From: Candidatus Gracilibacteria bacterium
GTDB lineage: Bacteria; Patescibacteriota; Gracilibacteria; BD1-5; UBA6164
Length of the DNA stretch: 64,000 bases
Reading direction: 5' to 3'
Assembly (NCBI GenBank): GCA_010119145.1
Contig: JAACSU010000009.1
Span: 1-64,000 of the forward strand
Part shown: one piece after another, positions 1 to 64,000 of the stretch
Layout: every line of letters starts with the position of its first letter
How positions within the stretch are numbered: the stretch's first letter is position 1
Position numbers and translations under genes: made by a program
Notes under the pieces: model-generated
The model's database searches: none
Seen by the model: only the letters and a program-made list of their open reading frames with translations
What the model was told of the DNA's origin: nothing

Positions 1-97
1 ATATTTGAGATGGTTCAACTATTACAAATATTGATGGAGCAAATATACAAAATGGAACGATTACTTGAAACAAGATTGCGAATAACTCAATCAATTC
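1..97 (+). repeat. 97-bp direct repeat, copy 1
   Basis: Identical base for base to 1702-1798 inside the next gene. It encodes the same beta-helix-like segment in both paralogues. Perfect identity in otherwise diverged coding sequence points to recent gene conversion or recombination. The copy may extend left of the window. Confidence 0.9.
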
Positions 98-1190
98 AAA
101 CCATATAATTGATAGAGCTATAGCATCAATCGATATTGCACTGAATGCTATTACAAATAGCGAATTAGCTCCAAATTCAGTAAATAGTTGAAATATTATT
201 GATGGACAAGTAAATTCAGCAGATGTAGCAACAAATGCTATTTGAAACAGTGAACTACTTAATACAGACACATTTGATGTAAATTCAATCAGAGCATCAA
301 ATGGAAGATATAGAATGTGAAGTTGAGATCAACAACTTGCGTGAGACAATAATAGTGCTATTTATGCAGATTCAAATAATGACACAAATACTCAAATGGT
401 ATTTAGAGATAGACAATGAACGCAATATGGGAGAGTGTTTTGATCATGAGATGGAAGTACTTTCTGACTCTTAGATGGAGATGGAAACTGGAGTTATCAA
501 GCAGAAAAAGATACCTTTACTTGATTTAGGGTTAATAATGATGAAAAAATGAGAATTCTTTCAAATGGAAGAATTGGTATAGGAACAAATAATCCAAGCC
601 AAATGCTTGAGGTAAATGGAAATGTACAAGCAATATGATTTAGAGGAGATGGTGCAAATGTTACAAATATAAATGGTGACAATATTCAAGATGGAACTAT
701 AGATTCAAGTGAAATCGAAAATAATTCTATAACATGAAATGATATTGCTCCCAATGCAATTAGAAATAGTGAACTTGCTACTGGAGCTGTTGAAAGTATA
801 AATATACAAAACTACTCTATAGAAGGTATTGATATAGCTGCAAATACTATTACAGCTTGAAAGATAGCAGCCAATAGTATTAGAGGGAGTGAACTTGATA
901 ATACTTCTGGTTTTACTATGGCAGGTCTCACAGTTACTGGGACTATAAAATGAAAGTTTGCTTGTAGAGTAGTAGATTCAGGTTGGAACTTCCCTGGAAA
1001 TTCTACAGCTTCATGTGCAGCAAATGAATTTGTAATGTCATGATGAGCACAGTGTTATGTTGCTCGAGATGACATGATTTCTTTGAGTCAACCACTCTCA
1101 GATTTATCTTGATGGACTGCAGATTGTAGTACATATTTATGAAATAATGCTTCACAAAGAGCCTACGCAGTATGTTGTGATAAAAATTAA
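1..1190 (+). CDS. Fibre-like repeat surface protein, C-terminal part (5' end outside window)
   Basis: Reads in the frame starting at base 3, with TGA as glycine, and stops at TAA 1188-1190. The visible 395 residues are rich in short degenerate repeats of the type NAIxNSEL, NSVNSxNI and DGTIxxxxI, followed by a GIGTxNPxQMLEV-type segment. These are patterns of trimeric beta-helical tail-fibre or adhesin stalks. The last 80 or so residues form a cysteine-containing module (Cys in FACRVV, ASCAAN, AQCYV, ADCST and VCCDKN) that looks like a folded head. A hairpin terminator follows directly. The next gene is a paralogue sharing long identical DNA. Surface location and fibre fold are inferred from repeat style; no specific family is certain. 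Confidence 0.75.
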
Positions 1191-1197
1191 TAATATT

Positions 1198-1224
1198 AAA
1201 TCCCCATCAGTGGGGATTTTTTTG
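1198..1224 (+). terminator. Rho-independent terminator
   Basis: Stem ATCCCCA/TGGGGAT with loop TCAG followed by a run of seven T, eight bases after the TAA of the first gene. It is G+C-rich for this genome and well placed to end that transcript. Confidence 0.85.
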
Positions 1225-1231
1225 TGCAAAT

Positions 1232-1261
1232 TTGATTTAAGTCTCATTAATATGATATACT
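1232..1261 (+). promoter_or_regulatory. Sigma-70-type promoter for the second fibre gene
   Basis: TTGATT at 1232-1237, an 18-base spacer and TATACT at 1256-1261. It lies between the preceding terminator and the ATG at 1293, so the second paralogue is probably transcribed on its own. Confidence 0.6.
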
Positions 1262-1292
1262 TTAAGTAAGTTTATATATTTACATATTTTAT

Positions 1293-2912
1293 ATGAAAAT
1301 TATTATCTCGATATTTGTGCTACTTTTTGTTTGTACAAATACTATCTACGCAGCGACTGATGCTGAAGTAAATACAAAGATTCAAAAAGTACAAGCTGTT
1401 GCTACTTGAGTTCCTGCAGCCCCAACGTGAATGGATCAAAAAGGTTTTGTCTGAGAAATTATAGCAAATATATTTGATACAAGTGCTGGAGTCAGAGCAA
1501 TAAAAAATGTTTTTATTGCAGCCCTCCGAAATCTCTGAACAGGACTGAATAACAATGTCCCAAAATGGAATGGAAATGCTTTTGCTCCTGGTATTATTAC
1601 TGATACCTGAACAAGAATTGGTATAAATGATACGACTCCAAGTTTTGAACTGGATGTGAATGGAAGTGTGAGAGCAATATGAAATATTACCGCAGCAAGA
1701 TATATTTGAGATGGTTCAACTATTACAAATATTGATGGAGCAAATATACAAAATGGAACGATTACTTGAAACAAGATTGCGAATAACTCAATCAATTCTA
1801 ATCATATAATCAATAGAGAAATCGCTACCTTAGATATAGCACTGAATGCAATTACCAATAATGAACTTGCGAACAATTCTGTGAATAGTCTCAATATTAT
1901 AGATGGACAAGTATCTTCAGCAGATGTCGCATCAAATGCTATTTGAAACAGTGAAATAAATAACACTGCTACATTTGAAGTAAATTCTATAATTGCAGCT
2001 AACGGAAGATACAGAATGTGAACAGGAAATCAGCAAATCGCATGAAACAACGATAACAAACTCTTTGTGGATTCTAACAATGATACTAATACTCAGATTG
2101 TACTGAGAGATAAACAAAGTACTCAATACGGAATAGTTTACGGTTCAAATAATGGTTCAAGTTTTTGACTATTGGATGGAGATGGAAACTGGAGTTATCA
2201 AGCAGAAAAAGATTCTTTTACTTGATTTAGAATAAATAATGATGAAAAGATGAGAATCCTCTCAAATGGGAGAATTGGTATTGGAACAAGTAACCCAAAC
2301 CAAATGCTTGAAGTAGCCTGAAGTATTCAAGCTGTTTGATTTGTGGGAGATGGTTCAAATATTACAGACATCAAAGGTGATAATATTAGAGATGGTACTA
2401 TAGATACTTCAGAAATCAAAGATGGTACATTAACATGAGTAGACATCAAAGATGGTACAATTACCTGAGCAGATATTGAAGCTGGATCAATTGGGGGAGG
2501 AAGACTTGATAGTGATTCAAACTTTAAAATGAATATATTGACACTTACTTGAACTCCAACCAATGGAAATCATGCTGTTACAAAAGGTTATGTTGATAGT
2601 TTAGTATCTTGAAGAGTAGATTATTGACAAGTTATTAGAAAATCTGATTCCCCTGAAAGATATGAGGTAACATTTTATAAACCTTTTGAATCTATACCAG
2701 AAGTACAAGTTATGATATCAGACATGACTTTTGATTGAAAATGTAAGAATTCTGGTTTTAGTTTAAATCCAATAGCTACATCGATAACTAAGACTAAATT
2801 TAATATTGAAATTCCATATCGAGTTGAATGATGTGAAACATATTATTTAACAAAACTAAGTTGGGTAGCTGGGGAAAACTTGGATAAAAGTAAGATTAAA
2901 AAACTTCCATAA
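1293..2912 (+). CDS. Secreted fibre-like repeat surface protein (539 aa)
   Basis: ATG 1293, TAA 2910-2912. An N-terminal signal peptide of about 20 residues (hydrophobic stretch IIISIFVLLFVC, then YAA) is followed by about 50 residues without repeats. Then come irregular repeats (NAITNNELANNSV, NIIDGQVSSADV, DGTITGADIEAGS) typical of beta-helical stalk proteins, with a middle GIGTSNPNQMLEV block. The C-terminal 110 residues form a non-repetitive domain after AVTKGYVDS, a phrase common in tail-fibre and receptor-binding proteins. A paralogue of the truncated gene upstream. The stalk-plus-head reading is inference; the family assignment is open. Probably an exported surface fibre. Confidence 0.75.
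1702..1798 (+). repeat. 97-bp direct repeat, copy 2
   Basis: Perfect match to 1-97. A second shared identical block of 38 bases lies at 474-511 and 2175-2212, in the GDGNWSYQAEKD region of both genes, so exchange has touched at least two segments. Confidence 0.9.
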
Positions 2913-2922
2913 TTCAAAATAC

Positions 2923-2958
2923 AAAAAAAAATCTTACAGTAAAGTAAGATTTTTTTTT
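2923..2958. terminator. Bidirectional terminator between convergent genes
   Basis: Perfect 15-bp arms (eight A plus ATCTTAC, and GTAAGAT plus eight T) around a six-base loop. It has A and T runs on both sides, so it can end the fibre gene on the plus strand and the regulator on the minus strand. Confidence 0.85.
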
Positions 2959-2961
2959 GTA

Positions 2962-4017
2962 TTATGATTTTGCTGCGTAGAAGTTACGACCTACTCTTTC
3001 TATAGCTTTTTTATTTTGAAGATTCATATAGATAGTAGTCTTCTTAACGTTTCGAACTTTTAATACTTTTTTGATGATATCTTCTGTATTCATAGGTCCT
3101 CCGTTTTTAGAAAGAATATCAAGAATAACATCAAGTACTGTTCCTGGTTTGAATCACCATTCTTTCAGAGCGTATATACCACGACCGATGAGAATAAACT
3201 CTTCGTTTCTGATAAGCTCGTTGTGGATTGTATTAATTTTAACAGCTTCTCATAAATATTCTGAAATCTTATTTGAAATATCGATAAAGTGCATTGGGAC
3301 TTTCTCTTTTTTCATAACATAGATTACTTTGTCTTTCAGAGTTTTTGGATTGAGAATTTTCCATCTTGTGAGACCGATGAGTACTTCTTCTCATTTTACT
3401 ATATCTTCAAAAATATCTAAAACACTATCTATAAATACATTTTCTAGTTGAGAGTGTTCTTCTAAAAGAGATTCTTGTATTTCACAGTAGAGCTCAGTTC
3501 GCTCCATAACATCTTTTTTTCTCTTGAGTATTTTTACAGCTTCTCTATGAACTGCATCTATAGTTTTTTTTGTAATATCTGGAAGAGTAAAATAAGTTTC
3601 TGTTCCAAGTCGTGGTTTTGATTTAACGATTTCAAAGTCAGATTGTACTATGACTTCTAAAATATGAGCGTTAATATCTTTTGAAAGATTGAGTTCGCTT
3701 ATGAGAGCTCAAATGATTTTTTCTCTTGTGAGCACTCATCCATGATGAGCCATAAGTTCTCGAGCCATTTCTTGTATTTCTGCAAGTTCTGTAGCTTTAA
3801 TAATTCTACCTACTTTTTTAATTCATGCATCTTCTATTTGTCGTACTCTCTCTCGAGTAATAGCCGGTTTAAAAGAATTTCCGATATTTTGAAGTGTTTC
3901 CTTTTCTCCGTTTAATCCTATTCTTCGTTCGATAACCATTCTTTCTTTTTCTGAAAGAGAGCTCAGCACATCAGAAAATGATTTCTCGATTGTATTACGT
4001 GTTAGAGTTGCTTGCAT
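2962..4017 (-). CDS. Sigma-70 region 4 / HARE-HTH DNA-binding protein (351 aa)
   Basis: The N-terminal 70 residues match sigma factor region 4: LSEKERMVIERRIGL, then a helix-turn-helix with the RERVRQIEDA recognition segment of primary sigma factors. No region 2 is present, so it cannot be a full sigma factor. The C-terminal part contains a HARE-HTH domain of the kind found in the RNA polymerase delta subunit (PMHFIDISNKI, TIHNELIRNEEFILIGRG, YALKE), and a second winged-helix-like segment follows near the end (NTEDIIKKVLKVRNVKKTTI). It likely modulates RNA polymerase or binds promoters. This sigma4-HARE architecture is known to me from CPR genomes; the function is inferred. A promoter precedes it. 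Confidence 0.75.
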
Positions 4018-4043
4018 TGAATTAATTTAGGTATCTAATGAAT

Positions 4044-4073
4044 AAAATATAATTGTTGTAGAGCAAAAGTCAA
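4044..4073 (-). promoter_or_regulatory. Promoter of the sigma4/HARE regulator
   Basis: On the minus strand, TTGACT at 4073-4068, then TATATT at 4051-4046 (16-base spacer) or TATTTT at 4049-4044 (18 bases). The start codon lies 27 bases downstream. Confidence 0.55.
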
Positions 4074-4110
4074 AGTTTTTTTCTAAAGTGTCATACTTTG
4101 TTCGTAGGCT

Positions 4111-4728
4111 TTAGAAAGGGAGTTTCATATTATCTCGGTTGGGCTCAAGCTCACTACCATAGTCTTGATTTTTTATTTCACTGGTATAACTTCATTTAAT
4201 ATTTTTTCTATATTCTTTTTTTAGAATAAGCGATCAAATGAGAATCACTATTGCTCCTGTGATACATAGAATTATTCATTTTCAATATCAAATATCACTT
4301 GAAAATGTTTGAAGTCCTCTCATATAAAATAATCATTGGAGGCAGAGTATCATAATGAGAATCGAACCATAAAAACAAGCTGCAAAATCATATATGTGGA
4401 TAAGAGAGAAGGAATGAAACTTTTCTTTTTTTCGAATTGAAAATATGGAGAAACAAATAAATCATAGTATGAGTAAAATAAAAAATCATGTATATCACAC
4501 CAGTGCAGAAAAACTGTTTACTCACGATATTTGTGTATTTCAAGATGAAACTATACTCACTTCTGAGTTTACCCAAATGATGAAAAGAGATACTAAACTG
4601 ATTGAGACTCATGCGAGTGAGATCTTTCCTCAATCACTAATATGTGATGTTTTGAAACGAAGTTGTTCTTGAATAATTCAGAGATTTTTTTGAACTGCTC
4701 GAATGATTTTTTTATTTTTTGATGCCAT
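4111..4728 (-). CDS. Four-helix membrane protein of unknown function (205 aa)
   Basis: ATG at 4728, TAA at 4111-4113; several TGA codons (e.g. in VGYTGFF and GLFYM) must be glycine for it to be open. A basic N-terminal segment of about 35 residues precedes four hydrophobic stretches: near residue 45 (SLVSLFIIW), near 85 (FFILLILGFICFSIF), near 120 (GSILIMILCLQGLFYM) and near 155 (IILCITGAIVILIGSLIL). The C-terminus is charged. I do not recognise a family. It lies upstream of the sigma4/HARE gene on the same strand, 93 bases apart, but that gene has its own promoter. Confidence 0.65.
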
Positions 4729-5106
4729 TTGCTGAGATATTGAATTAATATTTTATATAAATTGAGTGAATTATCATTTACTCGTCACATCTTTTGTGTA
4801 TAATGAATCGTGTTAATTTCTATCATATACTGGAGTGATAAAAACTCAAGAAAAAAAAGATATCGATAATATTTTTTTTGATATAATCTGTGTGTTCCTC
4901 AGTTTTGCTATGAGTATGTTTCGCTCGATCAAAGTTTTTTTTTGATGAAAGCATCCAAGTCGGCAATCATTTTTTTTTAGAATTTTAGATTTTTTTATTA
5001 TTCACTGGCCTGCGTACTTTAAAAAACATAAAAATCTCTACAGCGTAAGTCGTTTGCTGTGAGATAGTATTCATCATTTATTTTTACATAAAAAATCTAA
5101 CAACAC
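4729..5106. other. 378-bp intergenic region without a convincing gene
   Basis: Between a minus-strand membrane gene and a plus-strand pilin-like gene. On the plus strand an extended -10 (4879-4887) is followed by about 90 bases that end in a nine-T run near 4970-4978, which could be a small RNA or a leader. On the minus strand a frame is open from about 5041 to TAA at 4813, but it has no ATG, so I do not call it. No tRNA or known RNA family is recognisable. Confidence 0.5.
4879..4887 (+). promoter_or_regulatory. Extended -10 promoter element
   Basis: TGATATAAT, i.e. TGn plus a perfect TATAAT, with no clear -35 box. Transcription from about 4894 would give a 210-base leader before the pilin-like gene at 5107, or a short RNA ending at the T-run near 4978. 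Confidence 0.45.
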
Positions 5107-6231
5107 ATGATTCAATTGAAAAAAATAAATTTGTGATTCAGTCTTGTTGAGGTATTAGTTGGAATACTGATAGTCACATTTGTTATGCTTGCTTGATTTC
5201 AAGCACTGGCTTCAGTATGAGTTTGAAAAATTAAACTCATTGAACAAAGTACGATAGAAAAAGAGGCGTTTTATGCAGGTGAAAAGTTTTTTGAAATGAT
5301 AAAAACAGGTTGAACACTCGATTATGAAGAATATTGGAATAGATTTAGTTACAATACCGTTTTTACGGCAGGGCATTATCAAAATGAAAGTCGTTTCTGA
5401 AATGACGGAGTAAGATACTACTGTACGAGTTGAAACTGAGTATCACAAGCATTGACGTGAAGTGGATGTTTAACAAGTTCGACGCGCAAGCGTAATGCAG
5501 ATGGAACAGTATTCACAAATACTAACTTAAGACAAAGATACGGTCAATACGAAGATCAGTTTATTGATTACAATAGTGATTACGATGCATCTTGAACGGT
5601 GCATGGAGACGAAGATGGAAACGGATTTGTGTATGGGGATGCTGATGATTTATTTCTTTGAATTGGTCCTGAAGCTTTTACTAATGGAATCGACGTATGA
5701 GAACTGTATCTGATTAATAAGGCCTGAGATGAGCGAACATTTTTTAGATGGAATGTATGACTTGATCCTGATAGACCAACGTGAGCGACTTGTACTGGGA
5801 CAAAAGTTATGACCTGAACGGGATGTCTTTGAACCATTGAGTTCATCAAGTTAGTAGGTCGTGATTGGTGAGATGATCACAATGCTGCAATTTCAGATAT
5901 CAGTCAGGGTGATGGTAAAATCGATACGTGGCTCATAGACAATGATTTTACCAATACACCAAATACTCTTGCAAGTGCTGGAACTGATGCATATTGGCAA
6001 TCTATATTTCCAAACAATATTCATATATCAAAGCTAGAGTTTTATATCGCACCATATAAAAGTTTAGAATATTCATGGAGAGATAGAGATCCGATGATAA
6101 AAATTGCACCATACGTTCAATTGCATATGGTAATTCAGCCAAGTTGGAAGGAAAAAAGAAAAATCACTGGAACTACTCCATCTGTAGAACTCTCAACGAC
6201 TATACAACTCAGTAACTTAAATTTTCAATAA
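5107..6231 (+). CDS. PilV/PilW-like pseudopilin (374 aa)
   Basis: Starts with a type III (prepilin) signal: short basic leader, then cleavage between Gly and Phe in NLG/FSLVEVLVG, with Glu at +5 and a 20-residue hydrophobic helix. The -1 glycine is encoded by TGA. After the helix comes a long polar region rich in Asp and Gly, with paired cysteines (YYCTSGNG and SGCLTS; ATCTGT and GTGCLGT). It fits a minor pilin or pseudopilin with an enlarged globular domain. The next gene follows two bases after the stop and looks like a PilX-type partner, so the two are probably co-transcribed and form part of a pilus tip. Confidence 0.75.
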
Positions 6232-6232
6232 T

Positions 6233-7129
6233 ATGAAACATACAGCCTCAAAATCTTGATTTTCAATTGTTCTCGCACTCTGACTTACTGTTTTTTTTAG
6301 TTTCATTGGATTATATCTCCTAGAATATATGATTCCTTATAGTCGTAATGTGAGTGGTATAGAAAATGCAAGTAATGCTTTTTATCAATGATATGCTGGA
6401 CTAGAACAATGAATATATGCACATTCACTTAAAACAGTGACAACATATTGAAATGAAATAAATGCTTCAGGATGAGACTTGAATATAAATTATGCGTATT
6501 CTTCTACATCTTCAGGTACAATTATACCAAGTACTGGTCAATGAGATAGTGAATATGATCAGAATTTTAATAGAATATCTCCAGATAATGTAGCTCAATT
6601 TCTCGTTGGAAATAATAGAATTAGTGCACCACTTACTCTGAGGGTACAAATTCCCGATTTAGATGGAGTTTGATGATTAAATGAACAGTTTAATACGACA
6701 CAAAATGATGACATACTTGTATGGCAACTTTCATCAGATACAGCATCTCTTACGACACTTTCTTGATCTTTAATTACAGAAACACAGATTCAATGATGAA
6801 GTTCCGGGTATAGTTTCAATATTTGGCCAAGAACTTGAACGAACTTAGATGGGATATCTAATGAAACTTTTTGAAGTTTTTATGGTTCAAATTGTTGATC
6901 ATGAAGTGAATGTGTTCTGACTCTGAGTATTGTTAATCCATTAGTCCTTATAAACAATCAGACACAACTTTCTTTCTTAGAATATAGACTTACTTCTAAC
7001 GGAGCTATTCCACTTCCTGCTACTGCAATAGTTTCAGTTTGAAAATCAAGATGATTTGCAAAGAAGCTTGAAGTGCAAGTTCCTCAGCTTTCTACGAATT
7101 CAGCTTTTTGATTTACTATTTTTCAATAA
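6233..7129 (+). CDS. PilX-like pseudopilin (298 aa)
   Basis: The N-terminus KSG/FSIVLALGLTVFFSF is a short leader plus hydrophobic helix, as in PilX or GspK-like proteins, again with a TGA-encoded -1 Gly. The +5 position is not Glu, consistent with PilX/GspK rather than major pilins. After the helix there is a helical stretch (ENASNAFYQGYAGLEQGIY), typical of PilX-type proteins, and then a beta-rich region. A Cys-containing segment (GSNCGSGSECVL) lies near residue 225. Immediately downstream of a PilV/W-like gene; likely a minor pilin pair. Confidence 0.65.
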
Positions 7130-7135
7130 TTTTTT

Positions 7136-8140
7136 ATGCAGTCTTTTCAAATTTTAAAAAATGATTCAGAGCAACGGCTCGATTCTTTTTTGAAAAAACT
7201 TTTTCCTCAGGCGAGTCTGAGTTTTATCTTTAAAAGTATTCGAACTGGAAAAATAAAAGTTATAACTTTAGACGAACAAAAAACGAAACAAAAACCTGAA
7301 TATAAACTCTCGACATGAGAAACTGTAAATGTATATCTCGGTGAAACAGAAATACAGAGTTTGAGAGAAAATATAAAAGATAATGTTGTAGTATCTCAGG
7401 ATAAAAAACTTCATAAAAAAGATATAATATTTGAAGATGAGTATCTTTTAATACTCAATAAAAATCCAGGAATCAATGTACATCCATGAGACCATAAATC
7501 AGAGGAGGTATCACTCATTGAGCAAGTTCAGGATTATTACGCTCAAAAACTTGATAGTCTGACCTTTAGTCCTTCACTTGCTCACAGAATTGATCGTGAT
7601 ACCTCATGAGTTATTGTCATCGCAAAACAAAAACAAGCACTCGTGCAAATAGTCCAGGATTTTAAAGAAAAAAATGCCCTTAAAAAAATGTATTTTACTG
7701 TAGTAATTGGCAAACTCTCTCATCAATCGTGAACGATTAAAAAATCACTCGCTCGAAGAGAAAAAGCTCATAATGAAAATAAAATACATATTTCAGAAAG
7801 CTGACAAGAAGCAATTACGCACTACAAAGTTTTAGATGAATATATACTCCAACTTCCAGAATGAGAAGTTACATTATCAGCTGTAGAGGTACAAATCGAA
7901 ACTGGGAGAATGCATCAAATTCGAGTCCATATGGCACATATTTGAAACCCAATTTTATGAGATAAGACGTATTGAGACAAGAAACTTAATAGTTATTTTG
8001 AAAAAAATTATTACATTCAAAGACAAATGCTTCATGCTTGGAAGTTAGAGCTCATGCATCCTATAAAAAAGAAAGCACTTAAAATACAAGCTCCTCTCAA
8101 AGCTGATATGCAAAAATTTATAGATAGTATTAAAAAATAA
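7136..8140 (+). CDS. RluA-family 23S rRNA pseudouridine synthase
   Basis: 334 residues. An N-terminal S4-like RNA-binding domain (about residues 10-60, QRLDSFLKKLF) is followed by the catalytic domain with HRIDRDTSG at 150-158. Asp153 is the expected nucleophile of the RluA family. The C-terminal signature GRMHQIRVHMAHIG is also present. The enzyme isomerises uridine to pseudouridine in 23S rRNA; RluC/RluD subtype cannot be decided. It lies six bases after the pilin-like gene and one base before tsaD. Confidence 0.9.
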
Positions 8141-8141
8141 A

Positions 8142-9146
8142 ATGAAAATCTTAGCATTTGAGACATCATGTGATGATACGAGTATAGCTCTTTTTGAAAA
8201 CGAGGTGCTTATTTGTATGCACACAAAATCTCAAATAAAAATCCATAATCTCACAGGTTGAGTTGTTCCAGAAGTTGCGAGTCGGGAACATGCAAATGTT
8301 ATTTTTGACGTACTCGCGCACGTTCTGAGTGAAGCAAATACTGAACTTAGAGATATAGACTATATTGCAGTGACGACGCATCCGGGACTCGTCCCATCAC
8401 TTCTTACAGGTATTACGGTTGCTTCCACTCTCTCAGAAACCCTTCAGATTCCTATACTTCCCATTGATCACATTCAGGCACATATATTTTCTAATTTTTT
8501 AGAGAGAAAAGAATCACAAATTTCTTTTCCACTTGTATGTCTCACGGTTTCTGGCTGACATAACGAAGTGTATTATATGTCAGATATGTGGACACGAGTG
8601 AAACTTGGGCAAACCCAAGATGATGCAGCTGGAGAAGCGTTTGATAAAGTAGCGAAAATGATGTGACTTGAATATCCAGGTTGACCTATTATTTCAAATC
8701 TCGCATCTCAGTTTACACAAGAATGAAAAAATCTCTTTCCAAGAGTATTTTTAGAAAAATCTGCATTTTGATTTAGTTTTTCAGGTCTGAAAAGTGCAGT
8801 AAAACGTGAAGTAGACAAAAGAGGAGTCCTCACGCAAGATGATAAAATAGAATTATCATTCGAATTTCAATCAGCCGTGAACGAAGTACTCAGCTACAAA
8901 CTCATTGAAGCTGCTCAGCAAAAATGAGTATCTACTGTCATGCTTGCTGGATGAGTCAGCGCAAATGATGATTTGAATCAGAGAATACAATCATCATCTC
9001 AAAAATTATGACTAAAATTTTATGCTCCAGTGAAAAAGCTCTATTGTATGGATAATGCTGCGATGATAGGAATACTGGCGTATTACAAAATAAAATACTG
9101 AGAATTTGAACATCATATAGGTTCTGTTGAAGTGGGGAAATGGTAA
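8142..9146 (+). CDS. tsaD: tRNA N6-threonylcarbamoyladenosine transferase TsaD
   Basis: 334 residues, the normal length. It begins MKILAFETSCDDTS, the ASKHA/Kae1 signature, has the metal-binding pair H110/H114 (HIQAH), the VSGGHNEV segment and GEAFDKVAK. The C-terminal LAGGVSAND block and DNAAM motif are intact. It transfers the threonylcarbamoyl group to A37 of ANN-decoding tRNAs with TsaB/TsaE. Several of its conserved glycines, including the second Gly of SGGH, are TGA. It ends just before a strong terminator. Confidence 0.95.
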
Positions 9147-9157
9147 AAAAATAATTT

Positions 9158-9188
9158 AAAAAAAACTCAAGTTCGCTTGAGTTTTTTT
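9158..9188. terminator. Bidirectional terminator
   Basis: AAAAAACTCAAG, tetraloop TTCG, CTTGAGTTTTTTT. It ends the rluA-tsaD transcript on the plus strand and touches the stop codon of the convergent minus-strand gene. Confidence 0.9.
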
Positions 9189-9789
9189 AATCGAGTTTTT
9201 CTTTCACTTTGAGAGTATCTTTGATAAAGATATTTCATTTTTCCCTGAGTATATTATGTATGAGTTTATCTCAATATGAGAGTCTATTGAAAAAATCCTC
9301 TGTAGAGATAATCGCAAATTTCACTTTTCTATCAAAGAATATAGATTGTAAAAATTCTGAAAATCATTCTCTCTCTATTTCTCCAATCATAAATATATCA
9401 AGTATAGCTTTGCCATCTTCAAAGAGTTTTTTTTCAATACTCTTATTTACGATGACGACTTCAAGTAGATTTTGAGTTTTGAAATACTTCTTTACTTCAT
9501 CGAGTGGATTATAGGTCTTGAGAAAAATATTCTCAAATTCATCAATGAGATAAAAATTGGTATTGATAGTAAATATTTTTTTTCTCAGTTCGGTTCGTGA
9601 CCGAAGAACTCACAGTTCTTCTAAGTTATCAAGTTCTCTTTTTACAGAATTTATTTGTTCATCCAATTCTCTTGCGAGTCCTCGCATATGGTATCACTGG
9701 TTTCCTCATGCATAGTAATCTAAAAAAAACTTCTCAAGAAGTTTTGCTCTACATTTTGATCAGAATATTTTCCAAAGATCGATTTTCAT
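9187..9789 (-). CDS. Winged-helix regulator with nucleotidyltransferase-like C-terminal domain
   Basis: 200 residues. The N-terminus MKIDLWKIFGSKCKARLLE followed by RGLARELDEQINSVKREL is an ArsR-like winged helix (the SKxRxxLL and ELDxxxxxVxREL pattern). The C-terminal half (LLEVVIVNKSIEK, AILDIFIIGEIER) resembles a degenerate minimal nucleotidyltransferase fold; the usual GSxxxG and catalytic Asp pair are only partly visible. Proteins of this layout occur in CPR bacteria and archaea and are presumed transcription regulators. The start was chosen because an in-frame TAG lies three codons upstream. Downstream of the HIT gene on the same strand. Confidence 0.7.
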
Positions 9790-9856
9790 CGCGTTGTTCT
9801 AAAAAATTGTATGCTTGTAATATAGCATAAATATGATTACTTGCAAAAGATATGTT

Positions 9857-10252
9857 TTAGAATGCCTGCTTTTGCAACATAGATTCAACATCTTTATACC
9901 AAATTTGTCATGGAAGAAAATGGTAATGTAGATGTTCTAAACTTCTTCCCGAAAGAGACTCCCTCATAAAAGTGAAATAATCAGAGTTTTTAAAATAACT
10001 AAACATATAATGCTCTACATTTTTATAGTCTAGATACTGAACATCTGAAAGATCTTTTGCAAATATAACATGCTCTTTAGGAATCGCCATACAGTGATTA
10101 TCTAGACCAAGAATTGGATATTTATTTTTTATTATTTTCCAATGTTTTGTTTCATAGAGTATATTTTCTGCTTCCTGACACAGTGGACAATTTGAGGCTC
10201 ATAAATCTGTAGGCTTATTTTTTTCCCAGTATTCTCGACTTTGCGTATTCAT
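9857..10252 (-). CDS. HIT-family nucleotide hydrolase/transferase
   Basis: 131 residues. The histidine triad HLHYH at 107-111 followed by FLPG is the HIT active site. The N-terminus has a CPLC knuckle (23-26) like Zn-binding HIT proteins, and NHCMAIPKEHV matches the conserved strand. It acts on nucleotide phosphates (dinucleotide polyphosphates or AMP conjugates); the exact substrate is unknown. The gene is divergent from tyrS, with 78 bases between the two starts. Confidence 0.85.
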
Positions 10253-10269
10253 AAATTTTAATGCTTAGT

Positions 10270-10299
10270 TTGCGATAGTATTATTTTTGTTTATTATAA
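10270..10299 (+). promoter_or_regulatory. Promoter of tyrS
   Basis: TTGCGA at 10270-10275, an 18-base spacer and TTATAA at 10294-10299. The tyrS ATG is 31 bases further on. Confidence 0.5.
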
Positions 10300-10330
10300 G
10301 AGAAATACTTTTAACTCGCAAGAAAATATT

Positions 10331-11608
10331 ATGAAACTCAAAGAACATTTACAAGAAAGGGGATATTTATACCAATACTCTAGCGATGATATATTTGAAA
10401 AATTAGAACAATGATCTGAAAAATTTTATGTGTGATTTGATCCAACAGCTGATTCGCTTCATATGTGAAACTTTATAGGATTTATGACTGCTGTGCAACT
10501 CATGCTTAAATGAAACAAATATTATGCACTTGTTGGTGGAGCTACAGGTATGGTATGAGATCCAGGAGGAAAAGAATCTGAGAGAACATTTCTCGATGAA
10601 GCAACTCTGGAGAAAAATGTCGCTGCTATATGAAATCAATTTACAACTATTTTAACAAGACTTTCAGAAAATACTGGAAAAAAACTCGATTTTGAAATTG
10701 TAAATAATCTTGATTTTTACGTGTGAGTATCATATCTAGATTTCCTCAGGGAAGTTTGAAAATTTCATACCGTGAATCAAATGATGTCGAAGGATACGGT
10801 AAAAAAACGTATAGAGGATCCAACAAAGTCTATTTCTTATACTGAGTTTTCGTATATGTTGTTGCAAGGATTTGACTATTATTATCTCCATAAAAACATG
10901 TGAGTGAATCTGCAAATGGGAGGACAGGATCAATGGGGAAATCTGGTAACAGGGATTGAACTCATTCGTAAAAAAACAGAAGACGAAACCTACGTCTTTA
11001 CTTGGCCACTTATTACTGATGCCAGTTGAAAAAAATTTGGAAAATCTGAATGAAATGCACTTTTTTTAGATAGAAATAAAACAAGACCATATGCTATTTA
11101 TCAGTATTTTATGAATACAGAAGATGCTGATGTAGAACGCTACTTGAAACTTTTGACTCTATTAGATTCTGAGTATATAGCATCAATATTAGAGGAACAT
11201 TCAAAATCACCAGAGCAGAGACTTGGGCAAAAAAGACTTGCATACGAAGTTGTGAAAATAATACATTGAGAAGAAGAAGCGAAACTTGCAGCAAATATTA
11301 CTGAATTTTTATTTGGAGAGTGAGATAAAATAGAACTCCTTACAAAACTAAATGCAGATGAACTCAAGAGTTTTAGTACTGAAATAGGATGATTGATATA
11401 TAGTTCTCAGAATCTCTTTGAATTATTTATAGAATCATGACTTGAAAAATCAGGAGGTAGTGCGAGACAAAGTATTAGTTCTGGGGCATTAGCACTCAAT
11501 GAACAAAAAATTACAGATACAAATTATGATTTTTCAAATGATTTTATTCATTGAAAATTTTTACTCATTAGAAAATGAAAGAAAAATTATAGAATAATCT
11601 TGAAATAA
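10331..11608 (+). CDS. tyrS: Tyrosyl-tRNA synthetase
   Basis: 425 residues, the usual bacterial length. The class I HIGH motif appears as HMGN at 44-47, with Gly46 written as TGA (10466-10468), one of the best local proofs of recoding. The KMSKS loop is KFGKS at 235-239, and [13 protein letters not shown] is the TyrRS tyrosine/ATP region. The C-terminal S4-like domain ([16 protein letters not shown]) is present. Charges tRNA-Tyr in the cytoplasm. Single-gene transcript between its own promoter and a terminator. Confidence 0.95.
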
Positions 11609-11613
11609 TATAT

Positions 11614-11646
11614 AAAAAAACTCTTCAAGTTTGGAGAGTTTTTTTA
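11614..11646. terminator. Bidirectional terminator after tyrS
   Basis: Arms AAAAAACTCT and AGAGTTTTTT around a short inner bulge/loop, with A and T runs on both flanks. Serves tyrS and the convergent PKD protein gene. Confidence 0.8.
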
Positions 11647-11650
11647 TCTA

Positions 11651-14419
11651 TTATTTTTTTTCTATAATTTCTACTTCAATCGTATCACTAATAGAATTAT
11701 TATTTACAAAGTCTGCTCGAAGTGTCACGGTATAAAATCAGGCTTTGGTATATGCGTGAGATGGATTAGCATCAGTTGATATATTTCCATCCCCAAAGTC
11801 CCAGAAATATTCAATAATCTGTCCAGCACTTTCAGCAGAAGAGAAGTCTATTCATTGGTCTACTGGAGCTCTTTTTAAACTTGGAGATATCTTTACATCT
11901 TGAGGAGCTGGTAAGAGTATAAGTTTTTTCTCAAGAGAAAATTCTTTTCCAGTTTGTCAGATAACAGTGAGTTTAATCGTGTAGTCTCAAGCTTTTGCAT
12001 ATCTATGACCTGGATTAATGGCATCTCTCTCCTCCACAATTCAATCTCAATAATCATAGACAAATTTAATAATGTTATCATCTTTTATATAACTCTTTGA
12101 TGCATCAAATCTCACACTGACTGGAGCATAGTTACTAGAGTTCTCTATTTCTAAACTAAGAATTGCATCTTTTTTAACAGCTTGAATATATATAAATTCA
12201 GTGAGAGAAATAATATCATCAGTATTTCGACGATGTTTGAAATTGTAAGTTACGGCGAGGGTATTGTTTCATTCTCGTCCAACTTCTAGGGTATAGTTTT
12301 TACCAGTAGATTCTATATCTTTATCATTTCAGACATCCCATGAAACAGTATCGAGCGAATATGAAATATTAGTAGGTCTCACGTATCTCGCATCAAACTT
12401 TAGAGTACTTGGAACTCAAATCTCATCAATAAAGTACTCATGAGATCTCGTTTCGTATTTTAGATTACTCGGTTGTTCATTTGTAGCCTCATTTGTAATT
12501 ATAAGAAACTCCTTGAGTTCTACATCTTTTTGGAGGGTGATGGTACTATTTAAAGTAAATGTTTTTCACAGAGAATCAGTCATCACGACAGATACATTTT
12601 TTTCTCAATAATTTTGAAATACATGTGTGAGAACGGGAGCTTGATTAGATTTTTCTAAATTTGAAGTCAACGAATAACTTCTATCTCATATTTTCCAATC
12701 ATATTTTTCAATAAATCAGTTAGAGAAACTTGTTTGAGGATTGAGAACGCTAAATTCATATTCTAAGTCATTTTCGAGTGAAGCTTCATAAGATATTTCT
12801 CAGCTCATTTCTCCATCTATTTCAGCTTGAATTACAAATACTTTATCAATAGATTCTTCATCACTTCCATTTCTGAGAACAGAGAGTCAAATGTACATAG
12901 TTTCAAAAAATATTTTACCCGGGATAAATTCAAATCCATCATTATTGTAGGACCATTCTTCATATTCGACAGTTTCGTTATCCGTTTTTGGACTTTTAAA
13001 ATACCATTTTACAGATCATATGTCTTTTATACTTGAGGCATCAAAGGCTACTTTTTTTCATCAGTTGTTTGTGATGGTTTCTGTATATTTTACGATATGA
13101 GAAATTGAAACGGTTGGAATACTTGTGAGCTCTTGAACCACTTCCTGTCCATTTCTATCTATTCCTATTGCTTCTACACGTATTTCATAGTTTCAAACTC
13201 TGTCAAAACTCTGAATAACAACTGGAGTAAATGACTCAACTACTGTCCCTCAAAAGTTCCATACATACTTATTTATAGTGAGACCGCTTCGTTCTTGGTT
13301 GTTTTGAAAATTTGTAAGATCAAAATTTAGATTTACAGGTCAGATAAGATTTTTAGTTTCGCTTAACAGTGCTTCACTGTCACTGAAATCTGGACTGACG
13401 AGTAAAGCATTATCAAATATTTTGAGATCACCGTAGGCTTGTTCTTGCCAGTTTGGAAGTTGTTTGATTTTTTGATCAACATACATCCAAGCTGTTGCCG
13501 TTGAAAATGTGATAATGAGTAAAAATACTGAAAGTAGAGCGTAGAGTATTTTCTTTCTTTTAAATACTTTTTTAGTCAGAAAGAATTTAAACAAACATAC
13601 TGATAGAATCAGTGTGAGAATAAATAAGAGAATAGAAAATATAATGGTAACAATTTGAGATATAAATGAGTTTATATCATTGAGACTTATCCCAAGACTG
13701 GAAAAGAACTGTACATCGTCAACGGTTTTAGCGTTTATAACAATAAAACTTATAAAACTTCATCCTAAAATGAGCATTACAAAAAATATTGCTGCAAAAA
13801 ACCACAAAATAGTAGAAAGTGGAACTTTCTTTTTTACTTCGTTACTCGTTTGAGTATTAAGTTTCGTTTTAAGCCATATTCTCTCTCCATTTTTTCATGG
13901 AACTGTTTTAGTTAATAAGATATAGTTCTTTTTTCAAATGGTGAGTTTTCATTTTCACTCTTGAGTATTTCATGTATTTTCAACTACTAGCCCTGCAAGT
14001 TGTTTTATTTTAAGTAAAATATTGGTATAGGTCGCAAATTTAATGTAGGTCGTAGCTTTATTACTATTATTTTCTCTAAATGTTACTTTTACTTTTGTTT
14101 CTTCTGGTTCTATGAGTACATAGTCATATTCTTTATCTTGAATTTTTGATACTATATCTTCTAAACTCAACAAGTTTATCTCTTGATTTTCTCCTAAGTT
14201 GAGAGTTTTAGAATCGTCTTGTATGATATTGTTTATTGAGATTCCTTCTTCCGCTCCTTCCTCCCAAGGAAGAGGAGCTACTTTTGAAGGATCTTGAACT
14301 GGAACAAGAATAGTTTCTTGAGATTCTTTAGAATTTGCAGGACCTTCGACTTCTAAAGCCTCAAGAATATCTGTTACTTCAGGAATTGAATTGTTGTTTG
14401 TATCTTTAATATCAGCCAT
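11651..14419 (-). CDS. Large membrane-anchored PKD-repeat protein (922 aa)
   Basis: One continuous frame under table 25. About 195 acidic cytoplasmic residues are followed by three transmembrane helices near residues 200-224, 247-270 and 289-312. Then comes an extracytoplasmic region of about 600 residues built of PKD/Ig-like repeats, e.g. YFWDFGDG and HAYTKAGFYTVTL near the C-terminus, YVWNFGG near residue 375, and FDASKS and DWKIGD units. PKD domains mediate protein or carbohydrate contacts on cell surfaces. A cytoplasmic domain plus three helices plus PKD stalk is unusual; it could be an envelope scaffold or a receptor. No enzyme domain is visible. secA follows on the same strand's upstream side, with a 114-base gap. 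Confidence 0.75.
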
Positions 14420-14533
14420 AAAAAAAGTATAATAGTAAGAAATTCTGCATTTATAACAGACTTATTTATATACTATCATACTTTTTCCAATATAAACAGA
14501 AATTTACTTGACTCTAACAGCTTTATTGAGCAA

Positions 14534-17173
14534 TTAAACGCGTATTTTTTTCCGAGGAGTTGTTTGATTCCTATTTTGAGCAAAGATAGGATTTCACTGG
14601 CTCGTATTTCAAGAGTTTTTAGGTGAGTCTGATTGTCAAACTCCCATATTTTCTATTTCACTTGAAGACACTTGAAGTGTTGAGTCATCCACTCGAGCTA
14701 TCTGAACTTCTGTTGCTGGAGTAATAGCGAATACTGACTTCACAATTCGAAGTTCAATTTCATCAACAAGTCCTTTGAACTTTTTGAATGCCTCTTCTTT
14801 ATACACCATAATTGGTTGTTTTTGAGCATATCATACAAAAGCTACTTGTTCTCTGAGTTTACTCATTCAGTCGATATGATTCATCCAGAGTCTATCTATA
14901 GATTGAAGCATTATTTTCTTTAAAAGACTATAATATGCATCATTATCTGGAGCCTCGCTTCGTATCATTTCAAGTTCAGCAACAGCTCTATGTGCTATAT
15001 AATCAGCAAGAGTGAGATCTCACGTGATAGCTGTGATATCTTGTTTTTCTAAAAAATCATCTATGATAGGTCGACCGAGATACTCGTGTACTCTTTTTAC
15101 AAGTTTATTTTTATTTACTGCTTCACCTTGTTTTGCTTCTTCAGCTAAAACAAGATTTTTAACTCTGTTGTACACCATTTCTGAAATAGTTTTTTCAATT
15201 TCTGGGCTCGCTTCTACGTGAGAGAGAACAGCATCTCTTCTCTTATAGATAATTTCTCTATGTTTATTAATCACATCATCATATTCTAATACATGTTTTC
15301 GAGCATCAAAGTGGTGACCTTCGACTTGTTTTTGAACTCAGGTAACTTTTTTTGTGAGCATACCACTTTGCGCGAGTGGTTGGTCATCTGGAAGACTTGC
15401 AAACATTGCTGAGTTGAATATTCAAAAGAGTTTATCTCCTCCAAAAATTCTCATAATATCATCGTTTGGAGATATCAGAAACTGTGTAACTCCTGGATCT
15501 CATTGTCTCCCAGCTCGACCTCGAAGTTGATTATCAATTCGTCTCGTTTCATGTTTTTCTGTCCCGAGTATAATCAGACCTCACAGTGCTATAACTCCTT
15601 CTCAAAGTTTAATATCTGTACCACGACCTGCCATATTAGTAGCTATCGTTACAGCTCATCTTTGTCCAGCAGCTGCAACCGTTTCAGCTTCTGATTCGTG
15701 TTGTTTTGCGTTGAGGACTTTATGAGGAACTCACACTTTATGAAGCTCTGCAGAGAGATATTCTGACTTATCAACTGACACGGTTCAAACAAGAATAGGT
15801 TGCCCAGTTTTATGGAGTTCCTGAATATAGTTTACAACATATTCAAATTTTCATTTTTCATTTTTAAACAGCAAGTCTGCTTTATCCTCACGGGCGATTG
15901 GTTTGTTCGTTGGGATTGCAAGTGTTTCAAGTCCATACACCTTGTAAAATTCTTCTTCTTCAGTTTTTGCCGTTCCTGTCATACCTGCAAGTTTCCAATA
16001 CGTTCGGAAATAATTTTGAAAAGTAATACTGGCAAGGGTTTTTGATTCTTGTTGTATTTTTACTCACTCTTTCGCTTCAAGCGCTTGATGGAGACCATCA
16101 CTGTATCGACGTCCAGGTAATACTCTACCAGTATGTTCATCTACAATCATAACTTCCTCATTTCGGATGATATAGTCTTTATCCTTTAAATACACACTAC
16201 TCGCTCTCAGAGCATTTTCTATATGATGAATGTCATTATATCTATCAGAAACATATATATTTTCAACTCAAAGCATCGTCTCTACTTTTTTGATTCACGC
16301 TTCAGTGAGTGTTGAAGCTTTTTGTTTTTCATCAATTTTATAATCTACTCCTTTTTCAAGTTTCTTTGCAAGTGCTGAAAATCTTAAGTATTTCTCAGTA
16401 GGTTCATTATCTGGTTGTGAGATAATCAGAGGTGTTCTTGCTTCATCTATTAGAATTGAATCTACTTCATCGATAATCGCATAAAAACGAGGATTCATAA
16501 CTTTGTTTCCCATTTCACTTGCCATATTATCTCGCAAGTAATCAAATCCCAGTTCATTATTTGTAGCATAAATGATATCACTTGCATAGTTTAGCTTTTT
16601 TTGATCTCGTGATTGATTATGTGTGATAACTCATACTTTGAGTCAAAGTGCAGTATAGAGGATTCACATCTCTTCAGCATCTCTAGAAGCAAGGTAGTCA
16701 TTTACTGTAACTATATGAACAGCATTTCCAGATAATGCATTGAGGTAAGCAGGGAAAGTTGCTACAAGAGTCTTTCATTCTCATGTTTTCATCTCAGCTA
16801 CATTTCCTTCGTGTATTGCGAGTCATCAAATTACTTGAACATCATAGGGAAGCATATTCCATGTGACTTCTTTTCCACTTTCTGTTGTAAATGTTTTTCC
16901 AAATAAAAGCTTACACGTTAAAATCCATAAAGCTGCTGCTTCATGTTTCACACTTTCAAGTCACTGACTCAGTGCTTTTGAATCTTCTGGATTTTGAAAG
17001 TCTAAATGTGAGAAACTTGCTTTAATTTCCAAATTTCTTTTTTCAATATCCTCCAAAGTCATGTCTTGAAATTTTGCTTCAAGTTCTCTTACATGCTTGA
17101 GTTCTCTCGTGAATTTTTTTATTTTCTTTGTATCAATATCTCAAAATATTGCTTTAATTATCTTTTCAATCAT
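14534..17173 (-). CDS. secA: Preprotein translocase ATPase SecA
   Basis: 879 residues. Walker A TGEGKT is at 130-135, with the [18 protein letters not shown] block, the [13 protein letters not shown] region, helicase motif [12 protein letters not shown] and [12 protein letters not shown]. It drives Sec-dependent export of the many secreted proteins in this window. The C-terminal tail is short and basic (TTPRKKIRV) and lacks the CxC...CH zinc-binding/SecB-interaction motif, as in many bacteria without SecB. Likely monocistronic. Confidence 0.97.
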
Positions 17174-17303
17174 AAGTTTTGTATCTTTGTATAAATTAAC
17201 CTGTGTATTATATGAAAAAATATAATATTTCAACACGAAAAAACTTGCATTGCATCGTATTTTTTATACTATTTTTATGAATTCTTTTTTTTAAAAACGT
17301 AGT

Positions 17304-17687
17304 ATGAAATATATATCTATTATCGCTATCATCCTACTGAGTATTGTACTCAGTTCTTGTTTTGAGCAAAAACCAAATGAGGAAGAAAATACGCTCTCTT
17401 GATCAACAAGTACTTGAGTGACTTCCTCAGGCACATTATTTCAAGACACAATGACGTGATCACAAGATACAATCTTTGATGATGAATTAGAAAATACTGA
17501 TGAAGCTAATATAGATACTCCTGCAGAGTCCAATTCTCAAAATACCAATACTGTACAAGCTCAGGGGTCTTGAAAAGTAAATACTCAAGCTGATACACCA
17601 ACTATGACACAGGATGAAAATGAAGTATTGCAAGAATATGAAGCTGATTTAGAAGCCCTTTTCCAAGATATACTTAAAGATGAATAA
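17304..17687 (+). CDS. Small lipoprotein (127 aa)
   Basis: Signal peptide with lipobox LSSC at about residues 16-19, then a low-complexity Ser/Thr/Asn/Asp/Glu-rich region. A short helical C-terminus (EVLQEYEADLEALFQDILKD) follows. No known family. Likely anchored to the outer face of the membrane. Its stop overlaps the start of the next gene by eight bases, so translation is probably coupled. Confidence 0.7.
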
Positions 17688-18375
17688 TAATTTTTCAGAG
17701 GTAAAAAAACAGATACTAGCATGAGGTGAGATATCACCTTTTTTGTTTCTTGAAAACAATATGCAGCTCATGCATCATGAGATTTATAGTTTTATTCTAG
17801 AAATCTTGAGAGAGAATGAAATGGATAAACAGAGTCTTTTTCATCTCGTTGATACTTGAGAATCTCTCAAAATTGATGAGATGAAACGATTTATGACTCA
17901 GTGAGATGTAAAACCTAGATTCGCGTTTCAAGTTTTTTTTATAGAAAATATTTCTCGTATGACCCTTCAAACGCAAAATGCTTGCTTGAAGTTTTTTGAA
18001 GAACCATGAGCGTGAAATATAATATTTCTCTCAAACGCTTCAGAGTCTGGAGTTATTGATACTATCCTATCAAGAGTGCAAAAAAGAGAGCTTAAATTAG
18101 GATGACATTCACAGGAGAATAGTTTCTATAGTTCAATTTTTGAGTGACTTATTGTATGAGAATCACTTGAGTGTATTACATATTTTTTTAGTGCAAAGCT
18201 TGAAAAAAATGAGTATTTAATAGCACTGAAAACTCTCATGCAGGTACTTATGTCATCGGGATGAAAGTATATTAAAATACTCTCAAAGTTAGAGAAAGAT
18301 ATAAATGGAGTAGAAAAAAATAATCTTAGTCCGAAATATATTTTGGATAGCTATATAGTTTTATTATCCACATAA
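17680..18375 (+). CDS. DNA polymerase III delta'-like subunit (HolB type)
   Basis: 231 residues. It contains the clamp-loader signature NACLKFFEEPGAGNIIF and TILSRVQKRELKL (delta' proteins show LLKxLEEPP and TIxSR). It is shorter than E. coli HolB (334 residues) and lacks a Walker A P-loop, consistent with the non-ATPase delta' role. ATG 17680 lies inside the last codons of the lipoprotein gene. Expected to help load the sliding clamp. Confidence 0.75.
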
Positions 18376-18384
18376 AAATAAAAT

Positions 18385-18999
18385 ATGATAGATGTATTTC
18401 TTGTAAGACACGGACAGTCTGAATCTAACGCACAATGAATCATCGCGTGAATTACAGATGTTCCATTATCAGAAAAATGAAAACAACAAGCTCAGTTATT
18501 AAAAGAGTATCTTATATCTCAAAATCTTAACGTAGATAGGATCTATTCAAGCCCTCTTATTCGAGCCTATGATACTATTTCACCTTATGTAGACTCTCAA
18601 AATATAGAAATAACTCAAGATGATAGGCTTAAAGAAAAATACCTTTGAGTCCATGAGTATAGACCAGCCTCAGAATTATTCAATGATTGATTTCATGCAG
18701 ATCCATATAACTATAATGATCCAGAATGATACGAAAGTTATGCTGAGTGTGTTGAGAGATTACGATGATTCTTTGAAGATAAAATATTTTATGAAAAAGA
18801 TTCTAAAATACTTATAAGCTCCCATGCATGAGTCACTCGCGCTATGATTGCAGTCCTTAAAAATCTCACACACGAGATTCCATATTTACGAATTCAAAAT
18901 GCTAGTTTTACGCACTATAGAATTGATGAAACAACACTCAACGCAGAGTGTGTTACATTTGCATATGATATGTACCTGAGAGATAAGAATTTGATTTAA
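18385..18999 (+). CDS. Histidine phosphatase family protein (phosphoglycerate mutase-like)
   Basis: 204 residues. The N-terminus MIDVFLVRHGQSESN holds the catalytic RHG, with His at residue 9. SSPLIRAYDT supplies the second Arg, and ISSHAGVTRAM near residue 145 supplies the second catalytic His. It could be a cofactor-dependent phosphoglycerate mutase or a general phosphatase; motifs do not separate the two. The end overlaps the convergent TrmB-like gene by four bases. Confidence 0.85.
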
Positions 19000-19736
19000 T
19001 CATTTCTCAAATATTTAAATAAAAGCTTAAAGATTTTCTTTTCAAAATCTGCGAGTTTTTTATTTTCGATTATAAATGAAGTTTCTGATTCATAATCGAT
19101 GATTGCTACTTTATTTGCATATATTATCTTAGATATATTATCTTCAAATAAATCATAAAGTTTGGGAATACTCACTATTTCTCTATTAAGTTTATTGTTT
19201 CATTTTTCTTTAATTTTTTTTAGCTCATCGCTGGTTATAATCATTCTTTGAATTTCTTTCATATCTCTTTTTTTCTTATAGTCTTCAGATAGAAATCACC
19301 TGAGATTATCATGCTTTCTTGAACTATATCTATAGTAGGTATCTCAGGTATTGAGCGTCTCTACCACATCATAAAAAATATGCTTCATCGCATCTTTTGT
19401 ATAAAAAGTTCTGAGTTCAGGTTTCGCTTGTTTCTTTTCGTACTTTGATTTTAAGAGTGAGATAGTATTTTGAAATAAAAGCTTTTTTTCATAAAAAATA
19501 TTCTCAAGATTTTCTGGATTTTCTGCAAAATAATATTTTCTTTTTCATCGAACCGTTTCTCAAATCAATTTATTCTCTGTAAGCCTTGGTATTGATGCAT
19601 AGACTTGCATTCTATTGCATCACGATACAATCGAAATACCTGAAATGCTTTGAGTTCATTTTTCTAGTAAGGAAATATAAATTTTTGCTTCCGTTTCACT
19701 GAGTCCTATATTTTCTAATATTTTTATATCAATCAT
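18996..19736 (-). CDS. TrmB-family transcriptional regulator
   Basis: 246 residues. N-terminal TrmB winged helix: MIDIKILENIGLSETEAKIY (the GLSxxEAxIY motif), then CNRMQVYASIPRLTENKLI. A coiled segment (about residues 75-100) and a C-terminal effector-like domain follow (ELRTFYTKDAMKHIFYD, VAIIDYESETSFIIEN). TrmB-like proteins regulate sugar or other metabolic genes; the ligand is unknown. Convergent with the histidine phosphatase gene. Confidence 0.8.
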
Positions 19737-19896
19737 AAAGTGTAAATTATTTTTACAAATATTTTCTCTCTAAATAATAAGTATATCAGTGAAAAATAGC
19801 AATAAATAATTTATTTATTTTACATATATGACATATAAACAAATAAAGCTAGGTGAGCTGTATAAAATGTAATTGTTAATTTTTAATTATAGAGCT

Positions 19897-20892
19897 ATGA
19901 AAAATATTGAAATGCATTGTCACTCTACGAACAGTGACTGAAGGAACTCTCCCGAAGAAGTCGTTTGAGAAGCGAAAAGGCTTTGACTTGATTTCCTAAC
20001 ACTTACAGATCATGATTTTATATCTCCGAGTGATTTTAAAGATTCACTGAGAATCAATGGAATAGAAACATGTGATTCAGTAGAAATTTCTGCAAGAAAT
20101 TATGATGTAGATAAAAGTCTTCATCTCGTCAGTTATGCAGCTATATTGAGTGAATCACTCCAAGATATATTAGAAAACACTCGATTTAAAAAAGCAAATA
20201 TCTATGATTGACAGATTTCTAAACTTTGAGTATTTTGAATAAAGTGAGATGTGAATGATTTTGAAAACTATATGCAAAGAAAATATCAGAGAGGATTAAA
20301 GTCTGCAAACAAATGGTTTTTAGCTTATTATTTATATTCAATTCCTTGAAACAAGGAAAAAATGAAACACATTTTATGAGATAGATTTGATGGAGATCAG
20401 AACTTAATTGAAGTTTTTTACCTCGAATGTCTCAAAAGAGAATGATCACTTTATGAGGAATATTGATATGAAATTGAGGAATACGAACCAAGTGTTGAGA
20501 CAACAGTTCATGAAGTTATCCACAAAGCTGGATGAGTCGTTTCTATGGCTCATCCAAACGTTACCTTTTGATGAAATAAATGATGAATTGCAGAATTTGA
20601 ACGAACTATATGAAGCTATGTCGACCAATGAATAAACGCTATTGAGATTAATACAAAGGCATCATATGAATGGGTACAAGCTATTTTAAAAGTGAGACGA
20701 GAATTTGACTTGATTCTTACATTTTGAAGTGATTGTCATCAAATTGGATATGATGGCAGAGACGGAAAGCATGCTACAATTTGAGAAAGAAATCGAGATA
20801 TGTTTTCTTTAGATATATGGAAGTCATTTTATAGATGAACTTCAATAACTGATATTGAATTCGCAAAATTTAAGGACAAATTATGAATCTAG
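19897..20892 (+). CDS. PHP-domain metal-dependent phosphoesterase
   Basis: 331 residues. HCHSTNSDGRNSPEE at the N-terminus and FLTLTDHDF match PHP motifs I and II. AGGVVSMAHPN and TFGSDCHQ supply the later metal-binding histidines. Related to RNase AM/YciV-type 5'-3' exonucleases or nucleotide phosphatases (HSxxSDG, TDHD, GSDxH). A central insertion of about 100 residues separates the motifs. The last 12 bases overlap the convergent glycosyltransferase. Confidence 0.85.
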
Positions 20893-21999
20893 TTTCTCTT
20901 CAATAAATCAAAGTAACTCATTTTTAAAGATTTTTTTATCAAATTTCTCAGCGTGTTTTCGAATAGTAAATGCATCAAAAGTCATGGATTCAAATTGGTC
21001 TATGGCTTTTTGTAAGCTTTGATAAGTTTGTGTTTCGAAAAAAACTCACGTTTTTCAATCTATTACTGTTTCAAGTGCTCCTCATTTTCCGTAGGCAATT
21101 ACTGGTGTTCCGCTTGCTTGAGCTGCAATAGGCACCAGTCAAAAGTCCTCTTCAGGAGGGAATATAAATGCTTTTGCTTTTGAGTGCAATATATTGATTT
21201 TAGTATTATCTGTTTCATATATCCACTCTATGTTCTCTTTTGAAATGCTTTTAAGATATTCTGATAATTTATTTTTTGTATTTGCTACTATTTTAAGAGG
21301 GAGTCAGTTTTTATTAAAAGTCTCTACTAATAGATCAAATTTTTTATAGGGAATCACTCTTCCAGCATAAAAATAATAATCTTCTTTTTGAGAACTAAAG
21401 GGAATACTTTGAATCTCGAGACATGGATAGAGAACAGTGCTCTCACGGTCATAATATTTAGAAATTCTAGATTGTGTATTTTTTGAGTTTGCGAGAAAAT
21501 AGTCCGGTCGTTGTGCAGCTACAAAATCCCATAATCTGAGTTTATGAATCATTTTTGGCATAAGCCACTTTGCGAGTGGATTAAGCAATCCAAATTCCAT
21601 CATAGAGAGATACTCATGATAGTGACTCCAAAAATAGCGTGTTGGAGTATGACAATAACAAATTTGTAGACAGTTAGGTTTTGTAATTACTCATTTACTT
21701 TCCGCACTCGTGCTAGAAATAACAATATCATATTTAGACAAATCAAAGCTCTCAAATGCAAGAGGTCGGAGCGTAAGCGCGAGTTTATGAGACTTATTGA
21801 GTACAGGTATTTTCTGAATATAACTTGTTGTTATTTTTCGTCACTCAAAAAGGGGATTATCTTGTTGCCAAAATACGCTCGTAAATATATCAGCGTCTGG
21901 GAAAATCTCAAGGAGTTGCGTGAGTACAATTTCAGCTCACCCCCAATCTTTTATCCAATCACATACTATGGCTATCCGTTTATTTTTAAGACTTGTCAT
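20881..21999 (-). CDS. Glycosyltransferase family 4
   Basis: 372 residues. DWGGAEIVLTQLLEIFPDA near the N-terminus is the glycine-rich acceptor loop. The GT-B C-terminal half has YFYAGRVIPYKKFDLLVE and KAFIFPPEEDFGLVPIAAQ, containing the donor-binding Glu pair (ExxxGLxxxE-like), then ASGTPVIAYGKGG. WbaZ-like mannosyltransferases are the closest pattern I recognise. Probably involved in surface polysaccharide synthesis. Confidence 0.85.
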
Positions 22000-22078
22000 T
22001 GTTTTATCGTAAAGTATATTTTTGCAATGTATTATTCTTATTATAATGATTACTCATACATTTTAAAACAATTTAATT

Positions 22079-22369
22079 ATGAGTACTGAAATGATAGAAA
22101 AAACTATTGATAATGCTGGAGAAATATCAGCTCAATTATGAAAATTTAAAGAAATAGAAGGTCCTGCAGTTATAACGGCAATAGAATGAGAAATAAATAA
22201 TATTTTCACAATACTTGAAGGTTCATTTGTTCGAGCTTCAAAGGTACTTGATAGAGAAAGACAACCACTTCGAGATGAAGAAGAAAATCCTGTATTTAGT
22301 TTAGAGGTTGATGAGCTTGTCAACGGTGTTAGAGAAGTAACTAAAATCATGGAATATAAATCAGAATAA
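22079..22369 (+). CDS. Small acidic helical protein of unknown function (96 aa)
   Basis: ATG 22079, TAA 22367-22369; TGA codons in QLGKF and IEGEI. Mostly helical and acidic, with no signal peptide or membrane segment. Not recognised. It has no strong ribosome binding site, and a modest -10-like TATAAT lies 33 bases upstream. First of a run of small unknown genes. Confidence 0.6.
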
Positions 22370-22448
22370 ACTTAAAATATTGTATAATATATTTGAAAAA
22401 GAAATATTATTAGCTAATATATATTCATTAATACATAATAATTAACTT

Positions 22449-22763
22449 ATGAAAAATACAATTTATAGAAGTTACCTGGGTGATCAAGATGGAGTAGATT
22501 TCACTTTTGAAAATATTGGATTAGAAGATAGTGTAACTATTCAATGACAATGAGGTTCATCAACTTCACAATTCAAACTTAGAGGAGAAGATTCTTTAAC
22601 TGCTTATTCACCAATTGACTATAAGGATGACATAGTTGTTCCTGCTAATAATAATGTGCAAAATCCTATGATTCTTGTAGCTGTTTCATCCGTTAAAGAT
22701 TGAACACAGAAGTTAATCAGTCCAAGTACATATGCAATGGGTTCTTCAAATTTTCATAGCTAA
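22449..22763 (+). CDS. Small protein of unknown function (104 aa)
   Basis: Soluble, Ser/Gln/Asp-rich sequence with predicted beta character (VTIQGQGGSSTSQFKLRGED). The glycines of the GQGG stretch are largely TGA. No signal peptide or cysteine. Not recognised. It is followed by a clear terminator, supporting it as a real transcription unit. Confidence 0.55.
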
Positions 22764-22786
22764 GATTTTTCAAAAATTACAGAAAA

Positions 22787-22816
22787 TAAAAAACTCCTAC
22801 TTTTAGGGAGTTTTTT
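22787..22816 (+). terminator. Rho-independent terminator
   Basis: AAAAACTCCTA, loop CTTT, TAGGGAGTTTTTT (with one G-T pair), 24 bases after the stop of the preceding small gene. Confidence 0.75.
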
Positions 22817-22907
22817 AAATTTTTACTTATTTATTTTAATTAGTTATTTTCATTTTGAATATGAATTCTTTTAAATAATATTTCCTTCAAAAATAATTTA
22901 AAAATAC

Positions 22908-23537
22908 ATGCAGGAAGAAAATAATATTATATGAACCGATGACGAGAGAAGTAAAGTTTTAGTTGCACTCGGATACAATAACTCTGAATTAAGGAGAGAA
23001 GTTGCCTTAAGTATTGCTCGGATAATTCAACTTCAAAAGAGAATACATGCAGAAAAAGGAGTCGATATTGATAGAATAAGTCAGGTTATTTTAACATGAT
23101 GAAATCCAAGTGGTGATACTGTTTCAGAGGCAGAACATATGAAAAATATTTTGGAAAAATGAGAAATTTGAAAAATCATGCAATGAGTGGACATAGTCTT
23201 AGAAGACCAATCTAATACCACTCAAGAAAATGCCGAAAGAGTAAAACAAATATTAGCTCATGATACTTCTATCACATTAGTCTGAGAGAACTCTCATGAA
23301 GCAAGAGCTACTCAAAAATTCGAAGAAGCTTGAATTGAGGTAGAATCATATATCTCAACTCAAAGCGTGCTTCCCAGATGATTTTCTGAAAGTACATCAC
23401 TTGCAAAAACTTACATATGAAGATTTTGATACATAAAAAGGCATGGAATGAGAAGTATTCAAGAAAGATGAGCAGCACTACAAAGTATAATTCCTCAGAG
23501 AGTAATTAATTTCTTAAAGAATTTTTTATTAAAATAA
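22908..23537 (+). CDS. YdcF-like DUF218 protein
   Basis: 209 residues. It follows the DUF218/ElyC pattern: LVALGYNNSELRREVALSIA (entry loop), VILTGGNPSGDT, EDQSNTTQENAERVKQIL and TLVGENSHEARA. These match the conserved GGG..., DxxxxT.EN and S..H.xRA positions of the YdcF/SanA/ElyC family. No transmembrane segment is present, so it resembles cytoplasmic YdcF. YdcF binds S-adenosylmethionine; the biological role remains unclear. Confidence 0.75.
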
Positions 23538-23647
23538 TAAGAATATAGGCTCATTCTCAATACTTTTTAACATAAAAATAAATACAGATTGTTGTTTTTA
23601 TTGTAAATATATACAATTGCATAATATCTTTTTTAAAGATGTATTAG

Positions 23648-24034
23648 ATGACTAGAGAGATTTCAAACTTTTCAGAAGTTTCAAAATGAAATGAAAATAA
23701 ACGAATCTTTGTTGCCAAGGATATAATTTCTCGTATTAAAGTGATGAAAAATTTTGATACTTGAGGTACTAACATTCAGTTTTCATTTCAGAATGAGTCT
23801 AATACCAAACTGTATTCAAAGACATTTTTATTATCAAGGCACGATTGAGAAGTTGATTGTTATGAGTCAGATGATGGATGATTAGTTCTTATGTCTCGTG
23901 GGAAAGAAGTAAATATTTCAGATAAAATACCAGTGCTCCTTGATTTTCCAGATTGGGTATTTCGCTCTTTGTCACAAGAAGTAGTAGTGAGTAATACTCG
24001 AGAAAGTGTTTCTGAACTTATAAAAGTTCTATAA
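23648..24034 (+). CDS. Soluble protein of unknown function (128 aa)
   Basis: Mixed alpha/beta composition with DIISRIKVMKNFDTGG and VPVLLDFPDWVF-like segments, and no export signal. Not recognised. The start ATG 23648 is preceded by an AT-rich leader without a Shine-Dalgarno. Its stop runs directly into a perfect hairpin terminator, supporting a real gene. Confidence 0.55.
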
Positions 24035-24061
24035 AAAAATCCTTTTTAAAAAGGATTTTTT
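24034..24061. terminator. Palindromic terminator
   Basis: Perfect 28-bp palindrome (AAAAAATCCTTTTT and its complement) ending in six T. It begins at the last base of the preceding stop codon and can work in both directions. Confidence 0.8.
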
Positions 24062-24108
24062 GATAACTCAAAGGGGCGCAATTTTTGAGTTAAGGGTTTA
24101 ACCGTGTA

Positions 24109-24291
24109 TTAAGCTGCTATTGCAAGTCATCTTTCAATTGCGTTATATTGATACTCAGAAAGTTGGGTAGTAGTAGGAATCTGAAGTTTTTCCACATCTG
24201 CCAAAACTGAATCCACTAATCAAGCTGCTACAGAGTTTGTAGTCAGTCACATTGCTTCTTGTGTATGCTCTGGGAGTTTGAAAAAAGACAT
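24109..24291 (-). CDS. Small helical protein of unknown function (60 aa)
   Basis: ATG 24291, TAA 24109-24111. All three of its glycines are TGA, so it is invisible in the standard code. The sequence (MSFFKLPEHTQEAMGLTTN..., ending ERGLAIAA) is amphipathic and soluble. Not recognised. It lies alone on the minus strand between two plus-strand units, with a terminator 48 bases downstream. Confidence 0.45.
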
Positions 24292-24370
24292 AACTTGTTT
24301 TTAAGATTTAATTTCTATAATAAGAATATCATACATATATCTTACAGTCAAAAATAGAGACCAACTTTTT

Positions 24371-25216
24371 ATGAAAATATTTGAACTAGAAATACACAGA
24401 TACCGATATCCGAAGTTTTTTAATGAGATAACAAAGTATCTATCTAAAAAGGACATTAAAAAAGGAAAGTCTATTTTTACTCCAAATCCTGAAATGTGTC
24501 TCGCTACACTTCAAGATGCTGAGTTTTTACATATTCTACAAGAAGCCGATTATCTCACGAGTGATGGTATAGGTTTGTACTTGGGATACCAAATTCAATG
24601 AAATAATTATCCAAAAATAGTGAATATTATTTTGTTTCCGTATTACTTCTTGAATCTCTTTTTTTGAAAATTTGCTCTGTATAAAAAATACTGAGATAGA
24701 ATCTGTTGAAGCGATATTACAGAGGACCTCGTGTATTTTTGTGAAGCTACCTGAATCAGTATCGCTATTTTAGATCCATTTTTCCCAGAAGATGAGGCAA
24801 AGTGTATGGCTCAAAAACATTTTTCCAAAAATCTCAAAAAAGTATTCCCCAATCTAAAATTTGATCACTATGTGTATAGTGAAAAAAATAAAAATGAAAT
24901 ATTTAACAAAATAGCTGATTCAAAAGCAAAAGTCCTATTTTCTACTCTCGGAATGAAAAAACAGGAAGTTTCTGTTTTAGAGTGACTGCAAAAATGTAAA
25001 AATCTCCATCTTGGTCTTTGAGTTGGTTCATCCTTTGATTACTTCGTTTGATTTCAAAAGAGAGCACCAGAAGCTTGGAGATCTGCTTGATTTGAGTGGC
25101 TCTATCGTATATTCACTAGTCCAAATAAACTTAAGAGACTCAGGAGAATATTTCAAGCAGTAGTAGTATTTCCATTTACCGTTATTTTTTACAAGAGTCA
25201 TGACAAAAGTATATAA
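24371..25216 (+). CDS. WecG/TagA/CpsF-family glycosyltransferase
   Basis: 281 residues. It has the family block FTPNPEMCLATLQDAEFL and YLTSDGIGLYLG (the catalytic T/SDG), and the C-terminal LGVGSSFDYFVGFQKRAP and AGFEWLYRI motifs (GVGxxFDxxAGxxxRAP, GLEWLYRL). It transfers N-acetylmannosamine-type sugars to lipid-linked intermediates for cell-surface glycopolymers. About 50 residues of hydrophobic insertion (NIILFPYYFLNLFF) precede the usual KIYxxGG-like core. The stop overlaps the next start. Confidence 0.9.
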
Positions 25217-26264
25217 AGTAAGTATTCTGTGATGAACCGATGGTTTTTGAAAATGGTTAGCGACGTATGCCCTTAAAAACTTTTGAGATTGTATTCATCT
25301 CACGATTACATGAAATAATGTAGAAAAATGACATTGAGTTTCACAAGAGCTATGATGTATTTTTTTAAACAACAACATTGAGGCTGTTAAAGATGCTGAT
25401 ATTGTCATATATAGTGTTCCAATTTCTCGAACACTTTCAATTATTGAAACAACGCTTCCATATTTGAAATCTGGAGCTATTGCAGCTGATGTGACGAGTA
25501 TTAAAAAATTTCCATCCAAAGCACTTCAAAAACGGGATGATATAATCGTGATTCCGAGCCATCCTATGTTTGGACCATTTTTAAGCTCAATTGCAGGACA
25601 GGTTATTGTGCTCACTCCAGATGAGAATGTTAAAAATGAGCAAAGTTATAAGTATTTGAAAGATTTTCTCATTTGAGAGCATGCAAAAGTTATAGAATCC
25701 ACTCCAATATATCATGATAAAATGATGGCAATAGTTCAGTGACTAACTCACTTCAATATGTTTGTTGTGTGAGAAACGATGAAGCGACTCTGATGCAATA
25801 TTTGAGATTCGATGGATTTTGTTTCTCCCATTTATAAGCTCATGATATCAAGTGTAGAGCGATACCTTGGTCAAAATCCAGCACTCTACGCAGATATTCA
25901 AATGTTTAATGATGAAATTCTTGAAGTACATGAAAAGTTTCTCGATACAGCTCAAAATTTTCATACATCTGTAAAGTCTGGGAATAAAGAAAAATTTTGC
26001 TTAGATATCGAGTCAGCTAGAGACTTTTTAGGTATAGAGAACTGCGAAATAGGTCAAAAATATACTGATAAAGTTATTTATTTGATGTGAAAACAAATAG
26101 ATATATTGAAAAACAGTATCTGAAAAGAAATAGTAGCTCACAACATATATAGCTGAGATAAAATTTCATGAGTTCTAGTTTCCTTTGATTCTCAGAGTTT
26201 TACACTCGCAACTTATTGAGAATGTGTACTTGATGAGTACGATATAATTAATACAAATAAATAA
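25200..26264 (+). CDS. tyrA: Prephenate dehydrogenase family protein
   Basis: 354 residues. The N-terminal Rossmann motif VSILGGTDGFGKWLA is the GGxGxxG form seen in TyrA proteins. VIYSVPISRT and IPSHPMFGP are the conserved substrate-domain motifs, the second carrying the active-site His. A C-terminal helical dimerisation domain is followed by about 75 extra residues. It would convert prephenate to 4-hydroxyphenylpyruvate for tyrosine synthesis. It overlaps wecG by 17 bases and is two bases from the dehydratase gene. Confidence 0.85.
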
Positions 26265-26266
26265 CT

Positions 26267-27082
26267 ATGAAAATCTATTACCAAGGAGAGCCTGGTTCAT
26301 ACAGTCATCTTGCTTCTAAAAATATTGTTTCTCATCTCTCAGTTGATATTGAGGATATTATATGACAGGTTGATTTTGACTGCGTTTGGGAAAAAATAAG
26401 TGCTTGAGATATTGGTGTTCTTCCAATAGAAAATTCTTATGCTGGAAGTATACATGCAAACGTGTACCATTTCTTAAGTCATAATCATACCATTATTGGT
26501 GAATATGACTTCGAAGTTCAGCATTGTTTACTGAGTTTAGAAGATGATATTTCTAATATTTCTGAAGCCTATTCTCATCATCAAGCACTGAGTCAAACAC
26601 ATCAATACTTAAGAAACAAAAATATTACTCCAAAACCATTTGGAGATACAGCTTGAGCAGCGAAAATGATATCAGAAAAACAAAAAAGATGAGTAGCAGC
26701 TGTTGCTTCTACACTTGCAGCTGAGCTCTATAATCTGAATATCTTAGATGAAAATATTCAAGATCAAGAGTGAAATACTACTAAATTTTTGATAGTTATC
26801 AAAAAATGAAATGATGAAATATCATATACTCCAACAAAAAATAAAATATCATTTCTTTTTGAAAGTAATCATATTCCTGGTGGTTTATATAACTGTCTAG
26901 AAGTATTTTCAAAGTATTCAATAAATATGACAAAAATTGAGAGTATTCCACTTGGAACTGGACATTTTACCTATGGATTTTGGACAACAATAGAATGAAG
27001 CCTCAACGATACAAATGTACAAGAAGCCCTGGATGATCTTCAAGCAAAGAGCCAGTTTTTTAAAATATTATGAGCATATTAA
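26267..27082 (+). CDS. pheA: Prephenate dehydratase
   Basis: 271 residues, typical for a monofunctional enzyme. YYQGEPGSYSHLA, LPIENSYAGSIH, VAAVASTLAAELYNL and NTTKFLIV are the PDT-domain motifs; the TRF triplet appears as TKF. A C-terminal ACT domain follows (SFLFESNHIPGGLYN, KIESIPLG) and allows phenylalanine feedback. Together with the upstream dehydrogenase it forms a tyrosine/phenylalanine branch pair, which is notable in a reduced CPR-type genome. Confidence 0.92.
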
Positions 27083-27250
27083 ATAAAATGTGTTTAATTT
27101 TAAATTACATAATTATTTAGCTTATAATGTTTTAGTAATTTTGATAAGCCAAAAGTTTAAATTTTATTAAGTCAATGTACTATCCTTGCAAGAAGCCTCT
27201 TAATCCTTATAAATGTAGTATAATTCTATCTTTTAAGGTCATATTCAAAT

Positions 27251-29329
27251 ATGTTATATAATATTAAGATACAAGCCTTTACACTCGTTGAACTCATAGT
27301 AGTGATAACAATCCTATCGATTCTTTGAACGATAGGATTTATTAGTCTTCAGTGATTTGCTGTTTCAGCAAGAGACAGTGCTCGATTAAGCGATATAAAT
27401 ACTATTTCGCGAGGTTTAGAATATTATCAACTCGAAACGGGAAGGTATCCAGATCCTGATGATAGTGTTGAGTTCTCAAATAATTGAAATGTTCTTTGGA
27501 TTCAGTGAACATTTTGAGAAGAAGCTAAAAATACAGTTCAAAGGGTCTCTGAGATTCCTCTTGACCCTGTTTATAAAACACAGTACCAATATGCTGTGAC
27601 TCAAACAAGGAGAGAATTTGAACTAGCTGCTCTCATGGAAAAACAGAGCATATTTTGAGTTGAGTCTTCCATTTTTACTCAAATTCATGCAGACAACCCA
27701 TTTTCTGTATATAGTAGTTGAAACTATAATAAAAAATATATATCAGATATCCAAAATGGTAATATTCAGATTTTTTGAGTTCCTACTTTGATCACAAATA
27801 CGAATCAAGCTACTGATATCTCTTCACTTATATCCCAAAATAATTTTTCACTTCCAGGATGAAATAATCTTCCTGCAGTATATGCAGGTAAATTAAAATG
27901 AGAAAATTCACATACTTGAACCGTTAATTTTATTCCTGGAAGTGTTTCTTGATATACAATTCCACTCGTTTACTCTTGAAGCTTACAGTGACTCTCATGA
28001 ATCGGTGGAAAAGTTAGTTTTTGAACGAATTTGCGAGATTATTATGTTGATTCTAATGCATCTAGCATTAATGATTATAATAGTTTTAGAACGTATAACA
28101 CTCAATCAAAGATAGTTTGATTTGTAAATTCACTCATTCAATCTGAAAAATGATGACTCAATACTGATTTAATCACTATTTCTGAAATTATAGATGTCAG
28201 TTCTGTTGTAGAAGCTAGTTATCCAGCGAATACCTTTGTGTCAATTTGGGATTCCTTATGAACCTCAACTCTCACAATTCCAGTTGCTGGTTGAGGAGCA
28301 AATTATAATTTATATTATGAAAAAATCACTGATAAAACTCAGACATGAAGTTTGACTTGACTTACAGCAGCTGCAAATATCAACCTCCCAAGTCCTTGAA
28401 AATATAGAATTGAAATTACGTGAAATATGCCTCAGCATCTTTGTAATTCAAACGTAGCTTGTGAAAAAATTGAATCGGTTATCCAATGGTGAAATGTCTG
28501 ATGGACATCTGCGTGATCATCATTTTTTTGAGCAACGAACCTTCTGAGTGTTCCAAACAATACCATCTGACTTGAGTCGGTTACTAACATGTCTCAAATG
28601 TTTAGAAATGCTTCCAGTCTCAACTCAAACTTATCTGCGTGGAATCTATGAAGTGTTACTAATACCTCAAATATGTTTTTTTGAGCAACTGCGTTCAACT
28701 GAGATGTTTCCTGATGGAACATGTGAAGTGTCGTAAATATGTCTCAAATGTTTAGAGATGCAGCTAGTTTTAATTCCAGTTTATCTGCGTGGAATATTGC
28801 AAATGCTACGAATACTTCATGAATGTTTTTTGCTGCAAGTAACTTTAACTCTGATTTATCCTCTTGGAATCTTACCAACGTTACAAATACTAGTCAGATG
28901 TTTAGAAATGCTGTTACATTCACTTCTGATCTCTCAAATTGGAATGTATCTAATGTTACAAATATGTCTTACATGTTTAATGGAACTACACTCTTCACTT
29001 CTGATTTATCATCGTGGAATGTTTGAAAGGTTACTAATATGCTTCAAATGTTCAGATCAGCCAACAATTTTAACTCCAATCTCTCAACTTGGAATGTTAT
29101 AAATGTGACCAATATGTATCAAATGTTTTTCGCAGCAGTAGCGTTTAGCTCTGATTTATCATCGTGGAATGTTAGCAAAGTTACTTCAATGCAGCAAATG
29201 TTTAGAGGGGCTACAATTTTTTCTTCAAATTTATCATGATGGAATGTAGCAGCAACTGATGTGGCTAATAACTATGATTTTGATTATAATACATCTTGAC
29301 TTACTGCTGATCAATACCCGATTTGGTAA
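27251..29329 (+). CDS. Prepilin-anchored protein with nine DUF285 repeats (692 aa)
   Basis: N-terminal type III signal: MLYNIKIQA/FTLVELIVVIT with Ala at -1 and Glu at +5. A pilin-type globular segment follows (GRYPDPDDSVEF, PLDPVYKTQYQYAV). Residues about 160-220 contain a module shared with the proteins at 60109 and 62878 (SGNYN, TPxxI, AVYAG-like). The C-terminus has nine tandem 25-residue repeats of type VTNMSQMFRNAxxFNSDLSSWNV, the BspA-type DUF285 leucine-rich repeat of bacterial surface proteins. It should be processed by prepilin peptidase and inserted into a pilus-like fibre, displaying the repeat rod outward. Single gene, two bases before rlmH. Confidence 0.8.
28580..29254 (+). repeat. 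Nine tandem 75-bp repeats encoding DUF285 units
   Basis: Exactly 675 bases, nine units of 25 codons with consensus VTNMSxMF..A..FNSDLSSWNV. Units share Trp at position 21 and Met/Phe at positions 7-8. DNA identity between units is moderate, so the array is not freshly expanded. Confidence 0.9.
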
Positions 29330-29331
29330 TT

Positions 29332-29784
29332 ATGATTAAAATATATATATTCGCCGATTCACATAAGCATTTTAAAGATGCTATTTTAGAGTATCAAAAA
29401 AGACTGTGAAAAACAATAGAGCTCATAGAGTTGAAACCAGTAAAAAGATGAACTCCGGAGCAAATTATTGACTCTGAGAGCAAGATTTTAGGGGGTAAAC
29501 TTGAGAAAGAATCTTGATACAAGATAATACTTTCTCCAAATGGGAATAATATTTCAACAGAAGATTTTTGAAATATTATTGAGACTCAAAAAAATTCTGG
29601 AAAAAAAATAATATTTGCTATTTGATGAGCAAATGGACTTGATTATAGTGTACTTAAAAATGCTATTGATCTTGAGCTATCATTTTGAAAAATGATTCTT
29701 CCACATAGTTTAGCTCTTACAGTTCTATTAGAGCAAGTGTATAGATGTAGTGAAATAGAAAGAGGAAGTAGCTATCATAAATAA
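29332..29784 (+). CDS. rlmH: 23S rRNA pseudouridine-1915 N3-methyltransferase RlmH
   Basis: 150 residues, standard length. SPOUT-knot features: IILSPNGNNIS, IIFAIGGANGLD (SAM loop) and C-terminal LPHSLALTVLLEQVYR...SYHK. It methylates position 1915 in helix 69 of 23S rRNA. Its last 63 bases are duplicated downstream at the end of the first M3 peptidase gene. Confidence 0.95.
29721..29783 (+). repeat. 63-bp direct repeat, original copy at the 3' end of rlmH
   Basis: Matches 31851-31913 with three mismatches (60 of 63). In rlmH it is read in the RlmH frame as the conserved C-terminus (LLEQVYR to SYHK). Confidence 0.92.
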
Positions 29785-29807
29785 ACAAAAGTTGATTAAT
29801 ATTATTT

Positions 29808-31874
29808 ATGCTACAACTTCGAGAATCTTGAATAATAGAAAATGATGGTATCTTACAAATTTGAAATACTTATCAAGCTGCTTGAGAAGTTATAAGTGTA
29901 TTAGAGTTGAAAGATAGAATAATAAGTGAAATTAAAAAGGAATGTTTTCCAGATTTAGAATTTTTATTCTCTGCTCAAGCTCTCTCAGTTTCTATTGATG
30001 CTTTTAAATTAATTCTCGCTGAGGAATCTGAGGTTTTTGAGACAGTATTACAAAAGAATGTAAATGACTTAGAGTTTGAGAATTTTATATATTTCAGCTA
30101 TGCAGAATGTTTTTATAACTTTTTGTATCATATTAAAAATTGTAGAAAAACTGAGATAAATGAAGATGTACTTAAAAATATTGAATGAATTTTTATAGAA
30201 TTTCAAGATAGAAAATACCAAAGCTATAGTTATTTTGAAAGAATTTGTTTCGTTTTAGCTCATAGAGAATTAAACTCAAGTCAAACAAGAGTACTTAATT
30301 TAGAAAAAGAAAAATGTGAACAAAATGGAGTACATCTCAATGATCAACAAAAGACAGACTATCTAAAGCATAAAAAAACTTTATGAAGCCTGTCACAAGA
30401 ATATATGAGTAATATTACGAATAGTCGAAGTGAAATTTCATTTCATATTATTGATGATAGTGTTTTATCTGATATGCCGGAACATCTTATAAAAGAGGCT
30501 CTTATGCTTGCTGAAAAAGAATGAAAAAAAGGGTATATTTTTTCATTTAATATGGCAAATCAATGAGCTTTACTAAAATTTTGTGATGATGAAAATATTC
30601 GTAGAGAGGTGTATATTGCAGGAGCAACTCTTTGATGAGATAATAATGCGGAAATAGCTCTAAAAATGATTCAGCTCCGATCTGAAATAGCCCAATTAAT
30701 GTGAAAGAAAAGATACTCTGATGTTTCTTTTTCTACAAAGATGGCAACTAGTCCTGAAGAAGTTGTTTCAATGTATAGTGAATATGCTCTTGAATATAGC
30801 GAGACGGGAAAAAATGTTGTAAAAGAAATATGTAGTTATTTTAGCTTGAATGAGTTGAATGTCGTTGATTATCAGTATTATTTTAGAAAATACAGTGAAG
30901 ATAACTATTGAATTGACCAAAAAGAGCTTCAAAAACATCTAGAATTCGAAAGTATAATTCAATGAATTTTTGAAGCCTTGGAAGAAGTTTATGGTGTAAG
31001 ATTTGAGAAAACAGATATACGTACATACGATAGAGATGTTCAGGTATTTAGTGTTTCATATCAGTGAAGAAAACTTTGATACTATATGCCTGATTTTTTT
31101 GCTGATTCTGGGAAAAGACCTGGTTGATGGGCTGATGCATTAAAAAAATCTACTGATTGACATAAGATAATGACAAATGTATGTAATTTTTCTAAATCTA
31201 CACATGGAAAAAACTACCTCTCAGCTTACGATGTACGAGTAATATTTCATGAACTTGGACATATGCTTCATGAATTTTTGTCACCTCAAAACTACTCTCA
31301 GTTATCTGGATTTGAAGTAGAAGCTGATGCAATTGAACTCCCAAGTAAATTTAATGAAAATTTAATTTTGGATAGATGAGTAGTTAATCTTTATATGAGA
31401 CATGAAGATACTGGTGAGTCTATATCTGATGAAATATTGTCCTCTCTCCAAAAATCAGCGAGTTTAGGGAAGGAAATATCATTTTTAGATGGAATACAGC
31501 GATCACTTTTTGATTTAGAAATTCATTGAGAATTTCCTCCAAAGAGTATAGAAGAACTTCGTAAAATAGGATATCGTTATTATTCTCAGCTAACTCCACT
31601 ACAGACAGTAGACAGGACTGATTATGATTTAGCAAGTAATTTTTATAACTTATTTCATAGTCCTCTTTGAACCTATGTTGCTTGATTTTATAGTTATATT
31701 TGGAGTGATATATTACAGGAAAAACTGTGGAATAAAGTTCAGCAATCAGGAGGGATTATAGAGAGCCCAGTTATGAAAAAATACATTGGTGAGATGTTAT
31801 CTAAATGAGCAAGCAAGCCAAGTATGGAACTTTTTGAGGATGTGATGCATAGTTCTATTAGAGCAAGTGTATAG
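29808..31874 (+). CDS. M3-family oligopeptidase, copy 1, with altered C-terminus
   Basis: 688 residues. Gluzincin motif HELGH at 481-485, with a downstream SGFEVEADAIELPS giving the third Glu ligand. The helical N-terminal and C-terminal halves align with the second copy at 32438. The protein starts with about 35 residues not present in copy 2. From about residue 682 the reading frame enters the displaced rlmH tail in the wrong frame and stops at TAG, so the last 15-20 residues typical of the family (as in copy 2) are replaced. The active site is intact, so activity may remain. Cytoplasmic peptide degradation is expected. Confidence 0.85.
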
Positions 31875-31913
31875 ATGTAATGAAATAGAAAGAGAAAGAA
31901 GCTATCATAAATA
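31851..31913 (+). pseudogene. Displaced rlmH 3' fragment
   Basis: 60 of 63 bases identical to the rlmH end at 29721-29783, including its former stop region. It follows the peptidase codons directly and supplies that gene's final codons and TAG in a different frame. It is a footprint of a tandem duplication or recombination between rlmH-peptidase units. Confidence 0.85.
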
Positions 31914-31915
31914 GT

Positions 31916-32368
31916 CTAAAATTTATTTAGTATTTTTTTGTACTCTTTCCAAATAACCCAAAGCAAGAGAGAGTCAAGAAGTATAAATCATATAATATAG
32001 AGAGAGTGTCATGTAATTAATAGATAAACTTGATAAAGTATAACTAAGCCGAAAATAATAAATGCAATTGGTATAATAATCTTATTTTCCTTATACACTC
32101 CCCAAATAAGTAAGAGCTTTGTGGCTCACTCCACTATAATATAGAGTGCTATAAATGTCCCTACACTGAGTGATATATTATTCGCAAAATCGAGCATATG
32201 CAGGGCTATAAAGTCAGTTGAATCTTCACTTAATTCTCTTCACGCTATAAATATGAGAAATGATTGAATTTTCTCAAAACCTATAAATAGAGCAAGTACT
32301 CAGGTTCAAATTTGAACAGCACTAAAAAGTCATTTGAGGAAGAGAATTGCCGTATCATTTTTGTGCAT
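31916..32368 (-). CDS. DUF2127 membrane protein
   Basis: 150 residues, four hydrophobic helices. The first stretch (IGTGVLALFIGFEKI), the middle SLSVGTFIALYIIVEGATKLLLIWGVYKE and the end FIILDSLLLWVIWKEYKK fit the DUF2127 pattern (GxxKLxLxWGLLR, YQxY, LD...W..EY). Function unknown. It sits on the opposite strand between the two M3 peptidase genes. Confidence 0.75.
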
Positions 32369-32437
32369 AGAGTGAATTGAGAAACAAAAAAAACTGAGTA
32401 GACTACCACTATTATATTATTCAAACTATTATTAGCA

Positions 32438-34435
32438 ATGCTCAGTCTTAAACAACAAATAAGAGATGAACTCAAAAATACAGATTTTCCTAATCTGAAG
32501 TTTTTTTATACTAAAGAAGCTTTACTTTGTGCTCCAGAAATACTTCAAGAACTACTTGAAGAAGAAAAACAGGATTTTGCCATTAAATTAGCGACTCCTG
32601 ATACTGAAATAACATATGAGTTATTTGAAGAGTTTTCAGAACTTGGGTATTATTTTAGTATTCTTGGTCACTATCAAGGAGTGAATAATGATGAGCAGAT
32701 TCGAAAAATAATTGAAGATTTTGAACCTGAATATATAGACTTTGGAAATGAAATTTCTTATTCAAAGAGATATTTCGAGATGGTGAAGATTGTACGAAAT
32801 GGTACTGATTTAAGCCAAGAACAAATAAAAATCCTAGATCAAGAGATAGAATCATATGAAGTCAGATGAATAGCGCTTGATCAAACGAAGCAAGAAATAC
32901 TCAAAAAAATAAATAAAGATCTCTCAGAACTTTCACAAAAGTTTTCCAATAATGCACTCGATTCACAAAATGAATTTGAATACATAATTACAGATGAATC
33001 TATTATTTCAGAAGTTCCAGATGACGATAAGGCAGTGGCACAGAAGAACGCTGAGAATAAGAAAGTAGCATGATACCTCTTTGATGCTTCTGGATCTTCC
33101 TATGGTACTATTATGAAATATTGCTCTGATAGTTCCGTGAGAAAGCACTTTTACGAGTCTCGAAATAGTTTTGCTACTACAGGGAAATACAACAATAATC
33201 CGATAATTTTAGAAATACTGAAACTACGGGAACAAAAAGCAGTGCTACTTGGTTTTAAAAACTACTCTGAACTATCGCTTCATTTTAAAATGGCAGAATC
33301 ACCAGAACAAGTTAAGAACCTATTTTGAGAAATAGCTGAACAAGCACGACCAAAAGCTATACTAGAATTACAGGAAATACGAGAATATTTCAATCTTAAA
33401 GAACTGGATATATGGGATTTAGGGTATTACGCAAATAAACTCAAACAAGAAAAATATACCTTTGATAGTAGAGAGCTCAAGAAGTATTTTGTGTATGAAA
33501 ATGTACTCGCTGGACTCTTTGAAACAACTCAAAGACTCTATAATATAGAGATGAAAAAAACTGATATAGTCAGTTATAGTGAGGATGTAGAAATATATGA
33601 AGTATACAGAAATGGAACATTTCTGTCTTATTATTTTACAGACTTTTTTTACACTCCACTTAAGAGACAAGGGGCTTGGGCTGACCTATTAAGAGAGAAA
33701 CATGGAGCATATAAAAAGATAGTTTTAAATACCTGTAATTTTCAAAAATGAACAGATGGAGTTACACTTCTTACTCTCTCTGATGTTGAAACACTATATC
33801 ATGAATTTGGTCATGCTATTCATGAAATGCTTTCTATTTCTGAGCATTCAGAACTTTCTGGATTTCATGTAGAACATGACTTTGTGGAGCTCCCAAGTCA
33901 GCTTCTTGAGAACTGGGCACGCGATGAAGTAGGAATGAAACTCTTTGCAAAACACTTCGAAAACTGAGATGAAATACCAAAAGCTATGTTAGAAAAACTT
34001 AAAATTCTTGAGATGTTTTGAAATGCTCAGATGATACTTGCTCAAAATACCTACGCGATGCTTGATATGAGTCTACATAGTGAAGGTATTCCAACTTCTG
34101 AAGCTGAACTCGATGCAAGAGTTAGAAAAAATGCTGAACAAAACTCAATATTTCCAGTTTCAGATACCTATTCTCCACACACTACCTTTACCCATATATT
34201 TGACTGAGGCTACGCTGCGGGATATTACAGCTACATGTGGGCAGAAATCATCGAAAAAGAAGTGTGGCAAGCATTTAAAAGCTCTTGAGATGTATTTTCA
34301 CCAGAAATAGCAACTAAATTTCACGACCTCATGCTCTCAGCCGGAAGTACAAAAAAAGCCTCTGAATTATTCCAAGACTTTTTTGGCAGAGAGGTTTCTA
34401 TTGATGCGTTTTTGAAAGAGAAGGGATTAGTGTAA
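32438..34435 (+). CDS. M3-family oligopeptidase, copy 2
   Basis: 665 residues. HEFGH at 455-459, preceded by LSDVETLY and followed by SGFHVEHDFVELPSQLLENW, the complete M3 zinc-site pattern. [20 protein letters not shown] is the conserved substrate-binding region. The C-terminus AGSTKKASELFQDFFGREVS is the normal family end. A paralogue of the gene at 29808 and the more canonical of the two. Degrades peptides in the cytoplasm. Confidence 0.92.
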
Positions 34436-34444
34436 TGTATCTTT

Positions 34445-34951
34445 TTATTTCGTGAGAAGATTTATATAGATTTCTACTCTCTCTTTACTGAAAGATTTAA
34501 TTTTTTTAATCAGTTCAATTTCTGTGATTATTGATCAAACTCAAATTTCGATAAGTATGAGGTTTTTTGGTGAACTCATGAGAAGCTTAAGAAGCGTAGC
34601 CTTTAGGAGTATTTCTTCTAACTTCTCTTCGTTTCAATGTTCTATTCAGTGAACTCAAAAGTCTACAGCTTTAAATTTTCATAGAAAACTTTTAATCGAG
34701 GCAGGGTATGATATATTATTATTAAGACAATAACTTTCTATTAGTTCCAATACAATAGTGTCTGTGTCTCAAATAATTGATACTATAGAATCTTTGTTTT
34801 GTGAAGTAGTTACACCGAGTATTGCACTGAGTACCGTATTTTCTTTTCAAGCTCTATCCTGAATTCTTTCAAGATTTATTGTTGGCACATTTTCTTGACT
34901 GAGATCTTGTACTGATTGTTGATTGGAAGTTATATTTTTGCTTGTTGTCAT
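34445..34951 (-). CDS. Soluble protein of unknown function (168 aa)
   Basis: ATG 34951, TAA 34445-34447. The first 40 residues are polar (TTSKNITSNQQSVQDLSQE). The rest is alpha/beta (TVLSAILGVTTS, KNLILIEIGVGSIITEIELIKKI). No signal peptide. Not recognised. Convergent with the second M3 peptidase, nine bases apart, and divergent from the ECF sigma gene. Confidence 0.55.
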
Positions 34952-35086
34952 ATTTTTTATTTATTGAATGATAAATTAATATTAATAAATAATATTATTT
35001 GTCAAATATATTTCCTTCTCATTTCTGTGAAATCATTATGATAAGAATGATTTTGTCACTTTATTTGTACTTTTTCGTTGTAATAT

Positions 35087-35638
35087 ATGCAAGAGCGAGA
35101 TTACATAACTAGATATCAGAACTGAGATTTTTCTGCCTTTTGAAGCTTATATGATTTGTATATTGATCAAATATTTGCGTATGTACTGAGAAAAACAAGT
35201 CAGAGAGAAGTAGCAGAGGATTTGACGAGCCAGATTTGGATGAAGGCACTGAAATGAATTGAAAACTTTGAGACTCAAGAATGAGCAAGCTTCAAGAGTT
35301 GGATTTATACAATAGCAGCTAATATGGTTATAGATTACTATCGCTCTGCAAAAGAACAAGTACAACTGGATGATATCGCCGAGATGTGAATAAGTGAGAA
35401 TATAGGGAGTCAAATTGACAACAAAGATACACTTGCAAAAGTGTTAGTATTTTTGAAAAATCTGAAACCAATTGAGGAAGAAATAGTTATTTTGAAAGTA
35501 TGGGATGAACTCAGTTATAAAGAAATTGCTGAAATTACTTGAAAAAAAGAAGATAATTGCAAACAAATATACAAAAGAACGCTTGAGAAGATACAGGCAA
35601 ATGTATCACTTCTCATAATATTGATATTTTTTATATAA
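35087..35638 (+). CDS. ECF-type RNA polymerase sigma factor
   Basis: 183 residues. Region 2: SLYDLYIDQIFAYVLRKTSQ, then DLTSQIWMKALKGIENF and SFKSWIYTIAANMVIDYYRS. Region 4: LKPIEEEIVILKVWDELSYKEIAEITG with a helix-turn-helix. The last 12 residues (VSLLIILIFFI) are strongly hydrophobic, which is odd for a sigma factor and could contact the membrane or the anti-sigma partner. The stop touches the anti-sigma start with no gap, so the two are translationally coupled. Confidence 0.9.
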
Positions 35639-36460
35639 ATGAATTTACCTAATAAAATACTCCAAGAATACAAAGAACTTTTTCCAGATATCTCTGAGTG
35701 AGATATTTCTCGTGAACTAGAAAACCTTAAGTGACTTCAAAACGATCTGTCACCTAATAAGCAGTTTAAAAACCAACTGAGAAATAAGTTAGAACATTTA
35801 CATGAACTTCAATCTGATTTAGAACCAAAATGATTCTCGTGGTTCCAATATGCAGGTGTCATATTTACAACTGTTTTTGCATTTTCTCTCTTGTATTCAC
35901 TCTACGATATTCAAAAAACTTGATTTGACCCATTGAAACGTGCTGAACGATCTAATAGTTTGCAGATTGAAATGAAAGGGTCCCAAGAATTTGATGCTCA
36001 ATTTGAAGATATAGTTGATTCAAGTATTGAGATGTTTGAGAATGAAATAATGTGAATAGAGAATGATACTCCTCAAGAAAATATTGAAGTTCCCACACAA
36101 AAGAAAGTAGCCAAATCAAATCCGAGAAACATAGAAAAACCAAAAGATTCTAATCCAGTTCAAGCGCTCCCTCCTGAAGAAAACAGAGATGAAATAATGA
36201 AACCCATTCAAGATGTTTCTAATTCTCCCTCTGCTGCAAGTATGATGGATACTCAAGCTGATGATATGCAAGACACTCCTGCAGAGAATTTAAATATGAT
36301 GGAGAGCCGTATGATGATGTCAGATGCTCCTCCCCAGTGAGATAATACACTTGTTTGTGAAGAAAATATGTGAGTGGTATCTGATGACGGAAACTATTGT
36401 AGTTTCCCAAGTAATAAAGTATGTTTCCTTGAAGAAATAGAAAGTTGTCTCCAGAAATAA
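35639..36460 (+). CDS. Probable membrane anti-sigma factor
   Basis: 273 residues. An N-terminal cytoplasmic helical region (1-65) is followed by one transmembrane helix (69-89, YAGVIFTTVFAFSLLYSLY). The extracytoplasmic region of about 180 residues is rich in Pro, Met and acidic residues and ends in a four-Cys module (VCEENMG, YCSFPS, VCFLEE, SCLQK). Position directly after an ECF sigma gene and the inside-TM-outside layout support an anti-sigma role. The usual HxxxCxxC zinc motif is absent, so this is inference. A PrsW-type protease two genes downstream could cleave it. Confidence 0.6.
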
Positions 36461-36484
36461 TTTTATTTTCTCATTTTACTCCTT

Positions 36485-38752
36485 ATGAAAACATTTTTTA
36501 AATATATTGTCCTCTTAGCTTTATTCTCACCAAGTGCGTTTGCAGTGAGTGAAAATACATCAGTTATAGATGCATTAGATAATGAAAATACTGAGATACT
36601 TTCTCGTGAAATTACACTTGAAAGTTTTGAAAGTTGTCAGGCATTTGAAACAGTGATGCAGGACTATTATAAAAAATATTGGAAAGAAAATCAAAACCCA
36701 TATCCGATATATAATTATTTTGGTGGTCCAGAAGTAATGGAGTCTATTGCTGACGATGCAGTATCAAGTCCAAGTTCAAAGGATTGACTCTCAAATCAAT
36801 GATGAGGCTATTCTGAGACAAATACTCAAGTAAAGGGAGTTGATGAGGCTGATATTATTAAAACTGATGGGAAGTATATCTATTATTATAACCAAACAGA
36901 AAGCTCAGTTTCTATTATAGAGGCCTGAAATCAAGAAACAACTCCTAAGGTTTTAAATACCATAACACTCCCAAAATCATTTTATAATCCTGAGCTCTAT
37001 ATATCAAATGAGAGACTTATAATTGTCTCATCAGGATATAGTCAGACTGATTTTACAAGTTTTTGATATTATATAAACAGAAATGCTAAAACCTATAGTA
37101 TCATATTTGATACGAAAAATAAATCTAAACCAGAACTTATAAAACTCTATAGTTCAGACTGAGATTATAAACAATCTCGACTTATAGGGGAAACCCTTTA
37201 TGTTATTTCAAGCAATTCATTTCAATACCCATATTATAATCTCAATAGTTCAGAAGATATAGATTTTGATGTAAAAAAAATGCTTCCTCAAAAACTAGAG
37301 ATAACACGAACCCAAGATAGTGCTAAACAAAACCTCATCATTTCAAAAAAATCACTTCCGTTTCAAGCAATTGGTTGAAGTGTCACAAATTGTAATAATA
37401 TATCATATAGTTTCCCGGATGCAGAGACTATAAAAAATAATGGTTTTAATCCCGGATATAATATTATAAGTACTATCAATATTCAAGATATAGAAACAAA
37501 AGTTGAAACTAAAGTTATAGCTTGAAATAATAGTGAAATACATATGAGTCAGGATAACCTCTATATGACAGAGTCTCTGTATTCTGCTTGAGACTTTTCT
37601 TGTCCAATAAATGCAATCTGTGCTCGACCATTCTTTTGGGGATGAAATCAAAATACCCTTATTCATAAACTCAGTATCGACCAGCAAAAAATTAAATACC
37701 TAGATTCAACGCTCATCCCAGGAGCTCCACTCAGTCAATATTCAATGGATGAATTTAATGGTAATTTTAGGATTATAACAAGTTCATTTTTTCCTGAGCG
37801 ATCTACTTCACTATATGTATTAAACAAAGATCTCAAGAAGATATCTTCACTGGAAAATCTTGCTCCTTGAGAATGATTTCAATCTAGTAGATTCATATGA
37901 GATAAACTATTTCTTGTGACATTTGAACAAATTGATCCACTATTTGCAATTGATATTTCCGACACGCTCAATCCAAAAGTTTTATGAGAATTAAAGATTC
38001 CAGGATTTTCTACATATCTTCACCCATATGACGAAAATCATTTGATAGGTCTTGGGTATGATACAGAAACAAATTTGAATGGTTGAACACAAAGTTCTTG
38101 AATCAAAGTTGATTTATATACTATTAATTATGATAAAAAATGTGGTGACGCGTGACTGAGTGTTGAGCAAGTAAAAAAATGTAACAATTGAGATTATAAA
38201 GGAATCATTGTAGAACAAACTCACACAAAAACTCTTGGTTGAAAATGAAGTTATAGTGAAGCTCTCACTAATCCAAGAATGTTTATATGGAATGATATGA
38301 GAAAAACTCTCTTACTTCCAGTTACTCTGAGTGAAAGAGATGATAGTTATACTTTAACTGATTATTTTAATGGTATGTATGCCATAAAAATAGATCTCGA
38401 ATCTGGTATTGAGGTTCTTGGTAAAACTACTCATATAGATATGACTGGACTAGAGGAGGCTCGAACAAAAGAATGTTTACAATATAGTGCACAAAGTAGC
38501 GAACCGATTTGTCGTGAGCTCTTAAATGGGGAAATAGTTTGTGAGTCACCATCAATACGTCAATATGTACCAAATTATTGTTATAAAGATAGTAGTATTT
38601 GGCAGTATGTTGGAGATAAATCTTGGGAATTTCAAGATAAAAATATTAAAAGGGCTCTTTATATTTGAGAGAATGTATACGGAGTTTCTGATTCTCAGAT
38701 TTGATTATATAACTGGAAGCTTGATGAAAAACAATTACAAGATTTTAAATAA
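36485..38752 (+). CDS. Secreted beta-propeller domain protein (755 aa)
   Basis: Signal peptide of about 20 residues (FFKYIVLLALFSPSAFA). VKGVDEADIIKTDGKYIYYY at about 117-136 is the hallmark of the secreted beta-propeller family PF09826. The rest shows repeated strand-rich blades (LYVLNKDLKKISSL, LFAIDISDTLNPKVLGELKI, YLHPYDENHLIGLGYD) and a C-terminal Cys-rich insertion. In some Bacteria and Archaea such proteins adjoin regulatory membrane proteins. It lies between the anti-sigma and PrsW genes and may be the sensor or the regulated product. Confidence 0.85.
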
Positions 38753-38761
38753 TAAAACTCA

Positions 38762-39721
38762 ATGGATTTTCTATACTATATTTTAGCGCTTTGAATACTC
38801 CTCATGCCTTTGGCTTTTTGGATGTATATATTTGTTTCATTTTTTCAAAATGTATTATCACGACTTCAGTTTTTAATTGGGATAGCGCTATGAGCCATCA
38901 TGAGTCTTCCGTTACTTTTAAGCGAGTGAAATAGTATTTGACTCCTTTTAGAGCGTTTGTTTCAGCCTATTAGTACCAATATAACATTGATGGGGATAAT
39001 GCAAATAGGAGTAATTATAGTAGTTTTTTATTTGGTGTTGTGAGTGATAGAATTTATGAGTTCGCTGTATTTTCAAGACTCAAAAAAATTCTTTATATCC
39101 AGACAATTGAGAGTATGAATTTGGAGTCTACTTATAGTTCTACTCTGAATCTTGGCAATTTTCTTCTTTAAGAATGTATTCCCAGATATTTCATCTGTTC
39201 GTAGCGTGTCATTATGAAACTACGTATTTAGCTGATTGGGGAGTATCGTATGATATTATATTATTGTATCGTTGTTAGAAGAGGGTTCTAAGTATATATG
39301 AGCACTTTCATATGCAGGAAAAAAGAATTTTGAATCGTACACTTCTTATATTGTTTTATGTGCTTGTATTGCTCTTGGATTTTCATTTTTCGAAAATATC
39401 ATCTATAGTTTTTTCCAGTTTAAACAGTTTTGAATCTCTTGAGCTTTTTTACAGTTTCTATTTTTTAGGAGTGTATTTTCTATAGCCTTGCATCTTTTGA
39501 GTTCGATGATATTTGCCAGCGCATTTTGGTATATACTACATCCTCAAACCCGTCGCAAAAAAAAATACATACTTTGATTTATAATGCTTGGTTTAGCAGC
39601 TATTTTAAGTCATTCACTTTTTGATGTAGCTCTGAGCTATGATAAAGTAGGTCTCATAATTTTGTATGTCATTGCTCTCTATATATTTATGAGCTCTCTT
39701 ACTCACCAGGGTCAGTGATAA
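38762..39721 (+). CDS. PrsW-family intramembrane metalloprotease
   Basis: 319 residues with about eight hydrophobic helices. Conserved motifs: EEGSKY at 173-178 (EExxK), FSFFENIIY around 208-215, His244 in SIALHLLSS, and HSLFD at 284-288. These are the Glu/His metal-site motifs of PrsW proteases. In Bacillus subtilis PrsW makes the first cut in the anti-sigma factor RsiW. Here it is ten bases after the beta-propeller gene, in what looks like one operon with an ECF sigma and its anti-sigma. The 3' end overlaps the convergent TraB-like gene by 23 bases. Confidence 0.85.
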
Positions 39722-40727
39722 TCGTGTACTCTTTTGTGGATGTTATTTTCCAAATTGTATCTGATGCTAAAAGGATGTTGTAAACTCAGTCAAAATGCAT
39801 GAGTCAATAAATAACAAATATGTTTTTTTCTTCACTATTGATAATAGCATCTGCGAGTACTTCATTTCTCTCGTCAATAATAACTCAAAACAAATCCTGG
39901 TTTCAAACAAGTGAGAGCATAGTATTTCTAAATCACTCGTTTTTTATTATAAAATTTAAAAATGCTTGGTTAAAGGATCGTATGACGGTGAGTTCTCGAG
40001 GATTGAGTTCGGAAAGTATTTTTATGACATCTGAGTTAATGTCTACGACTTCATCATTTTGCATGAGTCACTTTTTTTGAGAACTCAGTCATTTTTCTTC
40101 ATATATTTTTATTATATCATCAATGGATAAATCAATATTGTAATCTTTGTTATTTACGAGATCTAGAAACATTTCATTATCCTGTGCTACTACTCAATAC
40201 AGTTCAGAGAGATTATCATATAATCATGGAGCAAAATCAATTCAAAGTGCTGAGTTAAACTTTTGTTCATTTTCAGCCGTTCAAGGTCTGACTCCTTCAA
40301 AAAACAGTACTCAATCATCTTGTTTTGCTGCATAAATATTTGCTTGAACTTGTAGATAAAAAGCACGCGAGGCTATATGACTCATGGTTTGAAATTGAAC
40401 TGTTTTTTCTCAATTTGTGAGGGTATAGAGTGGAAGAGTTGCAGGATTTAAAAATGTATGATAGGATATAAATGATCCTGTGAGAAGTAGTGCTACTGCA
40501 AGTAAAATAGATGTTCTATAGAGAAAATATTCCACGAAATCCTTAAAATTATTTCTTGTTTTATTTCTCAAATAGTACCAAAGTGATTGCAGCGAGTAAA
40601 ATATTACTGCGTAGAGAGCAAGAAGAATATAAAATTCTAAAAAGCTCATCCAACCAGAGATATAGAAAATAGCGAGTGAAATAGTCAGTAAAATACTGAA
40701 AGATATTAGATTTTTAGGTTCATTCAT
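39699..40727 (-). CDS. TraB/GumN-like membrane protein
   Basis: 342 residues. Three hydrophobic stretches in the first 110 residues (ISFSILLTISLAIFYISGW, FYILLALYAVIFYSL, ILLAVALLLTGSFISY). The soluble part has VQFQTMSHIASRAFY, GVLFFEGVRPG and NIFVIYGLMHFDGVY, which fit the TraB/GumN pattern (MxHxxS, xxEGV, YGxxHxxG). The stop lies inside the 3' end of the PrsW gene. Function of the family is uncertain; some members are proteases or pheromone-shutdown proteins. Confidence 0.65.
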
Positions 40728-40803
40728 AGGAAAAATTTTAGTGTTTGAATTCCTCTTAATTTATATATAATTTTAGAAAAGTAAACGATAACTTTTTCGC
40801 ATT

Positions 40804-41229
40804 ATGAAACATGTTTTACAAATCTTCTGTCTTATACTACTTTTCCTTTGAAGTTTTATGGGGGTTGATGCTGCATTTTTTGATCAGTTTAGTGGTCAAG
40901 GTTCACCAGAAATAAGATATTGTGATGATCCTGGTGAATGTGGACTTGAGAGAGGAACACAAATTATTCGTGGTGAAGTAGATGGATTAGAGACTGATAG
41001 AAGTCTTTCTGAATATGTACAAGATGTTGTTCTTTATCTTTTAACATTTATCTCACTGATTGCTGTTATATATGTTATATATGCAGGATTTCAAATTTTG
41101 ATTTGAAATGGTGATGAAGAAAAGTTGAAAAAATCGAAACTGACAATTATATATGTTGTCCTTTGAATTGCTGTCATCTGGTTGGCTTGGCCAATAACAC
41201 TCTTTATTATGAGAGCACTCTCTGCTTAA
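40804..41229 (+). CDS. Small two-helix membrane protein at head of pilus operon (141 aa)
   Basis: Signal peptide about 1-23, a short Cys-containing extracytoplasmic segment (RYCDDPGECGLE), then two helices (YVQDVVLYLLTFISLIAVIYVIYAGFQ and LTIIYVVLGIAVIWLAW) joined by a basic loop (GNGDEEKLKKSK). This matches the small pilin-like/VirB2-like proteins common in CPR genomes, but orthology is not certain. It heads an eight-gene operon of pilus components with gaps of 1-22 bases. Confidence 0.6.
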
Positions 41230-41245
41230 TAATTAATTTAAAAAT

Positions 41246-41773
41246 ATGACTACTCAAGTAGATACAAAGTTTTATAAAGATAAAAAATCAATTAATTTTT
41301 ATCTTTCACTCTGATTTTTAGCTGTTGTAATTCTTGCAACACTTGGTCTTTTCTTTTATAATAATTCTATAGATAATAATATAGTTGAAATGGACGCTGA
41401 GATTGCAAATCTGGAAAAGTCTATTGATGATGTACAATCAGACCCACTCGTAATGATTTATGGAATATATTCAAAGCATAAATCCTTTCTTGATGAGAAA
41501 TCAAAGCAATCACAAATTCCACTTTTTGTTTCTCATTTGAGAAAAAACTTTATCAAGTATTCAATTGATGCTACATGATTTAGTTATTCAGAATGAGAGC
41601 TTACTATAGAGCTTTCAAACCAAACCACAGACAATGGTTACGCCTATGAGAAGGTTGTGAAATTTTTGAGAGAATATCCGCAAGATGAAAAATCACTTTT
41701 TGATATTGATGATGTTGAAAGTTTTGAGTGATATGATAAAATTGGCTACAGTGCAAATTTTGTTCTTAGATAA
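41246..41773 (+). CDS. PilN-like pilus assembly protein
   Basis: 175 residues. Cytoplasmic N-terminus of about 18 residues, one transmembrane helix (FYLSLGFLAVVILATLGLFFY), a coiled-coil stretch (MDAEIANLEKSIDDVQ) and a small ferredoxin-like periplasmic domain. This topology plus the position before the PilO-like gene and PilC fits PilN. Sequence similarity alone is weak. Confidence 0.65.
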
Positions 41774-41792
41774 TATTTATTTATAAAGACCT

Positions 41793-42359
41793 ATGAAAAA
41801 TCCAGATTATAATCAATATACGAAAAATAATTTTCTACTTTACCTGATTCTCCTTGTTAGTTTCTTTATATTATTGTTTTTTACAAAAAACTTTTATTCA
41901 GATTTACAGGTGAAACTTGATACTCAGTCTTTGAAAGAACAACAACTTCAAAAGAAAGAATCGACACTTACTTCTCTCAATGAACTACAAGCAAAACTTA
42001 AAGACCCTAAAAGTGAAGCTGTCGAAGAAATAAAATGATTTACAGGAGTCTACAGTGATGAAAATATATTAGAATATATATATATGTACGCTCAAAAAGT
42101 AAATCTTACAGATGAAAGACTTGTTGTAAGAGATATGGTTATTGAAAATGAAGGGACCAGTGATATTTGATTTGAAAAAGCCACTGTAACTGTTTCAGCT
42201 GTCTTTTCTGCTGAATCAACGATGCTTGATTTTATTACATATTTAACAGATGTAGGAGGAAATTATAAATTTTATATTGATACCTTTGAATATGAAATGA
42301 ACGCATCTACAGGAAACATTCAAGCAACTATTCCACTTATTTTGTATTACAACAAATAA
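41793..42359 (+). CDS. PilO-like pilus assembly protein
   Basis: 188 residues. A transmembrane helix at about 15-33 (LYLILLVSFFILLFF), a coiled coil (KLDTQSLKEQQLQKKESTL) and a ferredoxin-like fold (ATVTVSAVFSAESTMLDFI). Sits between PilN-like and PilC genes as expected for PilO. Together they would form the inner-membrane alignment subcomplex. Confidence 0.65.
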
Positions 42360-42370
42360 ATTTATATATT

Positions 42371-43447
42371 ATGTCTCAAACACCATTTACATTTCATAGA
42401 AAAGTCTCTCTGGTTGATAAGTTCAATTTTTATGAATATTTATCAGTTATGTTAGACGGTTGAGTGACCATTTCTGAAACCCTTGATTCGGTGCAAACTA
42501 AAATCAAAAACCAAAATTTTAAGGAAAAAATCAAAGATTTACAAACCTATGTTTCTTCATGAGATTCAGTAAGTAAATCGATGAAAAAAATACCTCAAAT
42601 ATTTTCTAGTTGAGAAATATCAATCATTGAAGCAGGAGAAACAACGTGAAAACTTTCACAATCTCTTGGAAACTTAGCTCAAAACCTCAGAAAGAGTCAT
42701 GACTTGCGATCTAAAATCAAAGGAGCATTAACGTATCCTGTGATTATTTTCTTATTTTTGATTCTTGCTGTTATTGTGGTACTTGCATATGTTATACCAT
42801 CTGTAAGTCAATTATTTGAATCAACTGAAGTAGAGCTTCCTGTAGCTACTCAAGCTCTCGTAGCTACTTCTGATTTTGTTATTTATAACTGGGGATATAT
42901 TATACTTTTTGTGCTTACAGCCTTAGTATTGTTTTATGGATATAAGAATACTGAAAAAGGAAGAGCAAATTTAGATTATTTTATACTAGGACTTCCTCTT
43001 ATCGGAAAGGTAAACAAAAATTACCTGCTTGCTACTTTCTCAACAAACCTTTGAAGTCTTATTGCTTCAGGTGTACCTGTGGTTAAATCACTTTCTCTTT
43101 CATGACGAGCACTGAATAATCTCGTGTATGAGACTCATATAAATGAAGTTATTTGAAAAGTCTCTAATGGTCAAAAAATAGTTGATTCACTTGCTGAGGT
43201 TGACCCAGAACACAATCTATTTCCTCTAGATTTTTTACAAATGCTATCTGTGTGAGAAAAAACTGCATCAATAGATACAGTAAGTAAAAAACTGACAGAG
43301 CAATATACAAGAGAAGTTAACTACTCTCTTGACAGTCTTACAAAATGGATTGAACCTATTGCCATACTTATAGCTGGGATCTTTGTACTTTGGTTTGCAT
43401 TTGCAATATTTGGAGCTATCTTAAAGGTAACTCAAACTGTTTCTTAA
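42371..43447 (+). CDS. PilC/GspF inner-membrane platform protein
   Basis: 358 residues. Two T2SSF domains. The first has FYEYLSVMLDGGVTISETL and SSGEISIIEAGETTGKL; the second has FSTNLGSLIASGVPVVKSL and FLQMLSVGEKTASID, both the canonical GxxxxAL/GExTG layout. Three helices (IIFLFLILAVIVVLAYVIP, IILFVLTALVLFYGY, IEPIAILIAGIFVLWFAF). It is the platform on which the assembly ATPase works; no PilB/PilT ATPase is in this window. Confidence 0.92.
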
Positions 43448-43456
43448 TAGTATATT

Positions 43457-43981
43457 ATGATTTCAAATAAGGGAGGATTTACTTTAATTGAATTGTTGGT
43501 TGTTATTACCATACTCTTTATTATTATGACGATGACGTATCTACCATATGCACATCATCAAAAAAAAACACTCTTGAAACAATGAGCAAGAGAAATAAGT
43601 CAAAGTTTATCTGAAGCTCGAAACTTTGCCTTACATGGGCTTGATACATGAGCTTGAAATCTTAGTATTTGACTGTACTTTGCTCCTGGAACAACTCAAA
43701 TTGAATATTACGCGTATCCATTGAACGAAACAATAAATGAGGACTCTTTAAATCAAGATAATCTTTATAAAACTAAAAAACTTCCTAAGTGAATTGAAGT
43801 AGATTCTGTTGGATGATCAACAGATGGATATCTATTTAATTTTGAAGCTATTACTGCAAGTGGAGCCCATATGTGAGAATCTGAGATTGATATAATCATT
43901 TCATATCAAGGATCAGAAAGTCCAGTGCTACAAAAAAATATCAGCTATTACCCGAAATCATCTATTTCAGATTATAAATAA
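43457..43981 (+). CDS. GspH/FimT-like pseudopilin
   Basis: 174 residues. Leader MISNKGG/FTLIELLVVITIL with Gly -1 and Glu +5, then AREISQSLSEARNFALHG, the alpha-helix pattern of GspH/FimT, and a beta domain. Second pseudopilin layer of the operon, before PilV-like and PilW-like genes. Confidence 0.8.
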
Positions 43982-43986
43982 GATCT

Positions 43987-44598
43987 ATGATATCAATACA
44001 AAATACTCATAAAGCTTTCTCCATTATAGAAGTAATGGTCGGGATTTTTATATTTTCACTCTGACTTGTTTCAATATATGCACTCCTCGCTTCTTCACTC
44101 AGCGCGAGTAGTTATAGTGAAAATGCTATTGTTGCTTCAAATCTATCACGAGAACAAATAGAACTTTTTAAAAATATTAGAGATACTAATTATAAAAAAC
44201 TCAATGTTTGGAACAAGGTGAATCCATATACTGATTTTCAAATTGATAATGAAGTATTTGAGTTAGGGAAATATTACACACTTGAAAATAATTTTTGAAA
44301 TTCTGACTCTTCTATCGATGTTGGTGAGATTACTTGATTTAAACAGTGAGAAGATGAGCTTTTGAGTATGAAAAAATATCAACTTTGTCTCGATGAAAAT
44401 GAAGTATACACCTATGATTGTGACTCAAATAATACTCAGACGGTGTATTATAGATATCTCTATCTTGAAGAATTAAGAGATGAAGACAACACAGTTATCA
44501 CTGACGCAGTAAAGGTTACTTCTAAAGTTATTTGGACAAAACGTGGATATCACGAATTTTATATCGATACAATCATTACTGATTGGAGAAGAATTTAA
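43987..44598 (+). CDS. PilV/GspI-like pseudopilin
   Basis: 203 residues. NTHKA/FSIIEVMVGIFIFSLGLVS, with Ala at -1 and Glu at +5; the helix continues into ASNLSREQIELFKNIRDTNY, the PilV/GspI hallmark. A Cys pair (LCLDEN, YDCDSN) lies in the globular part. The start is five bases after the previous stop. Confidence 0.8.
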
Positions 44599-44606
44599 CT
44601 AAATAT

Positions 44607-45233
44607 ATGAAATATAAAAATACTCATCCTTGATTTACACTCGTAGAACTTATTGTTTCTATTACTATTTTTAGTATTATTTTAGTAGCTGTTGTTTCAA
44701 TATTTTTATTTGCTTCTCAGATGTCTACTCGGGTTGAGCTTGATAGAACCATGCAAGAGAATATAAAAAATATCATGGAGGATATATCTGAGGGAGTGAG
44801 AAAAAATACTCTTACTTGAGTGAGTTCTTGACTGGACTCAAAATGTGAAACAATCGAGCCTTGAGTATGAGATAGCATTAAACAAGCAAGTGCTGTGTGT
44901 ATTTGAGATAGTATCTATACTTTGTGATATGAGAATGAAACTGGTGATGGAAGCTGGGAAAGAAGTAGTGATATAGTAAAAGATTGCCAAGATATTTCAA
45001 AAGTGTGTCGTCTTGTAAAAAAAGAAATGGGTTGAGATTATTTTCCTCTTAGTAACAGTTTCATTGCATTTCAAGATGCTGTATTTACTATATCAAATCC
45101 TGAGCTCCCAAAACTAACTATCCAACTTGTATATAGACCAGCAGCCTGAAAATGAGTTTCTGCAGCTATTATTGAACAATGAGTACAAAGTATACAGACA
45201 ACCGTTAGTCAAAAACTCATAAAAACGAATTAA
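44607..45233 (+). CDS. PilW/GspJ-like pseudopilin
   Basis: 208 residues. NTHPG/FTLVELIVSITIFSIIL, with the -1 Gly encoded by TGA. RTMQENIKNIMEDISEGVRK is typical of PilW/GspJ, and four cysteines follow (SKCET, AVCIG, KDCQD, KVCRL). Part of a pilus tip complex with its neighbours. Confidence 0.8.
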
Positions 45234-45234
45234 T

Positions 45235-46017
45235 ATGAAAAAAATACTTACATCTTCACCTCAATGATATTCTATCATAATAGCAGTTCTTACTATTGGT
45301 TTTTTATTAGTGCTAACAACAAGTACTCTCACATTGGCGCTTCAAGAAATGCAAGATTGAAAGGGAAGTCAGGATTATATGAAAGCCTACTCAGCAGCTG
45401 AGGGATGACTTGAATTAGCTTTATTAAAGATAAAAGATAACTGATATGGATATTATGGACAACTCAATGATTCTAAAATATTATGAGGATGAAATAAAGA
45501 TCCAAAGATTTCATATGATTTTGACTCCAAAGTTGAATCCTATTCTGGAACTATAGATTGATTTCAAAGTGATATAGTTCCATTATTCTGGACAGATAAC
45601 TCTTGAGTAATGCGTTCAACGAATGCTATAACACTTACAAGTACTGATTCTAATCTCATATGGAATATAGTTGGAGAAAAATCTTGAATATCTTGAATAT
45701 GAGCAATTACAAATTCTACAACAGTATGAAAAAAAGAAATTACGACCGTGAGTGGAAATACTGATTTTACCTTTACACAATCTCAGGGAGTTCAAGATTT
45801 CGTTGCAACTAATCCAGAGAGTTATCTGATTATATATAATTCTTGAAATACGGAAATATCCTACACTCTGAATTCTTGAAACGAAGCTATAACTAAACCA
45901 AGAGCATTGGTTATTTCATCAGCTAAAGTCGGAAAATATACTCAAAATTTAGAAACAGTGATAGATAATACTGAATTTCTTTGAATTTTAAAGTACTCAA
46001 TCTATTCTTGAAATTAG
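45235..46017 (+). CDS. PilX/GspK-like pseudopilin
   Basis: 260 residues. SSPQG/YSIIIAVLTIGFLLVLTTS has no Glu at +5, and AYSAAEGGLELALLKIKDN is the PilX AxxxAExGLExA motif. Last gene of the pilus operon; starts two bases after the previous stop. Capping minor pilin by analogy with PilX/GspK. Confidence 0.8.
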
Positions 46018-46152
46018 CTATTTCAAGCCATTTATATAATTCTATTTTCCAGTAACCGCTCAAACTAGCAAAAAAAAGTAAAAAAAACTTGAAAATGCTA
46101 TTTATAGAGCTACAATTGACTTGTTTATTTTATATTAATTACTTTTTGTATT

Positions 46153-46425
46153 ATGAAAAAACAAGATTTTATTAAAGCTGTTGCTACTGATGCAGGTCTT
46201 TCACAAGATGCAGTTTCAAAAGTTTTAAGCAGTATGATTGATACTATTACTTCTGAACTTAAAAAAGATAACGAAGTGAATATTACTGGTTTTGGTGCAT
46301 TTAAAGTAGCTCATAGAGCTGCTAGAAGAGGTGTGAATCCAAGAACACAAGAATCTATCCAAATTGGACCTATGAAATCTCCAGTTTTTAGAGCTGGTAA
46401 AACATTTAAAGAGTCTATTAGATAA
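46153..46425 (+). CDS. hup: DNA-binding protein HU
   Basis: 90 residues, canonical length and sequence: KKQDFIKAVATDAGLS, INITGFGAFKV-like core (VNITGFGAFKVAHRAAR) and NPRTQESIQIG in the DNA-binding arm. All six glycines use GGT or GGA and none uses TGA, unlike most neighbours. Abundant nucleoid protein. Own terminator follows. Confidence 0.97.
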   Translation: MKKQDFIKAVATDAGLSQDAVSKVLSSMIDTITSELKKDNEVNITGFGAFKVAHRAARRGVNPRTQESIQIGPMKSPVFRAGKTFKESIR

Positions 46426-46437
46426 GCTCTTTTTATT

Positions 46438-46466
46438 AAAAAAGTACACGAAAGTGTACTTTTTTT
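46438..46466 (+). terminator. Terminator after HU
   Basis: AAAAAAGTACAC, loop GAAA, GTGTACTTTTTT. Strong stem with a GNRA-type loop; its T-run merges with the next promoter's -35 box. Confidence 0.88.
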
Positions 46467-46493
46467 GATTTCTCTGTTCAATTATGTTATACT
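46465..46493 (+). promoter_or_regulatory. Strong promoter of the RsbW-like gene
   Basis: TTGATT at 46465-46470, exactly 17 bases, TATACT at 46488-46493. Start codon 28 bases further. Confidence 0.7.
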
Positions 46494-46520
46494 CGTGTAG
46501 ATAGTATATATCTTCTTGTG

Positions 46521-47063
46521 ATGATGAAAGTTGATTTACATACTCTATGAGATATTGAAATTGATGAAAGTAGATTGTGTGAGTACTGTACTGACGATTC
46601 AATCCATCTTGAAATTAGCTACAATTCAGATTTTAGAAATGCTGTTTTTCTTCGGAAAATAGCCGATTTTATATGTAAGCATTATTGAGTTCATCCAAAG
46701 TGGAGAACGAGAATCGTACTCATCGTTGATGAGCTCAATAACAATGCTATTGAGTACGGTACGTTGAAATGAGGTAGTAATCTATTTGAGTTCCAATTGG
46801 TAAAAAATACATGCTGAAATATAGATATTCGTATAAGTGTTACAGATGCTTGAAACGGATTGCATGCTAAAAATGCTGGTAACATGAAAGAACTTAGAGA
46901 CCAACATAACTCAAAAGATTTTTCAAAACATCACTCTATACGAGGGAGAGGTCTCTTTTTAATTATATCTCGACTGGTAGATAGTCTTGAATTTGAGGAT
47001 GTAGATAAGAAAGGATTAAAAGTAATAGTTACGAAATCTCTTCAGGTACATTCAGACTCTTAA
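46521..47063 (+). CDS. RsbW-like ATP-binding (HATPase) protein
   Basis: 180 residues. GHKL motifs: N-box VLIVDELNNNAIEYG, G1 box SVTDAGNGL and G2 region SIRGRGLFLIISRL. This matches anti-sigma/serine kinase RsbW-SpoIIAB type proteins rather than sensor kinases, since there is no DHp or transmembrane part. Partner sigma or antagonist genes are not adjacent. Its last 35 bases overlap the convergent FtsQ-like gene. ATG 46524 in the same frame is an equally possible start. Confidence 0.8.
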
Positions 47064-48000
47064 GTACTGATTCTCAGTAAATAGTATCAATATTTCACCT
47101 ACAAGAAAACTCTTCTTCTATAGGACATACATATAATTTTTGAGGAATCCGTACATCTATATAGATGTATTTTTTTTCGTTTAAACTTCACGACTCTTTT
47201 TGAAAAATAGAGAGTTGCTCAATTTGTCTCTCAACACTTGCGTTTATATCAAAAAGATACAGGGTTTGATTTTGGTCAGATATTAAAACTTCTTTTTCAG
47301 AAGTGAAATATTGGATAGTATCAATTTCAATTCACAATATATTTTTCTGTAATTCGCTCAAAAGAAGTTTCGTTTTTTGTATTTCTGAAACATTTAAGTT
47401 CTTTCAAAAACTGAGATCTTCTTCTATATTGCTTCCTTGAAGTAATATCATCGGTACATCATAAGTCGCTGTAGTTTCTTTTGTAAGCAGGGAACCATTT
47501 TCTAAAATCAGTGATTCTGTTAATTGAAATACTGGAGGATATGCTTTGAGTGTGATTTCTATACTATTTGGAAGTTTTACATTAAATCCAATGTTTTGAA
47601 TTGAGTTTTGGGATTTTTGTAATCGAGCAGCTATTTCTCATGTATCAAGAAAGAGGATGTTTTTATCTCTAATATATTCTAAACTTGAATACGCTTGGTT
47701 AATATTGATTATATTATCTTGTCTGGTTACTAAAATAGTTTGTACTTTTAAAAGAGGTCATACTAACAGAAACACTACTGCAAAAGCAACGAAAGCTATT
47801 CAAACAAGACTTATAGTTTTAAAATTTTGTTTTTTAAAGGCGTAACTGAGTGATTTCAGATTATTTTTAAATTGTGATTTTTTTCTTTTTTTAAATTTTC
47901 GAGAATCATCATCAGAAAAAACGTTCCGAGTCGTATTAGGAACTATTTTTTTTCTTGTTTGTGTTTTTTTCTTTTTAAGAAAAGGAATGTTTGAAAACAT
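47029..48000 (-). CDS. FtsQ/DivIB-like cell division protein
   Basis: 323 residues. A very basic cytoplasmic N-terminus (KKKKTQTRKK, KKRKKSQFKNN), one transmembrane helix (GIAFVAFAVVFLLVG), then a POTRA-like domain with ILFLDTGEIAARLQ and NVKLPNSIEITLKAYPP (the LPNxIxIxVxExxP pattern). The FtsQ C-terminal segment ends in YIDVRIPQKLYV. A TGA in the last quarter must be read as Gly to reach TAA 47029-47031. Expected to link early and late divisome proteins. Confidence 0.75.
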
Positions 48001-48004
48001 AAAA

Positions 48005-48346
48005 TTATTTTATATCTAAGTTTGAAATAGCTTGCGTAATTCAAAATGATATTTCACCACTTTCGTCATATCGAAATCTAATTTTAGGTACTTTTATAAA
48101 TTGTATTTTTCTTCAAAGCATCCTATGTATTTTGTGGGCATGTTCAGCAAGTTCTTTTGTTATGCCTTCTGTTTTTTTTAAACTACTCACATATACGTCT
48201 AAATATGACAAATCTTGACTCATTTTAACGTCAGTGACTGTTACTATTCAATACTCAATACTCAACTCCTGAGCCTCTTCAATTAGGTAATTGGCAATAA
48301 GTTGTTGAGTAATTGACTCTGCTTTTTGAATTCGTTCTTGTTTCAT
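48005..48346 (-). CDS. rbfA: Ribosome-binding factor A
   Basis: 113 residues. KH-like fold: RIQKAESITQQLIANYL, VTVTDVKMSQDLSYLDVYV (the V..VxxSxDLxxAxVYV motif), HRMLRRKIQFIKVPKIRFRYD (RxxLxxxxxLRxxPxLxFxxD). Assists 30S maturation. Four bases before the ftsQ-like start, so the two are co-transcribed. Confidence 0.88.
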
Positions 48347-48401
48347 ATTAGTTTTATTGATGTAGGTGAAATTTAACTCTATAGTATTGAGCTTTTTTTA
48401 T

Positions 48402-48428
48402 TTGACAAACAAAAAATAAAGATAGAAT
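48402..48428 (+). promoter_or_regulatory. Promoter of rpsU
   Basis: TTGACA at 48402-48407 (perfect -35) and TAGAAT at 48423-48428, spacing 15, or AGAATA with spacing 16. A 40-base leader with a strong Shine-Dalgarno follows. Confidence 0.5.
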
Positions 48429-48453
48429 ACCTGCACTTAATTATTTATTCTTC

Positions 48454-48460
48454 AGGGAGA
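48454..48460 (+). promoter_or_regulatory. Strong Shine-Dalgarno sequence of rpsU
   Basis: AGGGAGA, seven bases before the ATG at 48468. Nearly every other start in the window has only A/T-rich sequence upstream, so this site stands out and fixes the bS21 start. Confidence 0.75.
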
Positions 48461-48467
48461 TAGAACT

Positions 48468-48668
48468 ATGATATACGCAATAAGAAAAGATTCTGAATCA
48501 AACGAAAAACTTGTACTGAGATATAAAAAACTATTCTTTCAATCTAGAATTGTTACAAAACTCAAAAAAGAGCGATACGCTGTTAAGGATCTTAAAAAGC
48601 GAAAACAACGTGAAAAAGCAATTATCACGAATCATTACAGAGATTTGAATTCAAAAGTTTACTTCTAA
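48468..48668 (+). CDS. rpsU: Small ribosomal subunit protein bS21
   Basis: 66 residues with bS21 features: RKDSESNEKLVLRYKKLFF (the E.xxxAlrRFkr pattern) and a very basic C-terminal helix (KDLKKRKQREKA). It has no glycine, so no TGA. bS21 sits near the 16S rRNA 3' end and the mRNA exit. Transcribed alone from a TTGACA promoter and ended by a long hairpin. Confidence 0.85.
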   Translation: MIYAIRKDSESNEKLVLRYKKLFFQSRIVTKLKKERYAVKDLKKRKQREKAIITNHYRDLNSKVYF

Positions 48669-48673
48669 ATTCA

Positions 48674-48728
48674 TTGACATAAAAAAATACTTTCAACTCC
48701 TTGAGCCGAAAGTATTTTTTTATGTCAA
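48674..48728. terminator. Perfect 21-bp inverted repeat after rpsU
   Basis: Arms 48674-48694 and 48708-48728 are perfectly complementary, with a 13-base loop. The 3' arm contains seven T, so it works as a terminator. The stem is far longer than others here and could also protect the short rpsU mRNA from 3' decay. Confidence 0.85.
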
Positions 48729-48796
48729 GAGGTTCTTCTTTACCAGAATGTAAAAGTTATTACAATAAAGTTATATACCTTATTCTATGTACCTTT

Positions 48797-49999
48797 ATGA
48801 GACAAAATAAAAGCGGATTTACGTTTGTAGAACTTATTGTTGTCCTTGTTATTATTGCAATACTATCTACTATAGGTTTTACTGTTTATGAATCCTATCT
48901 CTCAACAGGTAGGGATACTAAAAGAATTATTCAGTTAGATTGACTTCAAAAGAGTCTTACGAGTTACGCGAGTCGATCAAAACTTCCGCTTCCTGAAAAT
49001 AGTTTACAAATTAGTTTCTCAGGAGCTGTATTTATATATCAAGGAGAAATTACGAATGCAATAGCAAAAACCATTTGATTTGATTGAGATGTTGAGGATT
49101 CTCACTTAGGTATTAATCCTATATATAGTCTTTCAAGTAATCGAAAAGACTTTCAAATAATGTCATATCTGGAAGAGGGGCTAACAACTCAGAATTTAAC
49201 TCCAAATTCTTATGCTGCTGTTGGATATGAAAATCTTTATATTAAGACTATTTGAAAACCAGTATGAATTTTACTTGATTCTGATTCAAATTCACCTATT
49301 AATACAATTCCACAATACAGTTCGCTATGAATTTATGATATTATTTCTTGAACTTGAAATATTGATGTAGTATTATCTGATTCAAATTATTTTGAAGCTA
49401 CTTCTGAAAATATTCTCCAATTAATACCAAATCATAGCTGTAAAAGAATTCTTGAAATGTGAAACTCTAGTTGAGATGGGATATATACTATTTCACCAAA
49501 TTGAAGTAGTAAAATTCGAACTTTCTGTGATATGCGTACTGATTGAGGTGGTTGGACACTCTTATTGAATCATGATGTCAATGCTTGAGTATTTCCAGAT
49601 AATGCACAAGCACTGAGTAATGATATATGAAATCCAACTAGTTGAAAATATTCTATCTTAGATCAAACACAGTATTTTAAAAAAGATAACATGTTTACTT
49701 TTTGGATACATTATCCAGAGTTGGGTGATTCTACCTCATGAAACTTTTGGAGCCAGCAATCTAATCCAACAGTAAACCCTTGAACTTCAACTGGTTGAGT
49801 AACTTGATATACTCCAATAAGTATAGATTACTCTTGAAGTTGATGGTGAGGACTTGAATATAATGGTACAAGTACTCTTGCTGATTGAAATGTTAATTCT
49901 ACGGGTTGGTTTTATGCAATTGGAAATAAAACCTTATGGAATTGATGAACTCCAGGACCCACTGCTGCAGTTAAAAAAGTACAATTGTATATTAAATAA
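48797..49999 (+). CDS. Prepilin with fibrinogen-like C-terminal domain, 1 of 4 in tandem
   Basis: 400 residues. MRQNKSG/FTFVELIVVLVIIAILST has a Gly -1/Phe +1 cleavage site and Glu +5. Then a pilin-type segment (KLPLPENSLQISF, GAVFIYQG, NRKDFQIMSYLEE), a linker module (AAVGYENLYIKTIGKPVGIL) and a fibrinogen-related domain starting at CKRILEMGNSSGDGIY with FCDMRTDGGGWTLL. An upstream in-frame-like ATG at 48721 would add a non-pilin leader and lies in the rpsU hairpin; 48797 gives the right prepilin leader. Likely an adhesive minor pilin. Confidence 0.82.
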
Positions 50000-50004
50000 A
50001 ACTT

Positions 50005-51294
50005 ATGAAACATATAAAAAAAGGATTTACACTTGTGGAGCTTATGGTGGTCGTAGTTATTCTCAGCGTGTTAGCTACTGTAGGTTTTATTTCATACGAA
50101 GCGTATTTAGTAGATACGAGAGACAGTAAGAGACTTGCTCAAATAACGGGACTCAGAGATGGTCTACGACTCGCGACGACTAAATGATCACTTCCTATTC
50201 CTGATGATGCTGTTGAAATTCGCAATAATAGTACAACTTTTTTGTATCAATGATATGCTTGAGAAGATGTTTTAAACTCTATTTCATATAGTGATAGTAC
50301 CGTTGATCCTCTCGATGAGACATACTATACTTATATGCTCTCTGATAATAGAAAAGATTTTCAGATTATGTGATTTCTAGAAAAGTATAACCAAGATGTT
50401 ATATCTCTTAACACTCAAAGCGTATTTGCAGCTGTTAATTATTCTCAGAGGTTTCCAAATACAGTGGGGAAGAAACTTTGAATTTTGTTACAACAACAAA
50501 CAAATACTCCACTTCAAGAAATACCTGAATATGCAGGAACTGGATTTATAGACTTACAAAATCCAACTACTAATTTATTTGATGCATATATTACTGATAC
50601 GTATATTATATCTTGAAAAGAGAATGATCTCATTTGAATTATCCCTTATACAACCTGTAAAAAAATAGCTAACAATGGTGGAAGTTATGGAAATGGGATT
50701 TACAATATTAACCCTACGGGACTCAACCCATTTGAAGTATACTGTGATATGGAGATAGATGGTGGATGATGGACTTTAATTTGAAGAAGTCATGAATCTG
50801 CTGCTCCTAACGACTTTTGATGGCTTTCAAAAAGAGGGACTGTGAGAGATAATAACTCAGCATATTCTCTCTGAGTTGATTCTATAGAAACGAACTTCTC
50901 TGAAATAATGATTAGTTCCTACTCAAGTTGAAAAAATATATCCTATGCTGCTAAAACTTCTGTTGATCGAAGTTACTATAAAAATACAGCTAATTATAAA
51001 ACATTTTCACGTTGAGTATGATGTACAGAAGTCTTTCCGGTTACCTCTTGGAGGAGTCCTTGTGACGCAACATGAGTTGATGGAAAAGCAACTGAGCATA
51101 GCGCATTAGTATTTTGGTGATTTTTTAACTATAGTGGATTAGATACCGTAAATGATTCACATTTTTACTTTGATCATTTTGCAAGAAATAGCCCAACCTT
51201 ATTTTACTGACTTTATGCAAATGGATGGAATAAAGAAACATGAGATGGACTAGGAGAATTGTTTTGAAAACAAGGGATGGTATTTGTAAGATAA
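50005..51294 (+). CDS. Prepilin with fibrinogen-like C-terminal domain, 2 of 4
   Basis: 429 residues. HIKKG/FTLVELMVVVVILSVLAT, pilin segment with SLPIPDDAVEI and RKDFQIMGFLEK, linker TVGKKLGILL, then TCKKIANNGG, VYCDMEIDGGGWTLIGRS. The C-terminal end GLGELFGKQGMVFVR is shared with the next two genes (DLAGKPGMIYVR, DLAGKNGMIFVR). Additional Cys pair (GCTEVF, SPCDAT). Five bases after the previous stop. Fibrinogen-like domains commonly bind carbohydrate or protein. Confidence 0.82.
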
Positions 51295-51304
51295 AAAATA
51301 AATT

Positions 51305-52606
51305 ATGTATAGAAATATAAAGGCATTTACATTTGTTGAGCTCATTGTAGTAATTACAATTTTAGCAGTATTAGCGACTATTGGTTTTGCGAGCTATCAA
51401 TGATACATATCTGGGAGTTATGATTCTAATAGAATCGTACAACTTAATGATGTACATGATGGATTGGAGCTACTCACTCTTTCAAGCAAACTCCCATTTC
51501 CTGCTAACGCAGTAAATATCACAATGAGTGGAAGCTCATATACATTGCAGGGAGATGTCGATGAAAAAATGATTCAGGCTATAGATTATAATGGATGAGG
51601 CTTTGATCCTGAGTTTAATATTCCTTTAAGTATTATGTTGGCTGATAATTGAAAAAATTTCCAATTATTAACGTATGTCTCTGACATTCAACTCCTGAGT
51701 AATACTCCTGTTTGAAAAGCTAATGCTGCTGTTGTGGAATATTGAAACCTCTTTCCTAAAACAATTTGAAAACCACTATGAATCAGTGTTGATAAACTTA
51801 CTCAGACACCAGTTCATCGTTCAGATCTACCAGTTAACGATACGTATGATGTGGTAAATGGTCCTTGAGATGTCATTATGTATATATCAGATAAGCAAAA
51901 ATTAGATTCTTCCAAAGATCTTGTAAGTATTCTTAATACAACATCTAGCTGCAAGAGAATTCAAGATTTATGAAATAGTAAAGGGAGTGGAAAATATGTA
52001 TTAGAGCTTACAAATGCACTTAAAAAAGAAGTATACTGTGATATGGATTTTGCTGGTGGAGGTTGGACTTTGGTTTGAAGAAGTCATGTTAATGCCGCAC
52101 CATTAAATTTTGGTTGGATGATTGAATATGGAAGCTTAAATAATGATAATGATAAATATTCACTGTGACCAACGGTTCAGTCTTTGGGTTTTTGAGAAAT
52201 AATGGTTTCTAGTTATATAAATTCTAAGCGTCCAGATAAGGCAGTTGTCATAAGTGTACTTGATGACTATATTCTAAATCCGAGTAATTTTGCATCATCC
52301 AGTATTACTTCAAATTGTAGAGAATTTAGCCAAGATGGCTGAGATTGGAATAGTTCATGTGATTTAGAAGATGATTGACTTAATTATGCACATGCCAACT
52401 GGGGATTCATTTCCTACAGAGATACTGAACCTAAAATATGATTTAGAGATGAGGGTTTTTATTTAAGATACTACTGAAATCCCACAAATTCATCGGATGT
52501 TACTTCTCTTTATTGATTACAAGTTAATGGATTTAAGGGATGAGTGACTAGTTGAGAGTCAATTTGAGATTTAGCAGGGAAACCAGGAATGATTTATGTA
52601 CGATAA
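51305..52606 (+). CDS. Prepilin with fibrinogen-like C-terminal domain, 3 of 4
   Basis: 433 residues. NIKA/FTFVELIVVITILAVLAT (Ala -1), pilin segment KLPFPANAVNI and GKNFQLLTYVSD, linker TIGKPLGISVDK, then SCKRIQDLGNSKGSGKYVLE, VYCDMDFAGGGWTLVGRSH. Ends GDLAGKPGMIYVR. Sequence outside the anchors diverges strongly from the neighbours, as expected for diversified adhesins. Confidence 0.82.
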
Positions 52607-52616
52607 CTATTTTTAT

Positions 52617-53915
52617 ATGAAAAAATGATTTACTTTAGTAGAACTCATAGTCGTTATTACAATAGTCGCAATCCTATCAAGTATTGGATTTGTTGCATAC
52701 ACAGATTATTTACTTTGAGTACGAGATTCAAACAGAATTCAACAAGTAGCAAATCTCTACAACGCTTCAGAGCTCTATACAGCACGAAATCAGTTTCCTC
52801 TCTCACAGTGAACTAAAACGATTGAATATGCTGGAACTATTGCCTGATATCAATGAGATATAAATCAAGATACTCTTGATGTTATTCGATATTCTGATGG
52901 TGGAGTAGATCCCAGGACAAAAGAATTTTTTACATTTTTCACAAGTGTAGATAGAAAGAGTACACAAATTTTAACATTTTTAGAAAATGAAGACTCTCTT
53001 AATGTTTGATTCACTCAAAACACGTATGCACTCTGAGAATGATTGTACCCATACGTATATTGAGCTGAACTAGGTGTCCTAATAGATACGAGTACCAGTA
53101 TTCCCATACATAGAAATCCTAGCTATGCAAGTGCTTCAACTATTGATATAGGAGGAGCATCAAATGATCTTGTTGCAATCCTAACTAATTCAAGGCTTTT
53201 AAAAGGTGGGAGTGATGAATTTTTGTGACTCATACCAAACTCGACATGTAAGTCTCACAAGTTATCTCTACCTTCTGCTGTAAATGGACTCTATATAATA
53301 AACCCTTCTTGAAAGAAAATTATTCAAGTGTATTGTAACATGGAGCTTGATGGTGGTGGATGGACTCTTGTTGGACGTACAAGTGAAGGTGACTCTCTGT
53401 ATCAAGATTTTTGATGGATGGTTGAATGAGGGAGTTTAGATAATGAGGTTATTCCATATTCGCTATGATCAGAATCTAAAAATTTAAATTTTTCTGAAAT
53501 TATGTTAGCTTCTTACACAACAGGAAAAACTATAGATTATGCTTTAAGTGTTGAGATAAGTGATACACTTTATATAAAAGATGCGAGCCAATATGCAAGT
53601 GCTAGTTCTACAGTTCCTGGCAGTTGTAGAGAATTATTTCCTGTAACTACTTGGGCTAGTGCTTGTGATAATGAGGGGACAACAGGCTACTATGTCAGTA
53701 GATGGGGAAATATTGATTACACAGATAGAGAAATTGCTGATTGAGGGAGAGTGAGTGGACATAGATATGAATGATATTATTTTAGATATTATTCATCTGC
53801 TGTGAATTCTTGAATAGATAATGGAAAAAGTTTATATTGATTGAGGTCAGATAAATTTAATAGCTGAGTTGATTGAGATCTAGCTTGAAAAAATGGTATG
53901 ATATTTGTGAGATAG
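52617..53915 (+). CDS. Prepilin with fibrinogen-like C-terminal domain, 4 of 4
   Basis: 432 residues. Leader is only MKKG, with the -1 Gly as TGA (third codon after ATG), then FTLVELIVVITIVAILSS. Pilin segment, linker GAELGVLIDTS, then STCKSHKLSLPSAVNGLYII, VYCNMELDGGGWTLVGRTS and GDLAGKNGMIFVR. In standard code the gene would be broken exactly at the prepilin cleavage site. Followed by a strong terminator, so the four genes form one transcription unit. Confidence 0.82.
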
Positions 53916-53924
53916 AAGAGACTC

Positions 53925-53960
53925 AAAAAAACTCTTCAGCATTGGCTGAAGAGTTTTTTT
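53925..53960. terminator. Bidirectional terminator
   Basis: Perfect 16-bp arms (seven A, CTCTTCAGC and complement) with loop ATTG. It ends the prepilin array and the convergent rpmG transcript. Confidence 0.92.
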
Positions 53961-53980
53961 GTAAGTAGAATCCAAGAAAA

Positions 53981-54163
53981 TTATCCTTTTTTAATTTCTT
54001 TCATTTTTAAAACCTCGTGTTTTCGAGTTTTTGGATTATATTTTCTGAGTTCTGGACCTTTTTTACCAGCTTCAAAATTCTTTTTTTGGATATTCGTAGA
54101 GTGAACCATATTTCCAGTTTCTGTAGAGTAATATGCTACATAAGTTCTTTTTCCTTTTGCCAT
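53981..54163 (-). CDS. rpmG: Large ribosomal subunit protein bL33
   Basis: 60 residues. MAKGKRTYVAYYSTETGN (the xVxLxSTExGxxY pattern), KKGPELRKYNPKTRKHE (LELKKYDPxxRKHV motif). No cysteine knuckles, so the zinc-free form. All five glycines are GGA or GGT. Last gene of the dnaG-rpoD-...-frr strand group. Confidence 0.92.
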   Translation of the reverse strand: MAKGKRTYVAYYSTETGNMVHSTNIQKKNFEAGKKGPELRKYNPKTRKHEVLKMKEIKKG

Positions 54164-54239
54164 TGCAATGATATTAAGATTAAATTTGTTGTAAATCTGC
54201 CCGATTATATAAGAAATTGTGTGAAATACAAATATTTTT

Positions 54240-54785
54240 TTATACTTTCATGATGTCAGATTCTTTCTTTTTTGCGACTTCCTCTACTGTTTTGTTAGCC
54301 TCATCGATGAGTTTTTGTAAATCACGTTCTAGATCTCGAGCGACATCTTCAGAGATTTCTTTATCTGTTTCTTGCCTTTTTATCTTTTTAAGATAATCAC
54401 CTCGTACATTTCGAACGGATACTTTTCCATCTTCCGTAAATTTCTTTACTACTTTTACCATTTCTTTTCGTCTCTCTTCCGTCATTGGAGGTATTCTAAT
54501 AAGCACAGAGTCAGCTTGTGTTTGAGGGTTTAAACCTACTCAGGCATCTGTTATAGCTTTTGCAATCGCGTGAACGATACTCTTATCCCACGGGGCAATC
54601 GAGAGTGTTTGGTTATCTAAAATATTTACAGAGGCTATATTTTTAATTGCTTGTAAACTCCCGTATTGTTCTATCATTATTCATTCTACGAGTGCTGGAT
54701 TCGCTCTTCACATTTGAAGCTTAGAGAATTCACTCTCTAGGTGTGAAAGAGCCTTTTCTAAATCTTTTTTAGCATCTTGGATCAT
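54240..54785 (-). CDS. frr: Ribosome recycling factor
   Basis: 181 residues, standard length. LSHLESEFSKLQMGRANPALV, DNQTLSIAPWDKSIVHAIAKAI, IRIPPMTEERRKEMVKVVKK and VSVRNVRGDYLKKIK are RRF hallmarks. Splits post-termination ribosomes with EF-G. The conserved Gly of QMGRA is TGA. Confidence 0.96.
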
Positions 54786-54837
54786 ATATTTTTGTCTATT
54801 TATATAAAGTATAGCTGCATTATAGCGAATAATGAGC

Positions 54838-55347
54838 TTAAATCAATTTTTCTTTTTTAAGAATTTTAAGAGTAGCTTTTCAGAGAAACTCACTGAGTTT
54901 AGAAATATTTTTATCTCTTATCCAATCTCGAATCTGTGTTGCAGAAATAGGAAGGATACTTCTAGGTATTTCAAAGATATCTATATCAAATGGGAGGAGG
55001 TTTCAAAGTTTTTGTAGTACTAAAACTGCAGAATCATTTTTTTTATCTCAGCAATACACTTCTATATGAGTAGATTCCTTCGGAATGTACTCTAAAATCT
55101 TAGCAATCCACTCTGTATCGCTTTTATAATCTGGAAGATTTTGAATAATTAACCCTCTATTTTCATACTCTGAGTTCATTATTTGTTTTCTGAGTTCAAA
55201 ACTATAGGGATTTTTTTCGTCTAGTGTTTCTGATGAACCAATGAGCACAATCGTTTTTATATTTTGCTCGAGAGATTTTTGAATGAGAAGCTTATGTCAA
55301 ATATGCAATGGTTGAAACCTGCCAATTATCAGTCAGTATTTTTCCAT
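54838..55347 (-). CDS. Nicotinamide-nucleotide adenylyltransferase-like nucleotidyltransferase
   Basis: 169 residues. GLIIGRFQPLHIGHKLLIQ is the (H/T)xGH nucleotidyltransferase signature in the NadM form, and ISATQIRDWI corresponds to the ISxTxIR motif. Likely makes NAD from NMN and ATP. Start ATG overlaps the stop of the upstream pyrophosphatase (TAATG). Several glycines in the active-site loop are TGA. Confidence 0.8.
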
Positions 55348-56279
55348 TACCGTGCGTTAAAATACTCAGTGAGTTGAGGGATAATTTGTTTTTTACGTGA
55401 CAGTCGAGCTCAAAGATTTGCTTCATTATTTATAACGCTCGAGTCAAAAACCGTTTCAATTATTTCAGAATCTTTTCCATCTAAAACAAGGGTCGTATTT
55501 ATTTCTTGAATGATATCTACGATACTGAGCATGATGAAATCGAGTTTTTGATTCTCTTTAATATTTTTCATTCAGACAAGTATTTCTTCTTTTCTTGCTA
55601 AAATATTATCTGGAGATGTCGTCTCAACTGTTCCACATCCTATATTTGAATCTCATGCTTCAAATATTTTATAATCTGATGTTATTATTTCCTCAGCTGA
55701 TACATCTCATAAATCAGATTTAGCTTCAAACATCGGCATTGCAAAATCACTGAGGTTTGAGATAGCAGTTATTTTTTGTAATTTTGCAGCAATGACTTTA
55801 TCCTCTTCAGTCGTTGTTGATGATTTCCAGAGAAGTGAATCAGACATAATACACGCAAGCATCATAGTTGCAATATCCTGCGATATTTCATAACCTGCTT
55901 CTATATACATCTTATACAAAACAGAAGCTGTAGAGCATAGAGGCTCAAGTCTCATAAAGAGAGGAGTATTACTTTCAAAATTAATTTTATGGTGATCTAC
56001 AATATGACTTACTCTCACGTTGGTGAGATTATCAATACTTTGAGACGCTTCATTGTGATCAACGAGACAGACATCAATGTTAGTATCTAATTGTGTAACT
56101 ATTACAGGCTCTGGTATATTATATTTTTCCAGCAGAAAAAGTGTTTCTTTATTGAGGCTTCCTTGAATATATGGAGTTGCTAAATATCACTTTTTGTTCA
56201 AATAATCAGCCATAATGATAGCCGAAAGAGTACAGTCAGTATCAGGATTTTTATGTCCTATAACAGAAATTTGAGTCAT
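55347..56279 (-). CDS. ppaC: Manganese-dependent inorganic pyrophosphatase
   Basis: 310 residues. Family II PPase motifs: VIGHKNPDTDCTLSAI (GHxxPDxD), CLVDHNE (DHN), VSHIVDHHKI (DHH) and a C-terminal DHHA2-type domain ending ARLSRKKQIIPQL (the SRKKQ motif). Hydrolyses pyrophosphate; in DNA/RNA and NAD synthesis it pulls reactions forward, which suits its place between rpoD and the NadM-like gene. Confidence 0.93.
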
Positions 56280-56303
56280 AATATTGTGTGAAAAATGTAG
56301 TGT

Positions 56304-57683
56304 TTAAAAGAATTTAATCTTGTCAGCATTTGGATGCTCTTTGAGTTTTTCGAGGGTTTTTGCTTCAATTTGTCGAATACGTTCTCTTGTAACTCCAAAC
56401 TCTTTTCCAACCTCTTCAAGCGTGTGAACATCTCCTCATTCGAGTCCAAAACGCATTTTGATAATTTTTCTTTCTCGAGGAGTGAGGAAATCTAGCATTT
56501 CATTAAGATTTTCTTTTAGGAGATTCATATTCGTTTGCTCATCTGGAGCCATTGTTTTATCATCTTCGATAAAATCACCAAGAGATGTATCTTCTTCAGA
56601 ACCAACTGGAGCATCAAGAGAGAGAATATCCTGAGAGATTCTCATTATTTGACGAACTTTTTTGATATCCATATCAAGTTCTGTTGCAAGTTCTTCCATA
56701 AGTGGTTCTCTTGTGAGTTCTTGAGTGAGACGTCTATAGGTATGTGTGAATTTATTGATGGTTTCGATCATATGAACGGGAACTCGAATCGTTCGAGCTT
56801 GATCAGCAATAGCTCGAGTTACCCCTTGTCGAATCCACCATGTCGCGTAAGTAGAGAATTTGAATCATTTTGTCGCATCAAATTTATCTACAGCTCGAAA
56901 AAGTCCAACATTTCATTCTTGAATTAAGTCAAGAAGTCAAAGACCTCGACCCATATATTTTTTTGCAATAGAAACAACCAGTCTTAGATTCGCTGCTGCG
57001 AGTGTTTTTCTAGCTTCTTGATCTCCTTCCTTGATTCTACGACCGAGTTCTACTTCTTGTTCTCCATTCAGGAGATCAACACGACCGATTTCATTGAGGT
57101 ACATTCTGATAGAATCGTCTGAGATTTCTGAGAGTGAAACCGCTCCACTATGATTGTCCTTTTTTTCTTTTTTTCAATCAGTAAAGAGATTAGATTTATC
57201 TAAACTATCTACAACATCAATTCCAATCGTCATGAGTCGAGAATAGATTTCATCAAGCAAATCAACATCATCCTCAGCATTAGGGATTGCGTTCATGAGC
57301 TCATCTTGAGTGATTCTTCCGTCAACTTTTCACTTTTTCATGAGTTCTTGAATCTCTTCAGGCATATCCTCAAGCATATCATCAGGAATCTCATTGTCTA
57401 TGAATTTTTGCATTCATTTTCACACTCTTCGTTTGTCTTGATCACGTTCTATGGGCATTCTTTTGAGTCCTTTTTCTTTTTTTAGGGCTCAAATCTCTTC
57501 GAGTGCTTCAACAACGACATCATCATTTACTTCTCATGATTCGATTTTAACAGCAGCTTCTTCAGCTTCTTTTTGTTGTAGTGCTTCATCTTGGGTTGTA
57601 AGACTTTGCATTGCAGCTCAGAGAGTGTCGAGATCTATTTCTTGTATCTTTGATTTGATATCATCTTTTTTTGGTGTAGCCAT
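56304..57683 (-). CDS. rpoD: Primary RNA polymerase sigma factor RpoD/SigA
   Basis: 459 residues. An acidic N-terminal region 1.1-like extension (about 1-190), then [23 protein letters not shown] (region 1.2), [25 protein letters not shown] and [21 protein letters not shown] (region 2), region 3 ([19 protein letters not shown]) and region 4 ([15 protein letters not shown], then the recognition helix [17 protein letters not shown]). Many glycines are TGA. Lies downstream of dnaG, as in the classical macromolecular synthesis order. Confidence 0.97.
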
Positions 57684-57701
57684 ATGTGATTGTAATATTA
57701 C

Positions 57702-57730
57702 AGAAAAAAGCTTCTAGAGAATCCTAGAAG
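57702..57730 (-). terminator. Hairpin plus T-run in the rpoD leader (terminator or attenuator)
   Basis: On the minus strand: CTTCTAG, loop GATTCT, CTAGAAG, then CTTTTTT. It lies between the dnaG stop (57860) and the rpoD start (57683), only 19 bases before that ATG. It could end the dnaG transcript or attenuate readthrough into rpoD. Confidence 0.6.
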
Positions 57731-57859
57731 TATAAATGTGGTGTGATATACTTATAATTTCGTATATAGTTTTTAATTGAATTTGAGAAATACTATCTCT
57801 TTTTCGTGATGTATTCTATGAAAAACGTCTAAAAATGCAAGAGATTTTTTTTGAATTCT

Positions 57860-59524
57860 CTATTTTAAATTATGCTTTTTTGCTGTTTGTAATAGTTCAG
57901 AATATTTTACAAGAGCCTGAGAATCTCACTGGTTAATTTTTTGTTTATATTTTTCTGTGAGTTGTTTATAAAAAATTCTATTTACTTGCAGTATAGCAGA
58001 GTGTAGGGCTCAGAGCATATCCTCTGGATTCGTGTATTTTTGAGAGTTTTGAAAGTTTAATGCTTTGAGTGTTTCTTTTTTTTGTAAGTCAAGTGAAGAG
58101 AAAAATTTTTCAGGATTCTCAAGTGCTGATTCAAGTACAGAGCTTTTGGCTTCAGGGAATAGTAGTCAGTTTGTTACTATTTCAGCAGCATCATAATTGT
58201 CATATACGAAACTCAGAAGTATTTCATCTGTAGAAAGTTGTATTTTTGGAGCTTTTTCTGCGACCTCCTTTTGAGTATTTCCTCTTTTTTTATACATCTC
58301 ATAAATAAGAGCAAGGGGAGTTTTACTCAGTTTTGATATTTCTTGGAGGTACATATCTTGTTCTATAGAATCAGAATAACTCGAAATAGTTTCAAATATT
58401 TCACTCAAAAACTTCTTCTTTTCGTCTATACTTTCTAAATTATAGCTTGTTTTTTGAATGAGATATTGAATTGGAGTTATTGCTGAATCTATAAGTATTT
58501 GGAAATTTCATCCTCATTCTAAAAATTCATCTGGATCTTTTGCTCAAGATATTTCTATTATTTTGACCTCTAGTCCTTTGTTTTTTAGGAGCTCGAGAGA
58601 TAATTTAGTTGCTTGTTCACCAGCTTTGTCATTATCAAAGCAGAGATAAATTTTATGCGTGAGTCGTTTAATAATGGTGATGTGTTTTTCTGTGAGTGCG
58701 GTTCCTGAAACGGCTACGGTTTGTAAAAAGTTGTATCTATGAAGCGCTATAGTATCCATGTATCATTCAGTCACTATGATTTGATCTGATGTGGAGATAG
58801 CTTTTCTTGCTTTGTAGAGACCATATAAAATAGACGATTTATCATAAATATCACTGGCTGGTGAATTGAGATACTTAGGTTCTCACGATCAAATAATTCT
58901 CCCAGCAAAAGCAACAGTATCACCTCTGAGATTTTCAATTGGGAAAATAACTCTTCCTATAAATTTATCCTTTTTTTGTCTGATATCGAGAAATATATGT
59001 GATTGCTCGATTTGTTCATCCTGATATCATTTGTCTTTGAGATAGTTATAGAGGGACACTCAAGAATCTGCGTATCAAAAAGCAAAATTTATTATATCAT
59101 CTTCACTGAGACCTCTGTCCATGAGGTATTTTTTTATTTCCGGATTTTCTTTGAGTGACTTTTGATAATACACACTCGCATCTTTATACAGTGAGTAGAG
59201 GTTTTTTTTGATTTGGATAACTTCTTTACTTTCAGTAAATCACTGTATTTCTCTTCCCGTGATATTTCATAGGATTTGAACAGCTTCACGAAACTCAGTT
59301 GCTTCCATATCCATAATAAACTTTACTGGTCACCCTCATCTGTGACACCCAAAACAATAGGCTATTTGTTTTACAGGACTTACCACAAAACTCGGAGTTT
59401 TCTCGCTATGACCAGGAAAAGGACAATGAGCTTTGTAACTTGCTCCTGCCTTTTTAAGTCTCGTATATCTCCCAACAAGATCGACGATATCTATACTTTG
59501 TTCTAAATCATCTACGAAACTCAA
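57860..59524 (-). CDS. dnaG: DNA primase DnaG
   Basis: 554 residues. CHC2 zinc finger: HCPFPGHSEKTPSFVVSP and YCFGCHRGG. TOPRIM core: QIIVTEGYMDTIALH (EGYMD) and IYLCFDNDKAG (DxDxAG). A C-terminal helicase-binding-like region, shorter than in E. coli. TTG is used as start (59522-59524), since an in-frame TAG lies two codons upstream and no earlier ATG fits. Synthesises RNA primers at the fork. Confidence 0.96.
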
Positions 59525-59652
59525 TAGCTAATTTTAAATATTATTTTTTCTATTTTATAGATATATTGAAGATTGTAAACCTCTAAAATATTGCGAATAT
59601 AAAACTTTTGTATATATTTTGAGTATATAAATAAAAAATATATGAAAAATAT

Positions 59653-60006
59653 ATGAAAAAAATATGAGATGAAGGGGAAATTATTGCCATTAAATATCTA
59701 CAAAAACATGGATTTGTTATAAAAGACACCAATTTCAAGTTCGGAAGATTTTGAGAAGTTGATATTGTTGCAGAAAAATGATCGAGATATTATTTCATAG
59801 AAGTAAAATATAGATCACATACCTTATTTTGACTTCCAGAAGATGCAATAATAGCTCGAAAGTTGCGAAAATGTCTGAGAACCATGCAATTTTACTGCAA
59901 AATACATAAAGTACCTCTCGAAAATATACAGTTTGATGTTATCACTATACTCAGAGAAATAAGTTCGCACAAAATTACGCATTACAGAAATATAGAAATG
60001 TACTAA
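59653..60006 (+). CDS. YraN/UPF0102 nuclease-like protein
   Basis: 117 residues. GDEGEIIAIKYLQKHGF, TNFKFGRFGEVDIVAEKGS and YFIEVKYRS form the endonuclease-like fold (E, D, ExK residues) of UPF0102. Of three nearby ATG codons only 59653 is in frame with this motif. Role unknown in most bacteria; possibly DNA repair or uptake. Confidence 0.85.
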
Positions 60007-60108
60007 TACAACATATGAGTTATTTCGCAATCAAACTTAGCAGTCATTATTACCTTTGAACCCAAAAATGTAGTAATATATCTTAAGTATTTAGCGATAA
60101 CCACCAAT

Positions 60109-62874
60109 ATGAATAAATATTCTTCAAAAAAAGCAGTGACACTTTTAGAGCTCGTAGTCGTTATGACTATCTTTTCAATTTTATCTACCATTGGTTTCAT
60201 TTCTTTTTCTAGATATACCTCTGAATCTAGAGATACCGCTCGTTTAAAAGATATATCTTCCGTCAATTCAACCTTGAATATATTTTTTGCACATTCTGGT
60301 TATTTTCCTGAGCCAACCGATGCAGTTGAAATAACATTTGATGGTGCTGTAGCATGGGTCCAATGAGTTTTTTGAAAAAAATCATGAGACGAAACGGGGA
60401 AAATTTTTGGTGACTTAAAAGATCCATTGTATGGGAACCAATATACATATTCAATTACTAAAAATAAAAAGGAATATCAAATAGCTTATGTTTTGGAATG
60501 ATCGAAACAATCATGGATGGATTTGACACAGCAATCAACATTTAATTTTAAAGACATTGATCCACTTGTGTCTAAAACGTACGCAGCAGGATTTTATAAC
60601 CCTGGATTATTAAATCCTACAATTTGGTTAGATGCTGATGATGTAAATGGAAATGGAGATACAACTGATAATCCTGCAGATGGCTCTGTGGTAACAACAT
60701 GGGTAAACAAAGGTACCAAGGGTATCACGTGAAATCCGACAGTCACTCATGGGCAAGTAACGTATACGAAAGATTCAGTAAATAATATAAATGGTATATT
60801 TGTAGAAAAAGCAGATGGACTGCGATTTGATGGATCTAATATCTCACAATGAGAAGTCTATTATGTATTGCATGATTCTGGGGGAAAAGCTAGTGGTATA
60901 GCATTACAGGGTACCAATAAAGGTTATATAATTGGTTCATATTCCAATTATAGAAATGCTCTTAAAATTTGATCAACACCGTCGCATATCAATACAGCAC
61001 CTGCCATTAAAAATACGAATAAAAGAGCTGCATTTTTCTATTCTTTTGTTACCGATGGGATAAATTATGAGTTTTTAAATAGTTGAAATTTAATATCTCA
61101 GTGAGCTACAAATCCAATCACAGGTGTTACTTGGGCACTTAATAAGGCTGGATGATATAATAAAAATAATGAGCTCGCTGATTGGGGAATTTGAGAAGTT
61201 ATAATATTTGATACCACTCAATCAGATGATGTCAGATTTCAAATGGAAGGGTATCTTGCACATAAATGGGCTTTGGTAGATTATTTACCAGCTGATCACC
61301 CATATAAGAATGAAGCCCCAGTAAATAGTTGAACTGAACCAGTTCCAGTTTTACCGGAAATTGAATCAAGCGAATTTCCCAATAGCTCTGTTTTTGTACA
61401 GGGGAATTATAATAGACTCTTTACTCACGGACTTAATACGGCTGGAAATCATGTTGTTTTTACAACCCCATCTATCATTGCAAGTGATATCTCAAACACA
61501 GATTTTATCAATATCATACAAAATAATAAATTAGTATATACTTGATACAATAATGCTCCATCATCGTACACAGCGACAAATTTTAAAAGCTCTGGTTGAT
61601 TTAATTTACATCTAGAGTCACCAATTGCTTTCTCTTGATCAAAAGACGATATCTCTTCCTATAAATGAATCAAAGAAATTGACGGAGTGCTAAGAACTTC
61701 GTATCAACACTCTTCAATTTATAAAGACTTTTCCAATTATTTTGATAATTATGGAACGTATTATGTTGAAAATCTTCTGTCAGAAGTAGTAGGTATAAAT
61801 CCTATTAAACCGTATTTCTGTAGTGAAATACTCGATCAAAAACTTATTTATAATATTGCTCCCGAAGCATCAGTAGATGCGACTCCAACAAGCCCGGATT
61901 CTTGAGTGCAATGACCTGGTGGAATAAATAATCAAGTAAAACTTACTGAATGAAATCTCAACTTTGAGTATCAAGCCAATCAAAAAGGGTGATATATAGA
62001 ATTGAGATGGGATAATGCAGTCCCTTTATGATTTTTAAGAATATATAATACGATATCAGATTTATCTTGAGATATGTCGAAAGCTGAAATTCAACTCTTT
62101 ACGGAGTACAATGATCCAATACCAGTATATACTCATACTCTTTGGGATACATCAGAAGATTATATTATAGATTTAGACTTAGCTTGAATTGGAGAATTAC
62201 ATGATATAAAATTACTAAAGATTTTTGCTGCAAATTGAAAAACTATAACTATTAGAGAGATAGAAGCCTACGCATGAGGGGATATTAAATCTTGATCATA
62301 TACTGTTGATAGTGATGGAATTGGTGGAAAATTACCATACAAGGTGTATTGTGATATGACTACTGATTGAGGATGATGGACAAAAGTGTGAGATAATTTT
62401 ATAGACCACTGAGACTTTGCATTATTGCAAGACCCAAATAGTTTTGGATGATATGTATCTACTTGATCAGTTAACAATATTTTTGAAAACAGTGTACGAA
62501 GTGATCTTACTCCTCCAGCTACTACTCCAAACTCAAATATACTTCGACATGAATGATGAGTTAATTCATATTATGAACTAACTTTTGATGAAATTCCTTT
62601 TGTAGAAAGCGCTTCTGAAATCAGACTATCTGCATCCATTAAATGAACAACACAAACTCCATTTTATTATAGTATGAAGTATGAGGGGCAATCTGAGATA
62701 ACATATCAGGCATTCTCTGATGCAAGCAATGGATCAGTTTGGAGAGATGATACATTACGAATCCCCATCACTGGTATTTTAGAAAGCTTCAGTTGGAAAA
62801 TTTGAAGATGAATTAATGGGAGTACAACTCCAGTTGATTTTACAAATTTATGATTTGAATTATTTTATAAATAA
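60109..62874 (+). CDS. Large prepilin-anchored ectodomain protein with LamG-like and fibrinogen-like parts (921 aa)
   Basis: SSKKA/VTLLELVVVMTIFSILST (prepilin-type, Ala -1, Glu +5), then a pilin segment (GYFPEPTDAVEI, AWVQGVFG, NKKEYQIAYVLE). PTIWLDADDVNGNGD through EVIIFDTTQSDDVRFQMEGYLAHKW is a concanavalin/LamG-like block common in secreted proteins. A module GNYNRLF...TPSIIASDIS...KLVYTGYNNAPSSY is shared with the next gene. Then a discoidin-like segment and a fibrinogen-related motif (YKVYCDMTTDGGGWTKVGDN). Probably a giant adhesin displayed by a pilus-like fibre. Confidence 0.8.
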
Positions 62875-62877
62875 AAC

Positions 62878-64000
62878 ATGAATAAAAAAGCATTCACACT
62901 CGTAGAACTTTTGGTTGTAATGACGGTACTGAGTATATTAGCAACCATATCTTTTATTTATTTTTTTAATAGTTTTGCAGAAACGAGAGATTCTTCACGA
63001 CTTTCTGATTTAAATAATATGGTGACAAACTTAGAGTTGTATTATACTCAAGAGTCCAAACTTCCTATTCCTGATACTCCAGTTGAAATTGAATATCAAT
63101 GATCAGTTGCTTGGACTCAATGATTATTTTGATCTGGAGTTGTGAACAAAATAAAAAATTTCTGACTCAATATACCAAAAGACCCAAAATTTGAAATTGA
63201 GTATGCATATTCAGTAACAAATAATGAGAAAGAATATCAAATTTGAGCACTATTTGAAAAGCTTAAATCTGATGATAGTCAGTCTTGAATAGCTCAAACA
63301 AATTCCAGCATCCCAACAGCTTTAGTTAAATGAAATTTTAATCAAGTAATGGTGAGAGCTATTGTTTGAAGTGATTATCACTATATTGCCAGCCCATCAA
63401 TTATTGCAAGTGACTTATCCTCATTGAATATAAATGATATTATTACTCAAAGAAAATTGGTTTATAGTGAATTTTTTAATCTCCCAAGTAGTTATTTTTG
63501 ATTAGTTGAGACAAATAATTGATTTAATTTTAATGTAAGTGATCCAATAATATATACAGGGAGTGTAAGTAATCCTAAGACCAAGGATGGACTTGATCAA
63601 TTTGTAAATAAATTAAGATATATTTACGCTACTACTCCCACTGAGAGTTTTGATAAGTATATTTCATTTCTTCAAGAGGATTGAGTTAATAAAATAAAAA
63701 AGTTTTTAAAAAAGCAGTATAATGTTGATTTTCCATATTCATTTAGTTGTAATGGTTTATTACTATCTGGTGACGCTTTAGAAAACTGATTTTATAATAT
63801 TGATCCTGATGGAGATGGCCCTCTGCCAGTGCAAGAAGTATATTGTGATATTTGAGATGATAATAAAGCGTGGACGAGAATTGACGGAAGTCACTTAGGT
63901 CCTGTAGATGGAACGTTTTGAACCTGAACTGACATATCTACGTATTACCATACACTTTACAACACCTATGGAGATACATCAATCATAAGTTTAGCAAATC
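62878..64000 (+). CDS. Prepilin-anchored ectodomain protein, C-terminus outside window
   Basis: At least 374 residues. MNKKA/FTLVELLVVMTVLSILAT, pilin segment (KLPIPDTPVEI, AWTQGLFG, EKEYQIGALFE), then the shared module (VKGNFNQV, SPSIIASDLS, KLVYSEFFNLPSSYF) and a fibrinogen-like start (SFSCNGLLLSGDALENGFY, VYCDIGDDNKAWTRID). The GGGW core is replaced by NKAW. Starts three bases after the previous stop, so it is co-transcribed with it. Confidence 0.8.

Follow-up and report, generated by a model that had tools for sequence, protein, structure and literature searches.

Why should a genome whose genes mostly start without a Shine-Dalgarno (SD) sequence keep one strong SD, in front of rpsU, the gene for ribosomal protein bS21? 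The question arises from a 64,000-nt stretch of DNA of a Candidatus Gracilibacteria bacterium, referred to here as the window. The source genome (1.28 Mb, 37 contigs, 97% complete) requires genetic code 25, with 88% of the sequence coding when TGA is read as glycine vs 16% under the standard code; the 66 codons of rpsU contain no in-frame TGA. The rpsU leader forms a 10-bp complementarity with the 3' tail of the 16S rRNA of its own genome, is unique among the sampled gene starts, is conserved in the family, and co-evolves with the 16S tail through compensatory changes across the class.

The rpsU leader and the 16S rRNA tail

The features of the locus are as follows:

48005..48346, minus strand: rbfA, 30S ribosome-binding factor (TIGR00082, 65.7 bits; PF02033, 2.1e-19)
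48454..48463, plus strand: extended Shine-Dalgarno AGGGAGATAG of rpsU (16S tail, -14.7 kcal/mol, conservation, covariation)
48468..48668, plus strand: rpsU, small ribosomal subunit protein bS21 (open reading frame, 66 aa; homologues, bridging Pfam matches, profile to solved bS21 chains)

The divergent neighbour rbfA is given as context only. The window bS21 scores 13 bits against PF01165 (Pfam S21), under the gathering cut-off of 27, and homologues from the class score above the cut-off, at 29.8 and 33 bits. A profile (A2) that includes the window protein matches solved bS21 chains, with 1.4e-7 to 6eri_BU and many further bS21 chains. bS21 is detected in 57 of 60 relatives, and bS18 and bS6 are present alongside it; one relative has a second bS21-like copy with an altered N-terminus (L080, G018:C1). 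Scanning the window for Rfam families and tRNAs gave no matches, a search of viral contigs for related bS21 found none, and a promoter scan upstream of rpsU was near chance. In the leaders of many relatives (L307-L310 and others of family f1), a T/A-rich stretch, CACTTTA or TTTATAATTTAA, is kept ~20-30 nt upstream of the rpsU start codon, and is possibly a promoter -10 element or a transcript start.

The 16S rRNA 3' end of the source genome reads GGA-CUAUCUCC-UUAU, the canonical sequence being GGA-UCACCUCC-UUUA. Specifically, the single 16S gene ends GCGGATGGACTATCTCCTTATAT (canonical end, GGATCACCTCCTT), from which the mature 3' end was inferred, and positions 1532, 1533, and 1535 are changed (E. 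coli numbering, alignment by eye), making the anti-SD core UCUCC. The rpsU leader reads TTCAGGGAGATAGAACT-ATG. The earlier note had placed AGGGAGA seven bases before the rpsU ATG, and this is confirmed (AGGGAGA at 48454-48460, ATG at 48468); once the genome's own 16S tail is used, the complementarity runs past AGGGAGA to 48463, a match that the note had missed. The resulting helix, between leader positions 48454-48463 and 16S 5'-CUAUCUCCUU-3', has 10 bp with one G.U pair, covers all of the changed bases, and leaves a spacer of 4 nt before the ATG. The predicted pairing energy is -14.7 kcal/mol with the genome's own tail vs -8.0 kcal/mol with the canonical tail (ViennaRNA duplexfold, a procedure not identical to that of PMC9976891).

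A strong start signal confined to rpsU

The earlier claim that rpsU alone among roughly 60 starts has a strong SD holds in the window, where the best of the 60 other genes reaches -6.9 kcal/mol vs -14.7 kcal/mol for rpsU. It also holds beyond the window: a genome-wide scan for common SD use, named beforehand as the refuting test, found no widespread use. In particular, gene-by-gene scoring of 694 genes (738 kb, ~58% of the genome) gave -9.2 for the best other start, and no alternative in-frame start of these genes fell below -12. Genes were called with a simple code-25 caller of our own, with inferred starts, and rpsU, which is too short for this caller, was scored separately. The small contigs C1-C6 were left out of the final gene count; C5, which had topped the first scan, uses the standard code (code 11), carries a perfect canonical SD, AAAAGGAGGTGG (L223, 2994-4682, genome G000), and is probably an assembly contaminant.

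Pairing energies of -7 or below are reached by 1.6% of the 694 genes with the genome's own tail vs 0.6% with permuted tails. SD-like words are depleted before starts, with GGAG found at -17..-4 in 0.7% of genes vs 1.3-1.5% further upstream. In the S10/spc ribosomal protein cluster (contig C7) the strongest pairing is -4.9, and rpsR has -1.6. A whole-genome scan for GGRGRTAG-N2-9-ATG returned seven distinct sites, a number close to that from the reversed control; rpsU is the sole site at a gene start, the six other exact matches lying inside genes. Gene starts in general are A-rich at -11/-10 and -5 to -3, have T at -1 and few G, and in this resemble SD-less starts in Bacteroidota, which are also A-rich (PMC9976891). 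Because 2% of permuted tails give some gene a pairing as low as -14, energy alone is no proof of the rpsU pairing; the proof comes from conservation and covariation.

Other genes of the window include two for pilin-like proteins that carry a methylation motif at the N-terminus, at 48701-49999 (plus strand) and 50005-51294 (plus strand), the former also matching Fibrinogen_C (8.5e-7), an unusual combination. Further pilin-like genes lie nearby at 27251 and 51305, and 46518-47063 (plus strand) encodes a HATPase_c_2 protein of anti-sigma or serine-kinase type, here in a small CPR genome.

Co-evolution of the rpsU leader with the 16S tail

Leaders in the family follow the pattern A[AG]GG[AG]G[AG]TAG at SD distance, and 31 of 33 pair at -10 or below, most of them at -13 or below. 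In the single-contig relative G024, which has the same 16S tail, rpsU ranks first of 356 genes, at -16.7, the next gene reaching -11.8; G024 has a few more SD-like starts than the source genome. Across the class the 16S tails differ, and the leader covaries with six different tails (16S recovery across relatives was partial, 25 of 60 in one survey):

tail TCACCTCC: leader GGAGGTGA (G061, G149, G159, G194, G232, G254)
tail CTATCTCC: leader GGAGATAG
tail TTATCTCC: leader GGAGATAA (G148)
tail TTACCTCC: leader GGAGGTAA (G226) or GGGGGTAG (G235, congeneric with G232)
tail AATACCTCC: leader GGAGGTATT (G138)
tail CTATCTCCTTCG: leader CGAAGGGGATAG (G038)

Over the 33 SD-bearing genera, the mean pairing is -13.15 with the own tail vs -10.93 with permuted tails (0 of 20,000 permutations), in a permutation that ignores the tree and in which many family members share one tail. 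Averaged by group, the six leader groups each find their best partner in the tail type that they accompany, except that the one CCACCTCC leader ties with the canonical tail. Taken singly, 27 of 33 leaders pair best with their own tail type, and the leader prefers the own over the canonical tail in 18 of 21 variant-tail genera. Two-sided changes are seen at 1535 (17 G-C, 18 A-U), 1533 (22 A-U, 10 G-C), and 1532 (15 G-C, 12 A-U); changes at positions 1537 and 1540 are G.U-only, and leader variation is for the most part G.U-compatible. The tail types are spread over several families of the class, so that several of the compensations look independent. From these patterns in the sequences, we judge it almost certain that the pairing of rpsU with 16S rRNA is under selection.

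The signal extends beyond recoded genomes and variant tails. Specifically, G149, with the canonical tail TCACCTCC and no detectable recoding, has an rpsU leader at -16.8 although SDs are scarce in its genome, where 1.7% of 172 genes reach -7 or below vs 1.0% for permuted tails. Because G149 shows the same pattern, the rpsU-only SD is caused neither by recoding nor by the variant anti-SD. Strong, canonical rpsU SDs also occur in many other CPR families, so that, with G149, the rpsU-only SD looks older than the recoded lineage. The earlier note had proposed a convergent, Flavobacteriia-like loop in a recoded lineage; the parallel in sequence stands, and the tie to recoding is not supported in view of G149 and the other CPR families. 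In a phylum sample outside the class, ~10 of 23 leaders pair at -13 or below with canonical tails assumed, the sample being small, consisting of best-scoring bS21 matches, and including a few misplaced starts. Of three genomes outside the class with a strong rpsU SD, two are near SD-scarce.

The strong canonical rpsU SDs of many other CPR families could also be taken to mean that the rpsU SD is a slowly decaying relic of an ancestor with wide SD use. A relic, however, would not track the 16S tail, as the leader does with compensatory changes opposite three positions, and the canonical-tail genome G149 has lost its SDs elsewhere too; in view of the covariation, we regard a relic as very improbable. 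The covariation likewise disfavours AGGGAGATAG as a DNA or protein-binding operator. An operator would be in keeping with an element that is short, conserved, and upstream of a ribosomal protein gene, but AGGGAGATAG keeps SD-like spacing, most of its variation is G.U-compatible, and it changes in step with the 16S tail; we find this reading scarcely credible.

The signal has been lost in parts of the class. A single supported clade on the 16S tree unites the five genomes with CTATCTCT, none of which has an rpsU SD, and the SD is likewise absent in G037, with tail CTACCTCT. The decayed core, CUCU, is found in two lineages, both without an rpsU SD. An intact core is associated with the presence of the SD (Fisher p 0.0024), but with only one or two origins of the CUCU core on the 16S tree we do not treat this association as proof. 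The SD is also absent despite an intact CUCC core in G073, G082, G099, G119, G120, G191, G174, and genomes of family f7, and the system is therefore dispensable. The expectation that rpsU orthologues in relatives have an SD fails for some; beyond the decayed-core lineages, orthologues without an SD occur in G009, G020, families f7 and f17, and genus g83, without known CUCC decay (the 16S tails of G009 and G020 were not recovered). Strongly degraded anti-SD regions, e.g. AAATCACCTTTG, GACCACCACCC, and GGAACGTTTCTG, are seen at L326, L328, and L329 (G098, G089, and G112, family f13) and at L317 (G209, family f7). The f13 genomes that were checked give a weak bS21 match or none.

Proposed feedback by bS21 and its alternatives

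Feedback of bS21 on its own synthesis has been demonstrated in Flavobacterium johnsoniae: bS21, bS18, and bS6 together hold the 16S tail, and rpsU is over-translated, via its extended SD, by ribosomes without bS21 (PMC9976891). The locus described here resembles that system and its Bacteroidota counterparts in having an SD-scarce genome, a single exceptional SD on rpsU, and a pairing below -13 kcal/mol, and in both the SD tracks a variant anti-SD: CUAUCUCC here and UCUCA in Chryseobacterium (PMC9976891). The helix is 10 bp here vs up to 13 bp in Bacteroidota (PMC9976891). Unlike the Bacteroidota system, the present locus belongs to a CPR phylum, has anti-SD changes at 1532, 1533, and 1535, has a bS21 in which Tyr54 and the pocket residues are not placeable, and is described from sequence. 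Chlorobia, a group that is SD-scarce and has a strong rpsU SD, as here, lacks Tyr54 and conserves 11 other pocket contacts (PMC9976891).

By analogy with Flavobacterium, bS21 is likely to autoregulate its synthesis through ribosomes that lack it. On 30S subunits bearing bS21 the 16S tail would be held or masked, and such subunits would use SD-less starts. Where bS21 is missing, the tail would be free to capture rpsU mRNA through the long helix, so that more bS21 would be made; and, as subunits fill with bS21, rpsU translation would drop. Such feedback would keep 30S subunits complete. The profile alignment to F. johnsoniae chain 7jil_z spans only chain residues 7-52, and the bS21 C-terminus here is not alignable to the Flavobacterium region that holds Tyr54; in relatives, a conserved aromatic bS21 C-terminus (VYF/FY) shows no clean correlation with presence of the SD. 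These features of the C-terminus speak against the model, as does the absence of the rpsU SD from several lineages whose CUCC core is intact (f7, f17, genus g83).

The SD could instead confer constitutively high translation of rpsU, with an anti-SD that is always free and no feedback. A long SD-anti-SD helix at the normal position suffices to raise initiation, and the rpsU-16S pairing by itself is no demonstration of regulation. However, no SD precedes other ribosomal protein genes of high expression, and the genome as a whole is depleted of SD-like words, whereas a useful free anti-SD should serve more genes. Moreover, rpsU is also the gene that carries the signal in Flavobacteriales, for which feedback has been proven (PMC9976891). 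We consider constitutive translation unlikely. Feedback could also operate without a sequestration pocket, if bS21 were needed for SD-independent initiation and subunits without it fell back on mRNAs with an SD, such as that of rpsU. F. johnsoniae ribosomes without bS21 also initiate less well on SD-less mRNAs (PMC9976891), no pocket signature could be made out in Gracilibacteria bS21 (within chain residues 7-52 of the profile alignment), and in Chlorobia this rpsU signal occurs although Tyr54 is absent (PMC9976891). We give this pocket-free form, which makes the same predictions at the level of sequence as autoregulation with a masked tail, a low probability.

SR1 (Absconditabacteria) and some other CPR are described as SD-scarce and without CCUCC in the parts of PMC10783764 available to us, and these CPR relatives resemble the present genome in an altered 16S anti-SD and few SDs. 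In those parts, SR1-type tails are read as having lost anti-SD function, and rpsU is named for Flavobacterium only, whereas in the present genome rpsU remains a dedicated partner of the altered tail. A search of literature on Gracilibacteria, Absconditabacteria, and CPR, covering few subscription papers, found no rpsU-specific SD report.

The bS21 loop was previously known only from Bacteroidota, and the co-evolution of rpsU with 16S rRNA points to one in Gracilibacteria. Tentatively, rpsU-only bS21 feedback may be old and widespread in CPR, either ancestral to the Bacteroidota system or separate from it; in Gracilibacteria it may be what chiefly holds a drifting anti-SD in pairing with an mRNA, with the loop abandoned on decay of the core. 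CPR are mostly uncultured, and little is known of how their ribosomes choose start codons. A co-evolving single start signal shows the anti-SD to be still functional and identifies the one mRNA that it serves, which explains the survival and sequence change of the anti-SD in genomes that no longer use SDs, and suggests that specialised ribosomes without bS21 may regulate bS21 far beyond Bacteroidota.
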